Assembly (NCBI GenBank): GCA_013166835.1
Contig: JABLTI010000009.1
Span: forward strand, 1-47,593
Source of the DNA: Promethearchaeati archaeon
Lineage (GTDB): Archaea > Asgardarchaeota > Heimdallarchaeia > JABLTI01
Direction: 5' to 3'
DNA: 47,593 nt
Of this stretch, positions 1 to 47,593 are shown piece by piece. The position numbers and the translations under genes were made by a program. The notes under the pieces were generated by a model. That model was given only the letters and a program-made list of their open reading frames with translations. It did no database searches and was not told the origin of the DNA. Every line of letters starts with the position of its first letter. Position 1 is the stretch's first letter.

Positions 1-1068
1 ATTGGAAACTTATCCTACAAAACTCTATATCGTGCTATCAATGAGATTGGTTCTCATAAAGTATTAAATCTCTTGCAAAACCTGCGTGGTCAAGAAGGAT
101 TGCATAATTTGGATTTGGAAGACAAAGACATACAAGATCTCAATAATTGTGGAAGACAATATTTACTAAAACGGTTCAATCAAGGCAGCAAAGAAATAAG
201 TGATTCAATTAAAGTGAGTGAATTTCTACATAATCACGATTTATGTTATTTAACATCTGATAAGAAATACACTTTATATCTAAAAGACCCACGAACAATT
301 CTTAATCCCATGAAACTAGCAAAACATCTCATACTATTATCCGGAACATTCAGACCACTGAAACATTTCGCGAGTTTTCTCGGAGTACCAAATGCAAAGA
401 AGATTTCTGTGTTATCTGAAAAAATCGGGAAAAACAGGATAATTTTGACTACAAATGATTCTCAATTAACAATGAGATATTCAGAACGATCAAGAGAACG
501 ATTTCTATATTATTGCGATACCATATCAGAGTTATTGAAAGTTATACCAGGACATATTCTAGTCTTTACACCAAACTATGAATTAACTTCTGTTTTTGCG
601 AACCTATTAAAGACAAGGTATGAGGAACGTCCAAACCAACCAATTACTAAACTAATAAATGAAGTGAAAAGCAGTAAAACAAAGGCAACAATTGTCGCAC
701 CTGCTCGAGGGAAAATTTCAGAGGGGATTGAAATTGTACAAAATGAAAAATCCCTAATTTCTGCTGTAATTATTGTTGGCTTACCGTACCCACCTCCATC
801 GAGATCGTTAAAGGAAATCATAAAAGAATACAGTAAGATTTGGGGAGAAGAACAAGCTACAAATTATATGAATTACTTACAAGCAGTCGTAACAATGAGA
901 CAATGTTTAGGGAGAATGATTCGTTCAGAAAATGATATTGGAGCATGGATTATTTTAGACAATCGAATTTCGTATATGAATGTCTTCCCAAGAGCAATAG
1001 AATGCAAGAATTCTGCAAAAATGGTTGATCGCTTAAGCTTTTTCTTTAAAGAACACAATCTGTTATAA
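1..1068 (+). CDS. XPD/Rad3-like DNA helicase, C-terminal part (5' truncated by window)
   Basis: The reading frame is open from base 1, so the start lies outside the window; an in-frame TTG at 73 is not a credible start. It is the C-terminal half of a superfamily 2 helicase of the XPD/Rad3/DinG type, which unwinds DNA 5'-3' in repair. Visible motifs are LLSGTFRP near nt 335-355, ILVFTPNYE near 555-580, the motif V equivalent ARGKISEGIEI near 703-735, LPYPPPS near 780, and motif VI QCLGRMIRSENDIGAWI near 901-955 followed by ILDNR. The Walker A, iron-sulfur cluster cysteines and DEAH box expected of XPD would be upstream and cannot be checked. It is followed after about 100 nt by an unrelated surface-protein gene. 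Family assignment is firm; the exact paralogue is not. Confidence 0.88.
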   Translation: MGNLSYKTLYRAINEIGSHKVLNLLQNLRGQEGLHNLDLEDKDIQDLNNCGRQYLLKRFNQGSKEISDSIKVSEFLHNHDLCYLTSDKKYTLYLKDPRTILNPMKLAKHLILLSGTFRPLKHFASFLGVPNAKKISVLSEKIGKNRIILTTNDSQLTMRYSERSRERFLYYCDTISELLKVIPGHILVFTPNYELTSVFANLLKTRYEERPNQPITKLINEVKSSKTKATIVAPARGKISEGIEIVQNEKSLISAVIIVGLPYPPPSRSLKEIIKEYSKIWGEEQATNYMNYLQAVVTMRQCLGRMIRSENDIGAWIILDNRISYMNVFPRAIECKNSAKMVDRLSFFFKEHNLL

Positions 1069-1166
1069 TCATTTTTCCTCGTTGTGAATTATCCCCATTT
1101 AGAGCTTTTAAAACAAAATTCTCTGAGAATCAACTGAAAGCGAAATAGATTAGCTGAGGTTGTACA

Positions 1167-4100
1167 ATGAAAAAGAAAGCATTAGTAGTAATTGCATTAT
1201 ACTTTTCCTTAATGTTCATACATTTGATTAACTTCAACAACACTACAGAAGAAAGCGTTGAAGATATACAAGTAGTATTCCAAGACGGTAATTTTGAACA
1301 AACCATTGAAGTAATTAATACTATATCAAAAACTAAAGGAACTCAACCGATTAATCCAGTAATGCAACCTCTAGATTTAGTTTCTCCATCTTACACGAAT
1401 TTATCCATATCTGAAGGAGAACCAGTTTTAGAAGGAACCGAGATAACTCTCACAAGTTTAACCACATCATCAGGTCATGGAGTCTCCTCCGGAGAAGTTG
1501 ATTTCAAGGATTTAAAATTACTAGCAGTTGACAATGATACAACCACAAACACTATTTATTCAAACAAATTTGCTCTGAGAATTAATCTCCCTCAAACGAC
1601 GATAATCTATGGATTCCTCACAGATGTAACTCCTACAGTCAGAGAAGACATTAATTTTTACATAAGAAATACTTTAACAGGGTCTGACATACGAAATGGA
1701 GTTATCACAGGATATATTGCTAATAGTGCTCATGTAACAAATCAATTATTGCACGTTCCTTTCGAGTATTGTGGAGGAGGTGCACCCTTAACCTTAACTG
1801 AAAACACAGATTATTATTTCTTATTAGAGCCAACTATATCAACTTCTGATACTTTCTTTGAGTTAAGAGAATCTTCTGATGCACCTGATGACATGAAAAT
1901 CTATGAATGGTGGAGTGCGAGTTATGCAGAGATAATAACTGATGCTAATTTTTATTTAATTACCGATGTTAATATAATCTCAGAAGATAATTCTGTTGAC
2001 TTTAATGGTTATGCATCTGCAATATGGACAACAGTAGATCAAGGCAGCCACTCTTTTATCGCATGGTACAAAGGTTCAGTATTTAATGCTGAAAGTTTTG
2101 GTTCAGCTTTACGAACTATTATACCCTCAACGGAATTACTATTAGTGTCCATAGATTCCGTAGTAACTGAATATAATGATCCAACAATATTGCAATCAAC
2201 TGTTTTGATAGATGCTGGAACTCCAGCAGAAGGAAAAACTGTGACTTTCCTTGCAAGTCTTGATGGACAGAGCTGGATGACTATTGGATCTGCAGTGACG
2301 AATCTTTTTGGACAAGCAATATTAGTGCATCAATTTGTTTTGGACCCAGACTACTATATCTTACGGGCAAAAGTAAATGAATATTCGCTAGCAGATACAA
2401 CACTAGAAATTCAGGTAGAGGGTATTAGTTGGTTCAATATTGATTTTCTTGGTCAATATAGAAATAATCCCGGTGAACCCACATATACAAAACTAAGTGC
2501 AGTAATTCAAGTTAGAGATAATGATGATGATCCTGTATCCAGTTTGGATTTTGATTTATGGTACAAATTTGATGGTGTTTATGAAAGAATTCCTCATTAT
2601 TTCACAACAAATGGAACTGGGTTTGGAGTTCTAGACCAAGGAATAGAGGATTTGTTAGCTGGACACCATTTAGATACCCATTATTTTACACCTGCAGATT
2701 ATGAAAATGGATACATAGGTAATTCAGCTTATGGTGATTCCATAGTTGAGAAAGGAATTTTGGAAATAGAAATACTAGATTATTCTGTGAATTGGAATGA
2801 TGATGTGCCCCTTATTGCTAGGATTACTTCTTTGGATGAAGGATGGAATGGAATCATAGTTAGGTTTTCATATTTTGATAATTTGCAATGGGTACAAATA
2901 GGAGAAATAAATTCAAATACCACTGGGTATGCTCAATTCATTTGGAATCAAATACCATTAACTAATGGTAGTTATCTCCTCAAAGCAGAAGCTTTGGAAA
3001 GTTCTCAATTCAATTCTGTGGAAAAAACAGTTAATTTAGATGTTTCTAGAAGAAATCTTGTCATTTCTATTCTCTATGAGGGAGAACTCATTGGTAGTGG
3101 TGAAGAAATCGATTTAGAATACACAAGAACTATTAATTTGGTTTTTTATGTTGAGTTTGAAGATGGAACACCTGCTTCCGAAATTCTAATCGAAATAAAA
3201 GGAAGACAATTTGGTGATTTGTATTATGGTAATATTGGCTATACAACTACAAATGCCTCTGGTTATGCGTTATTCAATGATTATCATAATTTAACTTTGG
3301 TGGGTAAGCAATATCAATGTGTAGCAGAAATTGCCCAAACAAGTAGATATGAAGGATATGAGTTACACTTCAAAATAAATCTCATTAAATGTACACCAGT
3401 TATTTATTTTGAAAATCAACAAGGGGAAAAAGGCACTAACACAGAACTAATTGCAATGGTTAAGAATTTAGAAGGAAGACCATTGAGCTATGTTCATGTT
3501 CAATTCATAATTAATGGGGTTATATATGAAGGAATAAGTGATTGTTACGGATTTATTCGAGTAAATATTGCCCCCGAATTGTCTACAGGACAGTATGTAA
3601 TAAACTGTATAACTATCGAAGACGAAAGGTACAATTCTGTCCAAACGAGCGCGAACTTTTACTTATCAAAAGGATTACCATATTTCATCCTATTAGATGC
3701 TGCTGCAATACAAAATGGTTTCTTAACAATTAGAGCTCAAGCATTTGATTCATTAGGAAGACCCATTGCAAACCTCACTGTCAGGATATCATTTTACGGC
3801 TGGAGTGAATTACTTACAACAGATGCAAATGGGCTTATAGAATATACTTTTTCTGCTTTAGGATTCGATATTGGAAGTTATCTCTCAGTATTAGCTTTTG
3901 AAGGAAACGATGATTGGTATGATGTAACAACCACAGGGAATATATTGATCTACGAACAAGAATCAAATTTGGAGTTACTAACAACAGATATAGCAATTAC
4001 TTATGGAGAAGAAATTTACATCCAAGCTAAGCTTGAATCCTTACAAGGCCTACCTCTTGATAATAGAATTGTTAAATTCATCATTCTATTGGATGATGGC

Positions 4101-6275
4101 ACAATAATAGAACTTGGGCAAAATATTACCAATGTCTATGGACTAGTTACCTTCAGAACAACAATAATTCATGTTCCAGGTTCTTATGAAATCGGAGTTT
4201 CGTTTTCAGGAGCAGTTGACTTCGGACCTTCTGAACAATTCACATCATTTGTTATTCAGAAAGCACAAGTAGTAATAATTGGATCTGATTTTGATGCAAT
4301 TGTAAATTCAACTGCAACTTTTAGAATAATGCTATATGATATGTATGGTGCTCCCATTCAACAAGCAGAAATTTATCTGTTTATTTGGTATGGAAATAAT
4401 TGGGTAATTTTAGGAATATTTGCCACAAATCAATTAGGTTATGTTGATATTTCGATTGTTATTCCCTTCTCTTTAGGAGTACACACTCTTAAAGTAGAAT
4501 TCCAAGGGGATGATTTCTACAGCAGTGGTTTTCTTGGATTAGAAATGAATGTAATTGAAGCTCCTCCAAAGATACAACCAGACATTATTCTTAACTCAGA
4601 CGATCTAATTGTTGCTGATCATCAAGAAGTTTTCATAGAAATTACTGTGACAAATGCTGTAAGTGGTGCAGCTGTAACGATTTATGTTTTCATTAACAAC
4701 ATATACAATGATACAGTTACCATCATCAATGGTTACGGCTACTTTTCCTGGCAGCCAACAAAACTTGGGCAGTATAATATTACCTTCCTCTCAGTAGAGG
4801 ACACAGTCTACTTGATTTCATCTCAAGAAATAACAATACAAGTAGAGCAGAACATTCCTCCCGAATTAATTGGTTTTTCCTTAGATGATTATGTTTGTGA
4901 AGGAGAATCATTTGTAATAGAAGCTAATTTCTATGATGCATCTGGAATAAAATCAGTCTGGTTTATTGCAAATGGAACTCAATATGAGTTGGTTAAGGGT
5001 GAATCAATTTATACTACGACAATCTACATGCTTAGACAGGGAGTATACAATACTAGTCTAATTGCTGAAGATATGCAAGGATACCTTGCAATATATGATC
5101 TAGATCCATTGACAGTTTTTGAAAGAAAAACACAAGTTTTGAAATACCATTTCAGTAACGTTGTGTTAGAATTAGGACAAGAATTGAAATTTGAAGCCTT
5201 AATATATGCTGAAAATCCTCTAAGCCAAGTGTATTTCATAATTAATTCTACTGAGTATCAAATGAGCCTAAGTTACCAAATAGATGCTCATAGAAGTGTT
5301 TGGTTGATTAGTATTGATTCTTTAGATATTGGGAATTTTGAAATTAAGATAAAAATAGTCGAGGAATCGAGTAGTGTCTATTTTAAAACTATCTCAGAAA
5401 GATTATTAGTTATTCCAATAGCTCCTCAGCTATTAGCATATATTTGGCAAATAGAGAATGGGAAAAGTGATGATTTCATCTCCGGGAACATCACAATTGA
5501 TTCTTATTATCCATTAGCTCTTATTGAGGTTTGGATTGATGGGCAAAAATTCACAGTAACAATGATTGCTGATGGGGTTTACAATTTCTATGGATACGTC
5601 AGTCACACAAAAAGTCATGTTTTAACAATCAAAGTAACTGACATAATGGGAAGAATTCTTTCAGACGAAATCATGTTAGGTGGAGTATCTGGTTCTTCAG
5701 TTCTAACCATCTCTCTTGTAGTATCAGTGCTTGTTATTATTGGTTTAATTGCAGGAGCACTGTATTTGTCACTGCAACGCAAAAACCGAACTCAGAATAG
5801 TGTTTCCTCATCTGAGTTGGAGCTACCAGATATTAGCGATGAATTATTGGAAACATTCGATGATGAACCGCAATTACCTGATGAATCAGTGAATCAAACT
5901 AAGAAATCCAAATCACAAAACAAACGAAAAAAAGCAGTAATTCCTCCAATAACTTCTGTAGCAGATGATTTCCTAAATGAAACTTTAGAACCCGTTGCAA
6001 TTGAATCTACCCCTCAGCTAGAAGAAGTCAAAGAGTATATTGCGAAAGTAAAAAATGATGGTTTACTTCCGGATGAAAATGGTGAAATGAAGAAGACAAT
6101 CGATGATTTGTCAAGTTTATCTCCAGAAATCGACATTAGATTATTGCCAAAAGAAGAACAAATGAAGATTTTAGCTATAGAAGAGGAATCTGAATCGCTA
6201 AAGTCTACAGTAATAAGTCTTAAGGAAATCGCAGAGGAAATTGATCAAACGTTTAAACAGAAAGGCGGATGTTGA
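1167..6275 (+). CDS. Giant surface protein with Ig-like repeats, C-terminal membrane anchor and cytoplasmic tail
   Basis: A 1702-residue protein. Residues 5-24 are a hydrophobic signal peptide or anchor. Residues ~60-310 form an uncharacterised beta-rich domain. From ~residue 310 there are at least seven Ig-like modules of roughly 90-100 residues with the recurring pattern G.P..G..V.F....G.W...G...TN..G.A......L..G.Y.L.A. A single membrane helix at about 1508-1536 is followed by a lysine-rich stretch and an acidic, Glu-rich tail of about 165 residues that may be coiled. The topology is a long extracellular stalk with a substantial cytoplasmic domain. The ATG is preceded by a weak GAGG. It heads a run of four membrane-protein genes, the next starting 33 nt later. 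Repeats like these are common in archaeal S-layer and adhesion proteins; binding partner and function are unknown. Confidence 0.85.
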   Translation: MKKKALVVIALYFSLMFIHLINFNNTTEESVEDIQVVFQDGNFEQTIEVINTISKTKGTQPINPVMQPLDLVSPSYTNLSISEGEPVLEGTEITLTSLTTSSGHGVSSGEVDFKDLKLLAVDNDTTTNTIYSNKFALRINLPQTTIIYGFLTDVTPTVREDINFYIRNTLTGSDIRNGVITGYIANSAHVTNQLLHVPFEYCGGGAPLTLTENTDYYFLLEPTISTSDTFFELRESSDAPDDMKIYEWWSASYAEIITDANFYLITDVNIISEDNSVDFNGYASAIWTTVDQGSHSFIAWYKGSVFNAESFGSALRTIIPSTELLLVSIDSVVTEYNDPTILQSTVLIDAGTPAEGKTVTFLASLDGQSWMTIGSAVTNLFGQAILVHQFVLDPDYYILRAKVNEYSLADTTLEIQVEGISWFNIDFLGQYRNNPGEPTYTKLSAVIQVRDNDDDPVSSLDFDLWYKFDGVYERIPHYFTTNGTGFGVLDQGIEDLLAGHHLDTHYFTPADYENGYIGNSAYGDSIVEKGILEIEILDYSVNWNDDVPLIARITSLDEGWNGIIVRFSYFDNLQWVQIGEINSNTTGYAQFIWNQIPLTNGSYLLKAEALESSQFNSVEKTVNLDVSRRNLVISILYEGELIGSGEEIDLEYTRTINLVFYVEFEDGTPASEILIEIKGRQFGDLYYGNIGYTTTNASGYALFNDYHNLTLVGKQYQCVAEIAQTSRYEGYELHFKINLIKCTPVIYFENQQGEKGTNTELIAMVKNLEGRPLSYVHVQFIINGVIYEGISDCYGFIRVNIAPELSTGQYVINCITIEDERYNSVQTSANFYLSKGLPYFILLDAAAIQNGFLTIRAQAFDSLGRPIANLTVRISFYGWSELLTTDANGLIEYTFSALGFDIGSYLSVLAFEGNDDWYDVTTTGNILIYEQESNLELLTTDIAITYGEEIYIQAKLESLQGLPLDNRIVKFIILLDDGTIIELGQNITNVYGLVTFRTTIIHVPGSYEIGVSFSGAVDFGPSEQFTSFVIQKAQVVIIGSDFDAIVNSTATFRIMLYDMYGAPIQQAEIYLFIWYGNNWVILGIFATNQLGYVDISIVIPFSLGVHTLKVEFQGDDFYSSGFLGLEMNVIEAPPKIQPDIILNSDDLIVADHQEVFIEITVTNAVSGAAVTIYVFINNIYNDTVTIINGYGYFSWQPTKLGQYNITFLSVEDTVYLISSQEITIQVEQNIPPELIGFSLDDYVCEGESFVIEANFYDASGIKSVWFIANGTQYELVKGESIYTTTIYMLRQGVYNTSLIAEDMQGYLAIYDLDPLTVFERKTQVLKYHFSNVVLELGQELKFEALIYAENPLSQVYFIINSTEYQMSLSYQIDAHRSVWLISIDSLDIGNFEIKIKIVEESSSVYFKTISERLLVIPIAPQLLAYIWQIENGKSDDFISGNITIDSYYPLALIEVWIDGQKFTVTMIADGVYNFYGYVSHTKSHVLTIKVTDIMGRILSDEIMLGGVSGSSVLTISLVVSVLVIIGLIAGALYLSLQRKNRTQNSVSSSELELPDISDELLETFDDEPQLPDESVNQTKKSKSQNKRKKAVIPPITSVADDFLNETLEPVAIESTPQLEEVKEYIAKVKNDGLLPDENGEMKKTIDDLSSLSPEIDIRLLPKEEQMKILAIEEESESLKSTVISLKEIAEEIDQTFKQKGGC

Positions 6276-6308
6276 AAAATTCCAGATAAAAGGAAAGAAG
6301 AAAAAAAC

Positions 6309-7499
6309 TTGGCTTTTCGCTTTCTTAAGAAATCATTTGGAATTGTATTCTTATTAATTATTACACTTAATTTGTTCTTTGTATTTAATACCTCTGCATT
6401 TACAAACCAAACAGAACAAAGTAATTTGCTAAGGAATAGTACTCTACAAGAGTATAGTTTTAATGACATTGGAATTTTTACGAATTCATTGGTTTGGAAT
6501 GGTATAGGGACATTTGAATTATCAATGAACAAAACATTTGATCTTAGTAACATTGGTCCAGCATTCCTAATTATAGAGTTTACATCAGAAGGTGATCAGC
6601 CAGAAAGCCCTGGATATACTTTTGCTGGAGAATTTAATCTCCAATCTTTTGAGTCAACACTGAGTCGTTCAATAATTCCTATAGATGATGCTGAAGAAAT
6701 TAGACAATTTGCCCTTCCACTACAATCCGAAGGTCGAATCTACAGTAATAATCTAATCTTAAATGTAAGCTGCATAAATGAGTTGTCTAGTAGTGATTCC
6801 GGTACATTAACAATAAAAGAGACTTCGCGAATATTAATAGGAAATGCTCTCCTGTTAGATGCTTTTGGTCATTATACCGCACAAGTTTATCCGGAAAAAC
6901 AAAACGGGATGTCTTCTTTAAGCGGATTAAAATTACGAAGCTATATACCAATAACAATTGAAAATAATACTTTACTCGAAAAAAGTACCTGCGATCTTGA
7001 AATTACTTTACAAATTAAAGGGGAAGTAAGTGTTTCACTTACCTTTTTCGATTCTAGTGATACAACACATCCATTTGAAAAAAACGAAACATCAGAAAAT
7101 ACCTTTGATGCTGAAACTCAATTCTCTCCTACAATTGGTTCGAATTTTTATTCGATAGAATTCGTAATTTATAGTAATAATTTGTGGGGTTCAGATTTCA
7201 ACGTAACAATAACCAGTTGTATCATTGATTTTTCTGAATCACAAAATAGATTTGGCTTTAGTGATTTAGAAATTCCTTTCTTCCAATGGCCATCCATTCC
7301 TATTGTGGGAGTAATTATCCTTTTTCTTTGGATAATGCCCTATTCTGTTTTGAAATATCGTGAATGGAAAAAACTTCCAGGAGAGGTTGATATCAATATT
7401 CTTGATGATGAAGATATTAACATTCTAGATCCAGAAGGTTTGACAGCGGGAGACGACGATGATGACATCGAAGAAACGTTTGATTTTGAGGATGATTAG
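6309..7499 (+). CDS. Type I membrane protein with acidic cytoplasmic tail
   Basis: A 396-residue protein starting at TTG, preceded by a purine-rich GGAAAG ribosome-binding stretch. Residues ~8-32 form a signal peptide (FGIVFLLIITLNLFFVF). The ectodomain is Ser/Thr/Asn-rich with many N-x-S/T sites and looks beta-rich. One membrane helix (IPIVGVIILFLWIMPYSVL, ~335-355) is followed by a short, extremely acidic tail ending DDDDDIEETFDFEDD. No family is recognised. It lies between the Ig-repeat protein and another membrane protein with gaps of 33 and 2 nt, so the four proteins are probably co-expressed and may form one envelope complex. The acidic tail resembles that of the upstream giant protein, suggesting both present a charged face to the cytoplasm. 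Confidence 0.75.
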   Translation: MAFRFLKKSFGIVFLLIITLNLFFVFNTSAFTNQTEQSNLLRNSTLQEYSFNDIGIFTNSLVWNGIGTFELSMNKTFDLSNIGPAFLIIEFTSEGDQPESPGYTFAGEFNLQSFESTLSRSIIPIDDAEEIRQFALPLQSEGRIYSNNLILNVSCINELSSSDSGTLTIKETSRILIGNALLLDAFGHYTAQVYPEKQNGMSSLSGLKLRSYIPITIENNTLLEKSTCDLEITLQIKGEVSVSLTFFDSSDTTHPFEKNETSENTFDAETQFSPTIGSNFYSIEFVIYSNNLWGSDFNVTITSCIIDFSESQNRFGFSDLEIPFFQWPSIPIVGVIILFLWIMPYSVLKYREWKKLPGEVDINILDDEDINILDPEGLTAGDDDDDIEETFDFEDD

Positions 7500-7501
7500 A
7501 T

Positions 7502-8296
7502 ATGAGTAATGAACAAACAACTGTGATAGAAAACCCAAATCCTTCAACAGAAATTGGTAGTGGACTATCAAATAATAAATTAAAAGCTAAACTTGGAAAA
7601 GCAATTGCACTGTTAAAACCAACGATATTTAATTCCGTTATTACATTTATCGTATTTGTTATTGTATTAGCAATAACAAAGCTCCTTGGAACAACCATAG
7701 GTGTTACTCTTGGAACTTATATTCTTGCTTCATTATTATTGCAACCGATTTTTGAGGAAAGAGTAGGTAGGAAGTTAACTAGCTTCGGTTTCGGGAAAGC
7801 TAAAAATAAAACTTCACTAATTAGTAGCAATAATCAATCTATAATATTATTTACGAAGAAAAATCACCTTATTGGAATTTCTCTGCTAAGAGTAGAGTGG
7901 ATAACAAATTTTGTTAATCTCAGTTCGATTTGGGATTTCCTACAAGAAGAGGGAATACAAATACAGGATTGTCGTGAAGGATGCTTCTTTGTTATCCGAA
8001 AAATAACTGACGCAAAGAAATCAAGTGATTTACAAGAACAAGCTACGAAACTCGTTAAGGAAATTGAAAGAACAATCCTCTTAATGAAAAAGAAGTTCGA
8101 TATAGATTTTGAAAATCTGAATTTACATCTCGTGAAAGGTCAAGATAGAATCCTCTTGATATTGAACATTGGTTTAGAACCAGAGAGATTTGATACTTTT
8201 CCAGATATTTCCGAAGAAGAATTTGATTATATCAAAAACTCAACTTTGGAAAAACAAAAACAATCATTGGAGGAAAAACAGCTTCTTAGGGCTTAA
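7502..8296 (+). CDS. Two-helix membrane protein with C-terminal soluble domain
   Basis: A 264-residue protein starting 2 nt after the previous stop. A polar N-terminus (1-40) leads into two adjacent hydrophobic segments at ~41-62 and ~65-85, separated by a short Thr/Gly turn. The remainder is a mixed alpha/beta cytoplasmic domain (~95-264) containing SIIFLFTKKNHLIGIS-like strands and a charged helix pair near 180-205. No catalytic motif is evident and I do not recognise the family. The tight spacing supports translational coupling within the surface-protein operon. It could be a cytoplasmic adaptor for the two large ectodomain proteins; that is inference from position only. Confidence 0.7.
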   Translation: MSNEQTTVIENPNPSTEIGSGLSNNKLKAKLGKAIALLKPTIFNSVITFIVFVIVLAITKLLGTTIGVTLGTYILASLLLQPIFEERVGRKLTSFGFGKAKNKTSLISSNNQSIILFTKKNHLIGISLLRVEWITNFVNLSSIWDFLQEEGIQIQDCREGCFFVIRKITDAKKSSDLQEQATKLVKEIERTILLMKKKFDIDFENLNLHLVKGQDRILLILNIGLEPERFDTFPDISEEEFDYIKNSTLEKQKQSLEEKQLLRA

Positions 8297-8319
8297 TTTG
8301 AAACAAAAGGTGTTGAAAT

Positions 8320-8991
8320 ATGGTTGAAACATTTAATCTAGAAGTATTGTATAAATCAATAGAACTAATACTATTATTTTGGTTGCTTGGATTACTCTTT
8401 AAGTGGGTACTAACATTTATTTTCGGAGAGAAAGGTGCCCGAGTTATCGGTTTCCTTGGATACACAGTTAATTTCTACTTGAAGAAATTTGTCTTAACAA
8501 AGATCTTTAAGATCGAAGTTCATGAATGTGATCCGTTTAGATTAAAATTCACTCACGAAGAAACAAATCGTTGGGACATTTTGTTTACCTCATTAGTACT
8601 TGTTCCAATGGGAATTGGTTTACTGTTAGGATCACTAATAGGTGCTGTTGGATTAATACTAGAAAGTAACCTCGTTTTATTATCTTCTTTTCTCTACATC
8701 TTTGGCTTTTTGATTGCTGTTAATTCTGTTCCTTCCTTTCAGGATATAAAGGAATTAAGTGGTTGTTCTGTAAGATCAATTGTAATTTGGTTTGTAATTG
8801 CAACTGTTCTCTGTGCTATTCTTGCTTCAGTGCTAGTTCCTTTCTTAAATTCATTAGGAGTAATTATTGCAGTTTTAACAGGAATACTAACTACAACACT
8901 ACTCACATTTTTCATTCCAGGATTATCTGATAAAATGTCTTCCGAGAAAAGTGCTTCATTAATTGGTGGAACAGTGGATTTAGATGGATAA
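8320..8991 (+). CDS. Polytopic membrane protein, last of the surface cluster
   Basis: A 223-residue hydrophobic protein with about five predicted membrane helices: ~10-33, ~85-110, ~112-132, ~150-172 and ~178-198. Between the first and second helices is a ~45-residue basic/amphipathic loop containing KIEVHECDPFRLKF. There are no recognisable transporter or enzyme signatures. The start ATG follows GGTGTTG-type spacing 23 nt after the previous gene. Its last codons overlap the RadB-like ATPase gene by 8 nt, an unusual coupling of a membrane protein to a DNA-repair-type ATPase. Function unknown. Confidence 0.7.
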   Translation: MVETFNLEVLYKSIELILLFWLLGLLFKWVLTFIFGEKGARVIGFLGYTVNFYLKKFVLTKIFKIEVHECDPFRLKFTHEETNRWDILFTSLVLVPMGIGLLLGSLIGAVGLILESNLVLLSSFLYIFGFLIAVNSVPSFQDIKELSGCSVRSIVIWFVIATVLCAILASVLVPFLNSLGVIIAVLTGILTTTLLTFFIPGLSDKMSSEKSASLIGGTVDLDG

Positions 8992-9670
8992 TGGAAATTT
9001 AATTTCTGTAAGAGAATCAAATACAGAATTTATTTGCAAAGGAAAAGTATTGCATCTATATGGTCCACCAAAAAGTGGAAAATCAACTCTTTCAGCAACT
9101 ATAGCTTTTGAACTAGCTAAGCATGACTTACAAGTGAGTATTATCTCAACAGAACGTCCCATTGAAATCAGAATGCAATCTATGATTGAAGCTAAAGGTG
9201 GATATACTCGAGAATTATTGGAAACAATATCAACAACTGATATCTTTACTTTTGATGATTTAATTCATACACTAATTCATGATTTACCTTCTATAGAGTT
9301 AGAAATGGATATGATTATTATTGATTCACTCACATCGGCTTATCGACCACATGCTGATCCCATAAATTTGACGTTACTAAGAAAAGCTCTCTCGACTCTA
9401 CAATCACTTGCTATTAACAGAAATATTGCTGTCATGTATACAAATCAGGTATCGTCAACTATGAAATCTAATAATGATTTTCGACCCGTAGCTTCTGCAT
9501 CAACAAGGAGTTATAGTGACATTACTATAAGACTCACTCGAAAAAGTAATGAAAGCACAGAAATTACCTTTGAAGATTTAAATGGAGAAGAATTGGAAGT
9601 TTTGGAACCCTTTACTATCACTGCATTAGGTATCGAAGAATTCGAACAATTATTTCAGGTTCTCGAGTAA
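8984..9670 (+). CDS. RadB-like RecA-superfamily ATPase
   Basis: A 228-residue single-domain RecA/KaiC-fold ATPase. Walker A is GPPKSGKST at about residues 27-35. Walker B is MDMIIIDS near 107-114, followed by SAYRPHADPINLTLLRKALSTL, then NIAVMYTNQV near 150, the equivalent of the RecA-fold sensor region in RadA/RadB. The length matches archaeal RadB (about 220-235 residues), a recombination mediator lacking the N-terminal HhH domain of RadA. A RadB role fits the neighbouring XPD-like helicase and Hef. However, the ATG overlaps the preceding membrane-protein gene by 8 nt, so a KaiC-like signalling ATPase serving the surface operon is an alternative. Confidence 0.75.
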   Translation: MDNGNLISVRESNTEFICKGKVLHLYGPPKSGKSTLSATIAFELAKHDLQVSIISTERPIEIRMQSMIEAKGGYTRELLETISTTDIFTFDDLIHTLIHDLPSIELEMDMIIIDSLTSAYRPHADPINLTLLRKALSTLQSLAINRNIAVMYTNQVSSTMKSNNDFRPVASASTRSYSDITIRLTRKSNESTEITFEDLNGEELEVLEPFTITALGIEEFEQLFQVLE

Positions 9671-9676
9671 AATTAG

Positions 9677-12052
9677 TTATTGTTCATATTCTTTATTTGA
9701 AATATCCACGAGTTTTTGGCTTTTCTTTACTCCTAATCCCTCTATTTTTTTCAATTCATCTTCTGATGCATTAGCGATTTTGCGTATGGATCCTAGGTTT
9801 TCAAGTAAACGAGTTGCTAATGTTCTATTAATACCTGGATAGGAACTAATGACCTGTATGGCATTTTCATTAGGATTTCCCATTTTCATCGATTTCCTAA
9901 TGAGTGGTTTTCTTTTCTTGGTTTTCTGTTCTCTAATAGCAATTCTCTTAATAATTGCTGCAGATTCTTCCGAATTTTGTGTCTGAATTATTGAAACCCC
10001 AAAATCAATTACAAATGAAGAGAGAGCTCCGGCTATTGCTTCAGGATGAATTCCTCCTGAAGGAAACCCTTCGAGAAGTAAAATTGGGATCTGATAAGCA
10101 TTAGTTAAAGAACCGAGCTGCTCGAATAACCGACCATCTATAATTGATGAGAGAAGGTCCTCACCTTTCTTGTATTCTAATGCTACACGATCACTTAAGA
10201 TATAATCTCCACAATCTACTTGCTTAAACTCTAATTCGATACCTTCCTTCTTCAAATAAAATAAAATTTTACTATTCTTCTCTCGGCTATCCACAATAAT
10301 TCTAACATTGTCTTTAGAGTTGTTTTTACTTTCTTCTTTTTCGTTTTCTTGTTCTTCCCATCTCTTCACATCATCAAGAGCAAGTTTGAAAGAAGTCAAT
10401 TTCTCAGGCATTTCTGTTGGTTCCTCTTGTTCTGGTTTGTTGTCATCAGTTGCAGATTCAATTTCCTCATTCTTTTCCTCTTCTATTGGAGCAAAAGCTC
10501 TGGAATCAACAGCTGGTTCCTTTCCTAATTCTTCCTTTAACCAACCAATGTCTTGTAGTAATTTGTTCATGTTTCTCTCTCGAGCATTTGAAATAAAATG
10601 AGCTGCAGTATCAGCTGTGTGGTGTGTGGTTAGAATTACGACTTTCCCTTTCTTCTTTCTTCCAGTTCTACCTGATCTTTGGATTTTACGAATAGCACTA
10701 GGGGTTCCATCATAAAAAATAACTAAATTGCATTCTTCAACATCTAAACCTTCTTCTAAAACACTAGTTGAAACTAAAACTGGAAATTCATCTCGTCTAA
10801 AAGCACTAAGTAAAGCAATTTGCTTCTTCTGACTTAAACCATCCTTTTGCCCTCGACCTTGCCCCACAAAAGGTTTAGCTTTTATCCCTCGCTCATCTAA
10901 TGCTTTACTTATTGCATAACACGTTGCTCTTAAATTGCAAAATATGAGCACTCTAGAATTAATTAAATCAACTGTATCAAGTATCTCTAGTAAATAGAGA
11001 AGTTTAGGATGAATAACTCCTCGTTCTTTTAAAAGCTCAATTTTCTCAACCATTTCACTGAATTCTGAAACTTTGAATAATCCTTTGATGCTTTTACTGT
11101 TTTTTTCCCGCCAATTATTGATAAGAGAATTAACGCTTGGAATACCTTGACTCTCAAGGGTCTCTCGGAGAATTTGAATATAAACAAGACGATTACAAGC
11201 CATCATTTCAAGATAATTGGCTCTAAAATTTTTGGAAAGTTCCTTCTTTATTCTAAGCAACTCCCCTTTGTATAAGAATTGAAATTTCTTCTCCGTTAAT
11301 CCTTTCGTTCGTAAGAAACTGACTTCTCTTTCACCAAGCACATTTATTGTAAAAAGAATCTCTTCAAATTCTAAGGGAAGAGGAATTTCGATTCGTTCCA
11401 TGTCAACATTGTGGATGTATTTTCTCACTTCGGGATCATTTTTCGGTCGACTTTCTATAGCTTCAATGAATAAATTTTGACAGATTTCAAGGATATCTTC
11501 TTTATTTGTTCCCGGTGATGCAGTGAGGGCAATTATCCGAGTTTCTGGATTCTTATCATGAATAATGTCTGCAATATGTACGTAATCATACTCTCCTCTT
11601 GCACGATGAGCTTCATCGAAATAAACCAACTTGCATTTAGCAGGATCAAGATGTCCATGAATTATATCATTTCTCACAGTTTGTGGGGTAGCAATAATAA
11701 TTGTAGCATTTCGAATCATCAGTTTTCTATTTTGAGGAGTTATTGCTCCAGAAAGCTCTACGATTTTTTCAGCAGGAATATTGAGAAATGTTCTGAAGGA
11801 TTTAACGTGTTGATTAATGAGGGGTTTTGTAGGTGCCAATATTAGAATAAATTCTCCGTCACCAATGAAATATTGCTTCTGAAGAAGATAAGCAATATGG
11901 AGTATTGAAATAATTGTTTTTCCAGTTCCTGTGGGTAAAACAACAAGAGTATTCTTGGTAATGCATGTGTTTAGAATAGTTTGTTGAAAAAGTCTAGGTT
12001 CAATACCTTTTCGCAAATAAGGATGTTGTATAATCTCTTCTGCTGATGTCAC
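9677..12052 (-). CDS. hef: Hef/FANCM-type helicase-nuclease
   Basis: A 791-residue protein with the full archaeal Hef layout, acting on stalled or branched replication forks. The N-terminal SF2 helicase has Walker A LPTGTGKT (~38-45), DEAH in VYFDEAHRARGEYDY, ALTASPG, and motif VI QRSGRTGRKKKGKV. A long Glu-rich linker spans ~500-575. The C-terminal XPF-type nuclease begins IIVDSREKNS and continues GDYILSDRVALEYKKGEDL, followed by IIDGRLFEQL. A tandem helix-hairpin-helix follows (SSYPGINRTLATRLLENLG and KIEGLGVKKSQKL). The family signature ERKxxxD reads EYKKGED here: the Arg is Tyr while Glu, Lys and Asp are kept. The gene converges on the RadB-like gene with a 6-nt gap. Confidence 0.93.
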   Translation of the reverse strand: MTSAEEIIQHPYLRKGIEPRLFQQTILNTCITKNTLVVLPTGTGKTIISILHIAYLLQKQYFIGDGEFILILAPTKPLINQHVKSFRTFLNIPAEKIVELSGAITPQNRKLMIRNATIIIATPQTVRNDIIHGHLDPAKCKLVYFDEAHRARGEYDYVHIADIIHDKNPETRIIALTASPGTNKEDILEICQNLFIEAIESRPKNDPEVRKYIHNVDMERIEIPLPLEFEEILFTINVLGEREVSFLRTKGLTEKKFQFLYKGELLRIKKELSKNFRANYLEMMACNRLVYIQILRETLESQGIPSVNSLINNWREKNSKSIKGLFKVSEFSEMVEKIELLKERGVIHPKLLYLLEILDTVDLINSRVLIFCNLRATCYAISKALDERGIKAKPFVGQGRGQKDGLSQKKQIALLSAFRRDEFPVLVSTSVLEEGLDVEECNLVIFYDGTPSAIRKIQRSGRTGRKKKGKVVILTTHHTADTAAHFISNARERNMNKLLQDIGWLKEELGKEPAVDSRAFAPIEEEKNEEIESATDDNKPEQEEPTEMPEKLTSFKLALDDVKRWEEQENEKEESKNNSKDNVRIIVDSREKNSKILFYLKKEGIELEFKQVDCGDYILSDRVALEYKKGEDLLSSIIDGRLFEQLGSLTNAYQIPILLLEGFPSGGIHPEAIAGALSSFVIDFGVSIIQTQNSEESAAIIKRIAIREQKTKKRKPLIRKSMKMGNPNENAIQVISSYPGINRTLATRLLENLGSIRKIANASEDELKKIEGLGVKKSQKLVDISNKEYEQ

Positions 12053-12154
12053 TTATTTCCTCTCAAGAAAGTCTTTCCTTACAATAAAATACTCTGTATT
12101 AATGTATTAAAACAGCTAAATTTCAACTCGAGAGGATAATTTTTCACATTTAGC

Positions 12155-12165
12155 TACTTTTAAAC
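12155..12165 (+). promoter_or_regulatory. Candidate TATA box for the HerA-like gene
   Basis: TACTTTTAAAC lies about 35-45 nt before the TTG start at 12199, the spacing expected for an archaeal promoter with a short leader. The 146-nt gap 12053-12198 separates divergent hef and the HerA-like gene and must hold both promoters. Confidence 0.45.
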
Positions 12166-12198
12166 AATTTTTATTGAGAACTCATTGAGGCAGACTAC

Positions 12199-15100
12199 TT
12201 GATAGACCAGTCATCAACAAATAGTAGTGTAAATAGCATATTGGATTTTGAGATATATAAAAATAAAAAATCGAAAATGCATGAATCCATTCTAATTCAA
12301 CATTATCCGGATCAAGGTTTTTACATTGCACATATATATGCAATAATGATTGTTGATGAAAAGCAAGGAAATTACTCTACCCAAATAATTGATTTAAGAA
12401 GACGTTCTAAGAGAGAACAAAGAACTCCATTGAAAGTTATCGCAAATCAGAAAAGAGGAAGCCTTTCTGTCATAAGATTTTTTGTTAAAAATCCTGCTGA
12501 AAAAACGTATGAAGAGAAACTGAAGGAAAAATATCCTGGGAAAAAACTGCCAAGAAGAAGAAAGTATTTTCCTCCTTTGATTCTTCTTATAGCTCATTAT
12601 TGTGATAAATTCTATTATCCTCAGGGTCTTTCGGAGGACGAAAATCCTTTGATTGTCCAGGAGTCATTACTTCATTTCGATGATATCATTCAAGATGATA
12701 TCCATCAAACATTACGATCAATTGGTAAACCACTCTATCTGAAAGGAGAAGAAATCTTGGTTGATTTCCATCAGATTAGAGAAGTGCCAGAACCTATTCT
12801 TAAGAAACTTTTAGAAGAAAAAAGATTAGGATCAACAACAAAACAACAAGAATACTCTATGTTAGTACCCGTAGTTAAAAACATGAGAAAGGAAATCAGT
12901 GAACAACAACCATTATTCAGTTCTAAAACAGATCCTCAAGCAATAACCCATGTGTTATCAACTAAGAACAACTTTCTACCACTACACAATGAACGATTCC
13001 CTGTAATTGTTGTTGGCGAACCAGAAGCAAGAAGAAGTTTAATTCTAAATATTCTCAGAAATGCAAATGCTAAATACCTTGTTTTTGATCCAAAGGAGAA
13101 TTACGGACAATTAGCTATGGCTAATCCAAGAGTTCGGGGATACCTGTTGGGTACAAATTATATGTTGAATATTATAAGCACAGAAGGAGAGAAGATAAGA
13201 GAACAAGTTTATGCTTATTGGTTTGCGAAAATAATAGCAGCTGTTTCCGGAATACGAACCGATCTCTCAAAAACGATTGAAACATATCTATTAGGAGCGT
13301 ATAGGGATCCAAGTAATCAAACCAGATCAGTTTTTCAATTCAAGGATTTTGCAAATCAAGAATTAACTTCTGAAGTAACAAAAATGAGCCGAAATGAATC
13401 AGTAACGATTGCGAATGTTTTGTATCCTTTGGGTACCTATGAGGAAATTTCTCTTTTTACTCGCATTGGACGTTCCTTATCCTTTGAATCTTTATTAGAT
13501 ACAAAGGGTTCCATTATTCAATTTGCTAAAAATGATGATCAATTAACAAAAATCGCTTATTTATTCACATTATTAAAACTCAGAGCAATGATAAACGATG
13601 AACCAAAAATAATCGTTCTTGAAAACCTAGACGAAATTATAGGTCAAAATACGAGAAATTGGCAAGATAATAATCTCTCAGATTTAATACTTGGATTGTC
13701 GGAAGATTTCCATATAGTAATTGGTGCTCGATCTCCTTCAAAAATTCAAGAACTCTTCAAAAACACTCAAGCCAAATTTATCAATAGGCTACAAGTGATG
13801 GCTGATAAGCATCTCCTAACAAATGAATATAACATTCCCAAGAAAGACATACAAAATATCAACAAACTCTCTGTGAGAGAATATCTTACACTAGTACCTG
13901 AATTTTCCAGTCCGAACTACATCAAGGTGGACTTCGAACCAGAAACGAAAATGAAATTAGAAGTTGATGATCTAATAAAAGAAAGTAATGTAAGAATAAT
14001 CCAATCCAAAGATTACCTTCGAAATGAAGGAATCTCTCCCGAAGTAAGGAAAACAATATTTGAGTTAATTAGAATTCTTAAAGAAAAACCCCGGAAAATC
14101 TTGCCAGAGGAAGGCATTGAAAAACTACTACCTGATAGTACAGAGACAGATGTTTTACGAGCAAAAGAAATCGCAAGAAATGAATCATTCATAAAAGTCA
14201 TTGTGAACTCACCAGATGATTCGGAGGAAGCCATTAACCTACTAAAACTAACTGAAAGAGGAGAAGAATACTACAAGAGCTATCTAAATCTAAAGAAGGA
14301 AATCCCACTAATATCTATAAAATCATTATCTGTTGAAAAGAATTTTCAAAATGACATATTTGCAAAATTAGAGAAAATCGATAAAATGTTTGATGTAGGT
14401 GAAAGCATTGTTGCTATGGATCTTATGCTAGAAGTAGCAATTCGGTTGCTTGGTGCTCTCCCAGAAGAAGATCGTTTCATAAATGGTAAAATTGCTGCAA
14501 AGCTTCTCGATCAGTGGTCCTACCTGACCTCATTAAAGGAAGTAGGAAATATTAGCAAAACAAAACGAATTCATCAAGAATTTTCTCAACTCGTAGCAAA
14601 CGCCTTGAAGTCAATTAAACATCGTTTACTACAGGAAACTTCTCAAATTGAGAAAAAGCAATTAGGGAAAGTTAGAAAACGGAATAAAAGAGAAAAATCA
14701 ACTGATAAAACTAAAAGTGAAACCCCTGAAGAAGAATTTGAATTTAGCTTTGATTTGAAAAAGGAACAAGAAGTCGCAGAGCAAATTGATCCCTGGGAAG
14801 AACAAGTAGAGGTTTCACAAAAAGATGATGAAAATGATAGCTTGTTTTTAGCAGCAGCTGATGATTTAAAATCTGCAGGATTACAACATTTGGATTCAAA
14901 AGGATCACTTTTCTCGCCCAAGAAGGGTAATATTTTCGATGAAGATCTTCTTGAAACCGAGAAAGATGAAGAAACAAATGAAACCTACGATCCCTTTAAA
15001 CCTGTAGATAAGGAAACAAAAACTAAAAATCAAAAAAAACAAAAAAAAAGTCTCGATCACCTAAAGAAAAAACTCTTGCTTGAAATCGCTAAAAAACTCG

Positions 15101-15348
15101 ATGTTCCTTCTCTTGAAGATGAAGATTTCATCTGGCATGTTTTAACAACTCGGTTTATTGGTAAAACAGATGATGGATATAGCATTTCTGAAATCGTTAC
15201 AATTCTTAAACAGCTATATGGAGATTTGGAAAATGGTGGAGTTATTTCTGAAAATCTAATAAAGAAATTGGAGAAACTTTTAGCAAAACCAAAACTAATG
15301 TCTGGTGGTTTAGTGCTGGATTTAAAACAATACGTGAGGGACCAATAG
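12199..15348 (+). CDS. HerA/VirB4-like protein with degenerate P-loop and long C-terminal extension
   Basis: A 1049-residue protein from a TTG start (TGAGG ribosome-binding site upstream). Residues ~270-560 follow the HerA/FtsK/VirB4 core layout: a P-loop position IVVGEPEARRSLIL, then LVFDPKENYGQL (the post-Walker A strand typical of HerA), a Walker B-like strand KIIVLENLDEIIG, and an arginine-finger-like GARSPSKIQELF. The P-loop lacks the canonical GxGKS/T, so ATP binding is doubtful. The N-terminus (1-260) may be a HAS-barrel-like domain. The C-terminal half has predicted helical domains, a Lys/Glu-rich linker (~820-950) and a closing helical domain. It sits between Hef and a PD-(D/E)XK protein, consistent with a DNA-processing role. 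The assignment rests on motif order, not overall identity. Confidence 0.6.
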   Translation: MIDQSSTNSSVNSILDFEIYKNKKSKMHESILIQHYPDQGFYIAHIYAIMIVDEKQGNYSTQIIDLRRRSKREQRTPLKVIANQKRGSLSVIRFFVKNPAEKTYEEKLKEKYPGKKLPRRRKYFPPLILLIAHYCDKFYYPQGLSEDENPLIVQESLLHFDDIIQDDIHQTLRSIGKPLYLKGEEILVDFHQIREVPEPILKKLLEEKRLGSTTKQQEYSMLVPVVKNMRKEISEQQPLFSSKTDPQAITHVLSTKNNFLPLHNERFPVIVVGEPEARRSLILNILRNANAKYLVFDPKENYGQLAMANPRVRGYLLGTNYMLNIISTEGEKIREQVYAYWFAKIIAAVSGIRTDLSKTIETYLLGAYRDPSNQTRSVFQFKDFANQELTSEVTKMSRNESVTIANVLYPLGTYEEISLFTRIGRSLSFESLLDTKGSIIQFAKNDDQLTKIAYLFTLLKLRAMINDEPKIIVLENLDEIIGQNTRNWQDNNLSDLILGLSEDFHIVIGARSPSKIQELFKNTQAKFINRLQVMADKHLLTNEYNIPKKDIQNINKLSVREYLTLVPEFSSPNYIKVDFEPETKMKLEVDDLIKESNVRIIQSKDYLRNEGISPEVRKTIFELIRILKEKPRKILPEEGIEKLLPDSTETDVLRAKEIARNESFIKVIVNSPDDSEEAINLLKLTERGEEYYKSYLNLKKEIPLISIKSLSVEKNFQNDIFAKLEKIDKMFDVGESIVAMDLMLEVAIRLLGALPEEDRFINGKIAAKLLDQWSYLTSLKEVGNISKTKRIHQEFSQLVANALKSIKHRLLQETSQIEKKQLGKVRKRNKREKSTDKTKSETPEEEFEFSFDLKKEQEVAEQIDPWEEQVEVSQKDDENDSLFLAAADDLKSAGLQHLDSKGSLFSPKKGNIFDEDLLETEKDEETNETYDPFKPVDKETKTKNQKKQKKSLDHLKKKLLLEIAKKLDVPSLEDEDFIWHVLTTRFIGKTDDGYSISEIVTILKQLYGDLENGGVISENLIKKLEKLLAKPKLMSGGLVLDLKQYVRDQ

Positions 15349-15353
15349 GTAAT

Positions 15354-15839
15354 TCACGTTTCATCTTCTTCTACGATCTTACTTTTGAGTAAACTAATAA
15401 TTGGATTAGCTATTATTGGGGGAATATCATAATCAATTGGACTAAGAACGGGTATGATTGATCCCAGATTTGTTATTCTGATAATTCCAATTCCATATAC
15501 TTTTGCCATAGAAATTTGTTCGGAATCTGTTGGATTATCATCATCAAATGGACAGGCCAAAAAAACTCTATGAGCAAAATCTCTGTATATTAGTGGATGA
15601 GTCACCCAGAGACCGTTTTCCACCTCAATAAAAGTAATTTTTCCATCTTTGTAAGCTGCTACATCAATCCTTACTTTTGAGATATCCCTATTTGTTAAAG
15701 CTTTAATATCAAATAATGAATTATTTAGAACTAATTCTTTCACAACGATATAACCTAATCTCTTGAGATGAACTGTGAGTATCTCTGCTATCTTCCTTTC
15801 AGAGAGGATTTTATTCTCCTGTTCTTTGTTAACAGTCAT
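15354..15839 (-). CDS. Small PD-(D/E)XK-like nuclease-fold protein
   Basis: A 161-residue protein. An N-terminal helix (ENKILSERKIAEILTVHLKRLGY) precedes a beta hairpin with RIDVAAYKDGKITFIEVENG. That places D59 and E72-x-E74 in the arrangement of the PD-(D/E)XK nuclease fold, with Glu at the usual Lys position. The rest (HPLIYRDFAHRVFLACPFDDDN, IGIIRITNLG) fits the closing strand and helix of that fold. It converges on the HerA-like gene, their stops 5 nt apart. It is not NurA, the usual HerA partner, but a nuclease-fold protein here fits a repair island. Whether it is catalytic is uncertain. Confidence 0.6.
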   Translation of the reverse strand: MTVNKEQENKILSERKIAEILTVHLKRLGYIVVKELVLNNSLFDIKALTNRDISKVRIDVAAYKDGKITFIEVENGLWVTHPLIYRDFAHRVFLACPFDDDNPTDSEQISMAKVYGIGIIRITNLGSIIPVLSPIDYDIPPIIANPIISLLKSKIVEEDET

Positions 15840-15995
15840 ACTCGAAACTTTCCACTTTAGAAATCACTTGCTGAATTATCATTATAAAACTACAATTAAC
15901 ATCATTTAGCTCTTTTAAAAGAAAAATTCTGAAGATACAATTGAGTTAATTCGCTAACTCTGACAGAAGAATAAACATTCCAAATAATCGGATAA

Positions 15996-16823
15996 ATGAT
16001 GATTATAATGATAAATATAGGAATAGAACTTGTTAGCAGTACCAATGCCATGGTTTTAGAAAATTATCTAGATTGGTTAAAAAATATTCTAAAATTAACT
16101 GGCATGTCTATTAGTTCCATATTTCTTTTCTGTTTTGTCTTTTGGCTTGTTATGAACTTGATAATAATATTTCTAGCTGAGATTTTCCCATTTGTCAAGG
16201 GAATTATTAGAATTCTTGAATTTGTTCTAATTCCTGGATCACTTATGCATAATGTTTGGCATGTAATTGCTGCTAAGAGATTAAATCTTCCAACAGAGAC
16301 TGTAGTTAGTTTTGGTTATGGTTGGAGTCGAGTTGGAATAAAACTTACTGGAAGATTAAAGAATTTGCGTCAAGGGATCATTTTTTTCTGGGCTCCAATA
16401 ATGAATGTTCTTGTAATCACAATTTGGATAATCCCTGGAATAATTCTATTCCAATGGCTTGATACAATGATAAATAACACAGTATTCTATTGGATTTGGT
16501 TATATGTTTTGTTTTCCCTTGTTATTTTTGGTTTACCAGATGCTGCAGATTTACTAAATCCATTTCATATAACTGTTTCAAAAACACCAGAATTCTACTT
16601 ATTCGTAGTTTTTTATGTACTTATTGCACCTATTACCTTAGTTTTATGGGGTTACGGAATAACAATTATTTTCTCATTGATTTATGCTATAATCGCTTTC
16701 TATGAAGTCAGAAAAATAGCAAAGAAAGAAGAGAAACGTTTGGCTTTGAAATTCGATAAAACATTCAAGCAAATTGAATACAAGTATGTTGTTGTTCCCG
16801 AAAGTGAGTACCAAGAGATGTAA
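15996..16823 (+). CDS. M50 (site-2 protease)-like membrane protein lacking the catalytic Glu
   Basis: A 275-residue protein with about six membrane helices. The segment GSLMHNVWHVIAAKRLN at residues 81-97 aligns with the M50 signature HExxHxxxAxxxG, but the catalytic Glu is Asn (H85-N86-x-x-H89). Downstream, FFWAPIMNVLVI resembles the GPxxN helix of site-2 proteases, and LPDAADLLNPF occupies the place of the third metal ligand motif. It is therefore likely a non-proteolytic relative of intramembrane metalloproteases. Start choice is uncertain: several ATGs (15996, 15999, 16008) and a further Met at residue 19 are available. The C-terminal ~45 residues are charged and cytoplasmic. Confidence 0.6.
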   Translation: MMIIMINIGIELVSSTNAMVLENYLDWLKNILKLTGMSISSIFLFCFVFWLVMNLIIIFLAEIFPFVKGIIRILEFVLIPGSLMHNVWHVIAAKRLNLPTETVVSFGYGWSRVGIKLTGRLKNLRQGIIFFWAPIMNVLVITIWIIPGIILFQWLDTMINNTVFYWIWLYVLFSLVIFGLPDAADLLNPFHITVSKTPEFYLFVVFYVLIAPITLVLWGYGITIIFSLIYAIIAFYEVRKIAKKEEKRLALKFDKTFKQIEYKYVVVPESEYQEM

Positions 16824-16830
16824 TTCATAT

Positions 16831-17568
16831 CTATTTATTCTGGAATTCTGTGAAATCATACAGACTAACAAGATCTTTCTGCAACCTTCTAAGGAGAATA
16901 ATCGGCGCAACACGATCATTAGCAATATCCCTTGCAAATGCTATCATTAGAATTTCCAACTGCTTTAAAACATAGTCAGAATATCGAGGAGTAACTTCCA
17001 ACTGTGGTTTACCAGCTATAAGGTGAATCGTTCCGGTGTATGTTTTATCACAAATAATCTTTGTGACTTCCCAGAAAAGCTCCTCGGTAATCGCTAATCC
17101 TTCATCTTTGAGACGAGCTAGAATAGCTTCTATGAGTGGTTTTGTATTCATGAGTTTGTGAATCTCACCGAGAATTTTTGGATCTTCTGGAATGGTTTTA
17201 AGTAAACGATAATTGTTAAGAGCAATATATTTCGCATAAACAGGGTGTTGGGTAGGGATTGTATCAATCTTAGTTTTCATAGAGGAACCCACATACTCGC
17301 CATCATAGCTAAGATCAATCAAATGAATAGGACCGTTAAGGTACAAGAGATTTTTTCGTAAGAACATATTGACTGGAGCATAAATTTCATTATCACTCCA
17401 AATCTGAACATATTGTTCTTTGTTATAGGGGTCAACTAAAACTAAACGTAAATAGGGTTTCTTATTTTTGGCAACTAAATCTAGAGCATCCTTAAGAGTA
17501 GCAAATATATTGATATTACCAGGTTCTTTTAATTCTCTAAAAAACAAGATGGGTTCTTCTTCAGTCAA
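16831..17568 (-). CDS. Conserved-looking hypothetical protein
   Basis: A 245-residue soluble protein of unrecognised family. The N-terminal ~110 residues are rich in beta strands (PYLRLVLVDPYNKEQYVQIWSDNEIYAPV, NLLYLNGPIHLIDLSYDGEY), possibly an OB-like fold. The C-terminal half is helical (LLKTIPEDPKILGEIHKLMNT, LEILMIAFARDIANDRVAPIILLRRLQKDL). No catalytic signature is visible. It converges on the M50-like gene (8 nt between stops) and diverges from the thermosome gene with a 208-nt shared promoter region. Function unknown. Confidence 0.6.
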   Translation of the reverse strand: MTEEEPILFFRELKEPGNINIFATLKDALDLVAKNKKPYLRLVLVDPYNKEQYVQIWSDNEIYAPVNMFLRKNLLYLNGPIHLIDLSYDGEYVGSSMKTKIDTIPTQHPVYAKYIALNNYRLLKTIPEDPKILGEIHKLMNTKPLIEAILARLKDEGLAITEELFWEVTKIICDKTYTGTIHLIAGKPQLEVTPRYSDYVLKQLEILMIAFARDIANDRVAPIILLRRLQKDLVSLYDFTEFQNK

Positions 17569-17710
17569 GTATAAACTCTCCTAGCAAGACTATAATTCCA
17601 TATTTCTTATGTTTTTTTTGCTTTTTAGGCATTTTGTAGAAAAGCACCCCACGGGAAACTGTGGACGAATCCCAACTTAAAACTTCATTTGTTCTAAAAC
17701 CACTCGTAAG

Positions 17711-17720
17711 CTTTAAATAT
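17711..17720 (+). promoter_or_regulatory. TATA box of the thermosome gene
   Basis: CTTTAAATAT, preceded by a purine-containing BRE-like GTAAG, lies 57 nt before the thermosome ATG. This gives an untranslated leader of about 30 nt. A short inverted repeat (CCAC...GTGG near 17649-17664) lies upstream and could be a regulator site. Confidence 0.6.
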
Positions 17721-17776
17721 CAGTACAAATCAGCAGAAAACCAGAAAATAAAAACTATTCTTGGTGAGAACACTAA

Positions 17777-19417
17777 ATGTCTCAACAAAACATTCCTGTT
17801 ATATTACTAAAAGAGGGCACATCAAGAACCAGGGGAAAAGAAGCCCAAAAGAATAACATGCGAGCAGCAATGGCTATTGCAGAAGCAGTACGCTCAACTC
17901 TCGGTCCAAAAGGATCAGACAAGATGCTCGTGGATTCCCTAGGTGATGTCGTTATCACTAACGATGGTGCCACAATATTAGATGAAATAGATGTTGAACA
18001 TCCTGCAGCAAAATTGATGACTCAAATTGCTAAAACACAGGATGATCAAGTCGGAGATGGTACAACCTCTGCTGTCATTCTTGCTGGAGAACTCCTCAAG
18101 AATGCTGATGCTTTAATTGAATTAGGTATTCATCCTTCCATTATTATTTCTGGTTATAAGAAAGCAACCGAGAAAGCAAAAGAAATTTTAGAAAAGATTT
18201 CTATTGACATAGACACAGATGATAAAAAGACATTAGCGAAAGTTGCACAGACTGCCTTAAATAGTAAGGTTGTTGCTTCAGAGAAGGAATTAATATCTAA
18301 AATCAGTGTAGATGCAGTTTTGCAGATTACTGAGGATCGTAATGGAAAGAAGATTGCAGATCTTGATTGGATTAAAGTAGTCCAAAAAACTGGAAAATCA
18401 TTAAAAGATACTGAGTTAATTAAAGGAGTCTTACTTGACAAAGAGGTAGTTCATCCAGGTATGCCAAAATCAATCACTGGCGCAAAAATTGCTCTCATTG
18501 ATGATAACATTGAAATCCAAAAAACAGAGTTCAGTGCTGAAATTAAGATTGAAGAAACAAGTCAGATGCAAGCATTTCTAGATCGCGAAGAACAAATGAT
18601 CGAAGAAATGGTTGAAACAATTACCAAATCTGGCGCTAATGTTCTCATTTGTCAAAAAGGTATTGATGACCTTGCTCAACACTTCTTAGCTAAGAAAGGT
18701 GTTTTAGCAATCCGACGAGTAAAGAAAAGCGATATGGAGAAAATGGCTCGAGCAACAGACGGCAAAATTGTATCAACTCTTCATGATTTGAAGAAAGGCG
18801 ATCTTGGTTCTGCTGGAAAAGTTGAGCAAATAAAAATCGGTGACGATGATAATGTTCTCATTTCAGAAGCAAAGAATCCTCGTTCTGTAACTATTCTAAT
18901 TCGTGGTGGTAGTAAATATATCACTGATGAAGCAGAAAGAGCTCTTAAAGATTCACTTAGTGTAGTTAGAAACGTAGTTGAAGATGGAAAAGTCATTGCT
19001 GGCGGTGGAGCTTCTGAAGTGGAAATTGCTTTGGCTCTCCGAAGTCTTGCTGAAAGCATAGGCGGACGTGAGCAATTAGCAATTGAACGATTTGCAAATT
19101 CACTTGAAATCATACCAAAAACTTTAGCAGAGAACGCTGGTCTTGATGCAATAGACATTGTAACTGAGATTAGAGCCAAACATACTGGAGGAACCAGCTT
19201 TAAATTTGGTTTAGATCTTTTCAAAGCAAAAGTTACTGATATGGAAAAGGCTGGAATTCTAGAACCACTCAGAGTCAAATCACAAGCAATCAGATCTGCT
19301 TCTGAAGCATCTGAAATGATCTTGAGAATTGATGATGTTATTGCAGCTAAAGCTAAACCTGGTGGAATGCCTGGTGGAATGCCCGGCGGAATGCCTGGCG
19401 GAATGCCCCCAATGTAA
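17777..19417 (+). CDS. ths: Thermosome subunit (group II chaperonin)
   Basis: A 546-residue chaperonin that folds cytosolic proteins in an ATP-driven double ring. Hallmarks are [30 protein letters not shown] at the N-terminus, the ATP-binding [13 protein letters not shown] and GDGTTSAV, and [13 protein letters not shown] near residue 410. It closes with a Gly-Gly-Met-Pro repeat tail, as in many archaeal thermosomes. Length matches the family (about 540-550). It is a single gene with its own promoter and a hairpin terminator; other subunits, if any, are outside the window. Confidence 0.98.
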
Positions 19418-19434
19418 AAGTAGTTTATTTTTCT

Positions 19435-19450
19435 GAGACCTTCTGGTCTC
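19435..19450 (+). terminator. Hairpin terminator after thermosome
   Basis: A perfect 6-bp inverted repeat GAGACC-TTCT-GGTCTC, 18 nt after the stop, is followed by a T-rich run at 19452-19470. Confidence 0.65.
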
Positions 19451-19516
19451 ACTTCTTTGTTTTTTATTTTCAAAATCAGCTAATTCTATTTATAAATGAA
19501 AGTAAAATAAAATGCA

Positions 19517-20098
19517 CTAAATAGAACTAATTGCTTGTAATTCTTTCCTTAAATCATCGATATCTGTATCAGTTAAATCAACAGCGTCAGCTTCTCCAAA
19601 ATCACTTTGAGATACTGTAACTTCTTTTGATTTAATTTCTCGTTCTCTTTGTTGTAGCAATCTCTTTTCTCGGGATTGAAGATCTGATTTTATGATTTCA
19701 AAAAATCCTATAAATTGTGTCATGTCATTTGGTGGGATAATCCAGAAGGCATCGATTTTGAAACTAAAAGATTCCATTCCAAGACCAAAAACACTTGAAC
19801 GTAATTTGATTAAATTGCTAAATTCTCCTATAAAAGTTACAATACAGATTGTGCCATCAGTTGTTACGGGTAACCAATCGATAGAATTACGATTTCGAAC
19901 TAAAGAAACAATTCTACGTAGTTTTTGCTCTTTTTCTCCCGCACAATTTTGAAAAACCCATAAAGCGCAGATATTGTCTCCTTTCTTAGGTATATCTTTA
20001 GAACTGTCTGTTGGGATTTTTATCTGATCTATAGAGATATTGCTTTTACCGGTTTTATTTGTTTGAGGACACATTTGAATCATGAAAAAAAAGACCAT
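19517..20098 (-). CDS. Hypothetical protein with C-terminal charged helix
   Basis: A 193-residue protein of unknown family. A short hydrophobic start (MVFFFMIQMCPQ) contains several Met codons; the second or third Met is an equally likely start. The central ~90 residues are strand-rich (DNICALWVFQNC, SIDWLPVTTDGTICIVTFIGEF, SFSFKIDAFWIIPPNDMTQFIGFFEII). The tail is a Lys/Arg/Glu-rich helix followed by an acidic segment. Two Cys near the start and one in ALWVFQNCAG do not form an obvious metal site. It is a single-gene unit facing the thermosome. Confidence 0.55.
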   Translation of the reverse strand: MVFFFMIQMCPQTNKTGKSNISIDQIKIPTDSSKDIPKKGDNICALWVFQNCAGEKEQKLRRIVSLVRNRNSIDWLPVTTDGTICIVTFIGEFSNLIKLRSSVFGLGMESFSFKIDAFWIIPPNDMTQFIGFFEIIKSDLQSREKRLLQQREREIKSKEVTVSQSDFGEADAVDLTDTDIDDLRKELQAISSI

Positions 20099-20211
20099 TA
20101 TAGTATTTTACATTTTCTCATGTAACAAATTCTTGGAAATTTAATTGGAAACACTTCGGAACGGATATTTTATTAACTAAAAATGAAAATTGGATTACTG
20201 AGAGCAAACAT

Positions 20212-20976
20212 ATGACTTCACAGAATATTGTACCAGGAGCAAAACCATTTTTCTATAAAAAAGGCAAAGTTGGTTGTTTATTATGTCATGGTTATACAGG
20301 AACACCTGATGAAGTTCATAACATAGGTAAATATCTGGCAGACAAAGGAATAACTACCATTGCTCCTCTATTACCAGGACATGGTACTACAATAGAGGAG
20401 CTAATAACAAAAACAGCTAATGATTGGTATGCTGAATATTGTTATGCTTTTAATTGGTTGAAAGAACATTGTGAAGAGTTTTTTGTGTGTGGACATTCAA
20501 TGGGAGGTGCTTTGACATTACGCTTCGCTATAGAGCATCAAGTTAATGGGATTATTACTCTAGCAACACCAACTAAACTCCGATTTATTCATAGAACATT
20601 TTTAGCAATAGCAGGACCAATTTTCAAGAATGCTGTGTTTAAGAAAAGCAAAAACGAAAAACAAGATCAAGAAAAACACACTATTCTTTGTTATGATGGG
20701 TATCCAATAGGTCCAGCAAATTCTTTAAGAAAATTATTGAAAAGCAACCTGGAAAAATTAGAAGCAATTAGCAATCCTATACTTATACTACAAGGATCCT
20801 TGGATGATAAATGGATAAGGAAATCAGCTAAGACAATTTTTGAAAGTGTTTCATCGAAAGATAAAGAACTAGTATTTCTAGAAAATTCTTCTCATAGTTT
20901 AACACACGAATCTGAAAAGGAAAAGATTAATGAGTTAATATACGAGTTTATTAGAAAGCGATCAAAAATAGAATGA
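20212..20976 (+). CDS. Alpha/beta-hydrolase (carboxylesterase/monoacylglycerol lipase type)
   Basis: A 254-residue alpha/beta-hydrolase. The oxyanion-hole strand reads LLCHGYTGTPDE near residue 24-35, the nucleophile elbow is CGHSMGGA near 97-104, the acid lies in LILQGSLDDKWI near 200, and the catalytic His is in LENSSHSLTHE near 228-234. The layout matches short-chain carboxylesterases of the Est30 type. No signal peptide, so cytosolic. The methyltransferase gene follows after 31 nt in the same direction and may share its transcript. Natural substrate unknown. Confidence 0.88.
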   Translation: MTSQNIVPGAKPFFYKKGKVGCLLCHGYTGTPDEVHNIGKYLADKGITTIAPLLPGHGTTIEELITKTANDWYAEYCYAFNWLKEHCEEFFVCGHSMGGALTLRFAIEHQVNGIITLATPTKLRFIHRTFLAIAGPIFKNAVFKKSKNEKQDQEKHTILCYDGYPIGPANSLRKLLKSNLEKLEAISNPILILQGSLDDKWIRKSAKTIFESVSSKDKELVFLENSSHSLTHESEKEKINELIYEFIRKRSKIE

Positions 20977-21007
20977 TTTTTTTTAATTTGTTAGGGGATT
21001 AATTGAT

Positions 21008-21907
21008 TTGAATAAAACAAAGCATGATTGGAGTAAACTTCAAGGAGTAGACGATATAACAGTTGGAAGATATTTTGAGTATGATGAGGATGCAAAGAAA
21101 TTATTTCAGAAATGGTTTGCTTTCCTGCAGAAACCGAATATAAACGTTCTTGAGATTGGTTCAGGGAGTGGTTTTTTCACAAATATTCTCCTGAATCTTT
21201 TTGATAACATCAAGCTCACATGTTTGGAACCAGATGAAACATTTGTAGAAACTTTGAAGAGTAGATTCAAGAATCGTATCAAAATTGTAAATGAACCCAT
21301 AGAAACTACAACTATTCCATCTGATACTTTTGATTGTACAATTTCCCATATCGTTGTACACAATTTAGTGGATCCAATTATAGCCTTGCAACAAATGTCT
21401 CGAGTAGTAAGATCCAAAGGTAAAATAATTTCAATAGATCCTTTGCCATCCAGTAGAAATTATTATCCATCTGATGAAATAACAAAAGCGTTTGATTTCC
21501 TGGAAAAAGCTGTAAGATACAAATGCATGGAAAGACAGAAAACAAAAGGTGATATACAACAAAGAAATCCTTGGACTTATTTCTATCCGAAATTCTTCGA
21601 AGAAGTTGGATTAAAGAATATTACAAGTCATGGTTGGACATCAATCTTCACTATTTCAGATGCTCGTTATGATTTTTCAGAAAAGAAGAAGTGGTTCAAA
21701 CTCAGATACGATTTAGCTAAAAAGAAGCAAGCCAATATGAAAGATCTTTTACTTAGGAATGATGAAAAGGAGACCGAAATCGATGATGCTTTTACAGTTG
21801 TTTTCGACTATTTTGAGAAATTATTGACTATAACTGAAAAAGACCTAAAACAAATGCATGAACAGAATATCGTTCATCGAGTTATAACAATAGGTGAAAA
21901 ACCATAA
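21008..21907 (+). CDS. Class I SAM-dependent methyltransferase
   Basis: A 299-residue protein from a TTG start with GGGGATT upstream. Motif I VLEIGSGSGFFTNIL (~residues 46-60) and the acidic post-strand residue in LTCLEPDETF are clear; IPSDTFDCTISHIVVHNLVDP marks motif IV and SKGKIISIDPLP a later strand. The C-terminal ~120 residues are charged and lack a recognisable substrate domain. Probably a small-molecule methyltransferase of the UbiE/Methyltransf_11 type; substrate unknown. Follows the hydrolase gene by 31 nt. Confidence 0.82.
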   Translation: MNKTKHDWSKLQGVDDITVGRYFEYDEDAKKLFQKWFAFLQKPNINVLEIGSGSGFFTNILLNLFDNIKLTCLEPDETFVETLKSRFKNRIKIVNEPIETTTIPSDTFDCTISHIVVHNLVDPIIALQQMSRVVRSKGKIISIDPLPSSRNYYPSDEITKAFDFLEKAVRYKCMERQKTKGDIQQRNPWTYFYPKFFEEVGLKNITSHGWTSIFTISDARYDFSEKKKWFKLRYDLAKKKQANMKDLLLRNDEKETEIDDAFTVVFDYFEKLLTITEKDLKQMHEQNIVHRVITIGEKP

Positions 21908-21930
21908 TTCTGTATTTTAACCAAGAAACA

Positions 21931-21938
21931 TTTAAATA
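21931..21938 (+). promoter_or_regulatory. TATA box of the PadR-type regulator
   Basis: TTTAAATA lies 30-37 nt before the likely start codon, a spacing that implies a leaderless or near-leaderless transcript. Confidence 0.55.
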
Positions 21939-21961
21939 ACTCTAGTCAGACCTCTTACTGA

Positions 21962-22405
21962 TTGATTATGTGGATTCTCGATGTCGTTTCAGGAGTAGGA
22001 AAAACGAGCTCAATTCAAGTAGCAATTTTAATGGAGTTTGCAAAATCTAAAGAGACTCCAAAGAAAGTGACTGAAATAATAGAAGTTTTGAAGGATTCTT
22101 TCGCAGGATTTTGGGAGCCAAAGAAAGGAACAATTTATCCAACCGTACATAATTTGCATGTAAGGGGTTACTTGAAACTGCATGCAGTTAAACCATATGG
22201 TTATTCAATTTCAGAGAAAGGATTGGAAGCAATTGATAAAATATTCTCAAATATCAATCTTCAAATGGAAGCATATATGCAATATTACACATTTCTTCTT
22301 AACAATTATAGTCAAATAAATCAAAAGAAAGCAAAAGAGACAATTACACATATCTCGAAATCAATTAGTGAATATATCAAAGAAATGAACACAATAAATA
22401 ATTGA
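21962..22405 (+). CDS. PadR-family winged-helix transcription regulator
   Basis: A 147-residue protein. The core ILMEFAKSKETPKKVTEIIEVLKDSFAGFWEPKKGTIYPTVHNLHVRGYL carries the PadR signature: a recognition helix at GTIYPTVHNL followed by the wing KPYGYSISEKG. A C-terminal helical region (~85-147) would mediate dimerisation. The listed start is TTG; an in-frame ATG two codons later (21968) is an equally good start and fits the TATA box spacing. Likely a repressor of a nearby gene; target unknown. Confidence 0.82.
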   Translation: MIMWILDVVSGVGKTSSIQVAILMEFAKSKETPKKVTEIIEVLKDSFAGFWEPKKGTIYPTVHNLHVRGYLKLHAVKPYGYSISEKGLEAIDKIFSNINLQMEAYMQYYTFLLNNYSQINQKKAKETITHISKSISEYIKEMNTINN

Positions 22406-22460
22406 GTAAATTCAGTTTAAGAATGAAAAAAATTAAAACTAACCATAACAGCAATTACAT

Positions 22461-22682
22461 ATGGTAAAAATTACGAATTTTTATGGAACCTCGTGGTGCT
22501 CTGATTGTAAACGATCAAAAACATTTCTTGGTGGACACCGAATTCCGTATAATTGGATAGACATAGATGAGAATGAAGAAGCAGCATTAATCGTTGAAAA
22601 AATTAATGACGGAAAACGACGTGTGCCAACTATTGAATTCGATGATGGTACATTTCTTGTGGTTCCACAAATGCTGAATTAG
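22461..22682 (+). CDS. Glutaredoxin-like domain (first fragment)
   Basis: A 73-residue reading frame from ATG, with thioredoxin fold and active site YGTSWCSDCKRSKTFL, then IPYNWIDIDENEEA and the cis-Pro region RRVPTIEFDDG. It resembles mycoredoxin/NrdH proteins. Read as it stands, its last four residues (QMLN) replace the family's conserved TNAELA end, which is present one frame over. See the parent feature for the frameshift. Confidence 0.8.
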   Translation: MVKITNFYGTSWCSDCKRSKTFLGGHRIPYNWIDIDENEEAALIVEKINDGKRRVPTIEFDDGTFLVVPQMLN

Positions 22683-22732
22683 CACAAAAACTAAGCTTAC
22701 AAACAAAACCTAAACACAAATATCATGATATA

Positions 22733-23338
22733 TTGATCATAGGCGGAGGTCCTGCAGGGTTAACATGTGCTCTCTATACTTCTCGAGAAGGTTATGATAC
22801 TGCTCTTGTAGAAAAAAGTGCCTTGGGAGGTCAGGTTGGAGTAACAGAGAGACTAGATAATTATCCGGGATTTCCTGAAGGAATATCCGGGAATGATTTA
22901 GCAGATAGAATAGCACGGCAAGTAGAAAAATTTGGCGTGGAATTCATTAAAGCAACAGAAATTGCTAGTATATCTGATATGGGTCATTGCTTAGTAGCAA
23001 AAACAACAACTGGAGAAGAAATAGATGCGAAAGCAATGGTTATTGCTACTGGTAGTGAATATAAAATGTTAGAAGTTCCCGGAGAGAGAAAATTACTTGG
23101 ATATAAAATCCACTTTTGCAGTACTTGTGATGGTCCTTTTTACAAAGGAAAAGAAGTAATGGTTATTGGTGGAGGAAATTCAGCTTTCGAGGAATCAGTC
23201 TTTCTAGCACGATTTGCATCAAAGGTCACCATTGTAGGAAGATCTGATGAATGGAAAGCATCAGCAGTTCTAAAACAGAAAATATCAGAAATACCAAACA
23301 TAAAATTAGTAAAAACAAAGTTGTTAAAGAATTCATAG
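22733..23338 (+). CDS. trxB: Thioredoxin reductase, N-terminal fragment
   Basis: Carries the FAD-binding GGGPAGLTCALYTSREG, ALGGQVGVTERLDNYPGFPEG, ATGSEY, the redox-active CSTCDG, and the NAD(P)H-binding GGGNSAFEESVFLARFASKVTIVGR. The frame is open from 22683, so the ATA/ATT region before the listed start belongs to the Grx-TrxB linker and the listed start (TTG at 22733) is not a real one. It terminates prematurely after KLLKNS. Confidence 0.8.
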   Translation: MIIGGGPAGLTCALYTSREGYDTALVEKSALGGQVGVTERLDNYPGFPEGISGNDLADRIARQVEKFGVEFIKATEIASISDMGHCLVAKTTTGEEIDAKAMVIATGSEYKMLEVPGERKLLGYKIHFCSTCDGPFYKGKEVMVIGGGNSAFEESVFLARFASKVTIVGRSDEWKASAVLKQKISEIPNIKLVKTKLLKNS

Positions 23339-23643
23339 TCGGTCCAAAGAAGACATTGAAGGGAGTAAAATTCTATGATAAAGACACCGAGAAAGATATT
23401 GTATTGCATCCCGATGGTGTTTTCATTTTCATTGGATTGAAACCAAATGTCGATATTGTCAAAGATTTAGTAGCTTGTGATGAGGGTGGATTCATAATAA
23501 CAAAAACCAACATGATGACAAGCACTCCTGGACTATTTGCTGCTGGTGATTGCCGATCAGGATCTACAAAACAAGCTGCAGCTGCAGCAGGTGAAGGTGC
23601 AGCAGTAGCATTAATGGTAAGAGATTATCTGAAAAAGAAATAA
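23314..23643 (+). CDS. Thioredoxin reductase, C-terminal fragment
   Basis: In-frame from about 23314, after the A-run deletion. It gives NKVVKEFIVG, then HPDGVFIFIGLKPNVDIV and the second FAD motif TSTPGLFAAGDCRSGSTKQAAAAAGEGAAVALMV. These are the standard last ~110 residues of TrxB. The only upstream ATG in this frame (23251) lies in out-of-frame sequence. Confidence 0.75.
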   Translation, partial: NKVVKEFIVGPKKTLKGVKFYDKDTEKDIVLHPDGVFIFIGLKPNVDIVKDLVACDEGGFIITKTNMMTSTPGLFAAGDCRSGSTKQAAAAAGEGAAVALMVRDYLKKK

Positions 23644-23659
23644 TCACAATATCAGAAAA

Positions 23660-23770
23660 TGGAGCCGCTGGGGGGATGTGTTCGAGTAGAAGCCACAACT
23701 TCTACTTATTGAACCCCCGATTTTTCAGTTTACGAGACTGACGCCTTCTACCTAGCTTGGCCACAGCGAC
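23660..23770 (-). tRNA. tRNA-Thr(CGT) with a 31-nt intron in the T loop, CCA encoded
   Basis: Read on the minus strand. The 7-bp acceptor stem GTCGCTG/CAGCGGC (one G-U pair) is followed by discriminator T and an encoded CCA. The D arm GCC...GGC has a GG-containing loop. The anticodon stem is TCAGT/ACTGA with loop CTCGTAA (U33 present, anticodon CGT, reads ACG). The T stem is GGGGG/CCCCC. The T-loop region is 38 nt instead of 7; removing 23678-23708 leaves the canonical TTCAAAT. The mature length would be 80 nt including CCA, with a 6-nt variable loop. It stands alone, 17 nt downstream of trxB and on the opposite strand. Confidence 0.88.
23678..23708 (-). other. Non-canonical tRNA intron (T loop, after position 58)
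   Basis: 31 nt bounded by a textbook bulge-helix-bulge on the minus strand. The central 4-bp helix GTTC (exon)/GAAC (intron) is flanked by 3-nt bulges AAT and ACA, with cuts after the second base of each giving TTCAA|AT. The intron closes in an 8-bp perfect hairpin AGTAGAAG/CTTCTACT with loop TTGTGG. Removal requires the archaeal tRNA splicing endonuclease. Confidence 0.85.
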
Positions 23771-23932
23771 TTAGTGTTCTCTGAGAATTAACTTTTTACT
23801 GTTCTTAATATTTTTTATCATCCCACCATAAAAAAATTACATTTTTGCTAAAATCCCTATTTTTTGAATATATTTCTGGGTAACATCTTCATCCCCAAAG
23901 CTTTTAAGTACTGGTTTAACAAAGATTCGTAT

Positions 23933-23944
23933 TACCTATTGGTA
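23933..23944. promoter_or_regulatory. Inverted repeat TACC-TATT-GGTA upstream of RHH gene
   Basis: TACCTATTGGTA lies next to a TATATAAT box (23943-23950) and 43 nt before the RHH regulator start. It is a candidate autoregulatory operator. The core ACCTATTGGT differs by one base from the palindrome ACCTATAGGT before the DsrE2-TusA genes at 36199. Confidence 0.4.
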
Positions 23945-23986
23945 TATAATTTCCAATATTAAACGAAAAAGGTGTAAACTGTAACA

Positions 23987-24142
23987 ATGAATCTAATTTC
24001 AGTAAAAATTCCAGAGACATTTCTTGAAGGGTTAGATGATTTAGTGAGATTAGGTGTTTATCCGAGTAGGTCTGAGGCAATTCGTGTAGCTATTAGGGAT
24101 CTTTTAAGGAAAGAGTTGTGGGATAGTAAAAGACGAGGATAA
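23987..24142 (+). CDS. Small ribbon-helix-helix (CopG/Arc-type) DNA-binding protein
   Basis: A 51-residue gene too short for usual ORF cut-offs. It starts [19 protein letters not shown]; the beta strand (LISVKIP), helix A ([14 protein letters not shown]) and helix B with the classic turn and [19 protein letters not shown] match the RHH family exactly. The tail is basic (WDSKRRG). RHH proteins bind palindromes as dimers through the N-terminal strand. It has its own TATA box and an adjacent inverted repeat, so autoregulation is plausible. Confidence 0.85.
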
Positions 24143-24221
24143 TTCTTCTTTTTCCTTTCTTTCCAAAAACCATAATAAGAATAGTTACTATTTTGTTAAG
24201 CAATACTGAGGGACTGAACAA

Positions 24222-24641
24222 ATGGTAGTGTACTCAACAGAAATTGATTTAGATACCGAAGGTGAAATCCAAATTTTTGATATCACTTTAAATGTCCGAA
24301 ATGCTATCAAAGATTCTGGAATAACAAAAGGCTTGGTAAATGTTTTTGTGCCTGGAGCAACAGGGGCAATTACAACCTTGGAATATGAACCTAGATTAGT
24401 TCAGGATACAATTAACATGCTGAAAAAGCTTGTGCCTATGGGTATTGGTTATCAACATGATTATCAAGATGATAACGCTCATAGTCATTTACGAGCAAGT
24501 TTGTTGTCTCCAGAGTTAACAATTCCAGTCATTGATGGGGCTCCTGTTCTTGGAACTTGGCAACAAGTTGTTTTTCTTGAATTAGATACTAGAGGTCGTG
24601 AACGAAAAATCATTGTTACAGTTATGGGTGATAAGAAATAA
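24222..24641 (+). CDS. YjbQ/UPF0047 family protein
   Basis: A 139-residue protein matching UPF0047 (YjbQ). It has the conserved GLVNVFVPGATGAITTLEYEP near residues 38-58, then YQHDYQDDNAHSHLRASLLSP with the metal-type His/Asp cluster, and the signature VLGTWQQVVFLELDTRGRERK. YjbQ-type proteins show weak thiamine-phosphate synthase activity in vitro; the physiological role is unsettled. ATG start with TGAGG upstream. Single gene after the RHH gene. Confidence 0.92.
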   Translation: MVVYSTEIDLDTEGEIQIFDITLNVRNAIKDSGITKGLVNVFVPGATGAITTLEYEPRLVQDTINMLKKLVPMGIGYQHDYQDDNAHSHLRASLLSPELTIPVIDGAPVLGTWQQVVFLELDTRGRERKIIVTVMGDKK

Positions 24642-24689
24642 GTTGGATTCTTAGTACTTCCATCAGCAGAGTCTCTATGAGGTTAACTA

Positions 24690-24890
24690 TTGTTGAATAA
24701 ACGGTTCATTGTTCTACGATGCCCACAATGTGGAAAATGGACATATGCAAGAAGTAAACAAAAAACTCGTTTTTGCAGCAGATGCGAGAAACGATTCAAA
24801 ATTGATCCAGTACAAGTGATTTATGCTGCAGATCATAGGCAAGCACATTATCTTGTCAAGATGAAAAATGAAGAAGAGATGAATAAATAG
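24690..24890 (+). CDS. Zinc-ribbon protein, DUF1922-like
   Basis: A 66-residue protein with two CxxC knuckles: FIVLRCPQCGKWTYARSKQKTRFCSRCEKRF. This matches the small archaeal DUF1922 zinc-ribbon pattern (F.V.RC..CG...Y....KT..C..C). The start is TTG (a second TTG follows immediately); no ATG is available in frame. It follows yjbQ by 48 nt with TGAGG in between and may be co-transcribed. Function unknown; possibly a nucleic-acid-binding adaptor. Confidence 0.72.
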   Translation: MLNKRFIVLRCPQCGKWTYARSKQKTRFCSRCEKRFKIDPVQVIYAADHRQAHYLVKMKNEEEMNK

Positions 24891-24951
24891 TTTTATTAAG
24901 AAAGTTTTTTCCTTGTTTTTAGTTAAATAGTATCCACAAACAAACGGAAAA

Positions 24952-24962
24952 ATATTTTAAAG
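24952..24962 (+). promoter_or_regulatory. TATA box before the small membrane protein/NapH-like operon
   Basis: ATATTTTAAAG lies 62 nt before the TTG start at 25024 in the 133-nt gap after the zinc-ribbon gene. Confidence 0.45.
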
Positions 24963-25023
24963 ACAAATTTTCTACAAGCAGTAGTTCTGAAGAAATTCAA
25001 GACAGATAATCGTGGTGTAAAAC

Positions 25024-25224
25024 TTGAAACCAAGGTCATGGATGATCCTAATACTTGCCATAGGAGCGATATCCCTAGTCGTAGGAATTACGCTCATACT
25101 AAATATTGAAAATTATCCTAATTTTGCAGAATTTTTCAATATGGATCCAACAAAAATTGATGCATTTACAGATTTCATTTGGCAGTATGTAACTGGGATA
25201 CCGATACCAGACCCAATAACTTAG
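25024..25224 (+). CDS. Small single-pass membrane protein
   Basis: A 66-residue protein from a TTG start: a short basic N-terminus (MKPRSW), one membrane helix (MILILAIGAISLVVGITLIL), then an outside-facing, Asp/Phe-rich segment ending GIPIPDPIT. It precedes the NapH-like iron-sulfur protein by 17 nt, so it is probably a co-expressed accessory subunit. No family recognised. Confidence 0.6.
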   Translation: MKPRSWMILILAIGAISLVVGITLILNIENYPNFAEFFNMDPTKIDAFTDFIWQYVTGIPIPDPIT

Positions 25225-25241
25225 TAAACAACTAACGAACG

Positions 25242-26204
25242 GTGAATATCAAAATGGGAACAAGTTCCAAAGACTCAAAAGCAAAAACATTCGGGTTACG
25301 AATACTTGAAGGTATGAACTCCCGAAAGGTACGTCTACTAAGATGGTTAGTACAAATTACTTCATTTTTGGTAATTAATGGTGGTCTAATAGGTCTTGGT
25401 TGGACATATATCCCGTTACCAATTAATCAACCAAGCGGAGCACCTTTCACAACAATAATCGGTGCATTTGACGCATTCCAAGATGGGATTGCTGGTGGTT
25501 TCTTTCCATTTGTTATATTTGGTGTGTGCCTGATTATAGGTGCGATATTCGGAAGAACGTTGTGTGGATGGATTTGTCCCTTTGGTTTCTTCCAAGATTT
25601 GATGCGATTAGTACCCATTAAGAAACTAAAAATCTCGAAACCTTTGAATAAAGGATTAAGAGACATTCGTGCAGTTATCTTTTGGGCTGTAATTCTAGTT
25701 GCAGGTTTTGTTGGATACAAAGAAATAATCGATCAAAGTGTTGTTGAGAGCTTTAATGCTTTTGCTAATCAACCTTGGACTCCATTTAATCCAGCTGCAA
25801 CATTATTTGTAATGTTCTTCTATATGATTTTCTGGCAACAATATCCTGGCGGAGACCCAGATTTTGTAGCAGGTAACTGGAATTTCATGTTTTATTTCAG
25901 AATTATATTATTAGTTGCTGTAATCGGATTAAGTATCTTTATCCCAAGATTCTACTGTCGATACGTTTGTCCAATTGGTTATGCTATGGGTTTCCCAGCA
26001 AAATATAGCTTAATTGGAGTGGCAAGAAATCCAGCACGATGCACTCATTGCGGAAGCTGTGAGGAAATGTGTGAAAAATCTGCTATGCAAGTCCCAATAT
26101 TGGATTACTCTTACGAGCGAATCAGAGATGCGAATTGTAACAACTGTGGGTCTTGTTTAGATGCCTGTCCTCATGGAGCAATTTACTTCAAATTCAAAGG
26201 CTAA
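25242..26204 (+). CDS. NapH/CcoG-like membrane polyferredoxin
   Basis: A 320-residue protein with four or five membrane helices and two Cys motifs of the NapH family on cytoplasmic loops: GRTLCGWICPFGFFQDL and CRYVCPIGYAMGFPAKY. It ends with two 4Fe-4S ferredoxin motifs, CTHCGSCEEMCEKSAM and CNNCGSCLDACPHGAI. Such proteins pass electrons between the quinone pool or cytoplasm and a partner, but no nitrate reductase or other partner is visible here. The listed start is GTG; the in-frame ATG at 25254 is an alternative. A hairpin terminator follows. Confidence 0.88.
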   Translation: MNIKMGTSSKDSKAKTFGLRILEGMNSRKVRLLRWLVQITSFLVINGGLIGLGWTYIPLPINQPSGAPFTTIIGAFDAFQDGIAGGFFPFVIFGVCLIIGAIFGRTLCGWICPFGFFQDLMRLVPIKKLKISKPLNKGLRDIRAVIFWAVILVAGFVGYKEIIDQSVVESFNAFANQPWTPFNPAATLFVMFFYMIFWQQYPGGDPDFVAGNWNFMFYFRIILLVAVIGLSIFIPRFYCRYVCPIGYAMGFPAKYSLIGVARNPARCTHCGSCEEMCEKSAMQVPILDYSYERIRDANCNNCGSCLDACPHGAIYFKFKG

Positions 26205-26222
26205 AATTAAGAAGTAAAACAG

Positions 26223-26240
26223 AATCCCCCTTGAGGGATT
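26223..26240 (+). terminator. Hairpin terminator after NapH-like gene
   Basis: AATCCC and GGGATT form a 6-bp stem enclosing CCTTGA, followed by a T-run (CCTTTTTTTCCC). Confidence 0.6.
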
Positions 26241-26291
26241 TACTCCTTTTTTTCCCAAAAATCATTTTAGAGATGATTTGATATAGTTTCT

Positions 26292-27050
26292 ATGAGAAAA
26301 ATGAAAGATGAAATTTCTTTAGCGGTGGAATTAGCGAACAGTCTTAAGAAAAAAGACAAGTTACATGCTTATGTTTTAACCGGTGCAGGAACATCAAGAG
26401 CTTCAAACATCCCTACTTTTCGCGGGGAAGATGGTCTCTGGGAGAAGTATAACTTTGAAGAGGTTGCTACTTTAAATGCATGGCTAAAGAATCCAGTTAA
26501 AATTTGGACATTTTATGTGGAAGGAATACAGCTTATTTTGGACTCAGAACCAAATCCTGCGCATATTGCTATTGCTGAATTAGAAGCAAAGAATTTTTGT
26601 CAATATGTAATAACACAAAATGCAGATGGTCTGCATCAAAAAGCTGGATCGAAAAATGTTCTTGAAATACATGGTAACCTAACAAGGGTTCGTTGTACTA
26701 AATGCAATAAAAAACAAGTATTTACTGAACCTCCTAAAGATATACCTCCAAAATGTGGGTGTGGGAGTATGTATCGTCCTGATGTTGTTTTGTTTAATGA
26801 ACAATTACCTTCGGATTTAATTACCAAATCATTTACCATAGCAAAAAAAGTTGACTTGGCTATTATTGTAGGAACAAGTGCAGAGGTAGTTCCAGCTGCA
26901 ACATTACCCTTTATTTCAAAAGAAAGTGGTGTGAAGGTTTTGGTTTTTAATAAAGAAAAAACTGATCATATACGCATTGCTGATGTTTTCATACAAGGTA
27001 AGTGTGAGGAAACTCTCCCAGCGTTCGTTGAACGACTTTCAAAGAATTAA
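26292..27050 (+). CDS. Sir2-family NAD-dependent protein deacylase (sirtuin)
   Basis: A 252-residue sirtuin. The NAD-binding motif reads GAGTSRASNIPTFRG (residues ~31-45; consensus GAGxSxxSGIPxFRG). It is followed by TQNADGLHQKAG, the catalytic His in EIHGNL, a zinc site CTKC...CGCG, DVVLFNEQLP and IIVGTSAEVVPAATLP. Deacylates lysine in proteins, in archaea typically chromatin or metabolic enzymes. The Ile of TQNIDGLH is Ala here. No Tyr/Arg pair of Sir2-class III desuccinylases is obvious. Nop5 begins 107 nt downstream. Confidence 0.95.
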   Translation: MRKMKDEISLAVELANSLKKKDKLHAYVLTGAGTSRASNIPTFRGEDGLWEKYNFEEVATLNAWLKNPVKIWTFYVEGIQLILDSEPNPAHIAIAELEAKNFCQYVITQNADGLHQKAGSKNVLEIHGNLTRVRCTKCNKKQVFTEPPKDIPPKCGCGSMYRPDVVLFNEQLPSDLITKSFTIAKKVDLAIIVGTSAEVVPAATLPFISKESGVKVLVFNKEKTDHIRIADVFIQGKCEETLPAFVERLSKN

Positions 27051-27156
27051 AAAAATTGATAAATTACTCGAAAAGAACAAATTTATTATCTTTCAATCGG
27101 AATATTTACATTTTAGAAGGAAAACAAAGTCTAATTGTAGTTTCGGAGTTAAGACA

Positions 27157-28380
27157 ATGAAAATTCATCTAACAGTAACACTTGTCGGACCCTTTGCTCT
27201 AGATGAGGAAGGGAATATTATTGACACAAGGAATTTTGAGTTGAAACCGCAAATTGTTTCTGAAAAATTAGCAAAACTCGATATGGGAGAATTACCAAAA
27301 GAATTAGAGGATATGTTAAAAGATCAAAAGAAAAATCAGATTGTAGTTAATAACTTAAATCTAAATCGAATTTTATCCGCCAAAAAATTCAACGTTGTTA
27401 TTGATTATGATGACCCTGTCATTGATACTTTCCATAAGAATTTTATCGATAATGTCCAGAATATGGGTTTGTTTAAGGCAAGAAAGGATTATATAAGATT
27501 TTTACGAGAAGCTATGATTCAATTAACAAGAGAAAGAGTCAGGCAATCAGCACAAAAAAGAGATGGCCTTATTGTTCATGCTATAGAAACCATAGATGAT
27601 TTAGATAAAACAATTAATCTTTTTTCAAGTCGACTCAGAGAATTTTATGGCATGCATTTTCCAGAGTTAGTGGATGCAATAGAGAATCATAACACCTTTG
27701 CTAAAGTTGTAAGTATAACAGGAAATAAATCTAATATTGATAAGAAATTACTAGTGGATGAAATTAGTTTACCAGAGAAAAAAGCAGAGAAACTACTTGC
27801 TTCTCGCAACAATTCTATGGGTTCACCCCTTCTCGATCAAGATATCCTAATCATACAGGATCAAGCCACGGTTATTGTTGAATTATTTAAACGACGACAA
27901 GCTCTTGAAAAATGGATGGAAGAAGCAATGACTGCAATAGCTCCTAATATGTGCGGGGTCGTGAATCCTTTACTTGGAGCAAGACTCATTTCATTAGCTG
28001 GAAGCTTAAAACAATTAGCATTAAGCCCCTCGAGTAAAATCCAGATATTAGGGGCTGAAAAAGCATTATATAGAACAATTAAAACAGGAGCACCTCCACC
28101 AAAACATGGTGTTATATTCCAAGATTCAAGATTGAACCAAGCGAAATGGTGGCAAAGAGGTAAGATTGCTCGAGTGATTTCTGGTCGTTTGTCAATTGCT
28201 GTTCGAATGGATTTCTTCAAAGCTGAAGACAAATCAGAAGTCTTAACAAAAGAAGTAACTGAAAAAATCGCAGAAGTTCTTGAAAAATATCCTGAACCGC
28301 CTGAAAGACCAATGAGACGAGAATTCAAGACATCAAGACCACCTCAGAGAAGAGGACCTCAAAAGAGAAAAAAGAGATGA
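27157..28380 (+). CDS. nop5: Nop5 (Nop56/58) C/D box sRNP core protein
   Basis: A 407-residue protein. I place the start at the ATG at 27157 (MKIHLTVTLVGPFALDEEG), because the longer frame from 26977 overlaps the sirtuin gene and its first 60 residues are not Nop-like. The N-terminal domain binds fibrillarin, the coiled coil (~110-220) dimerises, and the Nop domain contains MCGVVNPLLGARLISLAGSL and GAPPPKHGVIFQ, the RNA- and L7Ae-contacting signature. The tail is Arg/Lys/Pro-rich. With fibrillarin and L7Ae it guides 2'-O-methylation of RNA. Stop is 6 nt before fibrillarin. Confidence 0.96.
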   Translation: MKIHLTVTLVGPFALDEEGNIIDTRNFELKPQIVSEKLAKLDMGELPKELEDMLKDQKKNQIVVNNLNLNRILSAKKFNVVIDYDDPVIDTFHKNFIDNVQNMGLFKARKDYIRFLREAMIQLTRERVRQSAQKRDGLIVHAIETIDDLDKTINLFSSRLREFYGMHFPELVDAIENHNTFAKVVSITGNKSNIDKKLLVDEISLPEKKAEKLLASRNNSMGSPLLDQDILIIQDQATVIVELFKRRQALEKWMEEAMTAIAPNMCGVVNPLLGARLISLAGSLKQLALSPSSKIQILGAEKALYRTIKTGAPPPKHGVIFQDSRLNQAKWWQRGKIARVISGRLSIAVRMDFFKAEDKSEVLTKEVTEKIAEVLEKYPEPPERPMRREFKTSRPPQRRGPQKRKKR

Positions 28381-28386
28381 TAAAAA

Positions 28387-29073
28387 ATGGAAATTAAAAA
28401 TTATAAATCATTCAAAGGTATCTACAACATCTTCTTTCCAGATGGTAGTAAGAAAATTGCAACAAAAAATCTAAATCCGGGATTTAAGGTGTATGATGAA
28501 GATTTAATTCCATTTAAAAACGTAGAATACCGTTTATGGGATCCAACAAGATCAAAGTTTGCTGCGGCAATCATTAAAGGATTAAAATACATTCCAATAC
28601 AACCCGGAAGCAAAGTGCTGTACCTTGGAGCTGCTTCAGGTACAACACCATCACATGTCTCTGATATCATTGGTTTAGAAGGGTTACAATATTGTATTGA
28701 GTTTTCACCAAGATCCATACGTGATTTGGTTTTCCTCTGCGAAAAAAGAGAAAATATGCTACCAATTTTAGATGATGCAAGGTATCCAAGAAATTATGAT
28801 TACATCTTAGAAAAAGTAGATGTAGTTTATTGTGATATAGCACAACCTGATCAAGCGAAAATCATAGCAGATAATGCAAATGTGTTTCTAAAACCAAATG
28901 GATACATTATGCTTGCAATAAAAGCAAGAAGCATTAGTTCCACAAAGAATCCATCAGTTGTTTACAAACAACAAATGGAAATCCTAGAAGATGAGGGATT
29001 CGATATTTTAGAAGCAATTGATTTGCATCCTTTAGAAAAAGACCATGCAATGATCCTAGGAAAGAAGAGCTGA
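28387..29073 (+). CDS. flpA: Fibrillarin (FlpA), rRNA/tRNA 2'-O-methyltransferase
   Basis: A 228-residue fibrillarin. It shows YRLWDPTRSKFAAAIIKG (residues ~47-64) and the SAM motif KVLYLGAASGTTPSHVSD (~77-94), followed by IEFSPRSIRDLV, DDARYP, VDVVYCDIAQPDQAKI and MLAIKARSI. Methylates 2'-OH of riboses selected by C/D box guide RNAs in complex with Nop5 and L7Ae. The arrangement nop5-flpA with a 6-nt gap is the standard archaeal operon. Confidence 0.97.
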   Translation: MEIKNYKSFKGIYNIFFPDGSKKIATKNLNPGFKVYDEDLIPFKNVEYRLWDPTRSKFAAAIIKGLKYIPIQPGSKVLYLGAASGTTPSHVSDIIGLEGLQYCIEFSPRSIRDLVFLCEKRENMLPILDDARYPRNYDYILEKVDVVYCDIAQPDQAKIIADNANVFLKPNGYIMLAIKARSISSTKNPSVVYKQQMEILEDEGFDILEAIDLHPLEKDHAMILGKKS

Positions 29074-29151
29074 TACTGAATATTCACAAACCAAAGAAAT
29101 AATAAACTGAAAGGTAATCAATAAGTATTAATTCCTTGTTTAAAGGATAAT

Positions 29152-30048
29152 TTGCAGTTAAAACAATCGGGGTATAAGATCTTGAAACTACAAAGAAAGT
29201 TGTTTAGGAAACTATTCAAAGACAAAACCGCAGTTTCTCAAGTTCTTGCTGCAGTAATGATGATTTTTCTATTTATCTCAGCTATAGCAGTAGTTTTTGC
29301 TTGGCTATATCCCACATACAATAATTTCCAGACATCTAATACTATAAACAGTGTAACAACATACATGCTAGATATAGATGAAACTATTTTTGATTTATTC
29401 AGTGAAGGCACTGGTTCAACAAAGGCAGTAAGAACTGATCCAAGTTTCGGACGATTTGACTACGAAGCAGGTAAAAATGTAAGTTTCATTTTTAGTAATA
29501 CTGCTGGAAGCTACAATGAGTCATATACTTTTACTGATTTAGGGAAATTTTCATATCTTCTTGAAAACAGAAGAGGAGTTCTAGTGGCTGTTGGTGATCA
29601 CACATATCTCAAAGGACCGAGCACACAAACAGTTTTCTTCGTGAATGGTTCTACTGATGGCCTAACCTATCAAGGATTAACAAATCTCACATTAATGCGA
29701 CCAGATGACAAAGTTATGAAAATGGAATTAGATTATCGCGTAAAGGTTTATTCTTGGTTTGATTCTGTTAGTAATATCCTCTCAATCTCGATTCAAATCA
29801 TTCAAATCGATATCAAGACAACATCTTTTGGTTACCATAGTTACCAAACACTAAAAATATTCTATAATCAATCAAGTGTAGTCTATTCTGAAAGCACAAA
29901 TGTAGATGATGATTTCTTTGTTTTTGGGTCAATAGCTCAAGGATTTAATCCATCAGAACGAGCATTTACGTTCATTAAACCTTTAGCAGTTGCTAATTAC
30001 GATGTAAATATAGAGATTGTAAGTTCGCAATTCTTGTTTTACTTGTGA
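29152..30048 (+). CDS. Archaeal type IV pilin-like protein
   Basis: A 298-residue protein from a TTG start. A basic leader (KLQRKLFRKLFKDKT) precedes AVSQVLAAVMMIFLFISAIAVVFAWLYP, the class III signal peptide of archaeal type IV pilins (consensus AVSPVI...hydrophobic). Prepilin peptidase would cut just before AVSQ. The ectodomain (~65-298) is beta-rich, with several N-x-S/T sites, and is longer than most pilins. No pilus assembly ATPase or peptidase is nearby, and it stands between fibrillarin and eL42, so its assembly machinery must be encoded elsewhere. Confidence 0.75.
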   Translation: MQLKQSGYKILKLQRKLFRKLFKDKTAVSQVLAAVMMIFLFISAIAVVFAWLYPTYNNFQTSNTINSVTTYMLDIDETIFDLFSEGTGSTKAVRTDPSFGRFDYEAGKNVSFIFSNTAGSYNESYTFTDLGKFSYLLENRRGVLVAVGDHTYLKGPSTQTVFFVNGSTDGLTYQGLTNLTLMRPDDKVMKMELDYRVKVYSWFDSVSNILSISIQIIQIDIKTTSFGYHSYQTLKIFYNQSSVVYSESTNVDDDFFVFGSIAQGFNPSERAFTFIKPLAVANYDVNIEIVSSQFLFYL

Positions 30049-30084
30049 AACAAGAGCAAATTTCTTATACCTTTTTCATGCTAA

Positions 30085-30094
30085 CTTTTAAATA
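30085..30094 (+). promoter_or_regulatory. TATA box of the eL42 gene
   Basis: CTTTTAAATA lies 55-64 nt before the eL42 ATG, immediately downstream of the pilin gene. Confidence 0.55.
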
Positions 30095-30148
30095 CAAGCT
30101 TATGGTGCCAAATCAGTATTATTATCAAAGAGCTGGAGACTGAATACA

Positions 30149-30457
30149 ATGGTAAAAATTCCTGCAAAAATGCGCACTTACTGCCGAAAATGCAAGAAAC
30201 ATACTGTACAAACTGTTCGACAAGAAAAAGGTGGTCGAAGAGGCAGTGGACTTGTAAAAGGCACAAGAAGAGCAAATAGGCACAAGAAAGGTTCAGGAAA
30301 CAAAGGCAGATATTCCAAGAAAGCAGCTTCTCAGCTAAAGATGGCTTCTAAAACTTCACAAAAAGTAGATCTAAGATTAACTTGCGATGAATGCAAGGCA
30401 ACTTGGGTACGAACCTATCCAAGAGCAAGATCTGTTGAAATTGTAAAGGTCGAATAA
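30149..30457 (+). CDS. rpl44e: Ribosomal protein eL42 (L44e)
   Basis: A 102-residue basic protein of the large subunit, near the E site. It has the zinc pair CRKCKKHT near residues 12-19 and CDECKATW near 83-90, the conserved lysine-rich GSGLVKGTRRANRHKKGSGNK and GRYSKKAASQ. ATG start (MVKIPAKMRTYCRK). In many archaea eS27 and eIF2-alpha follow directly; here a PAC2 gene follows instead, so that operon is broken. Confidence 0.93.
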   Translation: MVKIPAKMRTYCRKCKKHTVQTVRQEKGGRRGSGLVKGTRRANRHKKGSGNKGRYSKKAASQLKMASKTSQKVDLRLTCDECKATWVRTYPRARSVEIVKVE

Positions 30458-30588
30458 TCCTATCCCTTTTATTTGCCCTCATTTTCTCTTAATAGAAGAA
30501 ATTATTTTGAGTATTTCTTTATGAAAGTTAGTCATTTTATTAAAGCAATGTATAATATATACATAAAATAACTAACCGTGTGTTTAGA

Positions 30589-31377
30589 ATGAGTGGTAAG
30601 GATTACAAAACAATTACAAAAATAATTAATGATTTTAATTTAAAAGATGGAGTACTTGTCCAATGCTTCCCAGGACAAGGTCTTGTAGGTCGTATTGCAG
30701 GTATGCAATTAATTGAGTATTTTAATGCTAAAAAGGCAGCTAAAATTTATTCTTGTTATTTTCCACATTTAGTGATTTTCAATGGTGAACTTGGAAAATT
30801 AGTTCACGCTGAAATTTGGGCAGTTGAGAAAAATAAACCACCCATTGTTATTCTGACTGGGGAAAGTCAACCTCAAGAAGGACCGGATGGTATGTTTGAG
30901 GTAATAAATAATGTTCTAGATCTTGCGGAAAAATGGGGAATAAAAACCGTAGTTGCCATCGGTGGATTTAGACCAGCTGATCTGGAAAAAACACCAGAAG
31001 TTACCGGATTTGCTTACACAGAGAAAGATGCAACCACTCTTAAAGATCATGGAATCAAATTATTTACAGAGGGACGGGTAAGTGGAGCAGTAGGTGTTCT
31101 AACAGCTCTTGCTTCAGAAAGAGGATTGATATCCTATGGTTTAATGGGAAAAGTTAGACCACAAGAAGGTCCTGCTATGGTTTTTGGGGTTGATCCTGTT
31201 GCATCAAAAAATGTTCTTAAAACACTCTCCGAATTACTTGGATTTGAAATGGATCTAACAAAGATGGATCAAATGATCAATGAGATTCAACAAACAGAAG
31301 CAAATGCTATGAGAGTTATTGATGATTTAAACAAAGCACGAATAGATAAAACTGATAGAAAAACCTACTATATATAA
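30589..31377 (+). CDS. PAC2-family proteasome assembly chaperone homologue
   Basis: A 262-residue protein. It has the PAC2 fold signature VQCFPGQGLVGRIAGMQLIEYF near the N-terminus, then ILTGESQPQEGPDGMFEV, VVAIGGFRPADLEKTPEVTGFAYTE and YGLMGKVRPQEGPAMVFGV. The C-terminal ~45 residues are helical. I choose the ATG at 30589 (MSGKDYK) over the GTG at 30580, because the TATA box TATAATATAT at 30551-30560 puts transcription start at about 30583-30587, giving a leaderless message. Archaeal PAC2 homologues (PbaB-like) act as chaperones for the proteasome core. Confidence 0.88.
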   Translation: MSGKDYKTITKIINDFNLKDGVLVQCFPGQGLVGRIAGMQLIEYFNAKKAAKIYSCYFPHLVIFNGELGKLVHAEIWAVEKNKPPIVILTGESQPQEGPDGMFEVINNVLDLAEKWGIKTVVAIGGFRPADLEKTPEVTGFAYTEKDATTLKDHGIKLFTEGRVSGAVGVLTALASERGLISYGLMGKVRPQEGPAMVFGVDPVASKNVLKTLSELLGFEMDLTKMDQMINEIQQTEANAMRVIDDLNKARIDKTDRKTYYI

Positions 31378-31384
31378 AAAAAAG

Positions 31385-31414
31385 GAAATTTGAGAAGTAT
31401 ATTCTCTAAATTTC
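31385..31414. terminator. Bidirectional hairpin terminator between convergent genes
   Basis: GAAATTTGAGAA and TTCTC-T-AAATTTC form a 12-bp stem with one bulged T and a 5-nt loop. T-rich tails lie on one side and A-rich on the other, so it can end both the PAC2 and Mrp transcripts. Confidence 0.6.
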
Positions 31415-31435
31415 TTCATTTATTTTTTCAAAAGC

Positions 31436-32275
31436 CTACTTTTCGATTTCAGCTAGGATATTGTCAACAACAACTTCAAATATTTTCTGGGCATCATTTT
31501 TTGAAGCGACAAATGGTTTTCCAGAATCGGCGAGTGGTACGATTTTTGGATCTAAAGGAATAGCTCCTAAGAAAGGAATGTTCAATTCTTTAGCGGCATT
31601 TTTTCCTCCATCTTTACTGAAAATATTGATTTCCTCATCGCAATGTGGGCATTTGAAACCACTCATATTCTCAACAATTCCTAATACCTTCATACCAACT
31701 TTCTTGACAAAGCTGATTGATTTCTTCACATCTAGTAAAGCAACTTCTTGAGGAGTTGTTACAATTATCACTCCATCTGCTCTAGGAATCATTTGTGCTA
31801 CACTTAAAGGTTCATCACTAGTGCCAGGTGGAAGATCAATAACCAAATAATCAAGGGAACCCCATTTTACATCTCCAAGAAACTGGTTAATCGCACTCAT
31901 CTTTAAGGGACCTCTCCAAATTACTGCATCAGTTTTGTTTTCTAAAAGAAGTTCCATAGAGATAACTTTAACGCCATCAACTGATTCAATTGGGATAATC
32001 TTTTTCTGTTCTTCATCAAATTCTGGTCTAATATCTTCTAATCCAACCATTTTAGGAACATTTGGACCCGTTATATCTGCATCCAGAATACCAACAGATA
32101 ATCCTCTCTTTGCCAATGATGTAGCTAAATTAATAGCTACTGTAGTTTTTCCAACTCCACCTTTCCCACTAGCAACCACTAAAACATGCTTAATATCTTT
32201 TAAGGCGGCCATAATTTTCGCTTTCATAGGATCAATTGCCGGCATACTCGGAGCTTGAATTTTCTTCTCTGCCAT
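31436..32275 (-). CDS. Mrp/Nbp35-family iron-sulfur carrier ATPase
   Basis: A 279-residue P-loop ATPase. The deviant Walker [21 protein letters not shown] is near residues 36-55, followed by [30 protein letters not shown] and the CxxC-type metal site [13 protein letters not shown] near 215. Mrp/ApbC/Nbp35 proteins dimerise and carry a bridging 4Fe-4S cluster for delivery to apo-proteins. It lies downstream of the TusDCB-like genes in the same direction but is separated by a hairpin terminator. An inverted repeat lies in its leader. Confidence 0.94.
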
Positions 32276-32293
32276 GTTTTTACCTTCAAAATT

Positions 32294-32308
32294 ATTACTC
32301 GTAGTAAT
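32294..32308. promoter_or_regulatory. Inverted repeat in the mrp leader
   Basis: ATTACT-CGT-AGTAAT, a perfect 6-bp inverted repeat, lies 19 nt before the mrp start codon. It may be an operator or a leader hairpin; no family is recognised. Confidence 0.35.
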
Positions 32309-32365
32309 GATTCGCAGTTTTTCTTTTAAAATTGACTCTTTATTTGAGAAAGAAGAAAAGAAGAG

Positions 32366-32396
32366 TAGACTGAGTTTCTAAAGTAGAAACAGTCTA
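32366..32396 (-). terminator. Hairpin terminator after the TusDCB-like operon
   Basis: Two stacked 6-bp stems (TAGACT/AGTCTA and GTTTCT/AGAAAC, with a GA bulge) enclose a 5-nt loop. On the minus strand they are followed by a pyrimidine-rich CTTCTTTTCTTCTTTC stretch. Confidence 0.6.
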
Positions 32397-32409
32397 TTAA
32401 ATTTGAAAA

Positions 32410-32739
32410 TCAACACCAAGTGATAACTTTCTCATACTTGTCCATTATGACAGTAATAGCTTCATCATAATTTACTTGCTTGATTTTAGGATTAACTTTG
32501 TCACCGATAATTCCACGAGCCTCTAAATCCTCTTTTATGGCATAGATTTCAATACCGTGACTTGTGGCATCAGCAATAATGTTTTCTGCCCCATTCCAAC
32601 AAGCAAGAGTGCTATCTTGAATTAAGAGTATAGCTACATCATCACCATGCTCTTTTTGAGCTGCAGTTATGTCTAAAAGAGTCCCTTGAGCTGCACAAGT
32701 GTAGATGCTCTTTGATGTAATATAAAGTAATTTTGTCAT
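32410..32739 (-). CDS. TusB/DsrH-like sulfur relay protein
   Basis: A 109-residue DsrE-fold protein. It starts TKLLYITSKSIYTCAAQGTLLDI, then DDVAILLIQDSTLACWNGAE, the DsrH-type core, followed by IYAIKEDLEARGI and a C-terminal WC. TusB lacks the catalytic Cys of TusD in other systems; here the Cys of STLACW and the terminal Cys are present. It is last of a three-gene set (gaps 12 and 11 nt) with order TusD-TusC-TusB, the DsrEFH/TusBCD arrangement that relays persulfide sulfur. Confidence 0.75.
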   Translation of the reverse strand: MTKLLYITSKSIYTCAAQGTLLDITAAQKEHGDDVAILLIQDSTLACWNGAENIIADATSHGIEIYAIKEDLEARGIIGDKVNPKIKQVNYDEAITVIMDKYEKVITWC

Positions 32740-32750
32740 TTTGTTTTCTC

Positions 32751-33110
32751 CTAAAGTGCAATTGTTGCTTCAGCTTCTTTTATTAACTCGCTGAGATCGT
32801 CAATGGTAATGATCTTCACTTCCAATTTTGGATCAAGATCTTCTGGTTTAATCCCTCTTTGTTTAAGAGAAGATTCAATTGCAAAAATAGGGATATCATA
32901 GCGATGCATTGCTTCGAGTGCACCCATAACGGAGTGATGACCAATACCATCAGGATTTTGATTCTTGATGAGATTAAAAACTCCATCATCAATGAAAACA
33001 GCATCATTCTCGACATCCAACACTAATAATCCTTGAGCAATTCTAACGCCTTCAAGACTATTGATGTGACCGTAAGGACCTTTCCTAAAAATGATTAGAA
33101 CTTTTTCCAA
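32751..33110 (-). CDS. TusC/DsrF-like sulfur relay protein
   Basis: A 119-residue DsrE/F-fold protein. It reads KVLIIFRKGPYGHINSLEGVRIAQGLLVLDVENDAVFIDDGVF, typical of DsrF/TusC, with HHSVMGALEAMHRYDIPIFAIESSLKQRGI, but contains no Cys, as expected for the structural subunit. Middle gene of the three-gene set. Confidence 0.8.
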   Translation of the reverse strand: MEKVLIIFRKGPYGHINSLEGVRIAQGLLVLDVENDAVFIDDGVFNLIKNQNPDGIGHHSVMGALEAMHRYDIPIFAIESSLKQRGIKPEDLDPKLEVKIITIDDLSELIKEAEATIAL

Positions 33111-33122
33111 ACTCTTCTCCTC

Positions 33123-33497
33123 CTAGGATGTGAAAATAAGTATTCTATCAGAGTCTTCGACGAACTCACTTAGAGCTCCAAGACCATCAAAACCTGCGCC
33201 TTCAATCAGCAAGTTTTCGTCATGTGTTCCTCGGTATTCAGCACATATCGGACAAGATGCAACTGTAATACCTTCATCAGTTAATTCCTTGAACAATTCA
33301 GCAACATTCCTATCTCGTTCATCTGATGGTTTTATAGTATTTACAGCATTGTAAACACCATCTGTATAGAGATAAATACCTGTGACCTCATGCCCTGCTT
33401 TGACAGCAGCCTTAGCCAGTTTTATCACAGTATCTGAATTCTGAAATGTGTATGGGGAAGTCATTAGTAAAAATGCAATTTTACCCATAATTTTCAC
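33123..33497 (-). CDS. TusD/DsrE-like sulfurtransferase subunit
   Basis: A 124-residue DsrE-fold protein. GKIAFLLMTSPYTFQNSDTVIKLAKAAVKAGHEVTGIYLYTDGVYN is the DsrE N-terminal core, and the persulfide-carrying Cys sits in VASCPICAEYRG near residue 80-91. In E. coli TusD, this Cys receives sulfur from TusA for tRNA 2-thiouridine synthesis. First gene of the set; the second Met (33488, MGKIAF) is an equally likely start. A TusA gene lies 3.2 kb away, so this relay may be fed in trans. Confidence 0.82.
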   Translation of the reverse strand: MKIMGKIAFLLMTSPYTFQNSDTVIKLAKAAVKAGHEVTGIYLYTDGVYNAVNTIKPSDERDRNVAELFKELTDEGITVASCPICAEYRGTHDENLLIEGAGFDGLGALSEFVEDSDRILIFTS

Positions 33498-33597
33498 CGT
33501 AATTTTCCTATGAATTGGAAATCTAGTTAATGTATAAGTGAAGCGGTTTAAAAAATAAACTCTCTTGAGACTTTAGAAAATATCTGCTCATCTTTAT

Positions 33598-33756
33598 TTA
33601 AATACCAAAGATAACGATTTTCACCAATTCCTTGTATTTCTTCCTAGTCCGTAACCGGTCAAATTCTTTGTGCTTCTCAGCTCGCTCTAAGTTACTCGGG
33701 TTCGCGAAGACTGCGTCCTGTAAGTTATCGAGTGCGAAACCATCATCTAAGCCCAT
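33598..33756 (-). pseudogene. C-terminal remnant of a tetratricopeptide-repeat protein
   Basis: A 52-codon minus-strand frame from ATG. It reads NLQDAVFANPSNLERAEK then HKEFDRLRTRKKYKELV, which matches the capping end of many TPR proteins (L..A...P.F..LR....F..L). The frame is open about 10 codons upstream of the ATG before a TGA and has no N-terminal repeats. GC and codon choice (CGG, GCG, CCG) differ from the AT-rich surroundings, suggesting transferred DNA. It abuts a decayed secreted-protein gene on the other strand. It could be an independent small gene; remnant is preferred. Confidence 0.45.
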
Positions 33757-33780
33757 GAAGGGAACTTTGCTTATACAGGT

Positions 33781-34349
33781 GGTATATCAAGTGTTTTTGT
33801 CTATGAATAATATCAACTAGATTTTGCAACTATTACTGATGATTTTGATTTCACTCTTACTTTGGATTGGAATTTCTACTCCAATTACAACCATTATTCT
33901 TTCTATCTGGATTTTGGTAATTATAATAGCACTTCCGGTGATTTCACCTACAATTCAAGAGTTGGTATTTAGGATCCCCGGGATAATTATAGTGGTAAAT
34001 TCTGGACAAATCATAATGCATCCAATGGTGTTTGGTATGGTGATTATAATATTGTTCAGATAACTTGAGATGATGTAACATTTAGGAATAGAAGAGTTGA
34101 TGGTGATTTAATTTCAACTGTTATAGATGGTGGAGCATTATTAGTAAATCAAACCTATGAAAATACTGGTGGTTTAATTAATAGTATGCAATTGAATTTC
34201 TTACACAATCCAAGCTATATCACCGGTAGTAGTCAAGTTTTTTGCACTGGTTTTTCAGGAAGATTCCTGGTTCAAATTCCCTTGATCTATTATCAAATGA
34301 CACCGATTTAGATGGTTTAAACAATAGTGATGAAATTAATACTAATTAA
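33781..34349 (+). pseudogene. Decayed secreted protein gene with calcium-binding (thrombospondin-3-like) end
   Basis: In frame 1 the sequence encodes a continuous beta-rich, Asn/Tyr/Gly-rich secreted-type protein (DFATITDDFDFTLTLDWNFY, then YLDFGNYNSTSGDFTYNSRVGI, KFWTNHNASNGVWYGDYNIVQIT, DDVTFRNRRVDGDLIS). Three stops interrupt it: TAA 33808-33810, TAG 33970-33972 and TGA 34066-34068. A shift into frame 0 near 34255-34275 then gives LDLLSNDTDLDGLNNSDEI and a stop at 34347-34349. The DxDxDGxxNxxE-type end is the calcium-binding motif of thrombospondin-3/dockerin-like repeats. No start or signal peptide survives. No other gene is seen in the 940-nt gap 33498-34439 apart from this and the TPR remnant. 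Confidence 0.72.
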
Positions 34350-34400
34350 ATAAAAAACTGAACAAGCTCAAAAGTAGAGGTTTTTCAAGACTAAATTCAA

Positions 34401-34410
34401 CATTTAAATT
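34401..34410 (+). promoter_or_regulatory. TATA box of the S41 protease gene
   Basis: CATTTAAATT lies 30-39 nt before the TTG start, consistent with a leaderless transcript. Confidence 0.5.
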
Positions 34411-34439
34411 TCCTTTACTAATTAAAGATATGAGCTGCC

Positions 34440-35927
34440 TTGAATTCTTTTGAAAAAACAAAACCTGAAAATCCCTTAATTTCCTCTAACAAGGAAGATT
34501 TTAAATTAGAGAGAAAAATCTCTAAAAAAGATTTCCTGAAGGATATCAACTTTTACGTCACTAAAGTATTGGAAGTGCATCCAGAACCTTTTAGAATAAT
34601 TACTAAAGATCAGTTTGTTAATCAAATAGCGAAGATTAAGGAAGAAATTATTGCCTCTGAGAATGAAGAATTTGATATATTTGAGTGTTATTTTTATATG
34701 CTTGAAATTGCAGCATTAATTCAAGATGGACATACAAGGGTAGTAAATCCACTATCTCAATTCTATGATTATTTAATAAGGAACCGAAGCTTTTTTCCAT
34801 TTGATATTATTATATGTCAAAATCATTTCTTTCTAAGAGAAAATTGGAATGATTCAGGTATACCATTAGGTTCTGAAATTCTATCAATAAATGGATTAAA
34901 ATTAGAAGCAATGTTTAAAGAAACAATCAAATTTTCATCAGGAACTTTTGATGAATATAAAAAAGTATACTGGTGTGAGCTTTTCACAGGAATCCTAGAA
35001 TTTTATTATAAAATTAGTGCCCCTTGGACTATTGAGTATAGAGATAAACTCGGTATAAAAACAATTACCATTGATGTAATAGAATGGACAGAAGAATTGA
35101 AGAATAAAATCTATGAAAAAAGATATCTCTATTCTCATTACACAGTACGAGTAAAGAATGAAGAAGTACCTGTTTTAGTTTTACCAAGTTTGAATTTCAG
35201 TTTTGAATCACCATTCAAAACGGATCTTGATTATTTCTTTGCCAAATACAAAGAAAATAACTATCTTATAATCGATATGAGAAGGAATCTTGGAGGTAAT
35301 GGAATTCTTGGACATTATATCTTAAATCATCTAATAAAAGGTGATACTACTCTGGAAACACATACTTGTTTTGATTTTAAAGCTAGTAAACTCCTCAAGG
35401 AATATATTTCTTTTAGGATTAATTCCTATTTGTATAACGAAAAGATGCCTGTTGACCAACGCAATATTCAAACATATAAACAACTTACAAATGATAGTTC
35501 AAATGCTAGGTTTAACATTAGTGTTCTAGAAGCTAAAGAAAATGATTTTGTTTCAAAAGAGCTTATGAGTCTCGAGCCGATTGAGAGTAAAGCAAAGTTC
35601 AAAGGAAAGGTCTTCTACCTTATTTCAGCTGAAACTTTTTCTGCCGGGGTGGTAACTGCAGCAGCATTTAAACATAACAAATTAGGAGTAGTATTGGGCA
35701 GAGAAACAGGTGGAAGAATTGGATTCTTTAGTGACCCATTAGTTCTTAGTTTACCTAATTCAAACCTTGCAGTAACCCTTCCAGTAGCCATTATGGATCT
35801 TGTTGGAGAAAAGTTAGAAAGAGGGGTTATTCCTGATAACAAGGTTGAATATACTCAAGCTGATTACCTTAATCAATTAGATAAAGACCTAGTTAAAGTT
35901 AAGAAGCTCATTAGGAACGATTTATAG
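34440..35927 (+). CDS. S41-family serine protease (C-terminal processing peptidase type)
   Basis: A 495-residue protein from a TTG start with no signal peptide, so probably cytosolic. An N-terminal helical domain (~20-105) contains the S41-typical QDGHTRV near residue 100. It is followed by a PDZ-like segment (IPLGSEILSINGLKLEAMF), the tail-specific-protease core YLIIDMRRNLGGNGILGHYIL near 275-295, and the nucleophile region YLISAETFSAGVVTAA near 395-410, in which FSAG holds the expected Ser. GRETGGRIGFFSDP and RGVIPDNKV complete the family. It degrades or processes peptides from their C-termini. Terminated by T-rich 35930-35960. Confidence 0.85.
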   Translation: MNSFEKTKPENPLISSNKEDFKLERKISKKDFLKDINFYVTKVLEVHPEPFRIITKDQFVNQIAKIKEEIIASENEEFDIFECYFYMLEIAALIQDGHTRVVNPLSQFYDYLIRNRSFFPFDIIICQNHFFLRENWNDSGIPLGSEILSINGLKLEAMFKETIKFSSGTFDEYKKVYWCELFTGILEFYYKISAPWTIEYRDKLGIKTITIDVIEWTEELKNKIYEKRYLYSHYTVRVKNEEVPVLVLPSLNFSFESPFKTDLDYFFAKYKENNYLIIDMRRNLGGNGILGHYILNHLIKGDTTLETHTCFDFKASKLLKEYISFRINSYLYNEKMPVDQRNIQTYKQLTNDSSNARFNISVLEAKENDFVSKELMSLEPIESKAKFKGKVFYLISAETFSAGVVTAAAFKHNKLGVVLGRETGGRIGFFSDPLVLSLPNSNLAVTLPVAIMDLVGEKLERGVIPDNKVEYTQADYLNQLDKDLVKVKKLIRNDL

Positions 35928-36198
35928 TATTTTGATTTTTTTCCCTTTTTTCTTTTTTTACCAGAGCTATTGAAAATCCTTCGATTAAGAATATCTAAAT
36001 AGTTGTTAGAATAGTTATTTTTTAACTGGGTGTTATTAATTGAAAGATAATAGGTGGCTATTTATTTCCAGTCATTTTATTTTTTCCTAAGAATTTCATA
36101 CAGTTTTTTTAGAACTATTTTTTTATTTTACTTAAGAAAATATATCATCACTTTTATTTATACTAGAAATTACCTTGAAAACAACTTAAAGCTAAAAT

Positions 36199-36212
36199 AA
36201 ACCTATAGGTTT
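36199..36212. promoter_or_regulatory. 14-bp perfect palindrome before DsrE2-TusA
   Basis: AAACCTATAGGTTT lies 10 nt before the ATG at 36223, at or just after the probable transcription start. Position and symmetry suggest a repressor operator. Its core ACCTATAGGT resembles the inverted repeat before the RHH gene at 23933. The rest of the 295-nt gap 35928-36222 holds a T-rich terminator and an AT-rich promoter region (TTTATTTATACT near 36153). Confidence 0.5.
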
Positions 36213-36222
36213 TTGATTAAAT

Positions 36223-36642
36223 ATGGCAGATACAAAAAAAATGGCTATTGTTGTACATTCAGGTACACTTGATTTAGCCTATCCACCATTAATGCTCGCT
36301 GCAGCAGCAGGAGCCAGTGACATGGAAGTTGATATCTTCTTCACTTTCTGGGGTTTAAACCTCTTAAAGAAGAAAGGTCTTAAACGAGCAAAGTTACCTG
36401 GTGCGTGGCGAATGGGTACAGGCATGATGAAAATGATGATCAAGCGAACTGGCATGGCAACCTTACCAGATCTTTTAGAAGGTATCCTTGAGACAGGCAA
36501 AGTAAGACTTTGGGCTTGTACTGCAACTATGGATATTATGATGGTTAAAAAGGAACAATTAATCTCAGAAGTAACAGGTTACATGGGAGCAGCAGGATTT
36601 TTAGATATTGCTGCAGATTGTGACATACAATTATTCATATAA
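36223..36642 (+). CDS. DsrE2-like (DsrE/F superfamily) membrane-associated sulfur protein
   Basis: A 139-residue protein. MAIVVHSGTLDLAYPPLMLAAAAGASDMEVDIFFTFWGLNLL is the DsrE2 signature; LWACTATMDIMMV carries the conserved Cys near residue 98 and IAADCDIQLFI a second at the end. DsrE2 proteins occur with TusA in sulfur-transfer clusters and are thought to hand persulfide to TusA. The TusA gene follows after 11 nt. The operator-like palindrome lies directly upstream. Confidence 0.85.
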   Translation: MADTKKMAIVVHSGTLDLAYPPLMLAAAAGASDMEVDIFFTFWGLNLLKKKGLKRAKLPGAWRMGTGMMKMMIKRTGMATLPDLLEGILETGKVRLWACTATMDIMMVKKEQLISEVTGYMGAAGFLDIAADCDIQLFI

Positions 36643-36653
36643 GGTGATTTTAA

Positions 36654-36893
36654 ATGACAGATATGCCAACTGCGGATAAAACAATTGATTGTCGCGACAT
36701 GCAATGTCCTATGCCAATCCTAAAAGCTAAGAAAGAGATACAAAAAATCGAAGTAGGCCAAACATTAGAAGTTCTTTCAAATGATCCTGGTTCTAAAGAA
36801 GATTTTCCACGGTGGGCTAAGCGAACTGGCAACGAATTTCTTGGCGTCTTTGACGACGGTGACACTCATTACTTTATAAAAAGAAAGGTATAA
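36654..36893 (+). CDS. tusA: TusA/SirA-family sulfur carrier
   Basis: A 79-residue protein with the TusA motif CRDMQCPMPILKAKKEIQKI (the CPxP Cys carries the persulfide) and the family core VLSNDPGSKEDFPRWAKRTGNEFLG. It passes sulfur from a desulfurase to TusDCB-type or other acceptors. It is the second gene of the pair with DsrE2; TusDCB-like genes are 3.2 kb away on the other strand, so the relay is split over two transcripts. Confidence 0.93.
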   Translation: MTDMPTADKTIDCRDMQCPMPILKAKKEIQKIEVGQTLEVLSNDPGSKEDFPRWAKRTGNEFLGVFDDGDTHYFIKRKV

Positions 36894-36974
36894 CTTATTC
36901 TCTTTTATTTTTTCTTTTTGAATTTTTTTTATTATATTTCGATAGTTATCTGATATACCATAAAAACGGTAAAC

Positions 36975-36982
36975 TTTAAAAG
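36975..36982 (+). promoter_or_regulatory. TATA box of the permuted 5S rRNA gene
   Basis: TTTAAAAG lies about 26-34 nt before the outer helix of the precursor at 37009, so transcription would begin near 37002-37008, just upstream of the first exon. Confidence 0.5.
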
Positions 36983-37008
36983 CAAAAGATGAAACGAAAG
37001 AATACGCA

Positions 37009-37157
37009 GAAACTCATCACCGGAAGTTAAGCCTTCAAACGTAGTGGTAATTACTGATCTGAGCGATCGTTCGGGAACATCATTAAGCTGCGTTGCGACG
37101 CGGTCAAAGCTGGAGGGTAACACCCGGACTCGTCCGATCCCGGAAATGGTGGGTTTC
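37009..37157 (+). other. Precursor fold of permuted 5S rRNA (bulge-helix-bulge flanks)
   Basis: The flanks pair as an 11-bp helix: GAAACTCATCA (37009-37019) with TGGTGGGTTTC (37147-37157), including two G-U pairs. It is followed inward by the 4-bp helix CCGG (37020-37023)/CCGG (37140-37143). The 3-nt bulges AAG (37024-37026) and AAA (37144-37146) sit on opposite strands, each 3' of the central helix, as in archaeal splicing-endonuclease substrates. Predicted cuts after 37025 and 37145. The two exon ends would be ligated or discarded. The helix expected on the inner side is not evident, so this is a relaxed BHB. Confidence 0.75.
37026..37145 (+). rRNA. 5S rRNA, circularly permuted (3' half encoded first)
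   Basis: Seen directly: a 3'-half sequence (starting GTTAAGCCTTC at 37026, through GTAGTGGTAATTACTGATCT and TCGGGAACATCATTAAGCTG) precedes a 5'-half sequence (ACGCGGTCAAAGCTGGAGGG, then TAACACCCGGACTCGTCCGA, ending TCCCGGAA at 37145). The natural ends are joined: CTGCGT-TGCG-ACGCGG forms helix I capped by a UNCG-type tetraloop. Joining 37145 to 37026 gives CCCGGAAGTTAAGCC, the universal 5S consensus, and exactly 120 nt. No normally ordered copy is in the window; the upstream and downstream flanks do not supply the missing half. Mature RNA could be a circle or a linear permuted molecule; mechanism is inference. Confidence 0.85.
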
Positions 37158-37181
37158 GTTGCTTATTTATCCCATAAATCG

Positions 37182-37318
37182 TCATTTCTCTTTCTCCTTT
37201 GTAATAACGATTACCACTATCTCATTTACTCCACGAAACCCCTCATTACAAGCAGTTTTTCTAATTTCTTCCTTTTCCACCTGTCTCCAAGCAATCTCAC
37301 CCACTTTTCTTGAGTTGT
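37182..37318 (-). other. Short coding-like frame, possible gene remnant
   Basis: A minus-strand open stretch of ~45 codons after a TAA. It has protein-like composition (KVGEIAWRQVEKEEIRKTAC, then GFRGVNEIVVIVITKEKEK-stop), a possible GTG start and no recognisable family. The 37158-37403 interval otherwise holds T-rich sequence downstream of the 5S gene. Confidence 0.25.
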
Positions 37319-37403
37319 TTACTGATTAAGGAAATGGATAATTTTATTCTAATCACTATTTTGTCAAAGTGACCTTCATTCCAGCAATCACATTGCAATG
37401 GAA

Positions 37404-37971
37404 TTATGCTTTTTTGAACAATTTTTTAGGATTATTACCAAATTTTTTTATGGCATTCCTGTCAAAAATGTAATCTATATTTAAATTACTAAATGCAAAA
37501 TCTGTGAAATATGGTCTCCGCTCACCTGTGAAAAATTTGAAAGTTCCTTCAGTAATAAAGTGTTTATGTGTTGGATCAGAGTAAGCATTTTTATGATTCC
37601 AATAGGTAATCCTGATTTTCAATTGCCCACCAAGTTTTAGTAATATATAGCATTCACCAACAACTGCCATCATATCGTCTAAGTGTTCTAAAATATCATT
37701 CATTATTATTAAATCAAATGAACCATCCTCGAAACCTCTCTAATGATAAGAGTTTAAATCTTGTATGATGTCAACATTATCCAAAGCAACAATATCAATG
37801 CCTATTGCACCTGGAGTTTTTGCTGTTCCACAACCTACATCTAATATTTTTTATTTGGATCTGGTTCTATGAAAGGTTTTTGAATTGCTTTTGTTTTTAA
37901 ACCAAAAATCTTTCTGAGTTTTCTCGTAATTCTAAAGCTGAGTTTATGCTTGAATTGAACTTTTCAACCAT
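37404..37971 (-). pseudogene. Decayed SAM-dependent methyltransferase, follows GT2 gene
   Basis: Reading the minus strand from ATG at 37971, one nt after the GT2 stop, three lesions interrupt an otherwise clear methyltransferase. A single-base shift after MVEK leads into QFKHKLSFRITRKLRKIFG. A second shift in the A-run of PDPNKK leads into KILDVGCGTAKTPGAIGID (motif I). An in-frame TAG then follows LNSYH, before RGFEDGSFDLIIMNDILEHL. The last 99 codons (37404-37703) are intact. It resembles glycan- or lipid-modifying methyltransferases found with glycosyltransferases. The indels could be sequencing errors, but the TAG needs a substitution. Confidence 0.7.
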
Positions 37972-37972
37972 T

Positions 37973-38920
37973 CTATTTTCTCCTATATTTTCCCAGTATC
38001 TTTTTCAAAGATGAACGTAACGTCATTTTAGCCCATATATATTCAATCCATTCTACATTAGTTTCCTTGACCCAAGATTTTGCTTCTTCGTCATTAAAAG
38101 CATCAATTTTTCTAAGAGCTTCGATTGCTCCAAGAACGATTTTTAAAAGATAGTCTTTTCCTGGATTGCAATACTTCACAATGCCTTTCCACTGCATATC
38201 ATAAATCCGTCTTTCCCATTTTACATCTCTTACTCTTTTAACTTGAGGAATAATTTGCAAATCTGGTTCTTTTTCTCCTTTCTTTGCTTGCATTTGATGG
38301 TAATGAAAAGTGTCTAAAAATTTCATATAATTATCCATGCCAACTAATTCTGCAATAATTATATCCTCATTCCGTTGCAAATAATCATCTTCAACTACAG
38401 CAATTGCTTCTTGCATTCTTTTAGTGTTACCGAATTGACTACCACTATAAGCTCTTTCTCTTTCAGTTTGCTTAATATCATCCCATAATACTAAAGAAAT
38501 CTTTTTTCTAGCACATTCAAACCAGGATTTCTCTTCTCTATGCCCCCACATTGCATCAAACCAACTTTCAGGTAGAAAAACGTCACTGTGTAGATATATC
38601 ATATATTCTGTTTCACTAGCCTCGATTAATTTCTTTATACTAAAACCTTGACTTTTGAAATCATGTTGGTCAAAAACTACTACTCTTGGAAATTTTTTAA
38701 GAATTTCAAGACTATTGTCTGTAGAACCACCGTCACCTATTAGTAAACGTTTTATCGGTATCCTCTTATAAAAATTAAGTAAACTCTTTTCAAAATATTG
38801 ATTTGAATTAAGCAGAGGAATGATAACATCAACAGCACGTTCTTTATCTGTTTCATATCTATCTACAAAATCATTATCAAATAAAATTTCAAACAATTCA
38901 TCATAACTCACATTCTCCAT
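37973..38920 (-). CDS. Family 2 glycosyltransferase
   Basis: A 315-residue GT-A fold enzyme. After ~25 residues comes VDVIIPLLNSNQYFEKSLLNFYKRIPIKRLLIGDGGSTDNSLEIL, with DGGSTDNS as the nucleotide-binding motif, and YMIYLHSDVFLPESWFDAMWG carries the DxD-like acidic pair. The C-terminal ~150 residues form an acceptor domain with a helical, Lys-rich end. No membrane segments. It is followed by the decayed methyltransferase in the same direction. The pair lies between two copies of the 5S 3'-flank sequence. Probable role in surface glycan synthesis; donor and acceptor unknown. Confidence 0.85.
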   Translation of the reverse strand: MENVSYDELFEILFDNDFVDRYETDKERAVDVIIPLLNSNQYFEKSLLNFYKRIPIKRLLIGDGGSTDNSLEILKKFPRVVVFDQHDFKSQGFSIKKLIEASETEYMIYLHSDVFLPESWFDAMWGHREEKSWFECARKKISLVLWDDIKQTERERAYSGSQFGNTKRMQEAIAVVEDDYLQRNEDIIIAELVGMDNYMKFLDTFHYHQMQAKKGEKEPDLQIIPQVKRVRDVKWERRIYDMQWKGIVKYCNPGKDYLLKIVLGAIEALRKIDAFNDEEAKSWVKETNVEWIEYIWAKMTLRSSLKKILGKYRRK

Positions 38921-39154
38921 TTTTAATCACTCCTAATTTGTGTAATTCTTCTTCGCTTATTTCTCTTTCGCTTTCTTTTATCACCAATTAATCAACATAT
39001 ACAATAAATCATAACACAAAAAAATAAAGAACATACAATATAAACCAAACATTCCCACCACATCATTTTTGCTCTTTCTCCTTTTTTTCAATTGGAAAAT
39101 CAAAATCATGTAGGGGAGCCGCAGTAATTTTCGGTTACTTGAAAAAGTTTGAAA

Positions 39155-39230
39155 GAAACTATCAATTCTATGTGTATCCACATGAAAAACGGTTTCTGGG
39201 ACGATTTGCCCTAGAAATGGTGGGTTTCGT
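39155..39230 (+). repeat. Structured element sharing the 3' flank of the 5S gene
   Basis: GAAATGGTGGGTTTCGT at 39214-39230 is identical over 17 bp to 37143-37159 at the end of the 5S gene. GAAACTATCA at 39155-39164 resembles the 5S first-exon arm GAAACTCATCA. The arms pair into ~15 bp (39155-39170 with 39212-39228; one bulged G, one A-A mismatch), enclosing a 41-nt insert with a TGTG-TATC-CACA hairpin. No 5S sequence is recognisable inside. The rest of the 330-nt gap 38921-39250 holds a further possible stem (GGGAGCCG 39115-39122/CGGTTTCT 39190-39197) and the GT2 promoter region. It may be a 5S-gene remnant or an unassigned RNA. Confidence 0.5.
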
Positions 39231-39250
39231 ACCTCTCGATTCCTTTTTTA

Positions 39251-39607
39251 TTAGAATTCATCTTCCACATCGAAAGCTAATTTGCCAGCCTCTTTTGTGA
39301 GTAAACTAAAATCAATTTTGTGTTTCCCAGGTTCAATATTACCTTCTATTCTAAAAGTAAAAGTATCTCCTTTGGTTAACTTGAAGGGATTTTCTTTATT
39401 GACATCCACTAATTTAACAACTACATCATCATTAATCAAGACTTTTATTTTGTCAACATCAAAATCTTGCTCATCTATCTTTATTGGATCTAAACCAATA
39501 ATTGTTGCTGGATAGATATTGTTCTGCAATTGAAAGGTAATTTCATTTGCATCTTGCTTCAAACTACCATTTAGATAGAGTTTTCTTAACATTACTTTAG
39601 GTATCAT
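39251..39607 (-). CDS. Small beta-rich conserved-type protein
   Basis: A 118-residue protein starting MIPKVMLRKLYLNGSLKQDANEITFQLQNN, followed by NIYPATIIGLDPIKIDEQDFDV, VKLVDVNKENPFKLTKGDTFTFRIEG and a closing GKHKIDFSLLTKEAGKLAFDVEDEF. It is all-beta by pattern, with no signal peptide or catalytic residues visible. I recall similar short proteins in bacteria and archaea without assigned function. Lies between the 5S-like repeat and the GtrA-GT2 gene in the same direction. Confidence 0.65.
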   Translation of the reverse strand: MIPKVMLRKLYLNGSLKQDANEITFQLQNNIYPATIIGLDPIKIDEQDFDVDKIKVLINDDVVVKLVDVNKENPFKLTKGDTFTFRIEGNIEPGKHKIDFSLLTKEAGKLAFDVEDEF

Positions 39608-39666
39608 AGAACTATACTCCTGCTATTTTATACAAATATCTTAGTGGTTTTTTAAATTTTGTTAAT

Positions 39667-40959
39667 TTATGGAAAGGCTGATTTTAGAAATTCGAAAATG
39701 TGTTTCTTAGATATTTTTGATTCACCTCTTACTCGAGGATTAAACACATAACCTACTCTTCCAACCTTTGTTTCTTTCTTGCGTGAGTGTTTCAATAATT
39801 CAAACATCACTTTGTAACCCTTTGGTCGGAAACCTTTCGGATGTTTTTCTATCACCATTTTGGAATATTCAGTTTCTCCACCGAAGAATCCACTCATAAC
39901 ATCTCCACAACTCGCAGAGCGATGAATCCAATGTGAAAATTTTCCTATAACGCTTGCACCCCAAGATATTACCCTCCTTGAGAAAGGCCAATCGGGGATT
40001 TCATCTCTTTCACCAATGACGAAATTAAATCCTTCTCGGAGTCTAATAGCAATCTCTCCTACTTTCTCTGGTGGATGTTGAAAATCACAATCCATAACAA
40101 TGAAATATTTTGTTTCAGTCATCTTGATGGCATCAAGTACACTGATAGTTAATCCATGAATCTCTTCAGTTTCCCTATCTAGTAAAAGGAAATCAGGATT
40201 CGTTTCACTAAATTCGCGGACTTGTTCTCTTGTACCATCTTTTGATCCATCATCAGCAACAATGAGCTTAATACCTTTGTAATTTTCATTCATGTGTTCC
40301 ATTAATGGTCCAATGTTTTCATTTTCATTGAAAGTAGGTGTGATTAATGTAATATCGCTAAAATCCATATCTGGAGGAACTATTATTGGTTCTTCGGGGA
40401 CTTTCTCTATCACATCAAATGTCCAAACTTCATTCCACATGTAATTCCACAGGACTGTAATAACAAATGCAAAGGCACTTGCAGCAAGAGTAGCATTATC
40501 TATATTCGGAACAACTTTATGGAATTGTTTTGTAAAGGTAGTTGTTAAAAGATATTTAAGAACCGCGCCAGAAGCTCCTACAATTGCATATTTGATGAAT
40601 TGAGTTCCAACCCTTTCGTCTCTCGAACCACTAAAAGTCCATAACTTGTTCAAAATATAATTAGAAGTCGTAGCTGCTGCAATACCCATAGCAATAGCAA
40701 TTAAACCTTTAATTGTAAATTTAAAAATCCAGTAAGTGTATTCTGTATCAAGAATAGTTGTTATACTTCCAATAACAAATTCTGTTAGAGCTAAAGCTCC
40801 TAAATTAATCCCTAAACCAACTAAAGAAACAACGGTAAATTTGAGAAGTCGTTGCTTAAAACCAGCACCTAATCGTTTGAAGCGATCCTTGACACTGGTT
40901 TTTAGGGGTTTTTCTTTAATTTCCTTTTCGTTTTTTAGCTCTATTTGCTCATCCGGCAT
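39667..40959 (-). CDS. GtrA-domain/dolichyl-phosphate-mannose-synthase-like GT2 fusion
   Basis: A 430-residue protein. I place the start at 40959 (MPDEQIELKN), preceded by a good TTAGGAGAAA ribosome-binding site; the longer frame to 41061 adds 34 unlikely residues. Residues ~40-190 are a GtrA-type four-helix membrane domain (FTVVSLVGLGINLGALALTE, then NYILNKLWTFSG, FIKYAIVGASGAVLKYLLTT, NYMWNEVWTF). Residues ~210-420 are a GT2 domain (ITLITPTFNENENIGPLM, IVADDGSKDGT, VMDCDFQHPPEKVGEIA, FGGETEYSKM) like dolichol-phosphate mannose synthase. The usual order is GT2 then GtrA; here it is reversed. Makes polyprenyl-phosphate sugar donors for surface glycosylation. Confidence 0.85.
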   Translation of the reverse strand: MPDEQIELKNEKEIKEKPLKTSVKDRFKRLGAGFKQRLLKFTVVSLVGLGINLGALALTEFVIGSITTILDTEYTYWIFKFTIKGLIAIAMGIAAATTSNYILNKLWTFSGSRDERVGTQFIKYAIVGASGAVLKYLLTTTFTKQFHKVVPNIDNATLAASAFAFVITVLWNYMWNEVWTFDVIEKVPEEPIIVPPDMDFSDITLITPTFNENENIGPLMEHMNENYKGIKLIVADDGSKDGTREQVREFSETNPDFLLLDRETEEIHGLTISVLDAIKMTETKYFIVMDCDFQHPPEKVGEIAIRLREGFNFVIGERDEIPDWPFSRRVISWGASVIGKFSHWIHRSASCGDVMSGFFGGETEYSKMVIEKHPKGFRPKGYKVMFELLKHSRKKETKVGRVGYVFNPRVRGESKISKKHIFEFLKSAFP

Positions 40960-41108
40960 GTTGTGGTTTCTCCTAACGTAGTCAAAATCCATCAAGCTAT
41001 TAGGTAATAAGGTATGACAAAATTCATTATTAAAACTATTCAATAAAATCAAAACATGCACATCAAGATTGGTTCATCCTTTCTCCCCCCCTCCAAAAAT
41101 TTCGAGGG

Positions 41109-41117
41109 TATAAATTA
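41109..41117 (+). promoter_or_regulatory. TATA box of the ABC exporter operon
   Basis: TATAAATTA, with a GAGGG before it, lies 38-46 nt upstream of the ATG of the ABC ATPase. Confidence 0.55.
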
Positions 41118-41154
41118 TTAAAATAAAAGAACTAATCTTGATATGATGAATTAA

Positions 41155-41889
41155 ATGTCGGATTCAGCAGTTACATTAACAAACCTAACAAAGGAATTTG
41201 GGAAATTAACAGCTGTTGACACCTTAAATCTGGAAATAGCTGAAGGAGAGATTTTTGCCTTAGTTGGTCCAAATGGCGCTGGGAAAACTACAACTATCAA
41301 GATGATTTTAGGCATTCTTGTTCCAACAATGGGCGAAATCCAGGTATTGGGATGGAACATTCCTAAAGAGAGAAAGCAAATAAAACGAGATATTGGTTAT
41401 TTAGCACAACAGCGAGCTTTGTATGAATCACTAACTACTCGAGAGAATATCGAATTCTTTGCAGGCATAAAAGGCATGCCAAATGATGAAATTAAAGAAA
41501 AAACAGACGAATTGATTCAAGTATTAGATCTTGTAGAATATGAAAAGGTTAGAGCTGTTAATCTATCAGGTGGAACACAGCAAAGATGTGCATTAGCATG
41601 TGCTTGTGTTAACAATCCGAGATTATTACTTCTTGATGAAGCAACGGTTGGTTTAGATCCAGTCTTACGAAAAGAAGTATGGAAATATTTGCGAGATTTC
41701 AACAAAAAAGTGAAAGGTGCAATAATAATTACTACTCATTTTCTTGATGAAGCGGATTATGCTGACAGAGTAGGTTTTATGCGAGGAGCGAAATTGATTG
41801 CATTAGAAGCACCTGACGTTCTCAAGAAACAAACTTCTTCGGTTACTATGGAAGAAGTATTTTTGAAACTAGCTAAGGAGGAGACCTAA
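41155..41889 (+). CDS. ABC-2 type transporter ATP-binding protein
   Basis: A 244-residue ABC ATPase. It has Walker A GPNGAGKTTT near residues 39-48, the Q-loop in DIGYLAQQRALYE, the signature LSGGTQQR near 135-142, Walker B LLLLDEATVGLDP near 158-170 and the H-loop ITTHFLDEADYAD. This is the exporter (drug/lipid/polysaccharide) subfamily. A Shine-Dalgarno AGGAGG at its 3' end serves the permease that starts 2 nt after its stop. Confidence 0.95.
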   Translation: MSDSAVTLTNLTKEFGKLTAVDTLNLEIAEGEIFALVGPNGAGKTTTIKMILGILVPTMGEIQVLGWNIPKERKQIKRDIGYLAQQRALYESLTTRENIEFFAGIKGMPNDEIKEKTDELIQVLDLVEYEKVRAVNLSGGTQQRCALACACVNNPRLLLLDEATVGLDPVLRKEVWKYLRDFNKKVKGAIIITTHFLDEADYADRVGFMRGAKLIALEAPDVLKKQTSSVTMEEVFLKLAKEET

Positions 41890-41891
41890 GA

Positions 41892-43025
41892 ATGCGAATG
41901 ACTTGGTTAGTTGCAAAACGAGTTTCAAAATTCATTCTCAGAGATTTTCGTTTAATTGCTTTAATGTTAGTTGTCCCAATAGTAATGTCTCTTATAATTG
42001 GTTATGGTTTCAGTGGAGAGATAAAAAATGTCGAAGTAGTGATTGTTAATCTAGATAATCCAACTCTAGTTCCACTTTCCGCAACAAATAATCTTACCAA
42101 TTATCTGAAAACAAAGACAGATCTCGTTGCTGTTACCGAAATAAGTTTTCCAACACTAGAAGATTGGAATGAAAGCAAACAAGCAGTTTTGGATGGAGAT
42201 TACAAGGGTGCTATTTTGTTTCCAGAGAATTTTACGGATACATTATTCGGTAGGCTCCTGAATATAAGCTCAGGAGAAACCTCAATTGAAGTTTATCTTG
42301 ATAATTCAAATCCTCAGATCAGCAGTAGCGTAATAAAAGCTTTGAGTGAAGGGTTTCAATTCGCATTTGGATCTAATATGGGCTTATCCATTGTAACTGA
42401 GTTTGCTTTTGATGAAGGATTAAGTCAACTACAATATATGATGCCATCCATTCTTCCTTTTGCTGTCTTCTTTATGTCGTTTATATTATCAATTATCTCG
42501 TTAATAAGTGAACGAAAAGCTGGAACGTTAGACTTGCTTCTTCTCTCACCATACAGAAAAGTCAACATTATGCTGGGGTATCTAATTCCCTTATCTGTTG
42601 TCTCCATTATCCAAGCATCAATCCTTATAATCCTGACGATTTTTGCATTCAATGTTCCTGTTCTTGGTGGTGCTGGGGCATATTTTGCCATCTACTTCAT
42701 GTTACTATTACAAGGAATGTGTGGCATGGTCCTAGGATTTCTCCTATCAACATTTGCGAAAACGGAATTACAAGCCATCCAATTTATTCCCATGGTAACG
42801 TTTACAATGTTACTACTATCAGGTATTCTAGTGCCCTTGGAAACATTACCAAAATGGCTGCTTCCAATTTCCTATATGCTACCATTAACGTATGGAGCAG
42901 AGTACATGAGAACGGTAATGATTGAAGGCACAGGATTTCTGTGGCATTGGCACATCGCTCCAGTCATTGGTTTCATAATTTTACTACTCCTATTTTCATC
43001 TCTGACTTTAAGAGAAAGTAAATAA
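41892..43025 (+). CDS. ABC-2 type transporter permease
   Basis: A 377-residue membrane protein. The first helix (~16-38) is followed by a large outside loop (~45-175), then a cluster of five helices from ~180 to 375. Typical ABC-2 features are SERKAGTLDLLLLSPYRKVNIMLGYLIP and the final LLSGILVPLETLPKWLLPISYMLPLTYGAEYMR. Layout matches YhgE/YadH-type exporters. Partner of the preceding ATPase. Substrate unknown; the glycan genes upstream are on the other strand and not necessarily connected. Confidence 0.93.
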   Translation: MRMTWLVAKRVSKFILRDFRLIALMLVVPIVMSLIIGYGFSGEIKNVEVVIVNLDNPTLVPLSATNNLTNYLKTKTDLVAVTEISFPTLEDWNESKQAVLDGDYKGAILFPENFTDTLFGRLLNISSGETSIEVYLDNSNPQISSSVIKALSEGFQFAFGSNMGLSIVTEFAFDEGLSQLQYMMPSILPFAVFFMSFILSIISLISERKAGTLDLLLLSPYRKVNIMLGYLIPLSVVSIIQASILIILTIFAFNVPVLGGAGAYFAIYFMLLLQGMCGMVLGFLLSTFAKTELQAIQFIPMVTFTMLLLSGILVPLETLPKWLLPISYMLPLTYGAEYMRTVMIEGTGFLWHWHIAPVIGFIILLLLFSSLTLRESK

Positions 43026-43067
43026 TAACTAAATCATAGTGCTTTTACAGAAAAAAAAGAGATAAAT

Positions 43068-43088
43068 GAGGTTGGCTTAAACAACCTC
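43068..43088 (-). terminator. Hairpin terminator after the polytopic membrane protein gene
   Basis: GAGGTTG-GCTTAAA-CAACCTC is a perfect 7-bp stem immediately after the stop of the minus-strand gene. It is followed on that strand by an eight-T run at 43051-43058. Confidence 0.6.
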
Positions 43089-43093
43089 TAATC

Positions 43094-44494
43094 CTACCTA
43101 TCGACAAGGCCAGCAATTGATCTTTCTTTGTTGCTTGATAGTCTTGCGTCCTTGAGTTCTCCTCTGAGATCCTTGGGCATTCTTGTTGGTAAACTGAATC
43201 TGGTTTCTTCATCCTGTGCATATGCAAAAACAAAGGTCAAGTAAGCAGTTTTCATAGGTCTAAAGATGAAGAATGTAGGAATAAACGCGAAGATTATTGT
43301 TGAGAGAATAGCTAGTGGATAAGCTAATGCAGGATCAAGTCCATAAACGAAATGAAGTACCATACCTAAAATTGCACCAATAACACCGTAAAGAAAGAAC
43401 GCGATAAATTGCAAGATACCAAAAGCTCTGCTAACACCAGTTTCTCTTATTAAAACATCCATGTAGTATTTCTTGAGTAAATTGAAGCTTCTTTTGACAC
43501 CATCTTTAAATCCATGCCCTTCAATAACAATTGCGGGTAAAGTAAAGTATGTGAGGTATTTGAAAATGATTCCCATCACTGCTGCCAACATTCGAGCAAG
43601 TACCGCTAAAACAATGCCAGCAACATTACCTTTCTGTTGTGACCGTGATGCTGCATTTCTCAACATACTTTGTATCCACTGAACAAGCGCAGTTACTATC
43701 CCAAATGTAAGGATTGGTCCAAATTTACCTGCAACATTTTTTCTGCAGAATTTGAAATCGGGGTCTCTTTTTCGGTACCATTCATAGGCATAAGTGGTAT
43801 TAATTGCTTCAGCAGCGTAGAATATTCCATAGTAGATTATGAGTTGTACTAATGTAATTACTGTACCAATGAGATAGCCTAGCCAAGGCATCGCTCCTAT
43901 TGCTACAACACTGAAATAGCCGTAAATAGATGCGATTGTTAAGAAATTCATAACAGATACAAATGAAACAAAAAGTGGGGCAACCATCATACCTTTCTCG
44001 GCCATAACTACTTGCCCAGTGAATTTCATAAATTCACCTGCTCTTCTTATTTTATTAAAACTAAAAATCATTGTAAGTAATAGTAGCCCTCCCGGAATCA
44101 AACCAGGTAAAGCAAATAAAATTCCTCCACCAAGCAAGAATCCAGCTAATAGGCCACCTACAACACTTCCTATTATGAAGAATATACTTCCAGCGATTAC
44201 TAGAATATCTCCAAATTTCGAAGTTAAAAATAATAGTAACCATCCTACTAGAAAACCTACAACAACTAATCCAACGAAGATAACTACAAGAATCCACCAG
44301 TATTGAACAAATGTACTTCCTAAACCAAATATTAACACAATAAAGGCATCTAAATAAGGTTGTACAGTCGAGTTCATCAACAGCAAAACTAAGAATGTTA
44401 CACCAGTTCCGAAGAATAACAATGTAAAAATAGTGAAGAACAGAATTGCTTTTGTATTGGGTGGTTGAATCTTGATCTTTCCTTTTGTAGACAT
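43094..44494 (-). CDS. Polytopic membrane protein (DUF6159-like)
   Basis: A 466-residue protein with about ten membrane helices. The N-terminal third has three or four helices with Gly-rich LLAGFLLGGGILFALPGLIPGGLLLL. The remainder resembles the DUF6159/glycerophosphoryl-diesterase membrane-domain type: FVSVMNFLTIASIYGYF, YEWYRKRDPDF, FTLPAIVIEGHGFKDGVKRSFNLLKKYY near residue 330, then FIPTFFIFRPMKTAYLTFVFAYAQDEE. The family name is tentative. No catalytic residues evident. Confidence 0.7.
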   Translation of the reverse strand: MSTKGKIKIQPPNTKAILFFTIFTLLFFGTGVTFLVLLLMNSTVQPYLDAFIVLIFGLGSTFVQYWWILVVIFVGLVVVGFLVGWLLLFLTSKFGDILVIAGSIFFIIGSVVGGLLAGFLLGGGILFALPGLIPGGLLLLTMIFSFNKIRRAGEFMKFTGQVVMAEKGMMVAPLFVSFVSVMNFLTIASIYGYFSVVAIGAMPWLGYLIGTVITLVQLIIYYGIFYAAEAINTTYAYEWYRKRDPDFKFCRKNVAGKFGPILTFGIVTALVQWIQSMLRNAASRSQQKGNVAGIVLAVLARMLAAVMGIIFKYLTYFTLPAIVIEGHGFKDGVKRSFNLLKKYYMDVLIRETGVSRAFGILQFIAFFLYGVIGAILGMVLHFVYGLDPALAYPLAILSTIIFAFIPTFFIFRPMKTAYLTFVFAYAQDEETRFSLPTRMPKDLRGELKDARLSSNKERSIAGLVDR

Positions 44495-44714
44495 TTTTAA
44501 TAACCTGTATTATTTTTCAATTTCTACAAGAGATTACATAATATTAGTATATCAATATTCTGTGTTTTAATTTTGATAATATAACTTGGATATCGAAAAT
44601 CTTGGCAATACTTGCAAGAATCCTTTTAAAAGAGATTGGAGGTTGGGAAATAAGAAGCTAAATGAAGAATTTAATGGATAATATTCGTTGAATTACTTTA
44701 GTGGTGAATAATAA

Positions 44715-46160
44715 ATGACTTTAGTTGTTCGAAACAGCCTTACAAGAAAAATGGAAGAGTTCAAACCATTAGTTGATGGTAAGGTTTACATGTACACTTG
44801 TGGACCTACTGTATATAGCACTCCTCACATTGGAAACTATAGAACATTTTTCATGGCTGACATGATGCGCCGATATTTTGAATTCAAAGGTTACAAAGTT
44901 TTCCATTTGATGAATATTACTGATATTGATGACAAAACAATCCGTGATTCAGCAGTAGAAGGCTTAACACTCCAAGAATTTACAGAGAAATATACTGATG
45001 TTTTCTTTGAAGGCATTGACTGGCTAAATATGAAACGAGCCCATGTCTATCCAAGAGCAACAGACCATATCAAGGAAATGATTGATCTCATCAAGAAACT
45101 TGAAGAAAAAGGCTATGCCTACGAAACAGAAGATGGGGTCTACTTTAAAATCAAGAAATTCAAAGATTACGGTAAAATTGCGAATGTTGATCTCGAAACA
45201 CTACAAGTAGGTGTTCGAGCAAAAGCTGATACATATGAAAAAGGCAATGTTCAGGATTTCGCTCTATGGAAGAAAAGCACAGAAGAAGAAATCAAAAGAA
45301 AGATTTTCTTTGAAAGTCCTTGGGGGAAAGGGCGTCCTGGTTGGCACATAGAATGTTCGGCTATGTCAATGAAATACCTCGGTGAAACATTCGATATACA
45401 CACTGGTGCTGTTGATCTTAAATTCCCACATCATACAAATGAAATAGCGCAATCAGAAGGAGCAACCGGAAAACCTTTCGTAAGATATTGGATCTATGGG
45501 GAATTCCTTAATCTTAGTGAAGAGAAAATGTCGAAATCTTTGGGAAATGTTACTACTCTACATGAATTGATGGATAAATTCGATGCAGATACTATAAGAT
45601 ACTTTTTCCTTTCAACAAGATATGGAGCAATCCTTGAATTCTCAGAAGAAAAACTCATAGGCTCAAAAAATAGCATAGAACGTCTTCGTACAACTTTCGA
45701 AAATGTGCATAGTCATATGCGTTCCCTCACCCAAAAATCTCCAATGACTAAACGAGAAGAAGATTTACTCAAAGAAGTCAAAAAAGTACGAAAAGACTTC
45801 GAGAAAGGAATGGATAAGAATTTCGATACTCCAAAGGGTTTGAAAGCAATACATGAACTCGCAAAGGCTCTCAATAAATACATCGAAGGCGAGATAAACC
45901 ACGGAACACTACAAGAAGCATTTGAAATGTACAAACTACTATTGGATACATTTGGTCTTTTAGTTAAAAGCTCAGAGGTATCACTTGGTGCTGATGATAA
46001 AACACTAGATGAACTATTGAATCTTATAATTGAACTCAGAAACGAAGCAAGAAAAAACAAAGATTACAAAACAAGCGATAAAATCAGAGATAAATTAGCT
46101 GAAGTGAATATCGTTCTCGAGGATTCATCAAAAGGAACCATTTGGAAAATTAAGCAATAG
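44715..46160 (+). CDS. cysS: Cysteinyl-tRNA synthetase
   Basis: A 481-residue class I synthetase that charges tRNA-Cys. The HIGH-type motif reads CGPTVYSTPHIGNYR (zinc ligand Cys at residue ~29) and the ATP loop is EEKMSKSLGN near 272-281. GWHIECSAMSMKYLG and FPHHTNEIAQSEGATG carry the other zinc and substrate residues. The C-terminal anticodon domain ends with EARKNKDYKTSDKIRDKL. Length fits bacterial/archaeal CysRS. The 221-nt upstream gap contains CTTTTAAAAGAG near 44621 as a possible promoter. Confidence 0.97.
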   Translation: MTLVVRNSLTRKMEEFKPLVDGKVYMYTCGPTVYSTPHIGNYRTFFMADMMRRYFEFKGYKVFHLMNITDIDDKTIRDSAVEGLTLQEFTEKYTDVFFEGIDWLNMKRAHVYPRATDHIKEMIDLIKKLEEKGYAYETEDGVYFKIKKFKDYGKIANVDLETLQVGVRAKADTYEKGNVQDFALWKKSTEEEIKRKIFFESPWGKGRPGWHIECSAMSMKYLGETFDIHTGAVDLKFPHHTNEIAQSEGATGKPFVRYWIYGEFLNLSEEKMSKSLGNVTTLHELMDKFDADTIRYFFLSTRYGAILEFSEEKLIGSKNSIERLRTTFENVHSHMRSLTQKSPMTKREEDLLKEVKKVRKDFEKGMDKNFDTPKGLKAIHELAKALNKYIEGEINHGTLQEAFEMYKLLLDTFGLLVKSSEVSLGADDKTLDELLNLIIELRNEARKNKDYKTSDKIRDKLAEVNIVLEDSSKGTIWKIKQ

Positions 46161-46176
46161 ACTTTCTGAGAAAGTC
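46160..46176 (+). terminator. Hairpin terminator overlapping the cysS stop
   Basis: GACTTTC-TGA-GAAAGTC is a perfect 7-bp stem whose first base is the last base of the TAG stop. It is followed by CAATTACC and seven T. Confidence 0.65.
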
Positions 46177-46252
46177 AATTACCTTTTTTTATTTGAACAA
46201 CTTATTAAAGTAATTAGATTAATAAGAAATTGTTATTTTCAAGGTGATTAAA

Positions 46253-46510
46253 ATGTTTAGAAAATATATTTCTCGAATCATGGAGATGGAATATCCTTTT
46301 GAATTTGGACGGAAAATGATGTGTCCTCATTGCCGCGAAGAAATTTCATGGGTTAAAGGCTATATGGGTAAAGCAGAAGGTCCTAAAGTACCATTTTTTG
46401 GTGCTTCCTCATATTTGTATTCAATGGTATTTGTTTGTCCAAGATGTGAAACTATAATGAATATCCAGCAAGTTGGATCAGGTACTAACATTTTTGGTAT
46501 GGGTGATTAA
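46253..46510 (+). CDS. Small zinc-ribbon protein
   Basis: An 85-residue protein from the ATG at 46253 (GGTGATTAAA before it; the GTG three codons earlier is the alternative). Two CxxC pairs, MMCPHCREEI and FVCPRCETIM, about 43 residues apart, frame an aromatic-rich loop (KVPFFGASSYLYSM), and the C-terminus is Gly-rich. No family is recognised; a rubredoxin-like or zinc-ribbon metal site is likely. Lies between cysS and cdc48 with its own short leader. Confidence 0.65.
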   Translation: MFRKYISRIMEMEYPFEFGRKMMCPHCREEISWVKGYMGKAEGPKVPFFGASSYLYSMVFVCPRCETIMNIQQVGSGTNIFGMGD

Positions 46511-46702
46511 ATCATAACTCATCTCCTTTTTTTTATTTTCTTCTATTTTTATGTAACAAGATGATTCTTTTTAAAAGTAAAATCTTAATATTAATTCGAA
46601 TATAATCGAAAGACTTGAAAACTATCCCTATTTGCCCCTAGATTATAATTAAAAAGCAGTATTCAATCTAAAAACATAGATTCATTTGGAAATGTGACCT
46701 AT

Positions 46703-47593
46703 ATGCCAACAAAACCAAATATTACCTTAAAAGTTGCTGAAGCAAGACAGAGAGATATTGGAAGACAAAAAGTTCGAATTGATGGTCTTTCCATGAGACA
46801 AATCAATGTTACTACTGGTGATGTTGTAGAGATAAATGGAAAGAAATCAACTTCTGCAATTGCTTGGCCTGCCTATCCAGAAGACCAAAATGCTGGATTA
46901 ATACGAATGGATAAACTTCTAAGAAATAATGCTGATGTTGGCTTGTCAGAAAAAGTAACTGTTTCCAAAGCAAATGCGAAAAACGCAAAGACAGTAACTT
47001 TGGCCCCTTTCCAAACACCTGTTGCTATAGATTATAGTTTCGAGAATTTTGTGAAAAGAAAATTATTAGGTTATCCTTTAACAGAGGAAGATACTGTTTT
47101 AATTCCAATTTTAGGTAAATCTTTGCCTTTTACAGTTACATCTACGACTCCTAAAGGAATCATTAGAATCACTGAAGATACTGAACTAAAAGTCATCGAC
47201 AAACCCGTACAAGTATCCGAAGAAGCTCTACCTCGAACATCATATGAAGACATAGGTGGCCTTGGTGACCAAATTCGTCGTATCCGTGAAATGGTCGAGC
47301 TACCAATGAGGCACCCAGAGCTCTTCCTGAAACTGGGAATTGATCCACCAAAAGGGGTTCTTTTACATGGTCCACCTGGTTGTGGAAAAACCCTTATCGC
47401 AAAAGCTGTTGCCAATGAAAGTGCTTCAAATTTTGTGACAATAAATGGCCCTGAAATCATGTCAAAATTTTATGGTGAATCTGAGCAAAGACTTCGACAA
47501 ATTTTCAAAGATGCTTCAGCAAAAGCTCCTACAATAGTTTTTATTGATGAGCTTGATGCAATTGCAAGTAAAAGAGCTGATGTTACAGGGGAA
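46703..47593 (+). CDS. CDC48/VCP-type AAA ATPase (3' truncated by window)
   Basis: 297 codons up to the right edge with no stop. Starts MPTKPNITLKVAEARQRDIG, the double-psi barrel N-domain (VRIDGLSMRQINVTTGDVVEI). A second subdomain (LLGYPLTEEDTVLIPILG) precedes the linker ALPRTSYEDIGGLGDQIRRIREMVELP, and the first AAA module shows Walker A GPPGCGKT and Walker B IVFIDELDAIASKRA. Archaeal Cdc48 extracts and unfolds substrates, often for the proteasome. The second AAA module would be outside. Preceded by a TTAAAAAG TATA-like element near 46650. The start ATG has no strong ribosome-binding site and may be leaderless. Confidence 0.93.
   Translation, partial: MPTKPNITLKVAEARQRDIGRQKVRIDGLSMRQINVTTGDVVEINGKKSTSAIAWPAYPEDQNAGLIRMDKLLRNNADVGLSEKVTVSKANAKNAKTVTLAPFQTPVAIDYSFENFVKRKLLGYPLTEEDTVLIPILGKSLPFTVTSTTPKGIIRITEDTELKVIDKPVQVSEEALPRTSYEDIGGLGDQIRRIREMVELPMRHPELFLKLGIDPPKGVLLHGPPGCGKTLIAKAVANESASNFVTINGPEIMSKFYGESEQRLRQIFKDASAKAPTIVFIDELDAIASKRADVTGE

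Follow-up and report, generated by a model that had tools for sequence, protein, structure and literature searches.

The window, by which we mean the whole stretch of 47,593 nucleotides analysed here, carries at 37026-37145 on the forward strand a 120-nt 5S rRNA in which the 3' half lies ahead of the 5' half. The natural ends are fused through helix I (37087-37093 paired with 37098-37104, 7 bp), and the new ends lie in a predicted bulge-helix-bulge (BHB) motif formed between leader and trailer. The features are listed below in order, with the predicted cuts placed by the standard BHB rule.

36974..36981, forward strand: TATA-box-like CTTTAAAA, part of AAACTTTAAA and located ahead of the permuted unit; putative promoter element
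37009..37157, forward strand: predicted precursor fold (leader, permuted 5S, trailer)
37009..37019, forward strand: 5' arm of the outer helix, 11 bp with 37147-37157
37020..37023, forward strand: leader copy CCGG of the BHB centre, pairing with 37140-37143
37024..37026, forward strand: 5' bulge AAG, with a predicted cut after 37025
37026..37145, forward strand: permuted 5S rRNA body and predicted circle (R1 match of 118.6 bits, ends exact)
37026..37093, forward strand: 3' half of the 5S, beginning with GUUAAG, which follows the helix III bulge, and ending at the natural 3' end
37087..37104, forward strand: helix I with the UGCG loop (37094-37097) fusing the natural 3' and 5' ends
37098..37145, forward strand: 5' half of the 5S, from the natural 5' end to CCCGGAA
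37140..37143, forward strand: 3' copy CCGG of the BHB centre; after closure it would be the 3' strand of helix III, with 37124-37127
37144..37146, forward strand: 3' bulge AAA, with a predicted cut after 37145
37147..37157, forward strand: 3' arm of the outer helix

The element AAACTTTAAA stands at an approximately equal distance upstream in all six printed loci of family f1, the window's included, and a transcription start is predicted near 37005-37009. Because the natural 5' end of the 5S is internal to the unit, transcription would begin before the 3' half. DsrE/DsrF-like and TusA sulfurtransferase genes are located just ahead of the 5S locus (33123-33497 on the reverse strand; 36223-36642 and 36654-36893 on the forward strand).

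The Rfam model of 5S rRNA (RF00001) recognizes the locus as two disjoint pieces, 36992-37096 (16.4 bits) and 37122-37145 (13.8 bits, covering model positions 27-51), both of which fall short of its gathering score of 38. Rotation of the sequence, with 37094-37145 placed before 37026-37093, gives alignments to the linear 5S loci of Asgard archaea with scores of 58-115, each above all 100 shuffles (maxima 44-52), while the order as transcribed scores only 24-43; this comparison covers 11 of the 12 linear loci, the triple locus L218 being omitted. The sequence read in circular order and its helices thus identify the RNA as 5S rRNA, and the far higher scores than those of the shuffles support the 3'-half-first order put forward in the preliminary description. 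A covariance model of the permuted order (R1), built from 28 aligned bodies that comprise 26 loci and the two tandem copies of genome G033 and that include the window's own locus, matches the window at exactly 37026-37145. The Rfam model of permuted mitochondrial 5S rRNA (RF02547, mtPerm-5S) gave no match at E<=10 in the same genome, the control genomes for that search being ones without a known permuted gene.

The permuted fold is well maintained across the 28 homologues (alignment A1), with 97.7% of 947 cells paired and two-sided changes in 27 of the 34 pairs. The covariation score of 0.730 compares with 0.234 for shuffled alignments and at most 0.163 when the partners are slid. Helix I alone (alignment columns 62-68/73-79) is paired in 98.0% of cells and shows two-sided changes in four pairs. 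Its loop ranges from 3 to 7 nt, and the pair adjacent to the loop is kept through two-sided changes in 19 of the 28 sequences. The UNCG-type loop initially proposed to fuse the natural ends is present in the window as UGCG, but among homologues it is common rather than universal (14 of 28).

To assess how widely the permuted order is distributed, we searched related genomes with both models. RF00001 produced matches at E<=10 in 34 of the 38 genomes of a first survey (the window's own and 37 relatives), many of them as split pieces. In a set of 227 genomes from the phylum, which contains the window's own, R1 identified 158 at E<=0.01; RF00001 identified 94 at the same threshold, 64 of them above its cut-off. 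The R1-positive set contains 131 genomes in 22 families, all outside the five families with linear 5S, with 73 permuted loci from 72 genomes read directly and the remaining R1-positive genomes assigned by model score. One of these 22 families, f17, is represented by a single genome with a partial R1 match and a different permutation site. In the linear families, R1 matched 27 genomes only weakly (at most 36.4 bits), and these matches were taken as cross-matches to linear 5S. Linear 5S genes above the cut-off occur in 59 genomes of the five families (7 in f11, 6 in f18, 2 in f26, 1 in f27 and 43 in f28), a permutation in loop C occurs in four further genomes, and 33 of the 227 were assigned to no group.

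At the level of classes, the permuted gene is present in 55 of the 58 genomes of Heimdallarchaeia, to which the window belongs. The class that holds families f14-f20 (83 genomes, with Lokiarchaeota in f19) includes not only permuted families but also f18, which is linear, together with the loop-C variants and the f17 locus L137. The class of 47 genomes that holds f28 has no R1 match at 1e-6 and 43 linear genes above the cut-off. Permuted 5S is also found in records titled Hodarchaeota, Lokiarchaeota, Odinarchaeia and Baldrarchaeota. Within f18, one single-contig genome of 4361485 bases carries three tandem linear 5S copies approximately 375 bases apart (L218, G086:C1:1399592-1401058).

The complete genome of Ca. 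Heimdallarchaeum endolithica PR6 (CP084167.1), which we take to be one of the genomes of Wu et al., contains two permuted copies (130.8 and 125.2 bits), and the order also appears in the one-contig assemblies G173 (1418269 bases) and G025. Since 131 genomes outside the linear families share the order, complete and single-contig ones among them, an assembly artefact or the break of a circular contig is an explanation of negligible probability.

It is also very improbable that the working 5S gene lies elsewhere, with this locus being a pseudogene or a rearranged copy. RF00001 yields no further match at E<=10 anywhere in the 3.56-Mb assembly, although this assembly is 84.75% complete and such a gene could be absent from it. 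The permuted gene is nearly constant in the class, as noted above, and compensatory change as strong as that seen among the homologues would be unexpected for pseudogenes. Among the genomes searched, none combines a permuted gene with a convincing linear gene of its own, G046 being ambiguous. Five of the 64 genomes with RF00001 matches above the cut-off belong to permuted families (G023, G109, G133, G026 and G046). The linear 5S of G023, G109 and G133 adjoins bacterial 23S rRNA (RF02541, 841, 385 and 486 bits, respectively) and was taken to lie on contaminant contigs, and the match in G026 (38.4 bits) overlaps the permuted gene itself.

We also scanned one genome per species across 84,980 species with an order-specific DNA pattern, which returned 67 stretches, 16 of which were rescored with R1. 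The pattern recovers only 32 of the 73 directly read permuted loci, and its result is therefore no proof of absence outside Asgard archaea. Six of the 67 stretches are from other organisms; four of them (L146, L173, L189 and L164) proved to be linear 5S, matched by RF00001 over its full length at 66.7-98.8 bits, and two (L174 and L187) match neither R1 nor RF00001.

The new ends of the window's gene show the elements of a BHB, with a 4-bp centre (CCGG/CCGG) between two 3-nt bulges (AAG and AAA). The motif is a relaxed form, with the 11-bp helix on its outer side and no helix directly after the inner bulge. As originally described, the outer helix, centre and bulges are all in place, and the BHB scan confirms that standard cuts would release 37026-37145, exactly 120 nt. 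Thermodynamic folding of the window's precursor is less clear-cut: the outer helix has pair probabilities of 0.79-1.0, but the centre reaches only about 0.16, since the 5' strand of helix III is an alternative partner for the leader CCGG. In the minimum-free-energy fold, the leader CCGGAAG in fact completes helix III. Folding of a single precursor gave no decisive answer, and the case for the BHB is carried by comparative evidence. Within family f1, the innermost pair of the outer helix is A-U in three of the six loci and G-C in the other three.

We evaluated the motif across the 73 directly read permuted loci, using as controls leader and trailer arms mismatched between families. A free scan for the strict motif gave a median of 27 for real loci and 15 for controls (n = 4672), with 50 of 73 loci above the control 95% point and 40 above the 99% point; 23 were not above the 95% point, and some of the best registers lie off the joint (e.g., L124 and L021). 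A restricted test admitted only cuts after which the spacing is 7 nt, as in linear 5S, and was applied to the 68 loci with the standard site. The real median was again 27, against 7 for mismatched controls (n = 4112); 50 of the 68 loci exceeded 17, the 95% point of the controls, and 46 exceeded their 99% point of 20.

The 18 loci not above the 95% point in the restricted test comprise eight from f4, six from f3, two from f19 and one each from f5 and f20. All eight f4 loci keep a 4/4 centre and carry an extra leader hairpin between the outer helix and the centre, the six f3 loci form a 4/4 centre only with a spacing of 8, and those of f5 and f20 are without a good BHB. The leader hairpin is conserved in f4, the Heimdallarchaeum family (L005, L008, L011, L013, L023-L025 and L027), and its stem appears compensatory by eye.

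The sequence of the centre varies by group yet stays paired, as CCGG/CCGG, CGUG/CACG, CGGG/CCCG or GCCG/CGGU. The CGUG/CACG form is shared by eight loci from six families (f8, f9, f10, f12, f13 and f25), and all eight retain standard pairing at 9 of the first 10 positions of the outer helix despite changes of letter.

The alternative pairing in the window raises the question of whether the transcript could be used without ligation, as a linear permuted 5S with its ends near loop C and helix III and with the leader CCGG replacing the 3' copy. The minimum-free-energy fold accords with such use, as do the leaders of 22 of the 68 loci, which are able to form helix III 4/4, and the permuted mitochondrial 5S of brown algae offers a precedent. 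However, all 68 loci have a 3' copy able to form helix III 4/4, and in 46 of them the leader cannot do so. In a spacing-7 register, the BHB centre pairs 4/4 at 49 of the 68 loci, and 27 of these 49 leaders are unable to replace the 3' copy 4/4 in helix III. The reverse case, in which a leader fits helix III 4/4 and not the BHB centre, occurs in none of the 68 loci, and 19 do neither. Leaders that pair at the BHB and not in helix III speak against an unspliced permuted RNA, as does the covariation of outer helices that lie outside the 5S itself. We therefore regard linear use as quite unlikely.

The genome encodes both an endonuclease and a ligase suited to processing at a BHB, with matches to EndA (PF01974, 94 bits) and RtcB (PF01139, 571 bits); a second EndA match is partial (29.6 bits). 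EndA is present in all 19 genomes examined for it (own and 18 relatives), mostly as two matches each, and in 82 of the 83 genomes of the class with titled Lokiarchaeota, the linear family f18 included. EndA and RtcB also serve tRNA splicing. For this reason, and because EndA occurs in a linear family, their presence is permissive only.

With good confidence, we interpret the locus as a permuted 5S gene whose transcript is predicted to be cut at the BHB by EndA, the tRNA-splicing endonuclease; the ligase RtcB would likely join the ends to give a circular 5S of 120 nt for the ribosome. Transcription would start near 37005 from the TATA-like box, and the leader would pair with the trailer to form the BHB. 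The predicted EndA cuts fall after 37025 and 37145, and joining of the new ends by RtcB would yield CCGGAA^GUUAAG. The predicted joint, CCGATCCCGGAA^GTTAAGCC, gives 120 nt and restores the conserved sequence, so that the preliminary proposal that closure recreates the conserved 5S segment is supported in the window and in its relatives. Ligation would regenerate helix III together with its two-A bulge, and the helix I hairpin would replace the natural ends. The circular product is expected to sit in the ribosome without being reopened at helix I; this step, like transcription, cutting, ligation and use in the ribosome, is predicted from sequence and comparison.

A different fate of the circle is suggested by permuted tRNA genes, which likewise have reversed fragments and circularized transcripts; according to PMC10085705, they differ in that the circle is cleaved back to yield a standard tRNA. 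Archaeal 16S and 23S circles are also widely believed to be relinearized. By analogy, the 5S circle could be reopened in the helix I loop to give a 5S with ordinary ends. We consider this unlikely, as the loops are short, are often UNCG and have a maintained adjacent pair, all of which makes the loop look retained.

Comparable systems are known. The SRP RNA gene of Thermoproteus tenax is permuted, and its circle was shown by RNA-seq and Northern analysis (Plagens et al. 2015, PMC4731332). It resembles the present case in having a permuted gene, an upstream TATA box (there 26 nt before the start; here a TATA-like element) and a leader (there 23 nt), and its canonical gene had gone unidentified, just as no canonical 5S gene was found by RF00001 at E<=10 in the 84.75% complete assembly analysed here. 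In contrast, the present case concerns a ribosomal RNA, spans 22 families of one phylum, includes at least two permutation sites and involves a predicted circle. Contrary to the preliminary description, which held that no natural permuted 5S rRNA was known, Valach et al. (2014) describe the permuted mitochondrial 5S rRNA of brown algae (Rfam RF02547), a natural 5S gene that also has reversed halves. The brown-algal gene is organellar, unlike that of the window. We know of no BHB reported for it. In archaea with a normal gene order such as P. furiosus, circular 23S is reported to stay in the ribosome, and circular 16S and 23S transcripts are reported in Asgard archaea (PMC7758197, PMC12918454). 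The permutation of the P. furiosus 23S is post-transcriptional, whereas here the gene itself is permuted, and the 16S/23S circular processing described in PMC12918454 does not concern 5S.

In the open-licence literature, a scope that leaves out bioRxiv and most subscription journals, we found permuted 5S in organelles only and none in a cellular genome. Permuted 5S and BHB-circularized permuted RNA are thus each known, and we did not find in print their combination across a cellular phylum. Wu et al. report that 5S genes could not be predicted in circularized Heimdallarchaeum genomes (PMC8813620), which is explained by the permutation of the 5S. Ca. Borrarchaeum and Ca. Jordarchaeum are credited with 5S genes in a paper from 2021 (PMC9723677).

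The permuted covariance model finds 5S genes that were missed before, in a molecule that is among the most uniform of cellular RNAs. In much of the phylum held to be closest to eukaryotes, the gene for this molecule is permuted and its product is probably circular, so that circularization at a BHB would extend to a third rRNA. On balance, we favour the broader view that most Asgard archaea, Heimdallarchaeia and Odinarchaeia included, have in their ribosomes a covalently circular 5S that the tRNA-splicing machinery makes from a permuted gene, and that the permutation was gained, relocated or lost on several occasions within the phylum, with joints in the helix III bulge, loop C and perhaps loop B, and with lineages that are linear. 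It would hence be a rare marker for the phylogeny of Asgard archaea and eukaryotes. Eukaryotic nuclear 5S is linear, and the linear or permuted state, together with the site, represents a discrete character for the debated branching of eukaryotes.

Four loci of the Lokiarchaeia class (L133, L134, L135 and L136, in G117, G121, G123 and G098, respectively) have loop C, not the helix III bulge, as their permutation site, and they fall in genera (g36 and g31) where the usual site also occurs. In three of them a BHB fits, and standard cuts would give ACCCGGTC^CCATCCGAACCCGG and 121 nt, equal to the contiguous sequence in siblings; the fourth was read by eye only. The f17 locus L137 (G083:C63, 114-252, reverse strand) opens in loop B with AAAACACCCG and has its end past helix II. 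A product of 121 nt would result from one BHB register, but other registers score equally or higher; we provisionally treat the locus as a loop-B permutation and a possible third site.

The permuted gene could have arisen when a 5S gene was duplicated in tandem and the outer halves were then lost. This origin is plausible because genome G033 has tandem permuted copies and a contig of G046 has a linear 5S with an insertion at the joint site. The G033 locus (L006, G033:C510) is a tandem pair of permuted 5S genes that have separate outer helices; read across both copies, it contains a linear 5S with an intron-like spacer. The G046 locus (L130, G046:C117, 501-638, reverse strand) is a linear 5S with a short hairpin insertion exactly at the site of the permutation joint. 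The insertion resembles a BHB intron (CACG.GA/A...CGTG.AA/A), and its removal would, by eye, restore CACGGA^AGTTAAAC. The contig also encodes RNA-polymerase-like subunits, as judged by eye, and its owner is possibly a contaminant DPANN archaeon.

Variation inside archaeal 5S has been described as expansion segments (PMC7812874), which are insertions and not permutations. Hairpin insertions of approximately 25-30 nt occur in some permuted 5S genes of the Lokiarchaeia class, in loop C (L111, L131 and L120), in the helix I loop (L113) and in helix IV (L117), and they may represent expansion segments or further BHB introns.
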